A program made the position numbers and the translations under genes. DNA of 64,000 nucleotides from Gallionella sp. GTDB taxonomy: Bacteria; Pseudomonadota; Gammaproteobacteria; Burkholderiales; Gallionellaceae. The notes under the pieces are model-generated. The model was not told the DNA's origin. It saw only the letters and a list, made by a program, of their open reading frames with translations, and did no database searches. The stretch is from NCBI GenBank assembly GCA_022340615.1, contig JAJDNO010000077.1, positions 1-64,000 on the forward strand, written 5' to 3'. Of the stretch, positions 1-64,000 are shown piece after piece; position 1 is the first letter of the stretch, and each line of letters opens with the position of its first letter.

Positions 1-2106
1 GGCGGCTTGGTGATCAGCTTTTACCTGCCGGCCCAGGGCGGCCGCGCCTACGCGGCAGAAGCGCCGCCGAAACCGGTCTATCCGCCCAATGCGTTCATCC
101 ACATCGCGCCGGACAACAGCATCACCATCGTGGTGAACAAGTCCGAGATGGGGCAGGGCGTCTACACCTCGATGCCGATGCTGATCGCCGAGGAACTGGA
201 AGCCGACTGGAGCCGCATCAGCGTGGTGTCGGCACCGGTGGCCGCGGTGTACAACCACACCGCTTTCGGCATGCAGATGACCGGCGGAAGCTCCAGCGTC
301 CCGTCGTCGTGGGACCAGCTCAGGCGCGTCGGCGCGAGCGGCAGGATGATGCTGATCCGCGCCGCGGCACAGCAATGGAGTGTGCCGGAAAGCGAATGCC
401 ATGCCGCGAACAGCGAAGTGATCCATGCTGGCAGCGGCAAACGCGCGAGCTACGGCGCGCTGGCCGATGCGGCAAACAAATTGCCTTTGCCGGAGCATGT
501 CGTGCTGAAGCAGGCCAAGGATTTCAGGATCATCGGCAAGCCGATGAAACGACTCGACACGCCGGCCAAGACCGACGGCACTGCGCAGTTCGGCCTGGAC
601 GTCTATCTGCCCGACATGCTGACCGTGGTGATTGCGCGCAGTCCGGTGTTCGGCGGCAAGGTGAAACATTTCGATGCGACCGAGGCGAGCAAGGTCGCCG
701 GGGTGCAGGGCGTCTACCAGGTACCGACCGGGATCGCGGTTGCCGCGTCCGGCTACTGGCCCGCGAAGACCGCGCGCGACATGCTCGAGATCGACTGGGA
801 CGAAGGGCCGGGTGCGGCGCTGTCCAGCCAGAAGATGTTTGCCGAATATCTTGAACTCGCAAAAACGCCGGGCACGGTCGCGCGCAAGGACGGCGATCCC
901 GCCAAGGGTTTGAAGGAAGCACACAAGACGGTCAGCGCGGAATATCAGGTGCCGTATCTCGCGCATGCGGCAATGGAGCCGCTGAACGTGGTGGTGGACC
1001 TGAAGCCGGATCACTGCACGATCTGGACCGGCACCCAGGCGCAGACCATGGACCGCAACATGGCGGCATCGATCGCGGGACTGAAACCGGAGCAGGTCGA
1101 GATCCATACCACCTTCCTCGGCGGCGGTTTCGGCCGGCGCGCGAATCCGCGCTCGGACTTCGTGAAGGAAGCGGTGCAGGCGGCGGTCGCGATCAAGCAG
1201 CCGATCAAGGTGGTGTGGACGCGCGAGGACGATACCCAGGGCGGCAATTACCGGCCGATGTGGGCAGACCGCATCGAGGCGGGCATTGCGAAGAACGGCA
1301 AGCCGGTGGCGTGGGCGCATACCATCGTCGGCCAGTCCATCGTGGCCGGCACATCGTTCGAGGCCTTCATGGTGCACAACGGCATCGATGCGACCTCGGT
1401 CGAGGGCGCGGCGGATGTGCCGTACCGGATACCGAATTTGCAGGTCGATCTGCATACCACCAGCAACGAGGTGCCGGTGCAGTGGTGGCGTTCGGTCGGC
1501 CACTCGCATACCGCGTTCGTGGTCGAAACGATGATGGATGAACTCGCACATCTCGCGAACAAGGACCCGGTCGCGTACCGGATGGAATTGCTGCCGGCCG
1601 ACTCGCGTTGCCGCGGCGTGCTGAAACTGGCCGCGGAAAAAGCCGGCTGGGGCAAAAAGAAATTGCGCGCCGGCCATGCCTACGGCGCCGCAGTGCACAA
1701 GTCGTTCAACAGCTATGTGGCGGAGGTCGCCGAAGTGTCGCTGGAGAACGGCAAGATCCGCGTGCATCGCGTGGTCGCTGCGGTCGATTGCGGCATGGTT
1801 GTCAATCCGGACGGCGTGCATCAGCAGATCGAGAGCGCGATCGTGTACGGGCTTTCCGCCGCGCTGCATGGCGAGATCACGCTGAACAAGGGCCGTGTGA
1901 TGCAATCCAACTTCAACGATTATCCGCCGCTGCGCTATTCCGAAATGCCGCAGGTCGAGGTGCATTTCGTCGAAAGCCACGAGGCGCCCTCCGGCATCGG
2001 CGAACCGGGCCTGCCGCCGATCGCGCCGGCGGTGGCCAACGCGGTGTTCAAGCTGACCGGAAAACGCATGCGGCGCATGCCGTTCAATCCGCAGTCGTCT
2101 GCCTGA
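1..2106 (+). CDS. Xanthine dehydrogenase family protein, molybdopterin-binding subunit (isoquinoline 1-oxidoreductase beta-like); 5' end cut by the window edge
   Basis: Frame stays open from base 1 ([18 protein letters not shown]..., tail of a Tat-like signal); motifs [19 protein letters not shown] and [17 protein letters not shown] typical of the family. Confidence 0.88.
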
Positions 2107-2109
2107 GCC

Positions 2110-2721
2110 GTGGCGGTTGCGGACGATATCGCCGCAATCGTGCTGGCTGCCGGCGCATCGCGCCGTTTCGGTTCGGACAAGCTGCTGCATCCGCTGGCGC
2201 GGCGCGGCGCGATGTTGCCGCTTGCCGCGCACAGCCTGCTGCCCTGGCTGGAAACGTTCGAACAGATCACGGTAGTCGTCAGGCCGGGTGCGGAAAGATT
2301 CTGTACCGCGATCGAAACCGCGCTGGGTGAAACCAGGTCGGCGCAGATAGACTGGATCGAATGTGCGAATGCCGCACAGGGCATGGCCGCCAGCCTGGTC
2401 TGCGGCGTGCGCGCCAACCATGCTGCAACCGGCTGGCTGATCGGCCTGGCCGACATGCCTGCCGTTCCGGTGGGCGCGATTTCAGGCGTGCGCGACGCAT
2501 TGTCGCAAGGTGCAACGCTGGCCGCACCGAACCATGCCGGCAGGCGCGGCCATCCGGTCGGATTCGCCTTCGGCTACTACGAACAGCTGCTGGAACTGCA
2601 GGGCGACAACGGCGCGCGGCGCCTGGTGGAACGGGACAGCGCCAGCGTGACCGAGATCGCAGTCGACGATCCCGGCGTTCTGGCCGACATCGATATTCCG
2701 GGCGATCTGCATCGTCTTTGA
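2110..2721 (+). CDS. Nucleotidyltransferase, MocA/MobA-like (molybdenum cofactor cytidylyltransferase family)
   Basis: N-terminal [19 protein letters not shown] motif; follows the XDH-family gene after 3 bp. Confidence 0.8.
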
Positions 2722-2853
2722 GAATTCCCCGCTGCATTCATTGTCGACACAATCCCCGCAGCTGAACAGCAACTTCCCGGCAAAACGGATGCAATACTCG
2801 AATTGTTTTGAGATACTGGAAACAATCGAAACAATCAATCCGGCCTGTAGTCC

Positions 2854-3759
2854 ATGAAGCTCATCGATCCAAGAACGGCCATTGTCCTGAAAAACCCGCT
2901 CGCCTTCACGCTCATGGTGCTGAAGGCATTTCGCGCGAACCAGGGATTGCTGCTCGCCGGCGCGGTCGCGTATTACGCGCTGCTTTCCATCGTGCCGCTG
3001 CTGATCCTGATGGTGATTGCGCTGTCGCAGTTCATCGACCAGGACGTGCTGCTCGCGACGATCAATACCGCATTGGCCTACGTGGTGCCGGGAGAAAACA
3101 ATGCGGTGGTTGCGGAGCTGCAGGCATTTCTCGCTCATCGCGAGGTGATCGGCTGGGTGCTGTTCATCACGATGCTGTTTTTCAGCTCGCTCGGTTTCAA
3201 GGTGCTGGAGAACGCGATCTCGGTGATCTTTTTGCACCGCGTGGAGCAGCGCCATCGGCACATCCTCGTTTCGCTGCTGCTGCCGTTCGGCTATATCTTT
3301 TTCATCGGCGCCGCGCTGTTCGTCGGCACGTTCCTGATCGTCGACCTGATGGCGATCGGCGGCGAGCATATCGTTATCCTCGGGCACAGCTGGTCGCTGA
3401 GCGGTTTCTCGCGCTGGCTGATCTACGTTGCCGGCGTGGTCGGCGAGGTCCTGCTCATTTCGTCGATCTACTATTTCATGCCGGTGGGCAGGCTGTCCGC
3501 CAGCCACGCGTTGATCGGCGGCGCGACGGCCGCGCTGCTGTGGGAAATCATCCGCCATGCGCTGGGCTGGTATCTGGGCACGCTGTCGCAGGTGAGCGTG
3601 GTCTATGGCTCGCTGACCACGGCCATCATCGTGATGCTCAGCATGGAACTGGCCGCCACGCTGCTGCTGCTGGGTGCGCAGGTGATCGCAGAATACGAAC
3701 GCATCGAGAACGGGATAGCGCCGCCCCAGCCGGGGACGACGCACATCGATGCCGGCTGA
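2854..3759 (+). CDS. YihY/virulence factor BrkB family membrane protein
   Basis: Multiple TM segments; FRANQGLLLAGAVAYYALLSIVPLLILM motif. Confidence 0.85.
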   Translation: MKLIDPRTAIVLKNPLAFTLMVLKAFRANQGLLLAGAVAYYALLSIVPLLILMVIALSQFIDQDVLLATINTALAYVVPGENNAVVAELQAFLAHREVIGWVLFITMLFFSSLGFKVLENAISVIFLHRVEQRHRHILVSLLLPFGYIFFIGAALFVGTFLIVDLMAIGGEHIVILGHSWSLSGFSRWLIYVAGVVGEVLLISSIYYFMPVGRLSASHALIGGATAALLWEIIRHALGWYLGTLSQVSVVYGSLTTAIIVMLSMELAATLLLLGAQVIAEYERIENGIAPPQPGTTHIDAG

Positions 3760-3868
3760 ACCTGATCACTAGTCCCTTGCAGAGTCCGGCCGCCGGATGA
3801 TACGTTACGCCAAGCCGGTCACCACTGGTGTCCGGATCGATAAAACGCAGCATCAGGAAAATTAAATT

Positions 3869-4411
3869 ATGCACACAGCCATCAAGTTGATCATTGCCGC
3901 GTTATTTATGACGTTAATCAGCGGCTGCGGCGCTCCCGCAATCAAACCGGTATCCGGCCCGGAAGCATCGGTGGCCTATGGCAATATCACCATGCCCGAA
4001 GGCAATATAACCAGCGTGATGCTGAACAAGGTCGGGGAAATTTATGCGCCGCCGTTCAAGTCGCCGCCGCAGAGCCATGCCTACACCAACGGCAACTTCT
4101 TTTTTGAAAATCTTACGCCGGGAAAATATTACCTGATGGGCTTCATGTCCGGCCAGGATGCGTTCTATTTCAATTATCAGGGCATAGACAAACAGAAGTT
4201 CCTCAAATCGATTACCGTCGATGTAAAGCCAGGCTCGGTCGTTTATCTGGGCAGCTATCGCGTGACGGGCATAGACCGGAATCTCTTCAAAGCGGACACC
4301 TTCGGCATCAAGCGCAGCAAGACACCCTCCCGGCACACAATACTCAAACATCTGATCAAGGCGACCAAAGGAACGGGTTGGGACGCGCGCTTCGAAAAGG
4401 CTATGAAGTGA
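3869..4411 (+). CDS. Hypothetical lipoprotein
   Basis: Signal peptide with lipobox LISGC; no recognised domain. Confidence 0.6.
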   Translation: MHTAIKLIIAALFMTLISGCGAPAIKPVSGPEASVAYGNITMPEGNITSVMLNKVGEIYAPPFKSPPQSHAYTNGNFFFENLTPGKYYLMGFMSGQDAFYFNYQGIDKQKFLKSITVDVKPGSVVYLGSYRVTGIDRNLFKADTFGIKRSKTPSRHTILKHLIKATKGTGWDARFEKAMK

Positions 4412-4469
4412 CGAGTGCGATTCTCGTCTGACCTGGCCGGCATCTCGGCGAATACGGGCAACTGACCGG

Positions 4470-4682
4470 ATGGATCGCCAGCACCTGGAGCTGCTGCTCG
4501 TCCGCGAAATGCCCTACGGCAAATACAAGGGCCGGAAGATTGCCGACCTGCCCGGAAATTATCTGAACTGGTTCGCGCGCAAGGGTTTTCCGCCCGGCGA
4601 GCTCGGGCAATTGCTGGCGCTGATGCAGGAGCTCGACCATAACGGCCTGTCGTCGCTGCTCGATCCGCTGCGCAGGCGCTGA
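4470..4682 (+). CDS. DUF3820 family protein
   Basis: MPYGKYKGRKIADLPGNYLNWFARKGFP motif. Confidence 0.75.
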   Translation: MDRQHLELLLVREMPYGKYKGRKIADLPGNYLNWFARKGFPPGELGQLLALMQELDHNGLSSLLDPLRRR

Positions 4683-4714
4683 AATCCCGTCCGGTGTCCG
4701 GAAGCGGGATTTTT
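4682..4714 (+). terminator. Intrinsic terminator after the DUF3820 gene
   Basis: AAATCCCG ... CGGGATTT perfect 8-bp stem running into TTTTT. Confidence 0.65.
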
Positions 4715-4839
4715 GGTAAAAATCAATTTAAAACATATGGTTGGGCTATTCCGGCCGTGTATTTGAACCAGAGGCGTATAATGCCGGTCTAGAAGCCTGG
4801 CGGAGCTTATTTCCCGTCCCTTATGAAGAGATCAGAAAA

Positions 4840-6276
4840 TTGACGACGATTAGTTTTGCAGATTTAAAGTTGGCCCCGGAAATTCTCAACGCGCTGACCG
4901 AATCCGGCTACACCACTCCCACTCCTGTTCAGGCTCAGGCCATCCCTTTGGTGCTCGAAGGCAGCGACCTGATGGCGGGTGCGCAGACCGGCACCGGCAA
5001 GACCGCCGCATTCGCGCTGCCGCTGTTGCAGAAGTTGTTGCCGCACGCCAGTTCCAGCACTTCGCCCGCGCGCCATCCGGTGCGCGCGCTGATCCTGGTG
5101 CCGACACGCGAGCTGGCGATCCAGGTGGAAGAGAGCGTGAAGGCGTACGCGAAACATACCAAGTTGCGTTCGCTGGTGGTGTTCGGCGGTGTGGATATCA
5201 GGACGCAGACGCCGACCCTGAAGCGCGGTGTGGAGATTCTGGTCGCGACGCCGGGCCGCCTGCTGGACCACGTCGAGATGAAGTCGGTGCAGTTGAATCA
5301 GGTGCAGATGCTGGTGCTGGACGAAGCGGATCGCATGCTGGACATGGGCTTCATGCCCGACCTGAAGCGCATCCTGGCGTTGTTGCCGAAACAGCGGCAG
5401 AACCTGATGTTCTCGGCCACATTCTCGGGTGAGATCAAGAAACTGTCGGCGGAGTTTTTGACCCGGCCCAAGCTGATCGAGGTCGCGCGCAGCAATGCCA
5501 CCGCCGAGAACGTCACGCAAAAAGTCTATCTGGTCGAACAGGCGGACAAGCACGTGCTGCTCGCTCAGCTGTTGCGCGGCAGCGATGCGTCGCAGGTGCT
5601 GGTGTTCACCAAGACCAAGCTGACGGCCAGCCGGCTCGCGAAGCAGTTGCAGAAAGAAGGCGTTGCGGCCGATGCGATCCATGGCGACAAGACCCAGCTG
5701 GAGCGCATCAAGGCGCTCGATGCGTTCAAGAGCGGGGCCGTCACCGTGCTGATCGGCACCGATGTTGCCGCGCGCGGCCTGGATATCGACCAGCTGCCGA
5801 TGGTGATCAACTACGAGATACCCAGCGCGCCTGAAGATTACGTGCACCGCATCGGCCGCACCGGCCGCGCGGGCGCTTTCGGCAAGGCGATCTCGCTGGT
5901 GTCGCCGGAAGAAGAGAAATACCTGAACGAAATCGAGAAGCTGATCAAGAAAGAGATTCCGAAAGAAAAAGCGGATGTGCCGCATGCTTCCCGGAACAGC
6001 GGCCGGTCAGAAAGGGCGCCGCGCGAACATCAGGGCCATGCGCCTCGGGGTGATCGCTCGGATCGCGGCCGTTCGCCGCGCGGCGATCATGCCGAGCGCA
6101 GCCACGCGCGCCCGGCCGCACCGAAGAAACCCAGCCACGATCCGTGGTTCGACAAGCCATACGAACCCAGCACCACCGCCCCAATTCCGAAGCAGCCGGA
6201 GCAGCACCCGGTCGCGAAAACCAGGAAACCGGTCGCTGCATTATTCCAGCGCAAGTCCACGACGGAAAAAGCCTAG
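4840..6276 (+). CDS. rhlE: DEAD/DEAH box RNA helicase, RhlE-type (TTG start proposed; ORF track starts at 4741)
   Basis: Q motif, AQTGTGKTAAF, DEAD box (VLDEADRMLDMGF), SAT, HRIGRTGR; basic C-terminal tail. TATAAT at 4777-4782 lies inside the longer ORF, favouring the downstream start. Confidence 0.88.
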   Translation: MTTISFADLKLAPEILNALTESGYTTPTPVQAQAIPLVLEGSDLMAGAQTGTGKTAAFALPLLQKLLPHASSSTSPARHPVRALILVPTRELAIQVEESVKAYAKHTKLRSLVVFGGVDIRTQTPTLKRGVEILVATPGRLLDHVEMKSVQLNQVQMLVLDEADRMLDMGFMPDLKRILALLPKQRQNLMFSATFSGEIKKLSAEFLTRPKLIEVARSNATAENVTQKVYLVEQADKHVLLAQLLRGSDASQVLVFTKTKLTASRLAKQLQKEGVAADAIHGDKTQLERIKALDAFKSGAVTVLIGTDVAARGLDIDQLPMVINYEIPSAPEDYVHRIGRTGRAGAFGKAISLVSPEEEKYLNEIEKLIKKEIPKEKADVPHASRNSGRSERAPREHQGHAPRGDRSDRGRSPRGDHAERSHARPAAPKKPSHDPWFDKPYEPSTTAPIPKQPEQHPVAKTRKPVAALFQRKSTTEKA

Positions 6277-6441
6277 GTACGGCGCTGCCCGATTGTGTTG
6301 CCTGGAGCGGAACAGCCGCATGCATTGCGGCAAACGATACGCAATTTTGTATACTGGATTATGACTGCCTGGTGCAGGACTGCCGTTCCGGCAGAAGCTG
6401 GTTCCATCCGTTGATCGAAACGTTTAGAGGAGCGAATAATC

Positions 6442-6846
6442 ATGATTTTTTCCGAAGCTACTTGCAAAACATGGACCCCGCGGCTGCTGGGTATCTTGCG
6501 CATCATCGTCGGTTTCCTCTTTTTGCAGCATGGCTCGTCCAAGCTTTTGGGTTTTCCGCACAATACGATGTTCGACGGCCTGCATCTGTTCTCGCTGATC
6601 GGTCTGGCCGGTACGCTCGAACTGGTCGGCGGTTCGCTGGTTCTGCTCGGGCTGTTTACGCGGCCGGTTGCGTTCGTCCTGTCGGGCGAGATGGCGTTTG
6701 CGTATTTCATGGCGCATGCGCCGGGCGGGCTCCTGCCCATCATGAACCACGGCGAACTGGCGGTGATGTTCTGCTTCGTGTTCCTGTATCTTTCTGCGGC
6801 GGGCGGCGGGGCATTCAGCCTGGACGGAATACGCAAGAAAGGCTGA
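6442..6846 (+). CDS. DoxX family membrane protein
   Basis: RIIVGFLFLQHGSSKLLGFP and the family TM layout. Confidence 0.85.
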   Translation: MIFSEATCKTWTPRLLGILRIIVGFLFLQHGSSKLLGFPHNTMFDGLHLFSLIGLAGTLELVGGSLVLLGLFTRPVAFVLSGEMAFAYFMAHAPGGLLPIMNHGELAVMFCFVFLYLSAAGGGAFSLDGIRKKG

Positions 6847-6868
6847 TCCGCCCCGATTCGGCTGTTCG

Positions 6869-8338
6869 TCAGGATGAACAGCTGACTTCAATCTGCCGCG
6901 CCCAGTCCGGTGGCGCGGCAGCATAACTTTCCATTTCCGTCTGTTCGTCGAACGGTCTGGCCAGCAGCGCCAGCAGCCGGTCGATCTCCGAGAAATCGCG
7001 CTGCTTTTCTGCCCGTTCGATCGCATTCTGCGCGAGGTAGTTGCGCAGGATGTATTTCGGATTCACCGCGTCCATGCGCGCCTTGCGTTCGCGATCGTTG
7101 CAGGATTCCTGTTTCAGCCGCACTCGGTAGGCTGAGGACCACGCATCGAATGCGGCGCGGTCGATGAACTGGTCGCGCAAAGTTTCGTTGGCCGCATCGG
7201 GCGCTGAATCGAAATTTCCGAGACCGCGAAACAGGTTTGTGTAGTCTGTTCGGCTGTCGTGCATGATCTGCAGCAGCGAGCCGATCAGCTGTATGTCTTC
7301 GTCGAGAATTTTTTCCAGGCCCAGTTTGGCACCCATCAATTCGGCGTAATGCCGGTGGTAGGCCGGTGCGTATCCGTCCAGCACCTCGTGCGCCTGCTGT
7401 TTCTCGATCAACGGCGACAGCGCCTGCGCGAGGCAGGCGAGGTTCCACAGTCCGATCTGTGGCTGCTGGTCGTAGGCGTAGCGGCCGCGCGGATCGGAGT
7501 GGTTGCAGATGTAGCCTGGATCGTAGCCTTCCATGAAGCCGAACGGGCCGTAGTCGAAGGTCAGTCCGAGTATCGACATGTTGTCGGTATTCATCACACC
7601 GTGCGAGAAGCCGACTGCCTGCCACTGTGCCATCAGTTTCGCGGTGCGCTGCGTGACTTCGTTAAGGAACAGCTGGTATTTGTCATTATCGCCGGCAAGG
7701 TGCGGGAAGTGTCGGGCGATGACATAGTCGGCCAGCGTGGCGATCTGGTCATGCTGGCCGCGCGAGAAAAACACTTCGAACGAGCCGAAGCGCACATGCG
7801 ACGGTGCAAGCCTTGTCAGCACCGCTGCGGTTTCGATGCGCTCGCGGTACACCTCTTCATCGCTGCCGGTGATGCACAGCGCGCGGCTGGTCGGGATGCC
7901 CAGTCCGTGCATCGCTTCCGAACACAGGTATTCGCGGATGCTGGAGCGCAGCACTGCGCGGCCGTCGCCGTCGCGTGAGTAGGGCGTGACGCCGGCGCCC
8001 TTGAGCTGCACATCCCAGAGTTCGCCGGAACGATTGCGCACTTCGCCGAGCAGGATCGCGCGACCGTCGCCAAGCTGCGGCACGAAGTGGCCGAACTGGT
8101 GACCCGCGTACAGCATTGAAAGCGGCTCGGCACCGGGCAGCAGGCGGTTGCCTGTGAAGTGTTCGGCAAAATCGGGGCGCGCTGCTTCCGCGCTGTCGAG
8201 ATCGATCAGTTGCGCCGCATTGGTGTTGAAGCTGACCAGATAAGGATCCGGCAGCGGCGTCGGAGACAGCCGGCTGTGGAAGCTGTCGGGCAGGCTCGCA
8301 AAGGTATTGTCGAAATTCAGTTGTTCAAGTCTGTTCAT
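6869..8338 (-). CDS. selO: Protein adenylyltransferase SelO (YdiU/UPF0061)
   Basis: AGHQFGHFVPQLGDGRAILLGE, HGVMNTDNMSILGLTFDYGPFGFM motifs. Confidence 0.93.
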   Translation of the reverse strand: MNRLEQLNFDNTFASLPDSFHSRLSPTPLPDPYLVSFNTNAAQLIDLDSAEAARPDFAEHFTGNRLLPGAEPLSMLYAGHQFGHFVPQLGDGRAILLGEVRNRSGELWDVQLKGAGVTPYSRDGDGRAVLRSSIREYLCSEAMHGLGIPTSRALCITGSDEEVYRERIETAAVLTRLAPSHVRFGSFEVFFSRGQHDQIATLADYVIARHFPHLAGDNDKYQLFLNEVTQRTAKLMAQWQAVGFSHGVMNTDNMSILGLTFDYGPFGFMEGYDPGYICNHSDPRGRYAYDQQPQIGLWNLACLAQALSPLIEKQQAHEVLDGYAPAYHRHYAELMGAKLGLEKILDEDIQLIGSLLQIMHDSRTDYTNLFRGLGNFDSAPDAANETLRDQFIDRAAFDAWSSAYRVRLKQESCNDRERKARMDAVNPKYILRNYLAQNAIERAEKQRDFSEIDRLLALLARPFDEQTEMESYAAAPPDWARQIEVSCSS

Positions 8339-8348
8339 CGGAAATGAC

Positions 8349-8374
8349 GCAGCGCCCCGCGAAGGAGGCGCTGC
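8349..8374. terminator. Possible hairpin between the dsrC-like gene and selO
   Basis: GCAGCGCC ... GGCGCTGC 8-bp perfect stem; weak T tract. Confidence 0.35.
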
Positions 8375-8399
8375 CGTTTGTTTGTTGCAGGATAGCGGG

Positions 8400-8699
8400 T
8401 CAGACGCAGCCGGTCGGTTTCGGCAGGCCGCCGTATTTGGTAATGGGCTTCATCGGGCCGGTCATCCACAGGTCGAAAACTTCCTTCTGGTCCTGCTCGA
8501 TATATTTGGCGAATTTGCGTATCGGCGGCACGGAGCCGAATTCTTCGTAGAACTCGCGGGCTTTCATGATCTGTGCCCACTTCTCGTCGTTCAATTCGTA
8601 ATTGTCTGCTTCTGCCATCGCTTTCGCGATCTCCGGTGTCCAATCATCCATGCTCTCGAGGTAGCCGTCTCCGTCGCGCTTCGGTATTTCCATTTGCAT
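8400..8699 (-). CDS. DsrC/TusE family sulfur-carrier-like protein
   Basis: C-terminus GGLPKPTGCV, N-terminal DGYLESMDDWTPEIAKAMAEAD; only the penultimate Cys present. Confidence 0.82.
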   Translation of the reverse strand: MQMEIPKRDGDGYLESMDDWTPEIAKAMAEADNYELNDEKWAQIMKAREFYEEFGSVPPIRKFAKYIEQDQKEVFDLWMTGPMKPITKYGGLPKPTGCV

Positions 8700-8871
8700 T
8701 TCTCCTGTTTCAATTAATGACTGATAGTTAAATGGTGACTGGGTGTGATGATAATAAATCCGAGTGAAACAGTCAAGTAATAGTGCCCGACGGTGAGCGG
8801 TTACAATAGCTCCGTAATAATGGCATCGACTTGCGGTGTCGCAATGTTTGGCAAATTGAGGACTTGAGGAT

Positions 8872-9408
8872 ATGAAGATCAGATGGAGATGGGCGTCCGC
8901 GTTGCTGCTGCTTTCCGGATGTTCCGGGGTGCCGGAAGGACTGCAACCGGTGACCGGATTTGACGTACAGAAATACCTGGGCCACTGGAACGAGATCGCG
9001 CGGCTGGATCACCGCTTCGAACGCGGCCTGAGCGATGTTACGGCGGACTACCACAAGCTTCCGGATGGCCGAATCGGGGTGATCAACCGCGGTTTCGATG
9101 CAAAAAACAACAAGTGGAAACAGGCAGAAGGCGTCGCGCGGTTCCAGGGCAGTCCGGATGTGGGCAGCCTGGAGGTATCTTTCTTCGGGCCGATCTACGG
9201 TGCCTACAACGTGCTGGTGCTCGATCCGCAATATCGATACGCGCTGGTGGCCGGACCGAACCGCAATTATCTGTGGATACTCGCGCGCAGTCCGCAGCTT
9301 GATCCGAAAATACTGGCAGAATTGGTCGGGCGTGCCAAAGAGCTGGGATTTTCAACCGACAAGCTGATTTATGTCGAGCATTCCCAAACACCCATCATGG
9401 TCGATTGA
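8872..9408 (+). CDS. Lipocalin family lipoprotein (Blc-like)
   Basis: Lipobox LLLSGCSG; YLGHWNEIARLDHRFERGL and YRYALVAGPNRNYLWILAR motifs. Confidence 0.88.
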   Translation: MKIRWRWASALLLLSGCSGVPEGLQPVTGFDVQKYLGHWNEIARLDHRFERGLSDVTADYHKLPDGRIGVINRGFDAKNNKWKQAEGVARFQGSPDVGSLEVSFFGPIYGAYNVLVLDPQYRYALVAGPNRNYLWILARSPQLDPKILAELVGRAKELGFSTDKLIYVEHSQTPIMVD

Positions 9409-9409
9409 T

Positions 9410-9898
9410 ATGACGAAAAGAATAGCCGTAGTCTTTGTCTGCATGGGCAACATCTGCAGATCGCCCACCGCTGAAGCGGTGTTCCGCCACTATGTCGAGA
9501 GCGCCGGAATGTCCGGACAGATCATGATCGACTCGGCCGGCACGCACGATTACCACATCGGCGACAAACCCGATGCGCGCGCGCAGCACGCGGCACAGCA
9601 GCGCGGCTATGACATGAGCCGGCTGCGAGGCCGCCAGGTCGAACAGGAGGATTTTCGCCGTTTCGATTACGTGCTCGCAATGGACTCTGCCAACCTCTCC
9701 ATCCTGCAGCGCATCACGCCGCCCGGCAGCGAAACCCGGGCGCGGCTGTTTCTCGAATATGCGCGCCATCACCGCGAGCGCGATGTGCCCGACCCGTATT
9801 ACGGCGGCGCGGACGGTTTCGAGCGCGTGCTGGACATGGTCGAAGATGCGGCGCAGGGTTTGCTGCAAGAGATACGCCAGCACTATTTTTCCGAATAG
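9410..9898 (+). CDS. Low molecular weight protein-tyrosine phosphatase
   Basis: VCMGNICRSPTAEAVF (CX5R loop) and DVPDPYYGG; internal ATG chosen over the ORF start at 9371. Confidence 0.9.
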   Translation: MTKRIAVVFVCMGNICRSPTAEAVFRHYVESAGMSGQIMIDSAGTHDYHIGDKPDARAQHAAQQRGYDMSRLRGRQVEQEDFRRFDYVLAMDSANLSILQRITPPGSETRARLFLEYARHHRERDVPDPYYGGADGFERVLDMVEDAAQGLLQEIRQHYFSE

Positions 9899-9910
9899 GC
9901 TTCGTGAAAT

Positions 9911-9946
9911 GAAAAAGCCGCACGACTTTCATCGTGCGGCTTTGTT
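9911..9946. terminator. Bidirectional intrinsic terminator between converging genes
   Basis: AAAGCCGCACGA-ctttca-TCGTGCGGCTTT, perfect 12-bp stem with A/T tracts on both sides. Confidence 0.85.
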
Positions 9947-9960
9947 TATTGCAGGCCGGG

Positions 9961-12552
9961 TTATCCCTGCTGAGTGTGCTGCGTCTCGATCTGCTCCAGC
10001 GGTTCATTCTCGACATAGACTTCACGCTGGCGCGGACGACGGCGCGGCGCGTTTCGTTCCGCAGCAGCGGCAGGAAATTCCGGTATGGTTCCCAGCTTGA
10101 TCGGATCGGTCTCGATCTGGATCAGTCCCGAAGCCGCGGCCAATTCCGAAGTCTGGACAGGGGCCGAAGTCTGGACAGGGGAAGGGGCAGGAGCCTCAAC
10201 ATGGGGCCGCGCTGCAACTGGTGCCGTAGACACGGTAGCGGGCAGGTTTTCCGGAACAACCTGGGGCAGGTTCGCTTCAACCACTGCAGGTAGTGTTGGC
10301 GCTAACTCGGCAGGGACACTGGGCTTATAGACTTCCGGCATCGCGATGTATTCGCTGGGCCGAACGAATCCGTCCGGGTAGGCGATATATTCCGTCGGCT
10401 TGGCGGGCGCGGTAGCGACCGGCTCCCCGGGCCGCTGGGCTTGGCTATTCGCTGCTGCTGCTTCCCGTTGCTCGCGTTCCTTGCGACCGCCGCGGCGTCC
10501 GCGGCGGCGTCCGCCTTCCCGTGGCGGCGTGATGGCTTCTGTTTGTTCCAGTGCGGCAACCTGGCTTTCCAGCACCGGCTTTTCTTCGCCTGTCCTGTTG
10601 GCCTGCGCTGCGCCGGGCATGCCCTTGGCTGAACCTTCGCCAGCTGCACGCTGGGGACGCTGCGGCCTGGGCTGACGCTGTTCCTGGGTTTTTGCATCCG
10701 CCGGCTTCTGGCCACTGCGCGGTTCATTGCGGTTGCGATTCGCTGCTTCGCCGCGTTCGCCGCGGCCGCGATCGCGGCGCTTGCCGCCGTTTCCATCGCC
10801 GCGTTCTCCGCGTTCCGGACGCTTCGCGTTGCGCTGCCTGTTAGGGGCAGTCCTGGCCTGCGGCTGTTCTTCCTCGCCAGCCGATGTCAACCAGGAGAAT
10901 AATTTCCCGAACAACGATGTTTTTGCTGCTTTCGCTTTCATCGGTGCTGCCTTGATCGGGGTGACGCCCTGCACCACGGCCTTGGCGCGGGTGGCTTTTT
11001 GCTGTTCCTGTGCGGCGCTCAGCGGTCTTTCCTCGTCAGGTTTTTCCACCAGCTTGTAGCTTGCCTGCAATGCTTCGCTGGTCATGTCGTCCTGGCGCAG
11101 CCGGTTGATGCTGTAGTTGGGTGTTTCCATATGCGGGTTGGGGATCAGCGTGATGCCGACCTTCAGGCGCGATTCGATGCGGAATATGTCGGCGCGCTTC
11201 TCGTTGAGCAGGAAGGTCGCGACATCCACCGGCACCTGCACGTGTATCGCCGCGCTGCTTTCCTTCATCGCCTCTTCCTGGATGATGCGCAGGATGTGCA
11301 AGGCCGAAGACTCGATGCCGCGGATGTGGCCGATGCCGCTGCAGCGCGGGCAGGGGATGTAGTTGCCTTCGCCGAGGCTCGGTGCGAGGCGCTGGCGTGA
11401 CAATTCGAGCAGACCGAAGCGCGAAATCTTTGCGGTCTGCACGCGTGCGCGGTCGTAACGCAGCGAGTCGCGCAGGCGATCTTCGACATCGCGCTGGTTG
11501 CGGTTGCTTTCCATGTCGATGAAGTCGATCACGATCAGACCGCCCAGGTCGCGCAGGCGCAGCTGGCGCGCAATTTCTTCCGCCGCCTCGAGGTTGGTGT
11601 TGAACGCGGTGGCTTCGATGTCCGTACCTTTGGTCGCGCGCGCCGAGTTGATGTCGATCGAAGTCAGCGCTTCGGTATGGTCGATCACGATCACGCCGCC
11701 GGACGGCAGGCGCACTTCGCGAGCATGCGCGGATTCGATCTGGTGCTCGATCTGGAAGCGCGAGAACAGCGGCACGTCGTCGACATAGCGCTTGATGCGG
11801 TTCACATTGCCCGGCATCACCGTGCTCATGAACGCGAGCGCCTGCTGGTAGACTTCTTCGGTATCGATCAGGATTTCGCTGATTTCGGGGTTGAAGTAGT
11901 CGCGGATTGCGCGCACCACCAGGCTGCTTTCAAGATAGATCAGCGAAGGCGCCTTTTCCGATTCGGCAGCACCCTCGATCGCATCCCACAATTGTTTCAG
12001 GTAATCGAGGTCCCACTGCAATTCTTCCTCGTTGCGGCCGATGCCGGCAGTGCGGGCGATGATGCTCATGCCCTGCGGAACATCGACCTGCGACAGTACC
12101 TGGCGCAGTTCGTCGCGATCCTCGCCCTCGATGCGGCGCGATACGCCGCCGCCGTTCGGGTTGTTCGGCATCAGCACGATGTAGCGGCCGGCCAGGCTGA
12201 TATAGGTGGTCAGCGCCGCGCCCTTGTTGCCGCGTTCGTCCTTTTCCACCTGCACCAGCAATTCCTGGCCTTCGCGCAGGGCTTCCTTGATCGAGGGGCG
12301 GTTGCCGCTGCCGGACTGGTAATACTGGGGGGCGACTTCCTTGAATGGCAGAAAACCGTGGCGGGAACCGCCGTATTCGACGAAGCAGGCTTCGAGGCTG
12401 GGTTCCAGGCGGGTGATGACGGCTTTGTAGATGTTGCTTTTGCGTTGTTCCTTGCCGGCGGTTTCAATGTCCAGGTCTATGAGTTTCTGACCGTCGACAA
12501 TGGCGACACGTAGCTCTTCCGGCTGCGTCGCATTGAATAACATGCGTTTCAT
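9961..12552 (-). CDS. rne: Ribonuclease E (Rne/Rng family)
   Basis: MKRMLFNATQPEELRVAIVDGQKLIDLDIE, CPRCSGIGHIRG zinc link, basic/low-complexity C-terminal half. Confidence 0.95.
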   Translation of the reverse strand: MKRMLFNATQPEELRVAIVDGQKLIDLDIETAGKEQRKSNIYKAVITRLEPSLEACFVEYGGSRHGFLPFKEVAPQYYQSGSGNRPSIKEALREGQELLVQVEKDERGNKGAALTTYISLAGRYIVLMPNNPNGGGVSRRIEGEDRDELRQVLSQVDVPQGMSIIARTAGIGRNEEELQWDLDYLKQLWDAIEGAAESEKAPSLIYLESSLVVRAIRDYFNPEISEILIDTEEVYQQALAFMSTVMPGNVNRIKRYVDDVPLFSRFQIEHQIESAHAREVRLPSGGVIVIDHTEALTSIDINSARATKGTDIEATAFNTNLEAAEEIARQLRLRDLGGLIVIDFIDMESNRNQRDVEDRLRDSLRYDRARVQTAKISRFGLLELSRQRLAPSLGEGNYIPCPRCSGIGHIRGIESSALHILRIIQEEAMKESSAAIHVQVPVDVATFLLNEKRADIFRIESRLKVGITLIPNPHMETPNYSINRLRQDDMTSEALQASYKLVEKPDEERPLSAAQEQQKATRAKAVVQGVTPIKAAPMKAKAAKTSLFGKLFSWLTSAGEEEQPQARTAPNRQRNAKRPERGERGDGNGGKRRDRGRGERGEAANRNRNEPRSGQKPADAKTQEQRQPRPQRPQRAAGEGSAKGMPGAAQANRTGEEKPVLESQVAALEQTEAITPPREGGRRRGRRGGRKEREQREAAAANSQAQRPGEPVATAPAKPTEYIAYPDGFVRPSEYIAMPEVYKPSVPAELAPTLPAVVEANLPQVVPENLPATVSTAPVAARPHVEAPAPSPVQTSAPVQTSELAAASGLIQIETDPIKLGTIPEFPAAAAERNAPRRRPRQREVYVENEPLEQIETQHTQQG

Positions 12553-13039
12553 TATATTTTCTCCCGCGCTCTGACACGGGCGAGACCAGGCTATACGCGG
12601 TTAAGCGTTACGGACGAGCAAACACCGAGCAATCGTGCAATCAGTCTTGTAAAGTGCGATCGGTTGGTCAATTCGGTTCTCTATCGGTAGCCAGTCTTCA
12701 TCAATTGTTCTCGGGGATTTCGGCATCGGTGGCTGCGGGTGCATCGCTGCACTCGCCAGTCCGACCGCTGCAAAAGTCCCCTTGGGGTGTTGCAGCCCCG
12801 ATCAATATTGCCGGGGCTGCAGCACGTAAAATCCACAGGTGCTTTGAGCGCGCAAATCTATTACTATCACTGCTGGTTCCGGTGAGTGATGTTAACCGGG
12901 CTGCGGCTGGAAGGGTGGCGGCGCAATGCGCCGTCGCTTGAGCCAAATGTTCTTTGGCGGCCAGTTTCTGAGGCTCAGGATGCAGTTGCATCCCAAAGTT
13001 ACCCATTCCAAATCACGCGAGCGACGAAGTATAAGCAAA

Positions 13040-14023
13040 ATGAATGGTTTAAGCAAAGACTCTGTGAGTTTTGTGGAAATCGACGAAAGCGGCGAGTCCC
13101 AGCGCATCGACAACTTCCTGTTCAAGCATCTGAAAGGCGTGCCGAAAAGCCATGTCTACCGCATTCTGCGCGGGGAGGTGCGGGTCAACAAAAAGCGCAT
13201 CGACCAGACCTACAGGCTGAAGCTGGGCGATCTGCTGCGCATTCCGCCGATTCGCGTCGCGGAAAAACACGAGATCGAGCAAACGCACATCCCTGCGGTG
13301 GAATTCCCGATCATTTACGAGGATGATGCGCTGGTGGCGGTGAACAAGCCTGCCGGCGTCGCGGTGCACGGCGGCAGCGGGGTCAGCTTCGGGGTGATCG
13401 AGCAGATGCGCCGCGCCCGTCCCCAGGCGAAATTCCTGGAACTGGTGCACCGGCTGGACCGCGAGACTTCCGGCGTGCTGCTGCTCGCGAAGAAGCGTTC
13501 CGCGCTGACCGCGATGCACGAGATCATGCGCGAGGGCAACAGCGACAAGCGCTATTTCGCGCTGGTGCTGGGTGAATGGAAGAACGTGAGGCAGCACGTC
13601 AAACTGCCGCTGCACAAGTACGACACGCCGCAGGGCGAGAAGCGCGTGACGGTCAGGGAAGACGGGCAGGCATCGCACACCGTGTTTGCATTGCAGAAAA
13701 ACTGGCCGCCGCAAAAGAACCTGCCGGCATTCTCGTTGCTGGAGGCGCAGCTGAAGACCGGCCGAACCCACCAGATCCGCGTGCATCTCGCGCATCTTGG
13801 CTTCCCGATCGCCGGCGACGACAAATACGGCGACTTTGCGAGCAACAAGGCGCTGGCGAAACAGGGATTGAAAAGGATGTTCCTGCATGCTTACAGCATC
13901 GCGTTCGCGCATCCGCTGACCGGTGAGCCGATGCGGCTGGTCGCGCCGCTGGCGCAGGATCTGGAGCGGTTTATCGCGAAGCTGGACGAGCTTCGCGCTG
14001 AGGAGCGGTCAGTTCAGGACTGA
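13040..14023 (+). CDS. rluC: 23S rRNA pseudouridine synthase RluC-like (S4 + RluA domains)
   Basis: LVHRLDRETSGVLLLAKKRSAL active-site motif; S4 domain; divergent from rne. Confidence 0.92.
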   Translation: MNGLSKDSVSFVEIDESGESQRIDNFLFKHLKGVPKSHVYRILRGEVRVNKKRIDQTYRLKLGDLLRIPPIRVAEKHEIEQTHIPAVEFPIIYEDDALVAVNKPAGVAVHGGSGVSFGVIEQMRRARPQAKFLELVHRLDRETSGVLLLAKKRSALTAMHEIMREGNSDKRYFALVLGEWKNVRQHVKLPLHKYDTPQGEKRVTVREDGQASHTVFALQKNWPPQKNLPAFSLLEAQLKTGRTHQIRVHLAHLGFPIAGDDKYGDFASNKALAKQGLKRMFLHAYSIAFAHPLTGEPMRLVAPLAQDLERFIAKLDELRAEERSVQD

Positions 14024-14086
14024 CCGTGCTGGCGTGGGCAACGCAAGCGCCCGTACGGAATCAATCCTCCGGCCGATCCATAACGA

Positions 14087-15124
14087 TCATTCCCAGATAT
14101 CCACGGCGATGCCCCGTTCGCGCAGCGCGTCGGCGCGCGCGCGGATGTAGCGCTGCAGGCTGGGCTGTGTTCTGTAAGAGCCGGACGAGACATAGTCCAG
14201 CACCGACTGGAAATGAAAGCTTTTCAAAAAGGCCTCTATCCGGATCACCTCTTTTCCGGCATCGAACACAACCACACTGGGTACGTATCCGATTTTGAGT
14301 TCGTTCGCCCAGTCGCGCGCCGTGGTTCGGCGCCCGTCCGGGGTGATCACCGGGGTATGGGCCCAGCGATCCAGCTGAACCACGTTGAAATTCCGGATCA
14401 GCTTCAGTGTCTCGGGGTCGTGCAGTATGTGGCTGTGCATCCGGTCGCAACCGGAACAATCCTTCTGTTCGAAAAATACCGCCAGCGGTTTGGCTGCGGC
14501 GATCCTGTTCAGGTTATAGGGAGGTTGCGCAAAGAAAGGTTCCGGATTAAGCACGCCTTTCGAAGGTGGCGGGTCCAGCCTGGCGTAGTATTCGGGGAAC
14601 GTCATTTTCCCTTCCTGCTTTTCACCGACGTACTTCAGCGCGGCGAGAAACTGGTGGGGCGGGTAATAGCCGTTGATGCGCAACACGATTTCGCCCTTTT
14701 CGTCGATCAGCAGTATGGTGGGCGTGAACCAGACCTGGAGTTTCTCGGCGAGCTGTTTTTCCGTCATCTGTTTGCCGGAAAAATCGGTTACCTCCCGATC
14801 GCCCCAGATATTCATATCGATGGCTTCAAAGTGCCGGCGCGTGTATGCCACGATGTGTGGCTGGCTGAAATTGGTATTGAACAGTTCGGCGCAGTATGGG
14901 CAGCCATTCTGACCAAAATAGAGCAACAGCCGTTTGCCGCTCCGTGACGCTTCGGCGACATCGTCGGGCATGTCCAGGAATGAGTGCTTGAACCATCCGG
15001 GAACGATGAAATGGCCTGCGCCTTTAAGCTCGGCCTTTTCAGCCGCCGATGCCGTCATGCTCGTCAGGCCAAGAATCGCACACAAGCCCAACAAGATCGT
15101 GGATGCGACAAAAATTTTCTTCAT
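14087..15124 (-). CDS. Secreted protein with two thioredoxin-like domains
   Basis: Signal peptide; two CxxC motifs (GQNGCPYCAELF and QKDCSGCDRMHS), each followed by a thioredoxin-like PT/PS strand (WFTPTILLIDEKGEIV, GYVPSVVVFDAGKEVI). Confidence 0.78.
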   Translation of the reverse strand: MKKIFVASTILLGLCAILGLTSMTASAAEKAELKGAGHFIVPGWFKHSFLDMPDDVAEASRSGKRLLLYFGQNGCPYCAELFNTNFSQPHIVAYTRRHFEAIDMNIWGDREVTDFSGKQMTEKQLAEKLQVWFTPTILLIDEKGEIVLRINGYYPPHQFLAALKYVGEKQEGKMTFPEYYARLDPPPSKGVLNPEPFFAQPPYNLNRIAAAKPLAVFFEQKDCSGCDRMHSHILHDPETLKLIRNFNVVQLDRWAHTPVITPDGRRTTARDWANELKIGYVPSVVVFDAGKEVIRIEAFLKSFHFQSVLDYVSSGSYRTQPSLQRYIRARADALRERGIAVDIWE

Positions 15125-15281
15125 GTCCTTTTCCTCCCGATTGACCGAATTGAGTTTGTCCGGACAAATACAGCATGCCGCTTTGCAGCGCTTGACCAGG
15201 TTTCATGCTTTGCACAGCGGGCAGTGTTTCGCTGAAGTTGCTGCGGTGCCGGGAAATCGTAGCAATAAGTCGCAATAAATA

Positions 15282-15320
15282 CCATTGATTTAAGCCATCG
15301 ATTTAAGCCAACGATTTAAC
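15282..15320. repeat. Three tandem 13-bp repeats (CCAttGATTTAAG / CCAtcGATTTAAG / CCAacGATTTAAc)
   Basis: Direct reading of bases 15282-15294, 15295-15307, 15308-15320. Confidence 0.8.
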
Positions 15321-15420
15321 TTGGGCCGGCGCATTGTTCCGATTACCCGACTTTAATCAGCCTGCCTGCACAAGCGTATAATCTGGCGACTGCTCATAAA
15401 GCGGAGAGCTTACTCGCGAT

Positions 15421-16725
15421 ATGGCTCATCACATCATCATCGTCGGCGGCGGTGCGTCCGGCCTCGAACTGGCGACCAGGCTGGGCAACCGGCTTGGCAG
15501 GAAACATCTTGCCGATATCACTCTGATCGACTCCAGCCGCACCCATATCTGGAAACCGCTGCTGCACGAGATTGCAGCCGGAACGCTGGATTCTGCCGAG
15601 GACGAACTGGAATACCTGGCACAGGCGCGCTGGAATCATTTCCGCTACCGTCTCGGCCGCGTGATCGGCCTGGACCGCGAGCGCAGGGAGGTACTGCTTG
15701 CGCCAACGCTGAACGATCAGGGGGAGGAGATCATTCCCGAGCGCCGCTTCAGTTTCGACACGCTGGTTTTTGCTGTGGGCAGTCTGAGCAATGATTTTGG
15801 CATTCCCGGCGTGCAGCAGCATTGTTTGTTCCTCGACAGCACCGAGCAGGCGGAGCGCTTCCAGCAGAAACTGCTTAACTGCATGCTCAAGGCGCACACC
15901 CAGGGCAAGCCGATAGAACCGGGACAGCTGGATGTCGCGATCGTCGGTGCCGGCGCTACCGGGGTGGAACTGGCCGCACAACTGCACCACGTGACTCGCC
16001 TGGTGTCTGCATACGGGCTGGATACGATCGATCCCGCGGAAGATATCAGACTGCACGTGATCGAGGCCGGGCCGCGCATACTCCCGGCGCTGCCGACGCG
16101 GCTGTCCGATGCGGCCGTGCGCGAACTGGACCATCTGGGCGTAACCGTCCATGTCAACCAGCGTGTCGTTGAAGTCAATGCACGGGGCATCGTTTCCGCG
16201 GCAGGCGTGACCATCCCGGCTGCGATCAAGGTCTGGGCGGCCGGCATCAAGGCACCGGAGTTCCTGAAGGATATCGCCGGGCTGGAAACCAACCGCATCA
16301 ACCAGCTGGTGGTCAAACGCAACCTGCAGTGCACGCGCGATGAAAATATATTCGCGATCGGAGACTGCGCGGCCTGTCCGATGGACGAGTCGGGCAACAA
16401 TGTACCGCCGCGTGCGCAGGCTGCTCATCAGCAGGCAACGACATTGTCCAGAACGCTGGTGCGCCGTCTTCACGGCAAGCCGCCGCTGGATTATCGATAC
16501 CGGGACTATGGCTCGCTGGTTGCGATGGGCAGATACAGCACCGTCGGCAGCCTGATGGGCGGGCTGGTCGGAAGCATGATGATATCGGGTTTTATCGCCC
16601 GCTTTGTCTATCTGATGCTGTACAAGATGCACCAGGCTGCGCTGTATGGGTGGCCGCGCGCATTGCTGATCTCGCTGCTGCATTTCCTGCGCAAGGGCAT
16701 CGATCCCCAGGTCAAACTTCATTGA
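15421..16725 (+). CDS. ndh: NAD(P)/FAD-dependent oxidoreductase, type II NADH dehydrogenase-like
   Basis: HHIIIVGGGASGLELATRLG; second nucleotide-binding motif VAIVGAGATGVELAAQL; IFAIGDCAACP. Confidence 0.85.
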   Translation: MAHHIIIVGGGASGLELATRLGNRLGRKHLADITLIDSSRTHIWKPLLHEIAAGTLDSAEDELEYLAQARWNHFRYRLGRVIGLDRERREVLLAPTLNDQGEEIIPERRFSFDTLVFAVGSLSNDFGIPGVQQHCLFLDSTEQAERFQQKLLNCMLKAHTQGKPIEPGQLDVAIVGAGATGVELAAQLHHVTRLVSAYGLDTIDPAEDIRLHVIEAGPRILPALPTRLSDAAVRELDHLGVTVHVNQRVVEVNARGIVSAAGVTIPAAIKVWAAGIKAPEFLKDIAGLETNRINQLVVKRNLQCTRDENIFAIGDCAACPMDESGNNVPPRAQAAHQQATTLSRTLVRRLHGKPPLDYRYRDYGSLVAMGRYSTVGSLMGGLVGSMMISGFIARFVYLMLYKMHQAALYGWPRALLISLLHFLRKGIDPQVKLH

Positions 16726-16763
16726 TGTGCGTGCCCGCAACGGACACGGGCCGCTTCGCTGTT

Positions 16764-17663
16764 TCAGCCGGTCTTGTCCATCCTGACCGCCAGCGTTCCC
16801 GAGCGGATATGCAAATCCCGTTGCGGGAATGGAATTTCGATATTCCGTTTTCTGAGTTCGTCCTCGATCGCCCACAGGAATACCGCCTGGGTTTTTCCCG
16901 GTGTCGTGATCGTGCTCGGCCCGACCCACACCACCAGCTCGAAATTCAGGCTGCTGTCCCCGAACCCGACCAGCCACACATCGGGTTCGCGACCGGGCTC
17001 GTGCACGGTGCCGATGATGCTGTCTGCGGCAGCGATACCCGCTTCCTTGACCAGTTGCTTGTCCACGCCGTAGGCAACGCCGAACGGGACATGGATGCGC
17101 CGCACCCGCTCGCCCAGAGTCCAGTTGACGACCCGGCCGGTGATGAATTCCGAATTGGGCACGATGATGTCGATCAGGTCTGAAGTCGTGACGCGCGTAT
17201 AGCGCAGATTGATTTCAGTGACCCTGCCCATCACGCCGGATTGCAGATCGACAAAGTCATCTACCTTCACGATCTCTTCGATCAGGATGATGATGCCGGA
17301 CACGAAATTGCTGATGATGTTCTGCAGGCCAAATCCGACACCGACGCCGATTGCACCGCCGATCACGGTGAAGCTGGCCATGTCGAAACCGATGTAGCTG
17401 AGTCCGAGCACTAACCCGATTATCCAGATCGCATAGCGGCTCATTCGGCTCAGCGCATACCAGCCCGGCGTGACTTTCTGGTTTCTTTGGCGCCCCACCC
17501 GGGCGATGATTTTTTCGATCATGACGCCGATACGCCAGATCGCGGTCAGTATGAACAGCAGGACGATCACGCGGATCAGGTTGATTTGCGTGTCGGCGAT
17601 GGAGAACCACGGAACAGTGGCCGCATCTTTGAGCTTGTGATACATCTCCAGCAATATGTTCAT
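16764..17663 (-). CDS. MscS family mechanosensitive ion channel
   Basis: VIGGAIGVGVGFGLQNIISNFVSGIIILIEEIVKVDDFVDL. Confidence 0.9.
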   Translation of the reverse strand: MNILLEMYHKLKDAATVPWFSIADTQINLIRVIVLLFILTAIWRIGVMIEKIIARVGRQRNQKVTPGWYALSRMSRYAIWIIGLVLGLSYIGFDMASFTVIGGAIGVGVGFGLQNIISNFVSGIIILIEEIVKVDDFVDLQSGVMGRVTEINLRYTRVTTSDLIDIIVPNSEFITGRVVNWTLGERVRRIHVPFGVAYGVDKQLVKEAGIAAADSIIGTVHEPGREPDVWLVGFGDSSLNFELVVWVGPSTITTPGKTQAVFLWAIEDELRKRNIEIPFPQRDLHIRSGTLAVRMDKTG

Positions 17664-17728
17664 GCGTACTGCTCCGGTTCTCGATTTCGATTGGACATTC
17701 TATACAGTCGGGCCATACTATCATCCGT

Positions 17729-18130
17729 ATGCAGACAGCGGAATCGGGAGGGCTCATGTCGGACAGGACACTCAGGTACATCATTGCGCTTGCAATCGCG
17801 ATGCTGCTTATCTTTCAGATCGGTACGCTGATTTCCGGCTTTTTCGGGATGGTCTGGGGCCTGGTATCGGCGATCGTGGTTGCGGCGGTATCGTTTCTCT
17901 CATCGCGCCTGGCCAAAGCCGGCGGCAAGGGTTCGCTGTGGTTTCTGTTTCCGATCGTCGTGTTCACGCTGATCCCGATCGCATTGACGGTATGGCGCGG
18001 CGTCACCGAGGATCAAACCTGGCTGGACATGCTGGCCAGGCTTACTCCGTTCACGGTCGGCTTCGCTGCGCCGATCATATTGCTGCTGCTCGCCTATTAC
18101 GAGCTGCGCAAGCGCGACATCAGGAGCTGA
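17729..18130 (+). CDS. Hypothetical membrane protein (four predicted TM segments)
   Basis: Hydrophobic ORF, divergent from mscS; possible start at ATG 17756. Confidence 0.6.
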   Translation: MQTAESGGLMSDRTLRYIIALAIAMLLIFQIGTLISGFFGMVWGLVSAIVVAAVSFLSSRLAKAGGKGSLWFLFPIVVFTLIPIALTVWRGVTEDQTWLDMLARLTPFTVGFAAPIILLLLAYYELRKRDIRS

Positions 18131-18164
18131 CCGTTTGTTCGGGCGGCGGCCTGAACAATACCAG

Positions 18165-19055
18165 TCAGGCCGGTTTGGGGAGTCTGACCCGCGCGCCGAG
18201 CATCGCACCGATCGTGACCGCGCTCAGTCCAACCACCGTGTACAGGGAAAGCGGCTCGCCCAGGATGGGAACCGCGGCGACAGATGCCAGGCCGGGCACG
18301 AGGGCCATCAGCAGGGTCACGGTCTGGGCACCGAGACAGCGGACCGCAAAGGTGTACAGCAGCATTGCGACGAATACCACCAGTATGCCCTGATAGACTC
18401 CCTGAATTGCAATTTCGGCAACCGGAGCGTGGGCCATCGTGCTGGGCAGGAATAGCCACCAGACCGGCAGATACAGGACTGCGCTGCCCAGCGTGGTGGT
18501 GACCGCGACGGTCATAACCGGCACCGGGTAGCGCCGCAGCAGCAGCGTGAATATCGCCCAGATCGCCGATCCGCAAAAATACAGCAGGTCGCCTAACAAC
18601 TGCAGGCCGGTCATGCGTGCGCCATGGGAAAACGTGTCCGCTGCAGTGAACAGGATTCCGATGAACACCAGGATCAGCGCAATCCGCTGCGGCGGTGTCG
18701 GCCTTTGCCGCAGCCACAGCCACGCAATCACGGCGGTGCTGAATGGCAGCGAGCCGGGCAGCAGCACCGCGGCGTGTGCGGCAGGCGCCAACCTGAATGC
18801 TGCATATACGGTGATCGCATAACCGACACCGCCGAACAGCGAGAACAGCAGGGCCACTTTCAATGGCGGCAGAGTTACCCGCGGCAGGAAGAACAACGCG
18901 ATCACCGCGCCGACGCCGAAACGCAGTGCGGTCACGTCCCATCCGGTCAGCACGCCCTTGCCGCCGTAGCGGCTGACCAGTATGAACCCGGTCCAGATGC
19001 AAAGCGCAAGAAATGACGCGATCAGGCCGGAGCGGGTCGAATGGGTTTCGTTCAT
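18165..19055 (-). CDS. DMT superfamily (EamA) transporter
   Basis: About ten TM segments, EamA repeat layout; terminal AVTIGAMLGARVRL. Confidence 0.85.
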   Translation of the reverse strand: MNETHSTRSGLIASFLALCIWTGFILVSRYGGKGVLTGWDVTALRFGVGAVIALFFLPRVTLPPLKVALLFSLFGGVGYAITVYAAFRLAPAAHAAVLLPGSLPFSTAVIAWLWLRQRPTPPQRIALILVFIGILFTAADTFSHGARMTGLQLLGDLLYFCGSAIWAIFTLLLRRYPVPVMTVAVTTTLGSAVLYLPVWWLFLPSTMAHAPVAEIAIQGVYQGILVVFVAMLLYTFAVRCLGAQTVTLLMALVPGLASVAAVPILGEPLSLYTVVGLSAVTIGAMLGARVRLPKPA

Positions 19056-19087
19056 CAGGGTCGGATATGGAATATATTGGTCGCAGG

Positions 19088-20203
19088 CTAGTGCCTGGTG
19101 CGCGACAAGTATACCGTTACTTCCTCGCGGTCATGGTACAGATGCTTGGCCATCATGCGGTAGTTGATGCCTGCTTCGTCCAGCTGGTTGCGGATGCCGC
19201 CCAGCGCGCTGTCGAGCGCGGCAAGGCGCTGCTTCATCGGCAGCTTCAGGTTGAAGATCGCGTGTTTGCACCAGCCCGACACGAACCAGCTGCCGACCAG
19301 GTTTGCGACCCGGGAGGGTTTTTCCACCATGTCGCAGACCAGCCAGTCTGCCGCCTTGCGCGGCGCATATTTGAAGCCGTCCGCCTTCAGGTGCTGCACC
19401 AGCGGATGGGACTCCACGGCGCCCTTCAACGGGCCGTTGTCGACCGCAGTCACGCGGATGCCGCGTTTCACCAGTTGCCAGGTCCAGCCGCCCGGCGCCG
19501 CGCCGAGGTCGACCGCCTGCATGCCTTGCCGCAACAAGCGGGTCTGTTCGCCGCGGTCCATGAACACTTCGATCGCTTCGGCCAGTTTCATCGTGGAACG
19601 GCTCGGCGCCTCGGGAGGCATGGACTGGCGGACGATGCCCATGATCGCATTCGCGCTGTTGCCCGGATCGCTGCTGCCGATCAGCGCAGAATGCCGGTCA
19701 GGGAAGAAAACATGCAGGCGCACCGAATAGGGATCGTCGGTCAAGCGCCCCTGTTCGCGCAAAGCGGTCTCCAGCAGCGGCTGGAAACGCCGCGTAAACG
19801 CGGACAGCAGCTTGCCCTCGTTGGTATCCGGGACTTCCAGCCAAAGCGTGCCGAAGTTTCCCGGCAGTGCGGCGATCGCATCGAGTATCGGAGTCAGCCG
19901 GTCGCGCTCGGGCAGCTCGGCAATGATTGCATGCAAGCGGATCAACTGGCGTGCGAAGATCAGTTCGCGGTAATTCAGCAACTGATCGTTGAGCGTGACG
20001 ACTGCGTACGCGCTGTCGGCAACGGGTGCAAATTGCTCTGCGCCAACGATGGGTTTTTGCTGCTTCGCCTGGCGCAGCGCTTCCTGCGCACAATCCTGTT
20101 CGAAGCCGGCGCGGCAATACAAAAGCCAGCTCTGCTTGGGTGGTATTTTAGTTTCAGCATAACGCGGCCTTGCCGCATTAGCTTGCACTGAAACTCCATC
20201 CAT
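19088..20203 (-). CDS. rlmM: 23S rRNA 2'-O-ribose C2498 methyltransferase RlmM
   Basis: MQAVDLGAAPGGWTWQLVKRGIRVTAVDNG; C-terminal MMAKHLYHDREEVTVYL. Confidence 0.9.
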   Translation of the reverse strand: MDGVSVQANAARPRYAETKIPPKQSWLLYCRAGFEQDCAQEALRQAKQQKPIVGAEQFAPVADSAYAVVTLNDQLLNYRELIFARQLIRLHAIIAELPERDRLTPILDAIAALPGNFGTLWLEVPDTNEGKLLSAFTRRFQPLLETALREQGRLTDDPYSVRLHVFFPDRHSALIGSSDPGNSANAIMGIVRQSMPPEAPSRSTMKLAEAIEVFMDRGEQTRLLRQGMQAVDLGAAPGGWTWQLVKRGIRVTAVDNGPLKGAVESHPLVQHLKADGFKYAPRKAADWLVCDMVEKPSRVANLVGSWFVSGWCKHAIFNLKLPMKQRLAALDSALGGIRNQLDEAGINYRMMAKHLYHDREEVTVYLSRTRH

Positions 20204-20303
20204 TCTTTGTGTGTTGAGTCGTTTTCATTACGGCATTGTGGCACAGGTTGGGGGAGCATCTTTAAAGTGGTAATATCCGCGCCTTTCTTTTGACAGCGAA
20301 GCA

Positions 20304-20960
20304 ATGACTAAACGCTACGATTTGATCGTGTTCGACTGGGACGGCACGGTGATGGATTCGACCGCGGTGATCTCGGGTTCGATACAGGCCGCGTGCCGCG
20401 ACCTGGGGCTGAATGTACCCGACGACGAAACCGCGCGCCACGTGATCGGCCTCGGCCTGGACCAGGCGCTGCGCTATGCGGTGCCCGATATGCCGGACGC
20501 GATGCGCCCGGATCTGGTGGAACGCTATCGCCATCACTTCCTAGCACAGGACCAAAAGATTCCGCTGTTCGCGGGTGCGCGGGAAACCATAGCGGAGTTG
20601 CACGGTGCGGGTTACCAGCTTGGCGTCGCAACCGGAAAGAGTCGGGCAGGGCTGGACCGGGCGCTGCAAGCCACCGCGATGAAGGGCTATTTCCATGCCA
20701 CGCGAACCGCGGACCAGACTCTTTCCAAACCGAATCCGGCAATGCTGTTTGAACTGATGGACGAATTGGCGGTCAGTGCCGAGCGCACCCTGATGGTCGG
20801 CGATACCACCCACGATGTGCAAATGGCGCTGAATGCGGGGGTGGATGCGGTTGCGGTCGGGTACGGCGCGCATCCGCCGGAGCAGTTGCAGGAATTGAAC
20901 CCGGTTGCGCTGGTGGGGGATTTCGCGCAACTGAGGTCCTGGTTCAAGGCTAACGCTTAA
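20304..20960 (+). CDS. HAD-IA family hydrolase (phosphoglycolate phosphatase-like)
   Basis: VFDWDGTVMDS, GVATGKSRAGLD, MVGDTTHDVQMALNAG. Confidence 0.88.
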   Translation: MTKRYDLIVFDWDGTVMDSTAVISGSIQAACRDLGLNVPDDETARHVIGLGLDQALRYAVPDMPDAMRPDLVERYRHHFLAQDQKIPLFAGARETIAELHGAGYQLGVATGKSRAGLDRALQATAMKGYFHATRTADQTLSKPNPAMLFELMDELAVSAERTLMVGDTTHDVQMALNAGVDAVAVGYGAHPPEQLQELNPVALVGDFAQLRSWFKANA

Positions 20961-20975
20961 CAAATTCATAAAGGA

Positions 20976-21929
20976 ATGACGATGTCTGACCAAAACAGCA
21001 ACTGGGAACGCGAGGTACTGGAGAAGCTGGCGCTGTCCGCCTTGCAGGAGCAGCGCCGCGCGCGGCACTGGGGGATATTTTTCAAGACGATGACACTGGC
21101 ATTCATGTTCCTGCTGCTGTTCATTTTTCTCGGCTGGATCGGCAAGAGCGAGGTTGATCTGGTCAAGGGCAAGCACACCGCGCTGGTGGATTTGCAGGGC
21201 GTGATTTCTTCGAGCAGCGAGGCCAGTGCGGACAACATCATTTCCAGCCTGCAGGATGCTTTCAAGGACAAGAATACCCAGGGCGTGATCCTGCGCATCA
21301 ACAGCCCCGGCGGCAGTCCGGTGCAGGCAGGCGAAATCAATGACGAGATATACCGGCTGCGCGCGAAGTATCCGAAGATCCCGCTGTATGTGGTGGTCGA
21401 CGATATCTGCGCTTCCGGCGGCTATTACGTGGCTTCTGCTGCGGACAAGATCTATGTGGACAAGGCCAGCCTGATCGGCTCGATCGGCGTGCTGATGGAC
21501 GGTTTCGGTTTCACCGGAACGATGGCCAAGCTCGGCGTAGAGCGCCGCCTGATCACGGCCGGCGTGAACAAGGGTTTCCTCGATCCGTATTCACCGCTGA
21601 ATCCGAAGCAGAAGGCCTATGCGAAACAGATGGTCGAGGAAATCCACCAGCAGTTCATCGCGGTGGTCAGGAAGGGCCGCGGCAAGCGACTGAAGGAGAC
21701 GCCGGACACGTTCAGCGGTCTGGTCTGGAACGGCCAGCGCGGTGTGGAGATGGGGCTGGCAGACGGCTACGGCACGGTGGATTCGGTCGCGCGCAATGTG
21801 ATCAAGGCCAGCAATATCGTGGACTATACCGTCAAGGAAAATTTTGCCGACCGTCTGGCAAAACGCTTCGGCGTCGGGGTGATGAGCGCGCTCGGATTTT
21901 CGGCCCAGACCGGGCTGACCTTGCGCTAA
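20976..21929 (+). CDS. sppA: S49 family peptidase (SppA-like)
   Basis: VILRINSPGGSPVQAGEI, DDICASGGYYVASAADKIYVDKASLIGSIGV. Confidence 0.9.
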   Translation: MTMSDQNSNWEREVLEKLALSALQEQRRARHWGIFFKTMTLAFMFLLLFIFLGWIGKSEVDLVKGKHTALVDLQGVISSSSEASADNIISSLQDAFKDKNTQGVILRINSPGGSPVQAGEINDEIYRLRAKYPKIPLYVVVDDICASGGYYVASAADKIYVDKASLIGSIGVLMDGFGFTGTMAKLGVERRLITAGVNKGFLDPYSPLNPKQKAYAKQMVEEIHQQFIAVVRKGRGKRLKETPDTFSGLVWNGQRGVEMGLADGYGTVDSVARNVIKASNIVDYTVKENFADRLAKRFGVGVMSALGFSAQTGLTLR

Positions 21930-23971
21930 GTCCGGCCGGGCGCCAGTTCCGCCAGCAGCTCGTCCGGGTCGCTGATCGGCGGCAGGCATTGCGTGCCGTG
22001 GCACAGCCAGGCAGCAGTTTGTGCGCTGTATGGTTTGTCCAGCGCGTCGGGAAGACCGGCCAGGTCATCCGCCAATGCAATCGTGATCAATTCGGGCTGA
22101 TAACGATTCCGCAACAATTTTCGCCAGGCATCGGTCTCGCCGGCTGGTCCGCGCAACACCAGCAATGAAGGCGGATGCAGATGTTCCGCGAGCGCGGTGC
22201 ACAGGCTGCAGTGGTAGCCGGCATCCTGCAGCAGTGCCGGGAAAAACAGCTTCAGGCAGCGTTCTGCGGCTTCCGCATATTCCAATTTTCCGGTCAGCAG
22301 GGACAGGCGCAGCAATGCCTGCGCCGCTATGCCGTTTCCGGAAGGCGTTGCATTGTCCGTACCGATCTTGTTGCGCTGGATCAGCACCTCGTGGTCATGG
22401 CTGGTGAAGAAGAATCCGCCATCCTGTTTGTCCTCGAAGCGTTCCAGCAGCGCGTCGGCCAGCTGCAAAGCAAATGCCATGTCGGTACTGCGGTATTCGC
22501 CCTGCAGCAATTCCAGCACCGCGTTCAGCAGGAATGCATGATCGTCCAGGTAGGCGTTCAGGTGCGCCTTGCCGTCCCTGCAGGTTGCCAGCAATTTGCC
22601 GTCGCACCAAAGCGTGGCGCGCACGAAATCGATCGCCCGCTGCGCAGAATGCAGCCAGTCGGTGCGGCCGAACACCCTTGCCGCGCGCGCCATGCCGGCG
22701 ATCATCAGTCCGTTCCAGGCTGCGAGGATTTTTTCGTCGCGCCCCGGGCGGATGCGCTGCGCGCGAGCGACAAACAATTTCTGCCGCGCACTGGTCAGCA
22801 GAGCTGTTGCCTGTTCGGCAGGAATATTCAGCGATGCGGCGATTTGTTCCGGCGATGCGCTGACGCGCAAATTCCATGCATGATTTTCGAAGTTCGGCGC
22901 GCCATCCAGGCCGTAATAGCGCTCGACGACCGCGTATTCCTCTTCACTCAGCAGCACGCGAATCTCGTCGCGCTGCCACACGTAGAACTTGCCTTCCTCG
23001 TGTTCCGAGTCGGCATCCAGCGAGGAGTAATAACCTCCGTCCGGGGATTGCATCTCGCGCATCACCCAGGCGGCGGTCTGTTCGACCACGTTCGCGAACA
23101 GCGGCTCGCCGCTGCCCTGCCAGGCGTCGCAGTACAGGCCCAGCAACAGGCCGTTGTCGTACAGCATCTTCTCGAAATGCGGGATGTCCCAGCGTTCGTC
23201 GACGCTGTAGCGGCAGAATCCGCCGCCGAGCTGGTCGTACAGACCCCCGTGCGCCATCTGTTGCAGCGTGAAGTGCACGACGTGGCGCGCCTGCTCGTCG
23301 CCGGCCACTTGGCTGCGGCGCAGCAGCAGATCGAGTTCCGCAGGATGCAGGAATTTCGGCGCGCCGCCGAGGCCGCCATTCACGCTGTCGAAATGTGCGA
23401 TGTTTTGCTGCGCCGCCAATGCCAGCGGTGCATCGTCCAGCACCGCTGCTTCCAGGTCCGCCCGGGGCACGGTGCGGGCCAGCGCATCGACCAGGTGCTT
23501 GCCCTGTTCTTCCAGTTCCGCGTGGTTCTGCGCATACACCTGTGCGACGCGCCTGAGCAGGTCGGGAAAGGCGGGCAGGCTATAGCGCGCCTGCTTCGGG
23601 AAATAGGTGCCGCCATAGAACGGCGTGCCGTCCGGGCTGAGGAACATCGTCAGCGGCCAGCCGCCGTTGCGCCGGGTCAGCAGGTGATGCGCCGTCTGGT
23701 AGATCTGGTCCAGGTCGGGACGTTCCTCGCGGTCGACTTTTATATTGATGAAATGTTCGTTCATCACCGCGGCGACCTCCGCGTCCTCGAACGATTCATG
23801 CGCCATTACGTGGCACCAGTGGCAGGCCGAATAGCCGATCGACAGCAGGATCGGCTTGTCCAGATCGCGCGCGAGCTTCAGCGTGTCCGGATTCCATGCG
23901 TGCCAGTCCACCGGGTTGTCCGCATGCTGCTGCAGGTAGGGGCTGGTTTCATTTGCGAGACGATTTGTCAT
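21926..23971 (-). CDS. Thioredoxin domain-containing protein, YyaL/DUF255 family
   Basis: NRLANETSPYLQQHADNPVDWHAWNPDTLKLARDLDKPILLSIGYSACHWCHVMAHESF. Confidence 0.92.
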   Translation of the reverse strand: MTNRLANETSPYLQQHADNPVDWHAWNPDTLKLARDLDKPILLSIGYSACHWCHVMAHESFEDAEVAAVMNEHFINIKVDREERPDLDQIYQTAHHLLTRRNGGWPLTMFLSPDGTPFYGGTYFPKQARYSLPAFPDLLRRVAQVYAQNHAELEEQGKHLVDALARTVPRADLEAAVLDDAPLALAAQQNIAHFDSVNGGLGGAPKFLHPAELDLLLRRSQVAGDEQARHVVHFTLQQMAHGGLYDQLGGGFCRYSVDERWDIPHFEKMLYDNGLLLGLYCDAWQGSGEPLFANVVEQTAAWVMREMQSPDGGYYSSLDADSEHEEGKFYVWQRDEIRVLLSEEEYAVVERYYGLDGAPNFENHAWNLRVSASPEQIAASLNIPAEQATALLTSARQKLFVARAQRIRPGRDEKILAAWNGLMIAGMARAARVFGRTDWLHSAQRAIDFVRATLWCDGKLLATCRDGKAHLNAYLDDHAFLLNAVLELLQGEYRSTDMAFALQLADALLERFEDKQDGGFFFTSHDHEVLIQRNKIGTDNATPSGNGIAAQALLRLSLLTGKLEYAEAAERCLKLFFPALLQDAGYHCSLCTALAEHLHPPSLLVLRGPAGETDAWRKLLRNRYQPELITIALADDLAGLPDALDKPYSAQTAAWLCHGTQCLPPISDPDELLAELAPGRT

Positions 23972-23975
23972 GCTG

Positions 23976-24587
23976 TCAGTGGAGGAGAGGTTTTAATTCC
24001 CGCATCACGTTGTTCAGTATGTGCGGCTGCGCGGCGGCGATCGGGTGCAGGTTGTCGGCCTGGAACTGGTTCGCTGCGACGCCTTCCAGCAGGAACGGCA
24101 GCAGCCGGATGCGGTATTTCTTCGCGAGCCGCGGATAGACGTTCGCGAATTGCGTGATGTATTGCTCGCCGTAATTCGGCGGCAGCTTCATGCCGAGCAG
24201 CAGCACGCGTGCACCGGTGCTGCGGGATTTTCCGATGATGTAGGCGAGGTTTTTTTCCATATCGCCAATCGATGTGCCGCGCAGACCGTCGTTCGCGCCG
24301 AGCTCCACGATCACGATCTTCGGGCGGAACTGATGCAGCGCGCCGGTGATGCGCTGCCGCCCGCCGCTGGTGGTCTCGCCGCTGATGCTGGCATTCACGA
24401 CATGATATTCCGGCCGGGATTGTTTCAATTCAATTTGCAACAAATGGACCCAACTTTTGTCTAGGGCCAGGCCATATCCGGCTGATAGACTGTCGCCGAA
24501 TACCAGTATGTTTTTCGCGGCAAGCGCGCTGAGCGGCAAAAACAGTGCAAAGACCAATAAAATAATTCTTGAGGAAAGAAACTTCAT
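23976..24587 (-). CDS. tesA: SGNH-family arylesterase / acyl-CoA thioesterase I (TesA-like)
   Basis: NILVFGDSLSAGYGL, IVELGANDGLRG, DNLHP; start set at MKFLSSRIILLVFALFLPLSALA instead of the longer ORF. Confidence 0.9.
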   Translation of the reverse strand: MKFLSSRIILLVFALFLPLSALAAKNILVFGDSLSAGYGLALDKSWVHLLQIELKQSRPEYHVVNASISGETTSGGRQRITGALHQFRPKIVIVELGANDGLRGTSIGDMEKNLAYIIGKSRSTGARVLLLGMKLPPNYGEQYITQFANVYPRLAKKYRIRLLPFLLEGVAANQFQADNLHPIAAAQPHILNNVMRELKPLLH

Positions 24588-25254
24588 GGGTGTGATTGTG
24601 CGGGCAGTTGATCTGACTAAGCAAGTTTTAAGCGGCGACCAGCCCTTGACCATACTGCACGAGGCAAGTTTCGCGGTCGAAGCCGGCGACAGCCTGGCGA
24701 TCCTCGGCGCATCCGGCTCCGGCAAGACCACGCTGCTCGGATTGCTGGCCGGACTGGACTCGCCCAGCAGCGGCACGGTGTATCTCGACGGCACCGACAT
24801 CTTCTCTTTCGACGAAGACAGCCGCGCGAAATTGCGCGGAAGGCTGGCGGGCTTCGTGTTCCAGTCTTTCCAGCTGCTGCCCGCATTGACCGCTCTGGAA
24901 AACGTGATGCTGCCGCTGGAACTGCACGGTGTGCCGGATGCGCGCGAACGCGCCACCGAAGCGCTGCGGCAAGTCGGGTTGGCGCAGCGCGCGCATCATG
25001 TGCCCAAGCATCTTTCCGGCGGCGAACAGCAGCGCGTTGCGATCGCGCGCGCATTCGTGGCCCGGCCGAAAATACTGTTCGCCGACGAACCGACCGGCAA
25101 CCTGGATGCCGCAACCGGCAGCCAGATCATCGAACTGATGCTGGAGCTGAACCGCGCACAGGGCACCACGCTGATCCTGGTCACCCACGACGAGGCGCTC
25201 GCGCGGCGCTGCAAGCGGCAGCTGCATCTGGCGGATGGGCGGGTGGCATCATGA
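24586..25254 (+). CDS. ABC transporter ATP-binding protein (YbbA/LolD-like)
   Basis: GASGSGKTTLLGLLAGLD, LSGGEQQRVAIARAF, ILFADEPTGNLD. Confidence 0.93.
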   Translation: MGVIVRAVDLTKQVLSGDQPLTILHEASFAVEAGDSLAILGASGSGKTTLLGLLAGLDSPSSGTVYLDGTDIFSFDEDSRAKLRGRLAGFVFQSFQLLPALTALENVMLPLELHGVPDARERATEALRQVGLAQRAHHVPKHLSGGEQQRVAIARAFVARPKILFADEPTGNLDAATGSQIIELMLELNRAQGTTLILVTHDEALARRCKRQLHLADGRVAS

Positions 25255-25270
25255 TCCTGCCGAATTGCAT

Positions 25271-27730
25271 ATGAATCTGCTTCTCTCACTGAAACTGCTG
25301 CGCCGCGACTGGCGCGCCGGCGAGTGGCGCGTGCTGCTGATCGCGCTGGTGCTGGCCGTGGCCAGCATCGCCACGGTCGGACTGTTCGCGGACCGCGTGC
25401 GGCTTGCGCTGCAACAGGAGGCGACCAGCCTGATCGGCGCGGACCTGCGCATCTCTTCGACACGGCCATTGCCGAAAGCGTATCGCGCTGCTGCGCTGCA
25501 GCGCGGGCTGCGCGCGATCGAGTCGGATGCTTTTCCCAGCATGGTGACGGGCAAGAAAGAGAATCTGCTGGCGGACATCATGTCGGTGGAACAGGGGTAT
25601 CCCTTGCGCGGCAAGATCATCATCGATGATGGCACGCAGCATGTCATCCGGAACGAAAACAGCGCCATCCCCGCGCGCGGCACGTTGTGGGCGGATGAGC
25701 GCCTGATGCAGCGGCTGGGATTGAAACTGGGCGACGAGATCGGCATCGGCAAGCTGCATTTGAAGGTGGCGGCGCGGGTGGTGCGTTTCGTTGATCAGTC
25801 GGTCGGCTTTGCCAGTTTCGCGCCGCGCGTGATCCTGAATGCGGAAGATTTGCCCGCCAGCGGATTGATACAGGAAGGCAGCCGTATCGGTTACCGTTTG
25901 ATGGTGGCAGGCAATGCGAAGCAAATTGCCAGTCTGCGCAGCTGGCTGAAAACCCGGCTCACGCTGGGGCAGAAGATGGAGGATGTGCGCGATGCGCGTC
26001 CGGAAATACGCAGCGCGCTGGACCGCGCCGGACATTTTCTCGGGCTGGCCGCGCTGACCGCGGTGGTGCTGGCCGGTGTCGCGCTCGCGCTGGCCGCGCG
26101 GCACTTCATTTCGCGCCACCTGGACAGCTGCGCGATGATGCGCTGCCTCGGCGCGAACCAGGCGCAGGTGCTGCGCATTTTCCTTTACCAGTTCCTGCTG
26201 GTCGGTTTCTGTGCCGTGCTGTTCGGCGAGTTGCTAGGCTATCTGTCGCAGGCGATGCTGGTGAATTCCATTCCGTCGATGCGGGAAGCCGCATTGCCGC
26301 AGCCCGGCTGGACGCCGGTGTGGCAGGCCGCCACCAGCGGCTTCGGGCTGTTGCTGGGTTTCGCGTTCCTGCCGCTGTGGCAGCTGAAAAGCATTTCTCC
26401 GCTGCGCGTGATCCGCCGCGAACTGGGCGTGCCGCAAACCGGCACCGGCCTGCTGTATCTGTCCGGCGGAACCGTGCTGTGCGGACTGTTCCTGTGGCAG
26501 GCCGGGTCGCTCAAGCTCGGGCTGACGGTATTGGCCGGATTGATCGCGGGCCTGCTTTTGTTCGGTTTGCTGGCCTGGCTGATCCTGCGAGCGCTGGCCC
26601 GTCTGGGCAACCATGCGTTTTCCAATCTGGCGCGGCATGCGCGCAGCAATGCGGTGCAGATCGTCGCGCTGAGCCTGGGCGGCATGGCGCTGCTGCTGCT
26701 CACTTTCGTGCGCGCCGATCTGCTGGACAGCTGGCGGCAGCAATTGCCGCCGGATGCGCCGAACCGCTTCATCGTGAACATACAGCCGGACCAGCGCGCG
26801 GCGGTGCTGGATTTTTTCGCCGAGCGGGGACTGCCGCGTCCCGGATTGTTTCCGATGGTGCGCGGCCGGCTGGTCGCGATCAACAATCGCGAGATCAGCG
26901 GAGACGATTATTCCGAGCCGCGCGCACGCGCGCTGGTCGAGCGCGAGACCAACCTTTCCTGGCTGGATCATGTGCCTGACGGCAACAAGCTGGTGCAGGG
27001 CAGCTGGTTCAAGCCCGGTGCAACAGCCGAACTGTCGATGGAGGAGGGTATCGCCAAAACGCTTGGCATCCATCTGGGCGACACGCTGACCTACAGCGTG
27101 GCGGGCAACCGATTTACCGCGAAAGTGGCCAGCCTGCGCAAGGTTGAATGGGATTCGATGCAGGTGAATTTCTTCGTGATCGCCGCGCCCGGGATGCTGG
27201 ACGGTTTCCCGGCCAGCTACATCACCAGTTTCTATCTGCCGCCGCAGCATGCGCAGGCAATGAACGGGCTGGTCAGGGCCTTTCCCAACCTGCTGCTGAT
27301 CGATGTCGGTGCGATGATCGCGCAGGTGCGGCACATCATGGACCAGATCGCGCAAACGATGAGCGCGGTGTTCGTGTTCACGCTGCTGAGCGGGCTTGCG
27401 GTGCTGTATGCCGCATTGCTCGCGACCCAGGATGAGCGCATCCATGAGGCCGCGATCCTGCGCACACTGGGCGCTGACAGCCTTTACCTGAGGCGGCTGC
27501 ATCTCAGCGAGTTTGCCGTGCTGGGATTGTTGAGCGGACTGTTCGCGGCACTGGGCGCGGTGCTGCTGGGCTGGGTGCTGGCAAGTCGCGTGCTGGATAT
27601 CCCGTACCATACCGGGATCGCGATCTGGCTGGCCGGCGGGCTCGGCGGGCTGGGCGTGGTGACGGTGGCGGGATGGCTGGGAACGCGGCGGCTGACCAGG
27701 CTGCCGCCGCTGGCGATTCTTCGCGCATAG
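25271..27730 (+). CDS. ABC transporter permease, FtsX-like (YbbP family)
   Basis: Two FtsX-like TM blocks; follows the ATP-binding subunit; long periplasmic region. Confidence 0.9.
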   Translation: MNLLLSLKLLRRDWRAGEWRVLLIALVLAVASIATVGLFADRVRLALQQEATSLIGADLRISSTRPLPKAYRAAALQRGLRAIESDAFPSMVTGKKENLLADIMSVEQGYPLRGKIIIDDGTQHVIRNENSAIPARGTLWADERLMQRLGLKLGDEIGIGKLHLKVAARVVRFVDQSVGFASFAPRVILNAEDLPASGLIQEGSRIGYRLMVAGNAKQIASLRSWLKTRLTLGQKMEDVRDARPEIRSALDRAGHFLGLAALTAVVLAGVALALAARHFISRHLDSCAMMRCLGANQAQVLRIFLYQFLLVGFCAVLFGELLGYLSQAMLVNSIPSMREAALPQPGWTPVWQAATSGFGLLLGFAFLPLWQLKSISPLRVIRRELGVPQTGTGLLYLSGGTVLCGLFLWQAGSLKLGLTVLAGLIAGLLLFGLLAWLILRALARLGNHAFSNLARHARSNAVQIVALSLGGMALLLLTFVRADLLDSWRQQLPPDAPNRFIVNIQPDQRAAVLDFFAERGLPRPGLFPMVRGRLVAINNREISGDDYSEPRARALVERETNLSWLDHVPDGNKLVQGSWFKPGATAELSMEEGIAKTLGIHLGDTLTYSVAGNRFTAKVASLRKVEWDSMQVNFFVIAAPGMLDGFPASYITSFYLPPQHAQAMNGLVRAFPNLLLIDVGAMIAQVRHIMDQIAQTMSAVFVFTLLSGLAVLYAALLATQDERIHEAAILRTLGADSLYLRRLHLSEFAVLGLLSGLFAALGAVLLGWVLASRVLDIPYHTGIAIWLAGGLGGLGVVTVAGWLGTRRLTRLPPLAILRA

Positions 27731-27739
27731 ATTGTTGAG

Positions 27740-27955
27740 GTGAAAATCATGGGATATCTGTTCGGATTGCTGTTTATGGCAACGATCCCGGTCCTGTCGG
27801 GATGCAGCAGCGAAGCGGTGAAGCGGGCCGCCTATGAAACGATGCAGAATGCCCGCGAGCAGGAATGCCTGAAGAACCCGGCCATGGACTGCGGCAAGCG
27901 CGGCAACTACGAGGATTACCAGCGCCAGCGCAAGGAACTGGAGCAATCCAGGTGA
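27740..27955 (+). CDS. Small hypothetical lipoprotein (71 aa)
   Basis: Signal peptide with lipobox VLSGCSS; conserved-looking Cys pair. Confidence 0.6.
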   Translation: MKIMGYLFGLLFMATIPVLSGCSSEAVKRAAYETMQNAREQECLKNPAMDCGKRGNYEDYQRQRKELEQSR

Positions 27956-28014
27956 TCCGGCTCGAGAGCCTCGGCCGTGCCATGCGCAACAGGCAATTTC
28001 ACGCCAGATCGAGG

Positions 28015-28044
28015 TTGAGCACAGCCCCTCATTGGTGTTAGAAT
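28015..28044 (+). promoter_or_regulatory. Candidate sigma70 promoter of rpsB
   Basis: TTGAGC (28015-28020), 18-bp spacer, TAGAAT (28039-28044). Confidence 0.4.
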
Positions 28045-28049
28045 GCCGG

Positions 28050-28186
28050 CCGCTTCGGGATCGTTACATATATTATTTTTATCCCGGGCAAATTTCCCGT
28101 TCGCACAAGTTGGGGTGCTCTCCGGTCAAGTCCGGAGGGTCAGGCTGGCGAGCGGTAGTCAATAACCCTTAACGATTGGAGCAATC
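28050..28186 (+). promoter_or_regulatory. Candidate structured rpsB 5' leader
   Basis: About 135 nt untranslated leader; hairpin CTCCGG-tcaagt-CCGGAG at 28120-28137. Confidence 0.4.
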
Positions 28187-28933
28187 ATGTCTGTAACTAT
28201 GCGTCAAATGCTGGAAGCAGGTGTTCATTTCGGACACCAGACCCGGTTCTGGAATCCCAAGATGGCACCGTTCATCTTCGGTCACCGCAACAAAATTCAT
28301 ATCATCAATCTGGAAAAGACCGTCGCGATGTTCGCCGAGGCGGAAAATTTCGTGCGCAAGCTGTCCGCGAAGAAGGGCTCGATCCTGTTCGTTGCGACCA
28401 AGCGCCAGGCTCGCGACATCCTGCAGGAAGAAGCGACCCGCGCCGATTCACCGTTCGTGAATCACCGCTGGCTGGGCGGCATGCTTACCAACTACAAGAC
28501 CGTTCAGGAATCCATCAAGCGTCTGCGCGAGCTGGAGCAGATGACGGCCGACGGCGCAGCCGAAAAAGTTTCCAAGAAGGAAGCGCTGATGATGAAGCGC
28601 GAACTGGAAAAACTGGATCGCAGCCTGGGCGGCATCAAGGACATGAAGGGCCTGCCCGATGCGCTGTTCGTGATCGACGTGGGCTACCAGAGGGGCGCTA
28701 TCGTCGAAGCACAGAAGCTGGGTATTCCGGTGGTCGGCGTTGTCGATACCAATAACTCGCCGCTGGGTGTGGACTACGTGATTCCCGGCAATGACGATTC
28801 CACGCAGGCGATCCGCCTGTATGCACGCGCGATGGCCGATGCGGTGCTGGAAGGCCGTGCGCAGGCGATGAACGAGCTGGTCGAGCAAATTGCCGAACAG
28901 CCGGCCGAACAGGAAGCCGAACAGGCAGTCTGA
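28187..28933 (+). CDS. rpsB: 30S ribosomal protein S2
   Basis: [45 protein letters not shown]. Confidence 0.98.
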
Positions 28934-28949
28934 GTTTACCCAGGCCGTA

Positions 28950-28974
28950 AAAAGGGGCGCGAGCCCCTTTTTTT
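28950..28974 (+). terminator. Intrinsic terminator after rpsB
   Basis: AAAAGGGGC-gcga-GCCCCTTTT followed by TTT. Confidence 0.85.
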
Positions 28975-29000
28975 ATAAGTAATTTTTCAAGGCGAATATC

Positions 29001-30674
29001 ATGTCTGACAACCGCAGAAGCAAAATTGTCACTCAGGGCGTGCAACGCTCACCAAACCGCGCGATGTTGCGAGCGGTGGGATTCGGCGACAAGGATTTCG
29101 AAAAGCCCATCGTCGGTGTAGCGAATGCGCACAGCACCATTACTCCGTGCAATATGGGAATTGGTGCTTTGGCGGCGCGTGCCGAAGGCGCGCTGAAAAA
29201 AGCCGGAGCGATGCCGCAGGTGTTCGGCACGATCACGATTTCGGACGGCATCTCGATGGGCACCGAAGGCATGAAATATTCGCTGGTGTCGCGTGAAGTG
29301 ATCGCCGACTCGATCGAAACCGTGAGCAACGGCCAAAGCATGGATGGCGTGCTGGTAATTGGCGGCTGCGACAAGAATATTCCGGGGGCGATGATCGCGA
29401 TCGCGCGATTGAACATTCCTTCCATATTCGTATACGGCGGCACGATCAAACCGGGCCACTACCATGGCCGCGATCTGACCATTGTCAGTTCGTTCGAGGC
29501 GGTGGGCCAGTATACGGCGCACAAGATCGATGAAACGGAGCTGACGGAAATCGAGCGCCATGCCTGTCCGGGTGCCGGTTCCTGCGGCGGAATGTACACC
29601 GCGAACACGATGTCTTCGGCCGTCGAGGCGATGGGTATGAGCCTGATGTATTCCTCCACGATGGCAGCAGAGGATCTGGAAAAAGCGGAGAGCACCGCCA
29701 AATCCGCCGAGGTGCTGGTCAACGCGATCAGGAAGCAGATCCTGCCGCGCCAGATATTGACGCGCAAGGCATTCGAGAACGCAATCGCGGTGATCATGGC
29801 GGTGGGCGGTTCAACCAATGCGGTGCTGCACCTGATGGCCATTGCCCATGCTGCGCAGGTGACGCTGACCATTGATGATTTCGAGATGATCCGCGCCCGC
29901 GTGCCGGTGCTGTGCGACCTGAAGCCGTCCGGAAAATATGTCGCGACGGATCTGCATGCTGCCGGCGGCATTCCCCAGGTGATGAAAATGCTGCTGGCGA
30001 ACGGCGTGTTGCACGGCAACGAAATGACCATCACCGGCCAGACCATAGCGGAAGTATTGAAGGATGTGCCGGATGAGCCGCGCAAGGATCAGGACGTTAT
30101 CCGTCCGTGGAGTAATCCGATTTATCCCCAGGGGCACCTCGCGATACTGAAAGGCAACCTCGCAGAGGAAGGCGCGGTCGCCAAGATCACCGGCGTCAAA
30201 CTGGCGAAAATTACCGGACCGGCGCGCGTGTTCGATTCGGAAGAGGCATGCATGGAAGCGATTCTCGCGCGGAAAATTCACGCCGGCGATGTGGTGATCA
30301 TCCGCTACGAAGGTCCCAAGGGCGGCCCGGGCATGCGCGAGATGCTGTCGCCGACCTCGGCCATCATCGGCGAGGGGCTGGGCGACGCCGTCGGCCTGAT
30401 CACCGATGGGCGTTTCTCCGGAGGCACTTACGGGATGGTGGTCGGACATGTGGCTCCGGAAGCGGCAGTGGGGGGCGTGATCGCGCTGGTTAACGAGGGT
30501 GATTCGGTGACCATCGATGCCGACCAGCGCTTGCTGCAGCTGAACGTGAATGACGAGGAAGTGGCGCGTCGCCGTGCAGCGTGGCAACCGCCGGAGCCGC
30601 GCTACAAGCGCGGGGTGCTGGCGAAGTATGCCAAGCTGGTGTCGACGGCGAGCAAGGGCGCTGTCACCGATTAA
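29001..30674 (+). CDS. ilvD: Dihydroxy-acid dehydratase
   Basis: [72 protein letters not shown]-like C-terminus. Confidence 0.97.
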
Positions 30675-30725
30675 ACCCCGGTCTGGAATTTCGAAATATT
30701 CATTAAATTTTTTATGGAGTAGAGG

Positions 30726-31628
30726 ATGTCTGAAGTTACTGCAAGTATGGTCAAGGAACTGCGCGAGATGACGGGTCTCGGCATGATGGAATGCAAGAAG
30801 GCGCTGGTCGAAGCCAATGGCGACCTGAAAGCCGCTGAAGAACAGCTGCGCATCAAGAGCGGCGCAAAGGCGAGCAAGGCGGCCAGCCGCGTGACCGCGG
30901 AAGGCGTGGTCAGCACCTGGATATCGAACGACGGCAAAACCGGCGCTCTGGTTGAAGTGAACTGCGAAACAGACTTTGTTGCGAAGAACGATGATTTTGT
31001 CGCGTTTGCAAAAAATGCAGCAGAGACCGTGGCAAAGAACAACCCGGCCGATCTTGATGCGCTTTCCGGCATGCCAATCGTGAACGGTTCCGGAACCGTG
31101 GAAGAGACCCGCAAGGAACTGGTGATGAAGCTGGGCGAGAATGTCAGCGTCCGCCGTTTCGAGCGCTTTGCAACCACTACCGGCAAACTGTCCAGCTATC
31201 TTCACGGCAGCAAAATCGGCGTGCTGCTGGAATTCACCGGCGGTGACGAAACGCTGGGCCGCGATCTTTCGATGCACATCGCCGCCAGCAAGCCGAAGTC
31301 GATCGATGCTTCCGGCGTGAATCCGGAAGATATCGAAACCGAACGCCGCATTGCGATCGAAAAAGCGCGCGAAGGCGGCAAGCCCGACGCGATGCTGGAG
31401 AAGATCGCCGACGGTACGGTGCAGAAGTTCCTGAAGGAGGTCACCCTGCTGGGCCAGGTGTTCGTGAAGGCCGAAGACGGCAAGCAGACCATCGAGCAGC
31501 TCCTGAAATCGAAAGGGGCTTCGGTCAACGCATTCCGGATGTTCGTGGTCGGCGAGGGCATCGAGAAGAAGGTCGAGGATTATGCGGCTGAAGTGGCTGC
31601 CGCCGCGGCTGAGGCTGCAAAAGGATAA
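30726..31628 (+). CDS. tsf: Elongation factor Ts
   Basis: [42 protein letters not shown]. Confidence 0.98.
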
Positions 31629-31633
31629 TCATT

Positions 31634-32353
31634 GTGAGTGCTCCCGCCTATAAACGCATCCTGCTCAAACTCAGCGGCGAAGCCCTGATGGGCGATGACA
31701 GCTACGGAATCAACCGCGAAACGATAGAACGCATCGTGGCCGAGATTGCCGAAGTGGTCGAGCTGGGTGTTCAGGTTGCAATCGTGATCGGCGGCGGCAA
31801 TATTTTTCGCGGCGTGGCCCCTGCCGCGGCGGGCATGGACAGGGCAACGGCTGACTACATGGGCATGCTGGCAACGGTGATGAACTCGATGGCTTTGCAG
31901 GATGCGATGACGCGCGCCGGTCTGGATTGTCGCATTCAATCTGCTTTGAATCTGGAGCAGGTTGCGGAACCTTTCATTCGCGGCAAGGCTTTGCGCTATC
32001 TGGAAGACGGCAAGGTGGTGATCTTCGCTGCCGGCATCGGCAGCCCGTTCTTCACCACCGACACCGCCGCGGCTTTGCGTGGTGTTGAGATGACTGCAGA
32101 AGTCGTGATCAAGGCAACCAAGGTGGATGGCATCTATACTGCCGATCCGAAGGTTGATCCGCAAGCGATCCGCTACAAGAACCTGAGCTTCGACGAGGCG
32201 ATCAGCAAGAATCTGAAAGTGATGGATGCGACTGCGCTGACGCTGTGCCGCGACCAGAAGCTGCCGATCATCGTGTTCAGCATATTCAAATCAGGCGCGC
32301 TGAGGCGAGTGGTGATGGGCGAGGGGGAAGGAACTCTGGTCAGCCTCGATTAG
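31634..32353 (+). CDS. pyrH: UMP kinase
   Basis: [60 protein letters not shown] start. Confidence 0.97.
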
Positions 32354-32402
32354 GATTCGTTTTGACAGGCTCGGGAGAAAACCAACGTATGCAGAGGTTA
32401 AC

Positions 32403-32960
32403 ATGATTGCTGATATCAAGAAGACAACCGAACAGAAAATGCAGAAGTCCCTCGATGCATTGAAAGCCGACCTGGGCAAGGTGCGCACCGGGCGCGCCCA
32501 CACCGGACTGCTGGATCACGTGATGGTCGAATACTACGGGAATCCGACCCTGATCACCCAGGTTGCCAATGTCACGCTGGTCGACGCGCGTACCATCGGC
32601 GTGCAACCCTGGGAAAAAAACATGGTCGGCCCGGTCGAACGCGCAATCCGCGATGCGGATCTCGGGCTGAATCCGTCCACCAATGGCGACCTGATCCGTG
32701 TGCCGATGCCGATGCTGACCGAGGAGCGCCGCCGCGACCTGATCAAGGTGATCAAGGCCGAGGGCGAAACAGCCAAGATTGCGGTACGCAACATACGACG
32801 CGATGCGAACAACACCCTGAAGGATGCGCTGAAGAGCAAGGAAATCGCAGAGGACGAAGAGCGCCGCACCCAGGACGACATCCAGAAGCTGACCGATCGC
32901 TACGTTGCCGAAATCGACAAAGCGCTGGCCGCCAAGGAAGCCGACCTGATGGCCGTCTGA
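32403..32960 (+). CDS. frr: Ribosome recycling factor
   Basis: [43 protein letters not shown]. Confidence 0.97.
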
Positions 32961-33047
32961 TTCCAGGCCGACATCATCAGTGATACTGCGTTGGCTTCCT
33001 CACTCACTCCTGGTGGAGCAACTAGCCATTCGACCAGGTTGTCAAAA

Positions 33048-33075
33048 GGCTATAACCAGGTCGCTGGTTATAGCC
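33048..33075. repeat. Perfect 11-bp inverted repeat in the frr-uppS intergenic region
   Basis: GGCTATAACCA-ggtcgc-TGGTTATAGCC; no downstream T run. Confidence 0.8.
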
Positions 33076-33188
33076 GTGCTATATGCACTGTCAGCGTCGC
33101 TCATTTGTCGCCGCCTTGTCTCGCCTTCGAGCCGAAGAACTTTTGGCCGGGCACCCGAGTGAACCTGGAATAAGCGAGCATAGCAATA

Positions 33189-33983
33189 ATGGCCAACCTT
33201 CCCCCCAGTTCCACCCGCACCATACCGGGCACGAGCGACATTCCGCGCCATATCGCGATCATCATGGACGGCAACGGACGCTGGGCGAAGCAGCGCTTCA
33301 TGCCCCGCGTGGCGGGGCACCAGCGCGGGGTGGAGGCATTGCGGGAAGTCGTGAAGGCATGCCGCCAGATGGGTGTGGAATACCTGACCGTGTTTGCGTT
33401 CAGCAGCGAGAACTGGCGCCGCCCGGCTGAGGAGGTGTCCTTCCTGATGTCATTGTTCCTGAAGATGCTGGAACGCGAAGTGACCAAACTGCACAAGAAC
33501 GACATACGGCTGAAAGTCATCGGCGAGCGAAGCCGTTTTGATGAAACGCTCAGGCAGACCATGCAGGATGCCGAGCAGCTTACCGCGAACAATACCGGAA
33601 TGACGCTGACTATCGCAGCAAACTATGGCGGACGCTGGGATGTGATGCGCGCGGTGAAACTGATGCTGCGCGATCACCCCGAGTTGGCGCAGGACTTTGG
33701 CGAGGAAGACCTGCAGCCCTATCTTTCAATGAGCGATGCGCCCGAGCCTGACCTGTTCATACGCACCGGCGGCGAGCAGCGCATCAGCAATTTCATGCTG
33801 TGGCAACTGGCTTATACCGAATTGTATTTTACCGGCACGCTGTGGCCGGCTTTTGATCGCAATGAATTCGACAAGGCAATTGCGTGGTATCGGCAGCGCG
33901 AGCGGCGTTTTGGCCAGACCAGCGAGCAGCTGGCCGGTAAAACTGCGGCAAAACAGGAAAGCAAGGGGACGATGGATGGCTGA
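33189..33983 (+). CDS. uppS: Polyprenyl (di-trans,poly-cis-undecaprenyl) diphosphate synthase
   Basis: [66 protein letters not shown]. Confidence 0.97.
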
Positions 33984-34028
33984 CGCGGACAAGAAGTTTC
34001 AAACCTGCAAGGCCGGGAGACCAGGCTG

Positions 34029-34952
34029 ATGCTCAAATCGAGAGTGATCACCGCAGTCATCATGCTGGCGCTGTTCCTGCTGGCCTTGTTCGGTTTGCCC
34101 GACGGCGGTTGGGCGGTGCTGGTGATTGTGGTCGTGCTGCAGGGTTCCGCCGAATGGTCGCGGCTGTCCAGGTTCAGCCATGCAACCGCCAACCGGTTCT
34201 GGGGCGTGTCGCTGGCGGTGATGCTGGGATTGGTCTGGCTGGACATGAATTACAGCCCCGAGCAGACTTTTGCGGTGCATGTCACGGTTTACTTCATGTC
34301 ACTGCTGCTCTGGCTGGTGGTCGTGCCCGCCTGGCTGATTGCCGGCTGGAAAGTGGAGCTGCCTGCCCCAGGCCCGCAGCCCACTCAGAAGACGGGCAGC
34401 GCCGAGACACAGGGAGAGGTCATTCCCGCGCCTGATGTGTCGCAACGCCGTGTTACGCCTTCCGTGGTGATGGCACTGATCGGCTGGACGGTGCTGATAC
34501 CGACCGGCCTCGCGATGATGGATCTGCGCCAGGACCATCCGTTGTGGCTGCTGGGCATGATGAGTCTGGTCTGGGTGGCAGACATTTCCGCATATTTCGC
34601 CGGCCGCAGGTTCGGCAAAATCAAACTCGCCCCGAGCATCAGTCCCGGCAAGACCTGGGAAGGCGTGGCCGGCGCAATGCTGGGTGTGTCGGTCTGCGTG
34701 TTGCTGGGATGGATATTCGCGCCGTTCAAGATTCATATCGCATTTCTGCCCACGCTGCTGATAGCTTCCTGGTGCTGGGTGGGGCTGGCGGTTGTCGGCG
34801 ATCTGTTCGAGTCGCTGATCAAGCGCCAGGCAGGCGTCAAGGACAGCGGCTCTTTGCTGCCCGGGCACGGCGGATTGCTCGACCGCATCGATGCGCTGAC
34901 CTCGACTCTGCCGCTCGCCGCGCTGGCGATCCTGCTGCAACATATCAGCTGA
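34029..34952 (+). CDS. cdsA: Phosphatidate cytidylyltransferase
   Basis: VADISAYFAGRRFGKIKLAPSISPGKTWEG; C-terminal KRQAGVKDSGSLLPGHGGLLDRIDALTSTLP. Confidence 0.95.
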   Translation: MLKSRVITAVIMLALFLLALFGLPDGGWAVLVIVVVLQGSAEWSRLSRFSHATANRFWGVSLAVMLGLVWLDMNYSPEQTFAVHVTVYFMSLLLWLVVVPAWLIAGWKVELPAPGPQPTQKTGSAETQGEVIPAPDVSQRRVTPSVVMALIGWTVLIPTGLAMMDLRQDHPLWLLGMMSLVWVADISAYFAGRRFGKIKLAPSISPGKTWEGVAGAMLGVSVCVLLGWIFAPFKIHIAFLPTLLIASWCWVGLAVVGDLFESLIKRQAGVKDSGSLLPGHGGLLDRIDALTSTLPLAALAILLQHIS

Positions 34953-34958
34953 CGACCG

Positions 34959-36155
34959 ATGCCTCAGGGAGCGCTCAAGCACATTACCATCCTGGGTTCC
35001 ACCGGCAGTATCGGTACCAGCACGCTGGACGTGGTGGCGCGCCATCCGGACAAGTTCAGGATCGTTGCGCTGACCGCGAACACCCAGGTCGATCTTCTCT
35101 ACAAACAGTGCCAGCAGTTCAGGCCGGCCTTTGCGGTGATGCTGGATGATGCGGCCGCGATCCGGTTGCGCCAGCTGGTGCGCGATGCCGGGATCGACAC
35201 CGAGATATTGAGCGGGATCGCCGCGCTGGAGCAGGTCGCGGTGTTGCCGGAAGTAGATACAGTGATGGCGGCCATCGTCGGGGCGGCGGGTTTGCGGCCG
35301 ACCCTGGCGGCAGCGCGTGCCGGCAAGAAAATCCTGCTGGCGAACAAGGAAACGCTGGTGATGGCGGGCAACGTGTTCATGGATGCGGTGCGAGGCAGCG
35401 GAGCGATGCTGCTGCCGATCGACAGCGAACACAATGCGATCTACCAGGCGCTGCCGCGAGGCTACGACGGCAACCTGGCGGCCAGCGGCGTGCGCCGCAT
35501 CCTGCTGACCGCGTCGGGCGGCCCGTTTCGCGACCTGCCCCTGGACGCGCTGCATAATGTCACGCCTGACCAGGCATGCGCGCATCCGAACTGGGTGATG
35601 GGCCGCAAGATTTCGGTTGATTCGGCAAGCATGATGAACAAGGGGCTGGAGGTGATCGAGGCGCATTGGCTGTTCAATGCGGATGCTGATCACATCCAGG
35701 TGGTGGTCCATCCGCAGAGCGTGATTCATTCGCTGGTCGAATATGTGGACGGGTCGGTGCTGGCGCAGCTCGGCAATCCGGACATGCGCACGCCGATCGC
35801 CTATGGCCTGGCCTATCCCGAACGCATCGATGCCGGTGTTGCGCCGCTGGATCTGTTCAAGGTCGCAACGATGAATTTTGTCGCGCCGGATTTTGAGCGT
35901 TTTCCTTGCCTGGCCCTGGCATACCAGGCGCTGCGGGCATCCGGCACAGCGCCCGCGCTTCTGAATGCGGCAAACGAGGTAGCGGTGGCCGCATTTCTCG
36001 ACGGACAGATATCCTTCCTGGACATTTCGGCCGTGATTGGCACCGTGCTGGATAGTTTGCCCGTCGTTGCGGTCGAAAGCCTGGATAATGTGCTTGGCGC
36101 GGACGCCGAGGCGCGAATTGCGGCACGACAACAAATTGACAGGATGAAGAAATGA
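34959..36155 (+). CDS. dxr: 1-deoxy-D-xylulose-5-phosphate reductoisomerase
   Basis: [53 protein letters not shown]. Confidence 0.97.
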
Positions 36156-37528
36156 TTACGATATTTGCATTTATCGTAGCGATTGCGCTGCTGGTGGTGT
36201 TTCATGAATACGGACATTACTGGATGGCGCGCCGCTGCGGTGTAAGGGTGCTGCGCTTTTCGATCGGTTTCGGCAAAGCCATCTACAGCAAGCGCTTCGC
36301 GAACAGCGATACCGAATGGGTGATTTCGGCGATACCGCTGGGCGGTTACGTGAAGATGCTGGACGAGCGCGAGGATGAAGTTGCACCTCGTGATCTGCCC
36401 TATGCGTTCAACAGGAAACCGGCGCTGCAACGCATCGCGATCGTCGCGGCCGGTCCGCTGGCGAATTTCCTGCTGGCGATACTGCTGTACTGGGGATTGT
36501 TCGTGCACGGGGTGCCGGGGGTAAAACCGGTGCTGGGAGAGGTGCCGCAGGGCACGCCCGCAGCGGCAGCGCAGATGCAGACGCAGGAAACCATAATCGG
36601 GATCAATGGCGTACCCGTGCCGAGCTGGCAGGAATTGCACTGGATGCTGCTGGAGGCGGTGGTCCGGCAAAATCCGGACGAGGTGAATAACGGCAGGGTC
36701 CAGATTGAAGCCAGGACCGCCGGCGGCGAGCCGGTAGAGCACCAGCTCGATGTGAGCAGCCTGGGCGCGAAGGATCTGAACGGCGATTTTCTCGGCAAGC
36801 TCGGCCTGCATCTCTACCAGCCGGTCGTGCGCCCCGTCATTGGCAGCGTCACCGAAGGCAGTGTCGCGCAGCGCGCAGGCCTGCAACGCGGAGACCGCAT
36901 ACTCGCCGCAAACGGAGTCGAGATGCAGAAATGGATGGATCTGGTCGAACTGATACGCGCGCATCCGTCGAAGACAGTGATGCTCGAAGTCCGGCGCGGC
37001 GCAGCGACCCTGGAGCTCAGGGTGATTCCGCAGGCGGTCGACGAGTCCGGCAAGACCATCGGCCGGATCGGAGCAGGACCAGAAGTCGATGAAGCCGCAT
37101 GGAAGGCGATGCTGGTCGATGTCAGTTACAGCCCGCTGAAAGCGCTGACGCAATCGCTGCGCAAGACCTGGGAAACCACCGCGATCAGCCTGGACATGAT
37201 GGGCAAGATGGTGATGGGCGAAGTGTCGATGAAAAATATCAGCGGACCGATCACGATCGCCGATTATGCCGGACAGTCCGCAAAAATGGGCGCGGTCGCC
37301 TATCTGAGCTTCCTTGCGCTGATCAGCATCAGCCTGGGTGTGCTTAATTTGTTGCCGATCCCGTTATTGGATGGCGGACACTTGCTGTATTATGTCGCCG
37401 AAATGATAAAAGGTAGTCCGGTCTCGGAATTTTCCTGGGAGTTCGGTCAGAAGATAGGCATCGCGCTGCTGGGCACGCTGATGGTTTTTGCTATATATAA
37501 CGATTTAAATCGCTTTGTTTCAGGCTAA
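36152..37528 (+). CDS. rseP: RIP metalloprotease RseP
   Basis: [30 protein letters not shown] domains; [14 protein letters not shown]. Confidence 0.95.
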
Positions 37529-37531
37529 ATA

Positions 37532-39808
37532 ATGTACATAAATAAACTGGTGGGATTGATACTCCTGCTCTGTATCACGCGCGCCTGGGCAATCGAGCCG
37601 TTCATCGTCAAAGACATACGCGTCGAGGGGATACAGCGTACCGATCCGGGCGCGGTGTTCAGTTACCTGCCCGTCAAGGTCGGCGACACGATGGACAATC
37701 AGCAGGGCGCTGCTGCGATCCATGCCCTGTATGCCACCGGGTTCTTCAAGGATGTGCGGCTGAAAGTCGATCACGGCGTATTGATCGTGCAGGTCGTGGA
37801 ACGGCCCACGATTGCCAGCATCGATATCGTCGGCACGAAGGAATTCCCCAAGAAACAGCTGATAGAGAGCATGAAGTATGCCGGACTGGCCGAGGCAAAA
37901 ATTTTCGACAAGGGAGCGCTGGAAAAGGCGACCCAGGAACTGAAGCGCCAGTACATCGCGCGCGGGAAATACGATGTCCAGGTGGCGTCCACCGTTACCG
38001 AGTTGCCGCGCAACCGGGTCAGTATCGTGTTCAATGTGGTCGAAGGCGAGGTTGCCAGGATCAAGGAGATCAACCTGATCGGCAATCACGTTTATCCTGA
38101 ATCACAGTTGCTCGACCTGATGAAGCTGAGCACTCCGGGATGGTTTGCCTGGTTCAGCAGCAATGACCAGTATTCCAAACAGAAGTTGTCCGCGGACCTG
38201 GAAACGCTGCGTTCGTTCTATATGGACAACGGCTATCTGGAGTTCAATATCGATTCTACCCAGGTATCGATCACGCCGGACAAGAAGGATATCTACATCA
38301 CGATCAACATGACCGAAGGCGCGAAATACACTGTTTCCGGCGTCAGCGTGTCCGGCGACACGCTGATACCGAAAGCAGAGATCGAGAAGCTCGTGCAGGT
38401 GAAGGCGGGGGATACCTTCTCGCGCAAGGCGATGACCGAAACCAGCAAGAAAATCGGGGAACGCCTGGGCCAGGAAGGTTACGCGTTTGCAAATGTGAAT
38501 GCGATACCGGAAATCGACAAGGTTAAACACCAGGTTGCGTTCAATTTTGTGGTCGATCCCGGCCAGCGCGTGTATATCCACCGCATCAACATTTCCGGCA
38601 ACAACAAGACGCGCGACGAGGTGATACGTCGCGAATTCCGGCAGACCGAAGGCGAGTGGTTCGATGTGGAGAAAATCAAGAAATCCAAACAGCGTGTAGA
38701 CAAGCTGAATTTCTTTTCCGATGTCAACATCGAAACGCCCCAGGTGCAGGGAACCTCGGACCAGGTGGACGTGAACATGTCGGTAAAGGAAAAATCGACC
38801 GGAAGCATTTCGGTGGGTGCGGGCTTCTCCAGCGGAGAAGGACTGATCCTGACCGGAAGCGTCTCCCAGTCCAACCTGTTCGGTACCGGAAACTTTCTTT
38901 CCACACAGATCAACACCGGAAAGATCAACCAGGTCTATTCGGTTTCGTACACCAATCCCTATTTCACCGATGACGGTGTGAGCCGCGGATTCGACCTGTA
39001 CAAACGCAACAGCGATTCGAAAAGTACCGCGGTCAGCCAGTATTCATCGCATACCCTGGGAGCGGGGGTTCGCTTCGGTGTGCCGATCAGCGAAGACCAG
39101 ACCATCAGCTACGGGCTGTCGGCCGAAAATACCCAGCTGGGCCTGTTCTCATCCAGCCCGACCCGGCTGATCCAGTACGTCAACGTTGCCGGAGCGAAGA
39201 GCAACAGTCTGCTCGGAACGATAGGCTGGGGCAGGAATAGCCTGGACAGCGCAATCTATACCACGTCGGGATCGCTGCAGCGCGCGACTGCGGAAGTTTC
39301 GCTGCCGGTGTTCAATCTTCGCTACTACAAGGTCGATTACCTGCAGCAATGGTTTCATCCGCTGAGCGACGATCTAACCCTGATGCTGCACGGCGAGGCC
39401 GGTATCGCGGGCGGCTACAGCGGCGATGAATTGCCGTTCTTCAAGAATTTCTACGCGGGTGGTCCGGGTTCGGTGCGCGGCTATGATTCGAATTCCCTGG
39501 GTCCGCGCGATTCGACTGATCAGGTTCTGGGCGGCTCGCGCAGGGTGCTTGCCGGCGCCGAGGTGCTGATGCCGTTCCCCGGAATGGGCAAGGAACGGTC
39601 CGTGCGCCTGAGCGGCTTTATCGATGGCGGTGCGGTCTACGGCCAGGGCGACCTGCCGGGCAGCGCCGGAATGCGCTATTCTGCCGGCGTGGCCTTTACC
39701 TGGATTTCGCCGGTCGGGCCGCTCAAATTCAGTTATGCTTTGCCTATCAACAAGCAGCCGCAGGACAGATTGCAGAAATTCCAGTTTACGCTGGGATCGG
39801 TGTTCTGA
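37532..39808 (+). CDS. bamA: Outer membrane protein assembly factor BamA
   Basis: Five POTRA-like repeats, VRGYDSNSLGPRD motif, terminal F. Confidence 0.96.
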   Translation: MYINKLVGLILLLCITRAWAIEPFIVKDIRVEGIQRTDPGAVFSYLPVKVGDTMDNQQGAAAIHALYATGFFKDVRLKVDHGVLIVQVVERPTIASIDIVGTKEFPKKQLIESMKYAGLAEAKIFDKGALEKATQELKRQYIARGKYDVQVASTVTELPRNRVSIVFNVVEGEVARIKEINLIGNHVYPESQLLDLMKLSTPGWFAWFSSNDQYSKQKLSADLETLRSFYMDNGYLEFNIDSTQVSITPDKKDIYITINMTEGAKYTVSGVSVSGDTLIPKAEIEKLVQVKAGDTFSRKAMTETSKKIGERLGQEGYAFANVNAIPEIDKVKHQVAFNFVVDPGQRVYIHRINISGNNKTRDEVIRREFRQTEGEWFDVEKIKKSKQRVDKLNFFSDVNIETPQVQGTSDQVDVNMSVKEKSTGSISVGAGFSSGEGLILTGSVSQSNLFGTGNFLSTQINTGKINQVYSVSYTNPYFTDDGVSRGFDLYKRNSDSKSTAVSQYSSHTLGAGVRFGVPISEDQTISYGLSAENTQLGLFSSSPTRLIQYVNVAGAKSNSLLGTIGWGRNSLDSAIYTTSGSLQRATAEVSLPVFNLRYYKVDYLQQWFHPLSDDLTLMLHGEAGIAGGYSGDELPFFKNFYAGGPGSVRGYDSNSLGPRDSTDQVLGGSRRVLAGAEVLMPFPGMGKERSVRLSGFIDGGAVYGQGDLPGSAGMRYSAGVAFTWISPVGPLKFSYALPINKQPQDRLQKFQFTLGSVF

Positions 39809-39975
39809 TCGCCTGATGAGGCACTGCTGCCGGACATTGGCAGTCTCGTCCGGCGATATCCGAAACGCGTATGCGCTGCCGAAACGGCAGAGGGCAAGTT
39901 CGGATGCCGCTTGATAGCGTGAATATGAGGTTGACGCTGCCAGTCGAAGAAGGCTGGTTTACATGTTTGGGGGAG

Positions 39976-40515
39976 ATGACCATGAAGACATTGATCAGGA
40001 CAGTTATGTTGACCCTGTTGCTGAGCGCCGGTGTGGCGCAGGCCGGAGACTTCAAGGTGGGGGTGGTGGATACCGAGCGCGTGTTGCGCGAATCCGCGCC
40101 GGCGATGAAAGCGGAGAGCAAGATCGAGCAGGAATTCTCCGGTCGCGACCATGCTATCAAGAAGCTGATGAAGCAGGCGAAAGATTTGCAGGCCACGCTG
40201 GACAATGACAGCGGAAAACTTTCGGAAACCGATCGCCGCAACAAGGAGCGCGAGTTGACTGCGATGAATGCGGACCTGCAACGCTTGCAGCGCGAATTCC
40301 GCGAGGACCTGAATCTGCGCAAGAACGAAGAGCTGGCCATCGTGCTGGAGCAGGCGAACAAGGCAATCCAGTCGATTGCCGAGAGCGAGAAGTACGACCT
40401 GATACTGCAGGAAGCGGTATACCGGAATCCGAAAATCGATATCACCGACAAGGTGATCAAGATGCTTGCCGATACCAAACCGGACAGCAAGGATCACAAC
40501 AGTTCCGGAAAGTAG
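39976..40515 (+). CDS. skp: OmpH/Skp family periplasmic chaperone
   Basis: Signal peptide [42 protein letters not shown], coiled-coil. Confidence 0.88.
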
Positions 40516-40528
40516 TCCGGGCGCGCCA

Positions 40529-41569
40529 ATGACCGTAAGCTATCGACTATCCGAGATTGCCGAACGCCTGGGCGGACGGGTGCTGGGCCGGGCCGAGACG
40601 CGCATCTCCCAGGTTGCAACGCTGGAAGCCGCGAAGCCGGAACATATCAGTTTCCTGACCAACAGCAAGTATCGCGCGAAACTGGACCTCACACGGGCCG
40701 GTGCAGTCATCCTTGGCGAAGCCGATGCAGAAGCGACCGGTTTGCCGCGGATCATATCGGACAATCCGTACGCGTACTTTGCCAGGGTTTCGGCATTGCT
40801 GAATCCCATGCCGGAAGTGAAGCCGGGTATTGATCCGGGTGCCTTCATCGGCCCCGGTGCAAAGATAGACGCAAGCGCCAGCATCGCCGCGGCTGCGGTG
40901 ATCGGCGCGGGAGCAACGATAGGCGCACACAGCGTGATCGGTTCAGGCTGCCATATCGGAGAAAACGTCGTTGTTGGCAGCAATGCCCGGTTTTATCCGC
41001 GCGTGGTTGTGTATCACGGCTGTGTGATCGGCGATAACCTGATCGCACACGCAGGCGCGGTGATCGGATCGGACGGATTCGGACACGCGATGGACCAAGG
41101 ACGCTGGGTCAAGATTCCGCAAATCGGCCGGGTGGTGATCGGCAACGATGTGGAGATCGGTGCGAATACCACCATAGACCGCGGAGCGCTGGACGATACC
41201 GTGATCGAGGATGGCGTGAAGCTGGACAACCAGATCCAGATCGCACATAACGTGCGCATCGGCGCGCATACCGCAATTGCGGGCTGTGTCGGCATTGCGG
41301 GCAGCACGACCATCGGGAAATATTGCCTGATTGGCGGAAGTGCAGGAATTCTGGGGCACTTGCAAATCGCCGACCATGTGGAAATCGCGGCATTTACCCT
41401 GATCGGGAAGTCGATCCGCGAGCCCGGAAGCTACGCAGGGATCTTTCCGTTCAGCCGCACTGATGAATGGCGCAAGACAGCCGCGCAACTGCGACATCTG
41501 GACGAGCTGGCACACAAGATCAAATCATTGCAACAGGAAATCGAAGAACTGAGGGGAGCAAATAAATGA
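40529..41569 (+). CDS. lpxD: UDP-3-O-(3-hydroxymyristoyl)glucosamine N-acyltransferase
   Basis: Hexapeptide repeats, [44 protein letters not shown]. Confidence 0.96.
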
Positions 41570-42012
41570 GCACAACGATGGACATCCATGAGGTTCTGCA
41601 ACGCCTCCCGCACCGCTATCCGTTTCTGCTGATAGACCGGGTATTGTCTTCCGAACCGGGGAAAAGCATCGTCGCTCTGAAGAACGTCACGATCAACGAG
41701 CCATTTTTTCCAGGGCATTATCCGCATCATCCGGTAATGCCGGGAGTGCTGATCGTCGAGGCAATGGCGCAGGCCGCGGCGCTGCTGTCGTTCAGCAGCG
41801 GTGCAGGGCAGGCGGATGACAGCAAGGTTTATCTGTTTGTCGGCATCGACGGTGCGCGCTTCAAGCGCCCGGTCACGCCTGGTGACCAGTTGATCATCAA
41901 GGTGGAGGTGCTTGCCAACAAGCGCGGACTCTGGAAATTCGGCGCAAAAGCCGAAGTGGACGGACAACTCGCAGCTGAAGCCGAGATCATGTGCACGATG
42001 CGGGACAAGTAA
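41566..42012 (+). CDS. fabZ: 3-hydroxyacyl-ACP dehydratase FabZ
   Basis: [42 protein letters not shown]. Confidence 0.97.
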
Positions 42013-42015
42013 GCG

Positions 42016-42792
42016 ATGAGCAAGATACATTCGACCGCGATCATACATAACGCGGCCAAGCTTGCCGACGATGTCGAGGTCGGCGCGTATTCGGTTGTCG
42101 GAGCGCACGTCGAGGTCGGCGCCGGAACCTGGATCGGACCGCATGTCGTGATCGAGGGGCACACTCGCATCGGCAGGGACAACCGCATTTTCCAGTTCTG
42201 CTCGGTGGGCGCAATTCCCCAGGACAAGAAGTATGCCGGCGAGCCGACACGTCTCGAGATCGGCGACAACAATACGATACGCGAGTTTTGCACGCTGAAT
42301 ACCGGGACGGTGCAGGATGCCGGTGTCACGCGCATCGGCAGCGATAACTGGATCATGGCCTACGTGCATGTCGCGCACGATTGCCAGATCGGCAGCCATA
42401 CCATCATGGCGAACGGCGCAACCCTGGGCGGCCATGTGCATGTGGGCGACTGGGTTTTCCTGGGCGGACTGTCCGGCATACACCAGTTCGTGCGTATCGG
42501 CGCACATGCGATGACCGGTTTCCAGACGCGTTTGTCGCAGGATCTGCCGCCCTATGTGACTGCTGCCGACAACCCGGCCGTGGCGCACGGCATCAATTCG
42601 GAAGGCCTGAAGCGGCGCGGATTTTCCGGAGAATCCATCATTGCGATCAAGCGTGCATACAAGACATTGTATCGTTCCGGGCTGAGCCTGGAAGATGCCC
42701 GGGCTGCGCTACAGACCCAGGCGCAGGAGCATCCCGAAGTCCAGCCCATGGTTGATTTCATTACCGCTGCAACGCGCGGCATCATCCGCTGA
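42016..42792 (+). CDS. lpxA: Acyl-ACP--UDP-N-acetylglucosamine O-acyltransferase
   Basis: Hexapeptide repeats; IRIGAHAMTGFQTRLSQDLPPYVTAADNPA. Confidence 0.95.
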   Translation: MSKIHSTAIIHNAAKLADDVEVGAYSVVGAHVEVGAGTWIGPHVVIEGHTRIGRDNRIFQFCSVGAIPQDKKYAGEPTRLEIGDNNTIREFCTLNTGTVQDAGVTRIGSDNWIMAYVHVAHDCQIGSHTIMANGATLGGHVHVGDWVFLGGLSGIHQFVRIGAHAMTGFQTRLSQDLPPYVTAADNPAVAHGINSEGLKRRGFSGESIIAIKRAYKTLYRSGLSLEDARAALQTQAQEHPEVQPMVDFITAATRGIIR

Positions 42793-42803
42793 TCCGGTTT
42801 GTC

Positions 42804-43955
42804 ATGACAAAAAAAATTGTGATCGGCATGGTCGCGGGCGAAGCATCGGGCGACCTGCTCGGTAGCCACCTGATCGAGGCGCTGAAGGCTGCGCGGCCGG
42901 ATTTGAGGTTTGTCGGCATCGGCGGACCGAGGATGAAATCTGCGGGTATGGAAATCCTGTTTCCGATGGAAAAGCTGGCAGTGAACGGATACGTCGAGGC
43001 GCTGCGCCATTATTTCGAGATTGCCGGCATACGTCGCAAGTTGCGCGCCTATTTCCTGGAAAATCGTCCCGATGTGTTCATTGCGGTCGATGCGCCGGAT
43101 TTCAATCTTGGTCTTGAGCTTGCGCTCAGGCAGCGCGGTATCACCACCATCCATTACGTCAGTCCGTCGATATGGGCGTGGCGCGGCGAGCGCATCCACA
43201 AGATCAAGCGCGCGGTATCGCACATGCTGGCACTGTTTCCTCACGAGCCCGAAATCTACCGGAAGGCCGGCGTGCAGGTGGATTATGTCGGGCATCCGCT
43301 TGCCGATCTGTTGCCTGTCGAGCCCAATCGTGCCGAGATGCGTGAAACGATGCGCATTCCGCTAAACGCAAAGGTATTCGCGTTCCTGCCCGGCAGTCGC
43401 CAGAGCGAAGTCAGAAATCTCGCGCTGACCTATATTAGAACTGCCAGACTGATACTGCAGAAATTGCCGGATGCGCATTTCCTGGTGCCGCTGGCAAGCC
43501 GCCAGACCCGTACCATATTCGAGCACGCGCTGCATGAAAACGAGGCGCATGATCTCAGGATCACCATGCTGTTCGGTCATGCGCAGGATGCGATGATCGC
43601 GGCGGACGTTGTTCTGGTCGCATCGGGAACAGCGACACTGGAAGCAGCCCTGCTCAAGCGGCCGATGGTGATTACCTACCGCTTGCCGGCCCTTTCCTGG
43701 TGGCTGATGAAGCGCAAAGGCTACCTGCAGTATTACGGATTGCCGAACATTTTGTGCGGGCGGTTCGTCGTACCTGAACTGATGCAGGACGATGCTACAC
43801 CCGAAAACCTTGCACAGGCGCTGCTCAACCTGGCCAACGATGCGAATACCGTCGCTCAGCTGGAAAATACCTTCACTGAACTGCATCTGACACTGCGCCA
43901 GAACACTGCGCAGAAAGCGGCTGCAGCGATCCTGCCCCATTTGCAGAATGGCTGA
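42804..43955 (+). CDS. lpxB: Lipid-A-disaccharide synthase
   Basis: [55 protein letters not shown]. Confidence 0.96.
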
Positions 43956-44526
43956 TACCATCCTGGTCTGCGGTGTGGATGAAGCCGGGCGGGGCCCGCT
44001 GGCCGGTCCGGTCAGCGCGGCCGCAGTGATACTCGACCCGGATCAACCGATTGCCGGCCTCGCGGATTCGAAAAAACTGAGCGAAGCACGGCGCGACCGG
44101 CTTGCTCCGCAGATCCGGGAGCGCGCGCTGGCCTGGGCCGTAGCCTATGCTGAAGTCGACGAGATCGACCAACTGAATATCCTGCAGGCCACGCTGCTCG
44201 CGATGCGCCGTGCGGTGCTGGCCTTGCCGGTCAGGCCGCAGCAAATGCTGGTCGACGGCTTGTATTGTCCGGACACCGGTATTCCCGGCACCGCCATTGT
44301 GCAGGGAGACAGCAGGATAGCTGCGATTTCCGCCGCTTCGATACTGGCAAAGACTTCCCGCGACGCGCTGATGCTGGAATTGCATGCAACTTACCCTGAT
44401 TACGGATTCGCCAGCCACAAGGGCTACCCCACCGCGGCACATCTGGCTGCGTTGCGCGAACATGGCGTGTCGGCCGTGCATCGGAAGAGTTTCAGGCCAG
44501 TGCGTGAACTGCTGTTTCGCGGCTGA
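43948..44526 (+). CDS. rnhB: Ribonuclease HII
   Basis: [35 protein letters not shown]. Confidence 0.97.
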
Positions 44527-44583
44527 GAACAGGGGTAGGGAAAAGCTCCGTTTTCGGTTATCGTAGCGGTCATCCAACCAACC

Positions 44584-45054
44584 TTGCCGGATAAAATCAT
44601 GACCCTGTTCAAACTGATCCATCTGCTTGCCGTCCTGATCTGGGTGGGCGGCATGTTCTTTGCCTATGTGGTGCTCCGACCGGCTGCGGTCGAAGTGCTG
44701 GAGCCACCGCAGCGGCTGCGTTTGTGGAACACGGTATTCCGCCGTTTCTTTGCCTGGGTGTGGGGTGCGGTCGCGGCGCTGCTGGCCAGCGGTTTATACC
44801 TGATCAATCTGTTCGGCGGCATGGCGCATGTGGGTATGCATGTCCATATCATGCTGACGATCGGCCTGGTGATGATTGCAATCTTCGGCTATGTGTTCTT
44901 TTCCTGCTATGTGCCGTTCAGCCTGAATGTGTCTAAACAGAACTGGAAAGAGGCGGGGGAGTTGCTTGGGAAAATACGCAAGCTGATTGCGGTCAATCTG
45001 GCGCTGGGGCTTTTGACCGTGTGCGTGGCGGTGCTAGGAATGGGATGGGCCTGA
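44584..45054 (+). CDS. CopD-like membrane protein
   Basis: Four TM segments; LIHLLAVLIWVGGMFFAYVVLRP. Confidence 0.75.
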   Translation: MPDKIMTLFKLIHLLAVLIWVGGMFFAYVVLRPAAVEVLEPPQRLRLWNTVFRRFFAWVWGAVAALLASGLYLINLFGGMAHVGMHVHIMLTIGLVMIAIFGYVFFSCYVPFSLNVSKQNWKEAGELLGKIRKLIAVNLALGLLTVCVAVLGMGWA

Positions 45055-45136
45055 TCCGGCCGTGCTGCTGGAGCTGCTTCCGGGATGAGCAGTGAAGTGC
45101 ATAGATTCCTGAACGTTTGATTAGGAGAATGAGGCT

Positions 45137-45562
45137 ATGGACGATGAGAGCCCTGTTGCACAGCTCAAGGCACGACTCAATCTAGACAGCAGCGATATCG
45201 ACGCCGCGATTGCGCTGGGTAATTTCTTCTATGACCAGGGGGATGCCGGACAGGCAATACTCTATTATCGACGTGCGCTTGATATCAATCCCGATCTGCC
45301 GGGAGTAAGAACCGATCTGGGTACGATGTACTGGCGAAATGACGATATCAGCCTCGCCGAACAGGCCTTCCGCGAGGTGATAGCCCGGGACCCGGGTTTT
45401 GGCCATGCTTACCTGAATCTTGGCCTGTTATTGCACCGTGCAAGAAACAATGTCAGGGAGGCGCGTGCGGTCTGGCAGAAACTGCTGGAGACCGATCCGG
45501 AAGATGAAGTGGCGAACCGGGCCCGCGAATTGCTGCAGGAAACCGGTGCGCAGGTCGATTAG
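45137..45562 (+). CDS. Tetratricopeptide repeat protein
   Basis: Tandem TPR-like helices (ALGNFFYDQGDAGQAILYYRRALDINPDLPGVRTDLGTMYW). Confidence 0.8.
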   Translation: MDDESPVAQLKARLNLDSSDIDAAIALGNFFYDQGDAGQAILYYRRALDINPDLPGVRTDLGTMYWRNDDISLAEQAFREVIARDPGFGHAYLNLGLLLHRARNNVREARAVWQKLLETDPEDEVANRARELLQETGAQVD

Positions 45563-45587
45563 ACCGGATCTCTTCCCCAAGCCCGAG

Positions 45588-46097
45588 CTACTTTCCTTCG
45601 CCCAGATCCAGCCTGCGCAGATAATGGCAGGTATATCCGCCGGGATGCTTGACCAGATACTTCTGGTGGTATTCCTCGGCGCGCCAGAACTCATGGAATG
45701 GCACCACCTCGGTCACGACCTTGGCACCCCATTCCGCTGAAGCATCCACGGTGCGGATGACTTCTTCAGCAACCCTTTTCTGTTCATCGTCCACGCAAAA
45801 GATTGCAGAGCGGTAGGACGTGCCAATGTCATTTCCCTGGCGGTTCTTCGTAGTGGGGTTGTGCATGCGGAAGAATTCGAACAGCAGGTGGTTGAAGCTG
45901 AGCTGTTGCGGATCAAATACGACCTTCAGCGCTTCCGCGTGTCCGTTGTGCCTCTCATAAGTTGCGTTCGGCACATCGCCGCCGGTATAGCCGACCTCGG
46001 TGTCCAGCACGCCAGGCATTTGGCGCACCAGTTCTTCCATGCCCCAGAAACAGCCGCCGGCCAGATAGGCAGTTTGTGATTCAACAGGTTCAGTCAT
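45588..46097 (-). CDS. msrA: Peptide-methionine (S)-S-oxide reductase MsrA
   Basis: [39 protein letters not shown]. Confidence 0.95.
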
Positions 46098-46105
46098 GGC
46101 TTCTC

Positions 46106-46555
46106 CTAACGGCGTTCCTTTTTCATCGCCTGAGCGGCTTCCCGCTTGGCATCCTTGTCCTTCTCGGTGGCTCTCTTGTCATGCTGTTTTTTGCCCTTGG
46201 CAAGGCCGATTTCCAGCTTCACGCGGCCTTTCTTGTAGTGCATGTCCAGCGGCATCAGCGTGTAACCGGCACGCTGTACCTTGCCGATGATCCTGTCGAT
46301 TTCCTGCTTGTGCAGCAATAGCTTGCGGGTACGCACCGGATCGGGATGGATGTGCGTGGACGCATTCAGCAACGGACTGATGTGGGAGCCCAGCAGATAC
46401 AATTCACCGTCCTTCACGGTGACATAGGCTTCCTTGAGCTGAGCCCGTCCGGCGCGGATTGCCTTGACCTCCCAGCCTTCCAGCATGATGCCGGCCTCAT
46501 ATTTATCCTCGATGAAGTATTCATGGAAGGCCTTCTTGTTCTGGATAATGCTCAT
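46106..46555 (-). CDS. smpB: SsrA-binding protein
   Basis: [40 protein letters not shown]. Confidence 0.97.
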
Positions 46556-46628
46556 ATAAGGTGAGTTTTGCTGTGTGTTAGGCTATTCTACCAGCCTTTG
46601 GAATGACGACCCTGATTGGCGATAGGGT

Positions 46629-47072
46629 TTGGCTATGGCTTTAGTGGAGAAAACGGTATTGGTGGCGCACAGCGCAGAGCAGATGTTCAGCCTTGTGGAT
46701 CGCGTGGAGGATTACCCGGGTTTTTTACCGTGGTGCGGGGGCGCCAGTGTCACCGAACTGGATGACAAGACGGTACATGCCACGGTTCTCATCGACTACC
46801 ACCATATAAAACAGAGCTTTACCACCGAAAATGTGCGCCGGCCGCCGCACCAGATCGACATGACCCTGCAACGGGGGCCGTTCAAAAATCTGGATGGATC
46901 CTGGCGTTTTGTCCCATTGAGCGACTCAGCCTGTAAAATAGTGTTTTCACTGCACTATGAGTTTTCCAGCCGCTTGCTGGAAAAAATGGTCGGCCCGGTG
47001 TTTCATTACATTGCAAACAGTTTCGTGGATGCTTTCATCCAGCGTGCAGAAAAGGTTTATTCGAACAGATGA
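46629..47072 (+). CDS. ratA: RatA/COQ10 START-domain family protein
   Basis: AEQMFSLVDRVEDYPGFLPWCGGASV; divergent from smpB. Confidence 0.88.
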   Translation: MAMALVEKTVLVAHSAEQMFSLVDRVEDYPGFLPWCGGASVTELDDKTVHATVLIDYHHIKQSFTTENVRRPPHQIDMTLQRGPFKNLDGSWRFVPLSDSACKIVFSLHYEFSSRLLEKMVGPVFHYIANSFVDAFIQRAEKVYSNR

Positions 47073-47389
47073 ACGACGAAATCAATATTGAAGTGGTATA
47101 TGCGCTGGCCCACGAGCAGGCTTTGCTCAGGCAGGCGGTGCCGCCGGGCAGCACGGTGGCGGAAGCGATCCGGCTCAGCGGCATGCTGCAGAAGTATCCC
47201 GGCATAGACCTGGCGGTCAACAAGCTGGGCATATTCGGCAAACTGACCAAAGCTGATGCGGTGTTGCGCGACAGGGATCGTATCGAGATATACCGTCCAT
47301 TGATCGCCGACCCGAAAGAGGTGCGCCGCAAACGCGCCGAACAGGGCAAGGCCATGAAAAAAGGAGGCGGTGCAGCCGCTGAAGCCTGA
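47069..47389 (+). CDS. RnfH family ubiquitin-like protein
   Basis: YALAHEQALLRQAVPPGSTVAEAIRLSG; DRIEIYRPLIADPKEVRRKRAEQ. Confidence 0.88.
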   Translation: MNDEINIEVVYALAHEQALLRQAVPPGSTVAEAIRLSGMLQKYPGIDLAVNKLGIFGKLTKADAVLRDRDRIEIYRPLIADPKEVRRKRAEQGKAMKKGGGAAAEA

Positions 47390-48261
47390 TGCTGGATTAC
47401 GACCTGCATTGCCACTCCAATATTTCCGACGGCACCCTTGCGCCCGCGGAACTGGTGGAGCGCGCAGCCGGACGCGGCGTAAAGGTGATGTCGCTCACCG
47501 ATCACGATGATGTGGATGGCCTGGACGAGGCACGCAAAACCGCGGCCCGGCTCGGGATCGCATTCGTCAACGGCGTGGAAGTATCCGTATCGTGGCGCAC
47601 CCACACACTGCATATCGTCGGTTTGAACATTGCTCCGGACTATCCGCCGCTGGTCGAGGGTTTGCGCGTTGTGCGCAGCGGGCGCGGCGAGCGAGCCAGG
47701 AAAATGTCCGAAGCGCTGGCCAGGGCAGGTATCGCCGGAGCGCTGGAGGGCGCATACCATTTTGCCAGCAATCCCAACATGATCAGCCGCACCCATTTTG
47801 CGCGCTTTCTGGTCGAGTCGGGGCATTGCAAGGATGTGAAAAGCGTGTTCAACCGTTACCTGGTGAAGGGCAAGCCGGGTTACGTATCCCATAAGTGGGC
47901 CGATCTTGCTGAGGTGATCGGATGGATACGCGGCAGCGGCGGCGTGGCGGTGCTTGCCCATCCCGGCCGCTATATGTCCGGGCGTGTCGGCATGGGCAGG
48001 AAAACCATGCATGAATTGCTGGCCGAGTTCGTCGAACTGGGCGGGCAGGGCATCGAGGTCGTGACCGGCAGCCACACGCCGCAACAATATGCCGAGTTTG
48101 CGCGCTATGCCGATGAATTTGATTTGCTGGCTTCGTGCGGTTCGGATTTCCACGGTCCGGGCGAGAGCTATCGCGACATGGGCCGGCTGCCTGACTTTCC
48201 GCTGGGCTGCCGACCGGTCTGGCAAGCTTGGGAAAATGGCGGCTCGGTGAAAGTGGCCTGA
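47389..48261 (+). CDS. PHP-domain phosphoesterase (YciV/RNase AM family)
   Basis: DLHCHSNISDGTLAPAELVERAAGRGVKVMSLTDHDDVDGL. Confidence 0.9.
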   Translation: MLDYDLHCHSNISDGTLAPAELVERAAGRGVKVMSLTDHDDVDGLDEARKTAARLGIAFVNGVEVSVSWRTHTLHIVGLNIAPDYPPLVEGLRVVRSGRGERARKMSEALARAGIAGALEGAYHFASNPNMISRTHFARFLVESGHCKDVKSVFNRYLVKGKPGYVSHKWADLAEVIGWIRGSGGVAVLAHPGRYMSGRVGMGRKTMHELLAEFVELGGQGIEVVTGSHTPQQYAEFARYADEFDLLASCGSDFHGPGESYRDMGRLPDFPLGCRPVWQAWENGGSVKVA

Positions 48262-48890
48262 TGTCCCAGTTCTTTGCGATTCATCCCGACAATCCAAACC
48301 CGCGCCTGATCCGCCAGGCTGCAGAAGTGCTGCGCGACGGCGGTATCGTGGTGTATCCGACCGATTCCAGCTATGCATTGGGCTGTCATCTCGACGACAA
48401 GAATGCGGTCACGCGCATAAGGCAGATACGCGGACTGGACGAACAGCATCACATGACCTTGATGTGCCGCGACCTGTCTGAGATTTCTCGCTACGCCCAG
48501 GTGGACAACGCGAAATTTCGCATACTGAAAAACAATACGCCGGGCAGCTACACTTTCATTCTGAAGGCAACCAGGGAAGTGCCGAAACGCCTGCAACATC
48601 CCAAACGCAGCACGATCGGAATCCGGGTGCCCGATCATCGGGTGGCGCTCGCATTGCTGGAAGAACTGGGCGAGCCGATGTGCAGCTCAACGCTGATCCT
48701 GCCCGATGAAGAGGGACCGCTGAATGATGCCGAACAGATACGCGATCTGCTGGAAAAAAGGGTTGAACTGGTGATCGACGGAGGGTCGGCGGGGCTTGAT
48801 TTCACCACCGTGATCGATTTGACCGGTGAAGCACCGGTGTTGCTGCGCCGCGGCAAGGGTGATGTTGAACCTTTCGGAATTGAAGAATAA
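48261..48890 (+). CDS. L-threonylcarbamoyladenylate synthase family (YciO-like)
   Basis: GGIVVYPTDSSYALGCHLDDKNAVTRIRQIRGLDEQHHMTLMCRDLSE. Confidence 0.9.
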   Translation: MSQFFAIHPDNPNPRLIRQAAEVLRDGGIVVYPTDSSYALGCHLDDKNAVTRIRQIRGLDEQHHMTLMCRDLSEISRYAQVDNAKFRILKNNTPGSYTFILKATREVPKRLQHPKRSTIGIRVPDHRVALALLEELGEPMCSSTLILPDEEGPLNDAEQIRDLLEKRVELVIDGGSAGLDFTTVIDLTGEAPVLLRRGKGDVEPFGIEE

Positions 48891-48918
48891 CGAGTACATG
48901 ACAGGACCATAATCGATA

Positions 48919-49566
48919 ATGGAGATAAACCAATTCATTCAAACAGTGGCAATAGGCGCAATTCCAGTGCTATTTGCCATAACCCTGCACGAAGCGGCAC
49001 ACGGTTACGTGGCGCGTCATTTTGGTGACATGACAGCCGATAAGGCCGGGCGAATCACTCTCAATCCGCTGCACCATATCGATCCGGTCGGTACAATATT
49101 GTTGCCTTTGCTTACTTTTGCTTTGGGTGGAATCCTGTTCGGCTGGGCCAAGCCGGTGCCGGTCAATTTTGCCGCATTGCGAAATCCGAAGAAAGATATG
49201 CTGTGGGTCGCAATTGCCGGGCCGGCCTCCAATCTGGCAATGGCATTGGGGTGGACTTTTCTCTACAAGGTAGGGCTGATGTTTCCGGAAAGTTATTTCG
49301 CCGATCCGTTGTTGGGCATGGCAAAAATCGGGATGGAAATAAATGTTGTGCTGATGGTGCTGAACCTGCTGCCGCTGCCGCCGCTGGATGGCGGACGCGT
49401 CGCGGTCAGCCTGCTGCCGCATCGCCAGGCATTTCAACTGGCCAGGATAGAGCCTTACGGCATGTTCATCCTGATCTTTCTGGCGGTCACGTCGGTGCTG
49501 AGTTTTATACTCACCCCCCCAATCGTATTTATATTCAGAATTCTTTTATCTTTATTTGGAATTTAA
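48919..49566 (+). CDS. Site-2 protease family (M50) membrane protein
   Basis: ITLHEAAHGYVARHFGDMTADKAGRITLNPLHHIDPVGTILLP; LNLLPLPPLDGGRV. Confidence 0.92.
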   Translation: MEINQFIQTVAIGAIPVLFAITLHEAAHGYVARHFGDMTADKAGRITLNPLHHIDPVGTILLPLLTFALGGILFGWAKPVPVNFAALRNPKKDMLWVAIAGPASNLAMALGWTFLYKVGLMFPESYFADPLLGMAKIGMEINVVLMVLNLLPLPPLDGGRVAVSLLPHRQAFQLARIEPYGMFILIFLAVTSVLSFILTPPIVFIFRILLSLFGI

Positions 49567-49568
49567 TC

Positions 49569-50771
49569 ATGTTTGCTGAGCGTGTGTTATCGGGTATGCG
49601 GCCCACTGGAAGTCTGCATCTGGGCCACTACCACGGGGTGCTGAAAAACTGGGTGGAGATGCAGAACGAATACGAATGCCTGTTTTTCGTGGCCGACTGG
49701 CATGCGCTGACCACGCATTACGACACGCCGCATGTGATTGAGCAAAACGTGTGGGATATGGTGGTCGACTGGCTTGCCGCCGGCGTCAACCCGGCGCGTG
49801 CCACGCTGTTCATCCAGTCACGGGTGCCGGAACACGCTGAACTGCATCTGCTGCTGTCGATGATTACTCCGCTGGGCTGGCTCGAGCGCGTGCCGACCTA
49901 CAAGGACCAGCAGGAGAAGCTCTCCGAAAAGGATCTGAGCACATACGGCTTCCTCGGCTATCCGCTGCTGCAAAGCGCGGACATATTGATCTACCGCGCC
50001 ACCCAGGTGCCGGTCGGTGAGGACCAGGTGCCGCATATCGAATTCACCCGCGAAATCGCGCGCCGCTTCAATCACATTTATGGCAGGGAGCCGGGTTTCG
50101 AGGAGAAGGCGGAGGCGGCCGTCAAGAAACTCGGCAGCAAACGGGCCAAGCTGTACAACGAGCTGCGCACCCGTTACCAGGAGCAGGGCGACGACGAGGC
50201 GATCGAATCGGCCAAGGCGCTGCTGGATGAGCAGCAGAGCCTCAGTCATGGCGACCGCGAAAGGCTGTTCGGTTATCTGGAAGGCGGCGGCAAGATGATT
50301 TTGTCCGAGCCGCGGGCGATGCTCACTGCCGCCGCCAAGATGCCCGGGCTGGACGGACAGAAGATGTCCAAGTCGTATAACAACACCATTACCTTGCGCG
50401 AAGACGAAGCCAGCGTGAACAGGAAGATCCGCACCATGCCGACAGACCCTGCACGAATCCGGCGCAGCGACGCGGGCGATCCCGACAAGTGCCCGGTGTG
50501 GCCGTTGCACCTGGTTTACTCGAACGAACAGACCAGGCAGTGGGTGATGAAGGGCTGCAAGAGCGCGGCGATAGGCTGCATCGAGTGCAAACAGCCGCTG
50601 ATCGCCGCGGTGCTGGAGGAGCAGCGTCCGATGCGCGAACGCGCGCAGCAGTATCTGGATGACCCGGCACTGGTGCGCAACATCATCGCGGACGGATGCG
50701 AGAAGGCGCGCAAACTGGCTGCGGAAACCATGCGCGACGTGCGCGAGGCCATGGGGCTGGATTACAGCTGA
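49569..50771 (+). CDS. trpS: Tryptophanyl-tRNA synthetase
   Basis: RVLSGMRPTGSLHLGHYHGVLKNW; KMSKSYNN; start moved from ORF start 49203 to ATG 49569. Confidence 0.96.
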   Translation: MFAERVLSGMRPTGSLHLGHYHGVLKNWVEMQNEYECLFFVADWHALTTHYDTPHVIEQNVWDMVVDWLAAGVNPARATLFIQSRVPEHAELHLLLSMITPLGWLERVPTYKDQQEKLSEKDLSTYGFLGYPLLQSADILIYRATQVPVGEDQVPHIEFTREIARRFNHIYGREPGFEEKAEAAVKKLGSKRAKLYNELRTRYQEQGDDEAIESAKALLDEQQSLSHGDRERLFGYLEGGGKMILSEPRAMLTAAAKMPGLDGQKMSKSYNNTITLREDEASVNRKIRTMPTDPARIRRSDAGDPDKCPVWPLHLVYSNEQTRQWVMKGCKSAAIGCIECKQPLIAAVLEEQRPMRERAQQYLDDPALVRNIIADGCEKARKLAAETMRDVREAMGLDYS

Positions 50772-50777
50772 GCGACG

Positions 50778-51608
50778 ATGACGGCCATTGAAGACAACCA
50801 GATGATAGCCGCACCTGCGCAACAGGTTCCTGTCGCGCATGTCCACGGCGAACCGCTGCTGGAGTTGCCGCAGGATTTGTATATCCCGCCGGACGCGCTG
50901 GAACTGGTGCTGGAAACCTTCCAGGGGCCGCTGGACCTGCTGCTTTACCTGATCCGCAAGCACAACCTCGATGTGCTGGATATTCCGATGGCGGAACTGA
51001 CCCGCCAGTACATCGGCTACATCGAGATGATGCAGCGGCACAGGCTGGAACTTGCGGCTGATTATTTGCTGATGGCGGCGGTGCTGATCGAGATCAAGTC
51101 GCGCATGCTGCTGCCTCGCCCGGTCAAGGTCAGCGAGGAAGGCGAGGAAGATCCGCGCGCCGAACTGATGCGCCGCCTGCTCGAATACGAACAGATGAAG
51201 CTGGCCGCGCAAAAGCTCAACGAGTTGCCGCAGGCAGGCCGCGATTTCGAGATCGTCCAGGTGCTGATCGAAAATACCGTGCGCGAGCGGCTGCCCGAGG
51301 TCAGCGTGGAAGATCTGCGGCAGGCGTGGCTGGGCCTGCTGGCACGCGCCAAATTGAACACGCATCACAAGGTGCGGCGCGAACAGCTTTCGGTGCGCGA
51401 ACAGATGACGCATATCCTGCGCTGCCTGCACGACGGCGAATTCGTCGAGTTCGGCACCTTGTTCGATCTGGAAGGAGGTGTGCCGAAACTGATCGTCACC
51501 TTTATTGCAATTCTGGAACTGGCCAAGGAATACCTGGTTGAAATCCAGCAAAGTGAAACATTGGGGAGCATCTATGTCCGAACAAGCCGAGCCATTACCG
51601 CCGAGTGA
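50778..51608 (+). CDS. scpA: Segregation and condensation protein A
   Basis: [40 protein letters not shown]. Confidence 0.94.
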
Positions 51609-52194
51609 ATCGGCCGCAACGCCAGGCGTTATGCCCGACGTGCTGCCGGATATCGAGCAGCTCAAGCGCGTGCTGGAAACCGCGCTGCTGACCGCGACCG
51701 AACCGCTGCCGGCAGCGGAACTGAAAAAGCTCAGCGATGCGCCGATCGACAACCGCCAGATCGAGGCGCTGCTCGAAGAACTCGCGCAATCCTGGCAGGA
51801 TCGCGGCGTGGAACTGAACCGCGTCGCAAGCGGATGGCGGTTCAGGGCCAGACCGGAAATGCAGCCGTATCTCGACCGGCTCAATCCGCAAAAGACGCCG
51901 CGCTATTCGCGCGCGGTGCTCGAGACGCTCGCCATCATTGCTTACCACCAGCCCGTCACGCGCGGCGACATCGAGGAAATACGCGGCGTCGCTGTTTCAT
52001 CACAGATTCTGAAGACGCTGGAAACGCGCGGCTGGGTCGAGGTCGTCGGCACCCGAGATACGCCGGGCAAACCCGAGTTGTTTGCCACCACCAGCCAGCT
52101 GCTGGACGATCTAAATCTGCGCGCGTTGCAGGAACTGCCGTCGCTGCAGGATATCGGCGCGTTGCTGGAGCAGGATAGCGCTGCCCCGGCTTGA
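51574..52194 (+). CDS. scpB: Segregation and condensation protein B
   Basis: [55 protein letters not shown]. Confidence 0.94.
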
Positions 52195-52207
52195 CGGCAG
52201 GGTTGGC

Positions 52208-52993
52208 ATGAAATCGATCCAGTCCCGCGACAATCCCTTCTACAAGGAGCTCGCCAGACTCTCCTCGTCCGCCCGGCAGCGCAGGAAATCCGCGCAGACC
52301 CTGCTGGACGGCGTGCATCTGCTCGGGGCATATCTGGATTGCGGCAAGCAGCCGCAACATATCATGCTGAATGCGGCGGCATTGCGCGACCCCGAAATAG
52401 CCGGAATGCTGCAGCGCCTCGACAGCGTGCCGGCCACGCTGCTCGATGACGGCCTGTTTACCGGCCTCAGCGAACTTAAATCACCCAGCGGGATTCTGGC
52501 CCTGATCGATATTCCCCGTGCGGACGCGACGGGTTCGGAAAGCCGGTTTGCGCTGCTGCTGGAAGATATCCAGGATCCGGGCAATCTCGGCTCGATGCTG
52601 CGCTCTGCGGCAGCGGCGGGTTGCGATGCGGTGTTCCTGTCACAAGCCTGCGCCGACGCATGGTCGCCGAAGGTGCTGCGCGCGGCAATGGGCGGCCACT
52701 TCGTTCTCGACATCCATGAAGATGCCGACTTGCCGGATATCGCAGCGAGGTTCAACGGCGCCACTTTTGCAGCGACCCTGCAGGCACGCGACAGCCTGTA
52801 TGCTCACGACCTTGCCGGGAATGTCGCTTTTGTGTTCGGCAACGAAGGTGCCGGACTGTCTGTTCAGCTGATGGATGCGGCGCATCATGCGATCCAGATT
52901 CCGATGCCGGGCAGGGTGGAGTCGCTCAATGCCGCAGCCGCGGCGGCGGTTTGCCTGTTCGAGGCTGCGCGCCAGCGGCGGGCGAAAATCTAG
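52208..52993 (+). CDS. TrmH/SpoU family RNA methyltransferase
   Basis: LLLEDIQDPGNLGSMLRSAAAAGCDAVFLS; VAFVFGNEGAGLS; IPMPGRVESLNAAAAAAV. Confidence 0.93.
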   Translation: MKSIQSRDNPFYKELARLSSSARQRRKSAQTLLDGVHLLGAYLDCGKQPQHIMLNAAALRDPEIAGMLQRLDSVPATLLDDGLFTGLSELKSPSGILALIDIPRADATGSESRFALLLEDIQDPGNLGSMLRSAAAAGCDAVFLSQACADAWSPKVLRAAMGGHFVLDIHEDADLPDIAARFNGATFAATLQARDSLYAHDLAGNVAFVFGNEGAGLSVQLMDAAHHAIQIPMPGRVESLNAAAAAAVCLFEAARQRRAKI

Positions 52994-53799
52994 CGCTTTA
53001 GTCCTGCCTGGAACAGGACAGTGGTCGCGATTTCTTCCACCGACATGGTGGTCACATCGAGGCAGGTTACGCCGGACTGGCGCATCAGGCTCTCTGCCTG
53101 CTGTATTTCAAATCGGCAGTTATCCAGGGATGCGTAGCGGCTGTTCGGTGATCTTTCCGAGCGTATCTGCTGCAGCCGTTCCGGCTGTATGGTCAACCCG
53201 AAAATCTTGCTTTTCAGCGCTTTCAGCGCGGGCGGCAGCGCATTCGAGGAAAAATCCTCGGCGACCAGCGGATAGTTTGCGGCATACACCCCGAACTGCA
53301 GCGCAAGATACAGCGATGTCGGCGTTTTGCCGCAACGGGATACGCCGACCAGGATTACGTCGGCGCTGTGCAATTCCTTGGAAATTCCCCCGTCGTCATG
53401 GTTCAGCGCGTAATTTACCGCGTCCATCCGTGCGCTGTAATTGGCGCCCGCCGCATGAGACCGGCCCACGGCGTGTGAAGATAGCTGGCCGAGTTCCGTT
53501 TCCAGCGGCACGATGAACATTTCGAACAGGTCGAGGATCAACGCATCGCTCTGTTCGATGATGCTGAGCACCGCCGGAAGCGTCAGCGTGCTGAACACGA
53601 TGGGTCGCTGTCCGTCCTTTATTGCCGTCTCGTTGATCCGGGCAACGGCATCGCGGGCTTTGTCCACCGAATCCAGGAAGGGCAGCGTGATCTTGTCGAA
53701 AACGATGCCTTCGAACTGGCTCAGCAGACTGCGTCCCAGGCTTTCCGCGGTGAGGCCGGTGCGATCCGAGATGAAAAATGCGCTGCGTTGTTTGTCCAT
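52990..53799 (-). CDS. ppsR: Phosphoenolpyruvate synthase regulatory protein (PSRP)
   Basis: [58 protein letters not shown]. Confidence 0.95.
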
Positions 53800-53861
53800 C
53801 GCGTCACCTCAGGGTAATTTGGTTTATGATGAATGATAAAACTAATCCAATGGGGAGCATT

Positions 53862-56237
53862 ATGAAGCAATATATCGCCAGCTTTACTTCTTTGCGCATG
53901 ACTGATGTCGGCAGCGTTGGCGGCAAGAACGCGTCGCTCGGCGAAATGATCAGTCAGCTTGCCGATCTCGGCGTGCGTGTTCCCGGTGGTTTTGCAACGA
54001 CAGCGGATGCCTATCGCGATTTTCTCGCGCAAAGCGGACTCGATGCGCGCATTCGTGATTTGCTCGACAAGCTCGATATCGAAGATGTCACCGCGCTCGC
54101 GAAAGCCGGACAGCAGATACGGCTATGGATAAACGAGACACCCTTTCCGGCGCAGCTCGATCAGGAGATACGCAAAGCCTACGAGAAGCTGCAGGCAGAT
54201 GCGGGCACCGAAGCGACCTGGGCGGTGCGCTCGTCCGCAACCGCCGAAGACCTGCCCGATGCGTCCTTTGCCGGACAGCAGGAAACCTTCCTGAACATCC
54301 AGGGTGCCGACAATTTGCTGCATGCGATCAAGGAGGTGTTTGCATCGCTGTATAACGACCGCGCGATCGCTTACCGCGTGCATCAGGGTTTTGCCCATCA
54401 CGATGTTGCGCTGTCGGCAGGCGTGCAGCGCATGGTGCGCAGCGATATGGGCTCCAGCGGCGTGATGTTCACGCTGGACACCGAATCCGGCTTCGATCAG
54501 GTGGTATTCATCACGGCTTCGTATGGCCTGGGCGAGACCGTGGTGCAGGGTGCCGTGAATCCGGACGAATTCTACGTTTACAAACCTGCGCTGAAGGCAG
54601 GCAAACGTGCAGTCATCCGCCGCAATCTCGGCGCCAAGGCGATCAAGATGGAATTTGATACCGTGCGCCAGGCAGGCCGCTCGGTGCGCACGGTGGATGT
54701 GCCGTCGGCACAGCGGAGCAGTTATTCGATCAGCGACGCCGAGGCGGAAGAACTGGGGCGTTATGCGCTCACCATCGAGCAGCATTATGGTCGCGCGATG
54801 GACATCGAATGGGGCAAGGACGGCATCGACGGCAAGCTCTATATCCTGCAGGCAAGGCCGGAAACCGTGCAGGCGCATGACAAGCTGGAGACATTGCGCC
54901 GTTACCGGATCAAACAGCCGGGCACCGTGCGGATCAGTGGCCGCGCGATCGGCCAGCGCATCGGCAGCGGCCGCGTGAGCCTGATTAAAAATGCCAGCGA
55001 AATGAGCAAGGTGCAGGCGGGTGACGTGCTGGTCACCGACATGACCGATCCCGACTGGGAACCGATCATGAAACGCGCATCGGCAATCGTCACCAATCGC
55101 GGCGGGCGGACCTGCCATGCGGCGATTATCGCGCGCGAACTGGGCATTCCGGCCGTTGTTGGCTGCGGCGATGCGACCGAGTTGCTCAAGCAGGGCGAAG
55201 AAGTCACGGTGTCGTGCGCCGAAGGCGATGTCGGCAAGGTATACGAAGGAAAGATCGATTTCGAAGTGATCGACCTGGCGCTGGACAAGATGCCTGTGCC
55301 TCCGGTCAAGATTTCGATGAACGTCGGCAATCCGGAGCTGGCGTTCGAATTTTGCCGCTTGCCCAATGCCGGCATCGGGCTGGCCAGGTTGGAGTTCATC
55401 ATCGCGCGCATGATCGGCATCCATCCCAAGGCTGTGCTGGGCTACCCCAACCTGCCGGAAGGCCTGAAGACGCAAGTGGAGGCAAAATGCGCCGGTTATG
55501 CGTCGCCGGTGGATTTCTATGTCGAAAAACTGGTCGAGGGTATTGCGACATTGGGTGCCGCATTCGCGCCCAAGCCGGTGATCGTACGGCTGTCGGATTT
55601 CAAGTCGAATGAATATTCCAGCCTGATCGGCGGCAAGCAATACGAGCCCGAGGAAGAAAACCCGATGCTGGGTTTCCGCGGCGCATCGCGTTACATCGCC
55701 GAGGATTTTCAGGACTGCTTCGCGCTGGAATGCCGCGCGATGAAGCGTGTTCGCGATGAGATGGGGCTGACCAATGTCGAAGTGATGATCCCGTTCGTGC
55801 GCACCGTCGATGAGGCTCGCGGCGTGATTTCCGTGCTGGAAAAGAACGGCCTGAAGCGCGGCAAGAACGGATTGCGCGTGATCATGATGTGCGAGATTCC
55901 GGCCAACGCGCTGATTGCGGAACAGTTCCTCGAATATTTTGACGGATTCTCGATCGGCTCCAACGATCTGACCCAGCTTACGCTCGGCATCGACCGGGAT
56001 TCCAGCATCGTCGCAGGCAGTTTCGATGAACGCAATCCGGCAGTGCAATCCCTGCTGAGCATGGCCATTCAGGCTTGCCGCAAGGCAAACAAATACGTCG
56101 GTATTTGCGGGCAGGGCCCATCGGACCATCCCGATTTTGCGGAATGGCTGGTGGAGCAGGGCATCGAATCGATATCCCTGAATCCGGATACGGTGGTGCA
56201 GACCTGGCTGTTGCTGAGCAAGGCGGCGAAGCCCTGA
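53862..56237 (+). CDS. ppsA: Phosphoenolpyruvate synthase (start 53862 preferred; 53829 also possible)
   Basis: [38 protein letters not shown]; divergent from ppsR. Confidence 0.96.
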
Positions 56238-56323
56238 TTTGCGGGATAAACTCCTTGACCTGTAAGCATAATTCGCTATAATGCGCGCCCCTGTGAGGCT
56301 GATGTCCGGCCTCGCAATACCTT

Positions 56324-56349
56324 GCTCCACCGCACCGCAGGCGGGGGGC
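56324..56349 (+). promoter_or_regulatory. Hairpin in the rpsF 5' leader, candidate S6:S18 autoregulatory element
   Basis: GCTCC(A)CCGC-accgcag-GCGGGGGGC, 20 nt before the rpsF start. Confidence 0.4.
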
Positions 56350-56369
56350 TTTAACCACAAGGAGAAGTA

Positions 56370-56792
56370 ATGCGACATTACGAAATCGTTTTTATTGTGC
56401 ATCCCGATCAGAGCGAGCAGGTGCCCGCGATGGTCGAGCGCTATCGCACGCTGGTCACCGGCAACGGCGGCCATATCCACCGTCTGGAAGACTGGGGGCG
56501 CCGCCAGCTGGCATACCCTATCCAGAAAATCCACAAGGCACACTACGTGCTGATGAATATCGAATGCAACCAGGCAACGCTGGACGAGCTGGAACACGCT
56601 TTCCGTTTCAATGATGCAGTGCTGCGTCACTTGACCGTGAAGACCAGGGCGGCCGTGGTTGAACCTTCCGCAATGATGAAGGAAGACAAGCCGCGTTCGA
56701 TGCCGACTGAAAGCAGTGCTCCGGCGGCGGCTCCTGCAGCTGCGCCGGCTGCTCCCGAGGCGGCTCCGGCAGAAAGCCCGGCACAGGCCTGA
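56370..56792 (+). CDS. rpsF: 30S ribosomal protein S6
   Basis: [51 protein letters not shown]. Confidence 0.97.
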
Positions 56793-56804
56793 TCCGGTTG
56801 GCAA

Positions 56805-57101
56805 TTGGCGCATAATCAGGTTGTCATCAGCGGAGAATTGATCGCGCTGGAAAGTTTGCGTTATACCCCGGCAGGGGTGGCAAGAGTGGCACTGACAATA
56901 AGTCACGTCTCTCAGCAGTTCGAAGCAAATGGTTTAAGGCAGGTGCAGTGCGAAGTAAATGCGCTGGCATTTGCCGAGGTGGCCGACAAGGCTGCCGGGT
57001 TTGCAACAGGACAGAACGTAATCCTGCGAGGATTTTTAGCCCGGCAAAGCGTCCGCAGCAGACAGCCTGTTTTGCATATAAACGACATTATTTTGGAATG
57101 A
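56805..57101 (+). CDS. priB: Primosomal replication protein N (PriB)
   Basis: OB-fold ssDNA-binding ORF ([31 protein letters not shown]) between rpsF and rpsR; TTG start. Confidence 0.88.
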
Positions 57102-57111
57102 AGGAAATATC

Positions 57112-57387
57112 ATGGCTCGTCCATCAGACAAAAAGAAAGATGACAAGAACAAACGCTCTTCCCGCAACAATCTGTTCAAGCGCCGCAAATTCTGCCGCTT
57201 TACAGTCGAGAAGATCGCCGAAGTGGATTACAAGGACATCAACATCCTCAAGGAATTCATAGCCGAAAACGGCAAGCTGATCCCGGCGCGGATCACCGGC
57301 ACCAAGACACGCTATCAGCGCCAGCTGAGCACCGCCGTTAAACGCGCTCGTTTCCTGGCTTTGATGCCTTACACTGACCTGCACTAA
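57112..57387 (+). CDS. rpsR: 30S ribosomal protein S18
   Basis: [66 protein letters not shown]. Confidence 0.97.
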
Positions 57388-57398
57388 GGAGTCCGGAC

Positions 57399-57848
57399 AT
57401 GCAAATTATATTGATGGAAAAAGTGGCCAACCTCGGTGCATTGGGCGAAGTGGTCAAGGTAAAGAACGGTTTTGCGCGTAATTTTCTGATTCCGCAAGGC
57501 AAAGCCAAGCGTGCATCTGCAGCCAACATGGCTGAGTTCGAAGTGCGCCGTGCCGAGATTGAAGCTGCCGAAAAAGCCAGGCTCGCCGAAGCACAGACAC
57601 GCGCCGAGAAACTGGCAGGTTTGACAGTGCAGATCGTGCAAAAGGCGGGTGTGGACGGCAAGCTGTTCGGTTCCGTTACCAATGCAGACATTGTTGCCGC
57701 AATGGCTGCACAGGGCTTTGAGGTTGAAAAATCGCAAGTTCGCATGCCCGAAGGCCATATCAAGCAGATTGGTGACCATCCTGTAAACATCGCGCTGCAT
57801 ACCGATGTGGTGGTGGGAATCACGGTTTCGGTGCTCGGCGAACAGTAA
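57399..57848 (+). CDS. rplI: 50S ribosomal protein L9
   Basis: [36 protein letters not shown]. Confidence 0.97.
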
Positions 57849-57877
57849 TTTGTTCCGGCATCATCGCAACGCAAAGA

Positions 57878-57904
57878 AAGGACTGGCAACAGTCCTTTTT
57901 TTTG
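57878..57904 (+). terminator. Intrinsic terminator after rplI
   Basis: AAAGGACT-ggcaac-AGTCCTTT plus T tract. Confidence 0.85.
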
Positions 57905-57971
57905 TTTTCGGAATTTCCCCGGTAGCAGGGTAAAATGCCTGACGCATAACAGCACTATCCAGTTTAACTCC

Positions 57972-59366
57972 ATGCAAAAATTTGCCGAAAATTTCTCTGA
58001 CGCCGATGCTCAGCTCGACCAGATCAAATTGCCGCCCCATTCGGTGGAAGCGGAGCAATCGGTGCTGGGCGGCCTGTTGCTGGAAGCGAGCGCGCTGGAC
58101 AAGATCACCGACCTGGTAAACGACGACGATTTCTACCGCCAGGAGCACCGTCTGATCTTCCGCCAGATTTTGCGGCTGAGCGAGCAGGCCAAGCCGGTCG
58201 ACGTGATAACTGTGGCCGAGGCATTGGAAATCGCCGGGGAACTCGACAAGATCGGCGGCCTGCCGTACCTCGGGGGGCTGGCGCAAAACGTTCCTTCCGC
58301 TGCCAACATTCGCCGCTACGGCGAGATCGTGCGCGAGCGATCCATCATGCGCAGACTGGCGGAAGTCGGCAGTGACATTGCCAGCAGCGCCTACAACCCT
58401 ACAGGCCGCGATGCCGCCCAATTGCTCGACGAAGCGGAAAGCAAGGTTTTCGAGATTGCCGAGGCGGGCGCGAAGGGAAAGCAGGGGTTCGTTGCGATGC
58501 CGCCGTTGCTGACCGAAGTGGTGGAACGCATTGAGACGCTTTATGGGCGCGACAATCCCAGCGACATCACCGGAACCGCCACCGGATTCACCGATCTGGA
58601 CCGAATGACCTCAGGCTTGCAGCCGGGAGATCTTGTAATCATTGCGGGCCGCCCGAGCATGGGCAAAACCGCGCTTGCGATCAATATCGCCGAGAATGTG
58701 TCAATGGACAGCAAACTGCCGGTTGCAATCTTCAGCATGGAAATGGGCGCGACACAGCTCGCGATGCGCATGCTTGGTTCGGTGGGCAAACTCAACCAGC
58801 AGGACTTGCGCACCGGTCGACTGCAGGACGACGACTGGGGAAGGCTGACACATGCGCTGGGCAAACTGAATGACGCGCCGATACATATCGATGAAAGCGC
58901 TGCACTGTCTGCTCTGGATCTGCGCGCAAGGTCGCGGCGCCTGCATCGACAGAACAACGGGCTTGGCCTGATTGTGGTCGACTACCTGCAGTTGATGAGT
59001 TCCAACATCGGCAAGGCCAGCGAGAATCGCGCCACGGAAATCTCGGAAATCTCCCGCTCGCTGAAGGCGCTGGCCAAGGAACTGCATGTGCCGGTGATCG
59101 CGCTGTCGCAGCTTAACCGCAGCCTGGAACAGCGTCCCAACAAGCGGCCGGTGATGTCCGATCTGCGCGAATCCGGTGCGATCGAACAGGATGCCGACCT
59201 GATCCTGTTCATCTACCGCGATGAAGTCTACAACAGCGACTCACCGGACAAGGGCAAAGCCGAGATCATCATCGGCAAGCAGCGTAACGGCCCGATCGGG
59301 ATGGTTGCGCTTGCATTCCGGGGGGAATACACGCGCTTCGACAATCTTGCACCCGGCAGTTATTAA
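57972..59366 (+). CDS. dnaB: Replicative DNA helicase
   Basis: LPPHSVEAEQSVLGGLLLEA; IIAGRPSMGKTALAINIAENV; SDLRESGAIEQDADLILFIYRDEVY. Confidence 0.97.
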   Translation: MQKFAENFSDADAQLDQIKLPPHSVEAEQSVLGGLLLEASALDKITDLVNDDDFYRQEHRLIFRQILRLSEQAKPVDVITVAEALEIAGELDKIGGLPYLGGLAQNVPSAANIRRYGEIVRERSIMRRLAEVGSDIASSAYNPTGRDAAQLLDEAESKVFEIAEAGAKGKQGFVAMPPLLTEVVERIETLYGRDNPSDITGTATGFTDLDRMTSGLQPGDLVIIAGRPSMGKTALAINIAENVSMDSKLPVAIFSMEMGATQLAMRMLGSVGKLNQQDLRTGRLQDDDWGRLTHALGKLNDAPIHIDESAALSALDLRARSRRLHRQNNGLGLIVVDYLQLMSSNIGKASENRATEISEISRSLKALAKELHVPVIALSQLNRSLEQRPNKRPVMSDLRESGAIEQDADLILFIYRDEVYNSDSPDKGKAEIIIGKQRNGPIGMVALAFRGEYTRFDNLAPGSY

Positions 59367-59426
59367 TACGGCCGAGGTCTGACCGGACTGCAGCCCCGGC
59401 AATTTTGCGCATCTGATCGATACTTC

Positions 59427-59753
59427 ATGGCTCGGCGCGATCATTACCACGTTTATGTAGTCGAACTGTCGAAAGACGTTCTCTACAACGGGCGTTTCAG
59501 GAAAGCCAATCCCGATTACGTTACCGGAAAACCGTGCGTATATGTCGGCATGACGGGACTGGATCCCGATGTTCGCTTAGACAAACACAAGGCGGGAATC
59601 CAGTCCAACCGGTATGTTCAGGAATTCGGATTGCGACTGCTTCCGGACCTGTATGAGGTCTATAACCCGATGCCGTACGACGGCGCGCGCGACATGGAGG
59701 TTGAGCTGGCGATAGGATTGCGCGAGGCTGGGTATGGGGTATGGCAAGCATGA
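59427..59753 (+). CDS. Small GIY-YIG nuclease-like protein
   Basis: HVYVVELS ... PCVYVGMTGLDPDVRLDKHKAGIQSN resembling a divergent GIY-YIG core. Confidence 0.55.
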   Translation: MARRDHYHVYVVELSKDVLYNGRFRKANPDYVTGKPCVYVGMTGLDPDVRLDKHKAGIQSNRYVQEFGLRLLPDLYEVYNPMPYDGARDMEVELAIGLREAGYGVWQA

Positions 59754-59793
59754 GCAGAGTGCCGCTGAAACAGCGCAAATCTGCGTATTTCGT

Positions 59794-59822
59794 TTGAAGC
59801 ACGACTGCCTTTCCGATACAAT
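59794..59822 (+). promoter_or_regulatory. Candidate sigma70 promoter for tRNA-Val
   Basis: TTGAAG, 17-bp spacer, TACAAT, 14 bp before the tRNA 5' end. Confidence 0.6.
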
Positions 59823-59836
59823 GCGAACCCGGTAGC

Positions 59837-59913
59837 AGGCGCGTAGCTCAGCTGGTTAGAGCACTTGGTCGACATCCAAGGGGTCGTTGGTTCGAGTCCA
59901 ATCGTGCCTACCA
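59837..59913 (+). tRNA. tRNA-Val (anticodon GAC), CCA encoded
   Basis: 77 nt; acceptor AGGCGCG/CGTGCCT (one G-T), anticodon stem CTTGG-TCGACAT-CCAAG, T arm GTTGGTTCGAGTCCAAT, 3' ACCA. Confidence 0.93.
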
Positions 59914-59960
59914 AGAATACAGTGGGTTAGATCAAAAACGGTCTAACCCATTTTTCTTTT
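59868..59960 (+). repeat. att-like direct repeat, copy 1 (tRNA-Val 3' half plus terminator)
   Basis: About 85/93 matches with 62892-62984 by hand alignment. Confidence 0.85.
59923..59960 (+). terminator. Intrinsic terminator after tRNA-Val
   Basis: TGGGTTAGA-tcaaaaacgg-TCTAACCCA followed by TTTTTCTTTT. Confidence 0.85.
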
Positions 59961-59983
59961 GATGGGGGCTTTTGGGTGACTAC

Positions 59984-60064
59984 AATTGGCACAAAACAGC
60001 CTCTCAAAACACATAGCAATAAGGGTACAAAAGCGATGCTCTTGTGAACGTTATGGTCACAGAC
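59984..60064 (+). repeat. Secondary direct repeat, copy 1
   Basis: About 60/81 ungapped matches with 62684-62764 (shared: AATTGGC, CTCAAAA, ACAAAAG, ATGCTCTTGTG, CAGAC). Confidence 0.65.
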
Positions 60065-60200
60065 CAACTACGCTCGACGCAATGCTCTTGGCTGGTCGAC
60101 CGTGGCAATCTATCTCGTCCTTGCATCAGGATATGGCTATTTCAAATTCCTAAAATTTAATATGCCATGAAATCGTTATCAATCAAGACTAAAAAATATC

Positions 60201-60791
60201 TCAATAAACTGCGTTCTCAGGCCTTCTTGCAGTGACAGATTTGAAATAGAGCCGCATCTGTTGTATGTCCCGTTCCATGTCATCTGTTAAATGAATGATC
60301 GGGCCGAACACAGTCGCATGTTTGGCATAATCAACCGCCACAAGTTGCACGGGTACCTGTGCTCTTTTGGCGATGTGCCAAAAACCTGTTTTCCATGTCG
60401 CCACGGGCTTGCGTGTTCCTTCTGGAAAGATGGCCAACACAAGTCGTTCGTTGGAGTTAAACAACTCCACCATTTGTGTAACCACATCGTTATGACTAGT
60501 GCGATCGATCGGTATTGCACCAAGGAAAGCCAGCAATTGGCCGAGCAGACCTTTGGCATATGTATTCGCAATAAACCAAGAAGCATGCAATCCTGTCGCC
60601 ATCATGACGCCCAAGTTTGTCGTGAAATCCCACCACGATGTATGTGGCGCCATGACAAATATAAGCTTGGGAGCCTCGGAGATCTCGCCTTCAGTGTGCC
60701 AGCGACACATTCGCAACAGCATGCGCCCAAACCACTTGCTGACTCGATTACCGCGTTGGGGATGTTGTTTGCCAAGTTTGACAAGATTCAT
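60201..60791 (-). CDS. 1-acyl-sn-glycerol-3-phosphate acyltransferase (PlsC-like) family
   Basis: APHTSWWDF (HX4D-type), IFPEGTRKP. Confidence 0.85.
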   Translation of the reverse strand: MNLVKLGKQHPQRGNRVSKWFGRMLLRMCRWHTEGEISEAPKLIFVMAPHTSWWDFTTNLGVMMATGLHASWFIANTYAKGLLGQLLAFLGAIPIDRTSHNDVVTQMVELFNSNERLVLAIFPEGTRKPVATWKTGFWHIAKRAQVPVQLVAVDYAKHATVFGPIIHLTDDMERDIQQMRLYFKSVTARRPENAVY

Positions 60792-61124
60792 GTGTTCATT
60801 TTAATGCATAACGAATCGCCGACCGGGCTGAAACTCTTCATAATGAGTTAAAGAAGCCAGGCTCAAATTAATGTCAGCTATGGGTCGATAAGAGTCACTC
60901 AAGATGACCAAGTTAACCTCATTTCTATGACCGCTTTCAGCCGTAAAGCAGACAGTTGCGATTCCAGAATTCTATAACCCTATTTGTTTAGTACCCGCTC
61001 ATTGGCACAAAGCTATAGTCGGAGTATCGTACATTTTGCAAAACGCAGTTGAGGCACAGCTGCAATTTCCGGAGCATCGAATTTAGTGAGCTCGACTTTA
61101 CCTAGTGGCCGAAGGAGAATTAAC

Positions 61125-61340
61125 ATGGCAACGAAGCACTTCCAGAAAGGCCTGGACAACCGAATGCGTGATCAGAATGGCGAAATTCGTCAAAAACGCA
61201 AAGATACTAAAGTAGAAACGCTTCGAAAGACCTACGGCGACGATCTTGCCAAGGGTTACCGGTCGGACGCAAAACTGGGCACAGTGCTTAAGCGTGAAGG
61301 ACTTGAAACCTTGGATCAGCTAATCAAGAAAACAAAGTAG
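61125..61340 (+). CDS. Hypothetical small basic protein (71 aa)
   Basis: Good Shine-Dalgarno (AAGGAG) before ATG 61125; Lys/Arg-rich; no recognised domain. Confidence 0.65.
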   Translation: MATKHFQKGLDNRMRDQNGEIRQKRKDTKVETLRKTYGDDLAKGYRSDAKLGTVLKREGLETLDQLIKKTK

Positions 61341-61569
61341 CTTGTTACACTGTTTTCTCAATACCCAACCACCGGCAATTCATTCCAGTCGGTGGTGTAG
61401 TTTGGTGTCTTCCTCTCCCTACGCATAGCCCATCGATGCTGAATTCCTGATGCAGCAATGTCTGCTTTCGGATTTTCTGTATCGTCACTTTCGACAAACC
61501 GGAATTTCAACGGCAAGTTCACTGGCGAGCTTTAGCGAGTCAGTTGGGACGTCTTGTTCGGCTAAGATT

Positions 61570-62232
61570 TCAGACTGGGCGCTGGTACACAGCAAAGTAA
61601 TGCGGCACAGGCGGGTCCTGATCATCATCGTAGGCCTGGAAATATACTTCGGAACAACCAGTCCGTCGGAAACCGTCTATCTCATTCCGGTCTAGCGGCA
61701 AAGGAAATGAGTCCAATTGTTCACCCTTCTTCCGACTGCGACACGAAACGATTATTTTACCCCCGGGAGCAACCAGATCAGAAATTGCTTTAAGAGCCTG
61801 AATCCGACTCTGACCTTCCAGAATCTGGATCGTATTGCACTCGTATACCAAATCAAATCCAAGTTGCCACTCCGCAGGATAGTTGAACAAGTCGGCGACT
61901 CGGTAGTCCACGGCGCTGTCTGGATACCGATGCCGGCACATGGCTATAGCCGACGGGGAAATGTCGAAGGCGATAACTCGACAACCATGCTGCATTAGTA
62001 TTTCGGCGTCATCGCCCAAGCCACAGCCAATCGTAATGGCCCGCTTGCCCAGAAGTTCAGGATGCTTTTCGATCCAATCGAGGAGCAAGGGATTCGGTTT
62101 TAAGTCAGCCCAGTATACTTTGTGGATATCGCCGTCGGCCCGGGAATAGAATTCCTCGAACCATCCATTCGGGTCTCCACTATCAGCGTACATCTTCGCT
62201 AATCGTTGCGTACTATTCTTTGGATTTTCCAT
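61570..62232 (-). CDS. Class I SAM-dependent methyltransferase (thiol/thiopurine methyltransferase-like)
   Basis: KRAITIGCGLGDDAEILMQHGCRVIAFDISPSAIAMCRHRYP motif I/II; start at MENPKNSTQRLAKMY with upstream GAGG. Confidence 0.85.
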   Translation of the reverse strand: MENPKNSTQRLAKMYADSGDPNGWFEEFYSRADGDIHKVYWADLKPNPLLLDWIEKHPELLGKRAITIGCGLGDDAEILMQHGCRVIAFDISPSAIAMCRHRYPDSAVDYRVADLFNYPAEWQLGFDLVYECNTIQILEGQSRIQALKAISDLVAPGGKIIVSCRSRKKGEQLDSFPLPLDRNEIDGFRRTGCSEVYFQAYDDDQDPPVPHYFAVYQRPV

Positions 62233-62500
62233 AAGCTGAGCCTCTAATTGTCTATATGGTGCCACCAATAGAATCAATGGGCTCAGACTCGATTGATTCG
62301 GCGATTTGCTCCCTCGATGCCGCACCTGTCATATAACCCATCAGGCACAATAGCACTGGACAATAAATTTCGCTTTCATTTGCCTTCCCTTCCAACCAGC
62401 AAATTCAATGATCAGCCTGGATTGTTCCTGGATTTTATTGATTTTCTATCACTGTCTCTGAATTATCAATCGAATCGTCCCCGAAATTTTCCGCTTAATC

Positions 62501-62574
62501 GTGCGATTTCAACCAGTCGATGCAACACATTGATTAAACCGTTCGGCCGGTGTTTCGACCGGTTGAAATCGCAC
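62501..62574. repeat. 20-bp inverted repeat (19/20) with 34-nt loop
   Basis: GTGCGATTTCAACCAGTCGA (62501-62520) vs TCGACCGGTTGAAATCGCAC (62555-62574). Confidence 0.8.
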
Positions 62575-62683
62575 CGAGAAGCAGTCGTTCATAGCGACAT
62601 CCTTGACCGTCCATTCTTGGCACAAACACGAAGTTCATCTTGCCCAACTGCCTTCCACAAAGCAGCCAGTTGCGACCGGCAGC

Positions 62684-62764
62684 AATTGGCCGAAAGCAGC
62701 CTTCTCAAAATCATATCAGTAAAGACACAAAAGCCATGCTCTTGTGCAAGCTCTTGTCGCAGAC
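62684..62764 (+). repeat. Secondary direct repeat, copy 2
   Basis: See 59984-60064. Confidence 0.65.
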
Positions 62765-62891
62765 TTGCGATGCAAGACTGTGGTGACTTTTGGGTGACTT
62801 GAGGGGTGAAAACATGGCAAAACCGTGCAAAATGGGGAACGGGCGGCACTTATAAGATAAATAAAAACAATAGGTTGCGACTAAGAAATCA

Positions 62892-62984
62892 GTCGACATC
62901 CAAGGGGGCGTTGGTTCGAGTCCAATCGTGCCTACCAAAAATACAACTGGTTAGTTCAAAAACGGTCTAGCCCGTTTTTCTTTT
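62892..62984 (+). repeat. att-like direct repeat, copy 2: orphan tRNA-Val 3' fragment plus terminator copy
   Basis: Begins at the anticodon stem-loop; 5' half of the tRNA absent (upstream is AAGAAATCA). Confidence 0.85.
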
Positions 62985-63177
62985 GGTAGTGACTTTTCTC
63001 TTCAATTCATCAATCTGGACTACCGAATAATGAGCGGTAGCACCTTGCCTGGCATGCCACAATCTGCTGGTACACGCATCACACAAGCGGTTACTTCACA
63101 TCAAGCGTTCCTGAGTAGCTCAGAACCGAGAAGATATTGTTTTACCGATGTGCTGTAGCGCGATGGCGTCATACTGG

Positions 63178-63621
63178 CTACCGCTTTCCACAGGCGAATT
63201 TCCACAGAGCTTCGCCTATGCTTCCAGGGAGAACTGGCTCCCATTCTCCGGTAACCACGTTGCTCGGAACAATTTCACCATTTCCCATATGTTCAGTGTA
63301 AGCAGTATATGAAAGCATCCTTAGCCTATCTGCCTTACAGTCGAACTCGTCTTGAACTTTCCAGGATTTGATAATGTCCTTTTTGAATCCAGAAAAGAGA
63401 CTGTCTAGTCTTCTTTCCGCTTCCTTTGATAAACCAGACTGATGATCCACGAGAACCATCATTGTCACCAGGTTACCATCCTTGTGAATAGTGGCAGGGT
63501 CTGTATAGGCGATTTGGATTTCTGGCGAATCCTGAGAATGAATTGCAGAAACTTTTAACCATTCTGCTATCGCACTAGTGCTTGCAAGCGACAACAAAAG
63601 GACAAGAATAATTTTAAGCAT
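63178..63621 (-). CDS. Secreted hypothetical protein (resembles surface-adhesin E family)
   Basis: Signal peptide MLKIILVLLLSLASTSAIA; WKVQDEFDCKADRLRMLSYTAYTEHMGNGEIV pattern; start moved from 63678. Confidence 0.65.
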   Translation of the reverse strand: MLKIILVLLLSLASTSAIAEWLKVSAIHSQDSPEIQIAYTDPATIHKDGNLVTMMVLVDHQSGLSKEAERRLDSLFSGFKKDIIKSWKVQDEFDCKADRLRMLSYTAYTEHMGNGEIVPSNVVTGEWEPVLPGSIGEALWKFACGKR

Positions 63622-63687
63622 TGATTTCCCTGATTTCAGAATCGTTATTCTGCGGTCACCGATTTCGATAATAAGCAAACGCTACTT

Positions 63688-63784
63688 TTCCCTGAGCAGT
63701 ATTTCCAGGCTTCCACCCCTTCACTTGGCACCATATTACACGGTATGCCGCAGATCATACACGCGGGAAATACTGCTCTGGGAA
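63688..63784. repeat. 19-bp inverted repeat (18/19) enclosing 59 bp
   Basis: TTCCCTGAGCAGTATTTCC (63688-63706) vs GGAAATACTGCTCTGGGAA (63766-63784). Confidence 0.8.
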
Positions 63785-64000
63785 TAGATATGTGATTTGA
63801 CTTCGGCAGGAAACTTACTGCGATTGGCCAAACATGATTTCATTTCAGCGACAGATTGCAGTAATACAATGGACATTGGAATAATTTCAGTCTTTTCCTT
63901 TTGTCAGAATGTGCCAATATTAGCCATACGCTCGCACCGGCTTTTCGACATGTAATTTAGCCTAATGATGCTGGTATTGTATTCAATAGAGGGTGTACAG

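Follow-up and report, generated by a model that had tools for sequence, protein, structure and literature searches.

A probable pair of related genomic islands, in tandem and both integrase-deleted, at the tRNA-Val(GAC) gene of a Gallionella genome

One contig of a Gallionella draft genome raises the question of what kind of element leaves a second 3' half of a tRNA gene downstream of the gene itself, and no integrase. The window analyzed comprises the first 64,000 bases of this contig (C12; 70,932 bases), from an assembly of 2.27 Mb in 78 contigs, and its sole ARAGORN tRNA call is a tRNA-Val(GAC) at 59837-59913. A preliminary description had proposed a site-specific tRNA-Val island devoid of integrase, and this proposal is borne out by empty sites in relatives, by cargo that has no orthologue in 22 congeners, and by C-terminal integrase vestiges. 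The island had been drawn as a single unit of ~3 kb ending at 62984; its extent had to be revised. The locus is very probably a tandem of two related integrase-deleted, CIME-like genomic islands at the anticodon loop, here termed elements A and B, which together reach ~6.15 kb, to ~66.07 kb.

The tRNA 3' half at 59868-59913 and its copy at 62892-62937 are identical at 45 of 46 positions, the only difference being T/G at 59884, and the one mismatch reported before was recovered by counting. The agreement extends through the terminator to 59973 and 62997 (94/106 positions, close to the earlier estimate of about 85/93), and the chance expectation computed for such a match is negligible. In the 31 bases located 5' of each copy only 7 positions agree, so that copy 2 has no tRNA 5' half, as had been stated. 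The tRNA gene is intact and followed on the same strand by a displaced 3' fragment, as in tRNA-targeted islands. The repeat had also been considered longer than a typical att core, a view that did not stand. In the Islander catalogue, attachment sites at the anticodon loop occur as often as those in the T-stem, the anticodon class comprising 2083 of 3919 islands (PMC4383910). If recombination takes place at the anticodon loop, the element has to bring along all of the tRNA 3' half, hence a repeat of ~46 bp, and similarity continues past the CCA because the 3' end of the integrase gene overlaps the terminator. A repeat beginning at the anticodon loop therefore belongs to a common class of tRNA attachment, and its length is not unusual.

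Comparison with relatives has revealed the uninterrupted site that the preliminary description suggested looking for. In G012, G006, and G031 the gene order is rplI-dnaB-tRNA-Val-narL-narX, with neither insert nor cargo, and tRNA-Val and narL lie 273 bp (G012), ~0.9 kb (G006), and ~0.2 kb (G031) apart. In the present genome narL is located at 66067-66744 on the minus strand of the same contig, beyond the window end; since it follows tRNA-Val almost directly in the relatives, the insert measures ~6.15 kb. Downstream of copy 2 come genes for Adhesin_E, 7TM-like, and PAS proteins, and then narL, narX, and yfcE. The lower GC content claimed for the inserted DNA holds against the upstream flank, with a mean of 0.593 for 1-59836 versus 0.471 for 59982-62891, but not toward the right, where GC remains low (0.458 for 62938-66066 and 0.487 for 66067-70932). 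Native narL-narX/yfcE DNA in relatives has a GC of 0.47-0.50, and GC was rejected as a marker of the right border, the native DNA there being equally low.

The nature of the two tRNA copies became apparent from what adjoins them. A tblastn search with the integrase of the congener G016 matched 20 residues at 63062-63003 and 12 residues at 59981-59946. Both vestiges are in frame, and in each case some tens of bases separate the stop from the CCA of the tRNA. The vestige of element A has an E value of 0.077 and is too short to count alone; it is convincing by its position and frame. An integrase tail beside each tRNA copy marks both copies as left ends, each of an integrase-deleted element. As read from the sequence, copy 2 is more than a displaced tRNA end: it constitutes attL, the left end of another element, B, because 31 C-terminal integrase codons adjoin it. 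Since vestiges of 12 and 31 codons are the only integrase sequences within the insert, the locus is classified as a decayed derivative and not as an autonomous island.

Integrases of this family are intact in several congeners. The tRNA-Val element of G016 carries a 375-aa integrase beside the tRNA-Val half and a matching right end, which is 81% identical to 62726-62892 over 167 bp, and that of G034 is a 2.3-kb element with a 414-aa integrase and RelE-like/HTH genes. In both, the end of the integrase gene falls in the terminator, no more than about 40 bp from the tRNA CCA, and at 7 of the 7 loci tested the family integrase has its stop 13-77 bp from the CCA of tRNA-Arg(ACG) or tRNA-Val(GAC). 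The right ends of the family share paired palindromes and GGTGA repeats, joined to the tRNA at the anticodon loop. In the present genome (G000), G016, and G034 the right end meets the tRNA sequence at an identical base (ATCA followed by GTCGACATCC), and in the tRNA-Arg versions of the family it joins at the equivalent loop. The GGTGA repeats in the right end of element A are proposed to be integrase arm-type sites, and probably act as such. Contig C5 of G016 bears, at 53.2-90.8 kb (L036-L038), three tRNA-Val copies in a row, with about 32 kb that include a MerR-like regulator and probable metal-transport genes (named by eye), followed by a 5-kb element with an intact integrase.

A single larger island at 59.87-66.07 kb, in which copy 2 arose from an internal duplication of the tRNA end, would agree with the similarly low GC of both segments and with their position between tRNA-Val and narL. 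This is very improbable, as a family right end stands before copy 2 and an integrase vestige of its own, unlike that of copy 1, stands after it, just as an A/B junction predicts, and G016 has a like array of three tRNA copies. Fragments of tRNA genes can have other origins (PMC9897764), and chance, or a partial duplication of the tRNA that involved no mobile element, might be considered here too, but the empty sites, the family ends, and the integrase vestiges refute it, so that its probability is close to nil. The parts of the tandem of elements A and B are listed in Table 1.

Table 1. Coordinates of the tRNA gene and of the parts of elements A and B (att, attachment site)
Feature	Position	Strand	Remarks
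tRNA-Val(GAC), regenerated target gene	59837..59913	+	ARAGORN; anticodon loop ~59869-59875
attL of element A: tRNA 3' half copy 1 + terminator overlapping integrase gene end	59868..59973	+	Repeat comparison
Integrase vestige of element A: last 12 codons SHPKAPIKRKMG + stop	59943..59981	-	11/12 identical to G016 integrase C-terminus
Cargo of element A: PlsC-like acyltransferase (PF01553), 196 aa	60201..60791	-	
Cargo of element A: 71-aa conserved protein of unknown function	61125..61340	+	83-88% identical in several unrelated bacteria
Cargo of element A: class I SAM methyltransferase, up to 251 aa	61570..62325	-	
Right end of element A: conserved family end, paired palindromes + three GGTGA repeats (62782, 62793, 62805)	62724..62891	+	
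Junction attR(A)/attL(B): tRNA 3' half copy 2 + terminator + integrase 3' end	62892..62997	+	
Element B region	62938..64000		Runs on along contig C12 to ~66066, native order resuming at narL
Integrase vestige of element B: 31 C-terminal codons LWHARQGATAHYSVVQIDELKRKVTTKRKTG + stop	62967..63062	-	First 20 aa 95% identical to G016 integrase 315-334
Element B region: Adhesin_E-like secreted protein (PF16747), up to 166 aa	63178..63678	-	

When the flanks of element A are joined in silico, a full tRNA-Val(GAC) is restored. For element B, no right end, third tRNA fragment, or family right end was found near narL, and its right border is placed by narL synteny alone. The three credible genes noted earlier between the repeats were recovered as an acyltransferase, a 71-aa protein, and a methyltransferase. 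No orthologues of them were found in the 22 congeners searched, and the acyltransferase likewise had no close match among these. The PHROGs matches all fell on the methyltransferase gene (methyltransferase families and one family of unknown function), with no phage-type genes that would mark a prophage or satellite. Among known anti-phage systems there was only a partial mads_2 match of the methyltransferase domain. A defence or phage cargo is not supported by these two results.

Counterparts of the 71-aa protein with 57-88% identity occur in Burkholderiales, Nitrospirae, Bradyrhizobium, and others. At no fewer than four loci (L114-L117) its gene adjoins a divergent HTH gene and an apparent PIN-type gene (neighbours named by eye), which suggests a travelling module. 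A 20-bp inverted repeat with 95% complementarity and a 34-base loop occupies 62501-62574, in the stretch that separates the methyltransferase gene from element A's right end. A palindrome pair is present at 62723-62783 and again at 60024-60064, of the types CACAAAAGC-GATGCTCTTGTG and CACAGACTTGC-GATGCAAGACTGTG. Besides its place within the family right end, this pair is found by itself in intergenic positions in G011, G019, G023, and G025; it is possibly REP-like, or else belongs to the att region. Integron-like cassettes were considered as well, as the pair at 62723-62783 recurs between genes (G011, G025), yet a 60-base search detected it in only 5 of 37 genomes, often near island ends, and a reading as attC was set aside.

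The preliminary description had further suggested that the island might be mobilized in trans by the integrase of another element. In principle this could happen, but this 78-contig draft, from which an integrase located elsewhere could be missing, yielded no intact cognate one. A profile built from the best PF00589 matches mainly reflected housekeeping recombinases and left most island integrases undetected, and a single island integrase as query performed better. The integrase-type genes of the assembly are two intact ones, probably of the XerC/XerD type, and a remnant with two stops; the family integrase as query gave no match at E 1e-10. A trans-acting integrase within the same draft genome was rejected on these grounds. 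Element A is probably immobile at present, as far as can be judged from an assembly that contains no intact cognate integrase. On contig C23 (L035:365-4793), an integrase remnant with two stops adjoins another copy of element B's 7TM-like gene, 75% identical at the DNA level, and the last part of this copy lies 3.6 kb away. On contig C6 (L033:430-600), the DNA after a tRNA-Arg(ACG) looks like a left end of the family (GGGGTGACTTTTCTCACCAGGCTGTTCCCG) but is followed by no integrase, and the contig stops ~590 bp past the tRNA.

Element A could also belong to a non-autonomous class, integrase-less and with conserved ends, that is regularly moved in trans by an integrase borrowed from related elements. 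It does retain both ends, a 1-kb unit with an integrase tail only and a YgiT-type antitoxin-like gene is present at tRNA-Val(GAC) in G007, an integrase tail is kept beside tRNA-Val in G024, and several congeners have intact family integrases. The DNA immediately inside the integrase tail and the cargo, however, differ among G000, G007, and G024, which suggests separate deletions and not one spreading form, and the cognate integrase was not found in the G000 assembly; this reading is considered unlikely. A broader version, in which a family of very small (1-3 kb) integrase-less islands with conserved ends passes from species to species at tRNA-Val(GAC) and tRNA-Arg(ACG) with the help of integrases from full-size relatives, much as MITEs depend on transposases, seems slightly less likely still.

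Decay of two integrase-bearing islands, the preferred reading, has known parallels. CIMEs (cis-mobilizable elements) are defined as elements that have lost the integration genes and kept attL and attR, and are known to arise by decay and tandem accretion, as in ICESt1-related and IME tandems (PMC5704250). Element A likewise keeps attL and attR, lacks integrase and transfer genes, and stands beside a related element, whereas a conjugative or mobilizable parentage is hypothetical, and element B has lost one end. The definition fits element A only, which has attL and attR (both tRNA halves and the conserved right end) and no integration or transfer genes among the Pfam, NCBIfam, and PHROGs matches. 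In the related intact elements of G016 and G034 the integrase is present, and a relaxase or transfer gene was not recognized in the parts examined. The locus resembles the anticodon-loop class of Islander (PMC4383910) in its regenerated tRNA and displaced 3' fragment, with a repeat starting at the anticodon loop, but the islands described here are devoid of integrase, so the Islander integrase filter would reject them.

Within the genus, the elements G016:C5:85.7-90.8 kb and G034:C97 share the tRNA, the insertion point, the right end, and a left-end integrase convergent with the tRNA; unlike the present islands, they still have a full-length integrase, and their cargo is different. The tandem ssrA islands of Dehalococcoides (PMC3146451) are similar in that several islands, some without recombinase, occupy one RNA gene, but a serine recombinase and a tmRNA target are involved there, in contrast to the tyrosine integrase and tRNA-Val here. 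The tyrosine integrase of Pseudomonas phage phiPSA1 is about 38% identical to that of G016 over 95% of its length; it belongs to a 51-kb phage, whereas phage genes were not recognized in elements A or B.

From these comparisons we infer the following order of events. Element B, equipped with a tRNA 3' half and, convergent with the tRNA, a gene for a tyrosine integrase, would have inserted first, at the anticodon loop. Element A, of the same family, would then have entered the regenerated tRNA, between the tRNA and element B. Both integrase genes were presumably deleted later, leaving 12 (A) and 31 (B) of their 3' codons, and element B would also have lost its right end. Element A would now persist as a CIME-like unit of ~3.0 kb with attL, attR, three cargo genes, and no recombinase, and it would move only if a cognate integrase entered the same cell.

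The locus is a decayed genomic island of an ordinary kind with two ends still readable, and a well-preserved example of a known process. A decayed tRNA island is recognizable without its integrase by a short coding tail (for example, KRKMG-stop) next to the CCA and a conserved right end; such a tail betrays a past insertion because the family integrase gene ends inside the tRNA terminator. Island finders that require an integrase would overlook remnants of this type. Taken together, the related loci of this one genus document the stages between intact element and remnant at a single site, as a small natural series.
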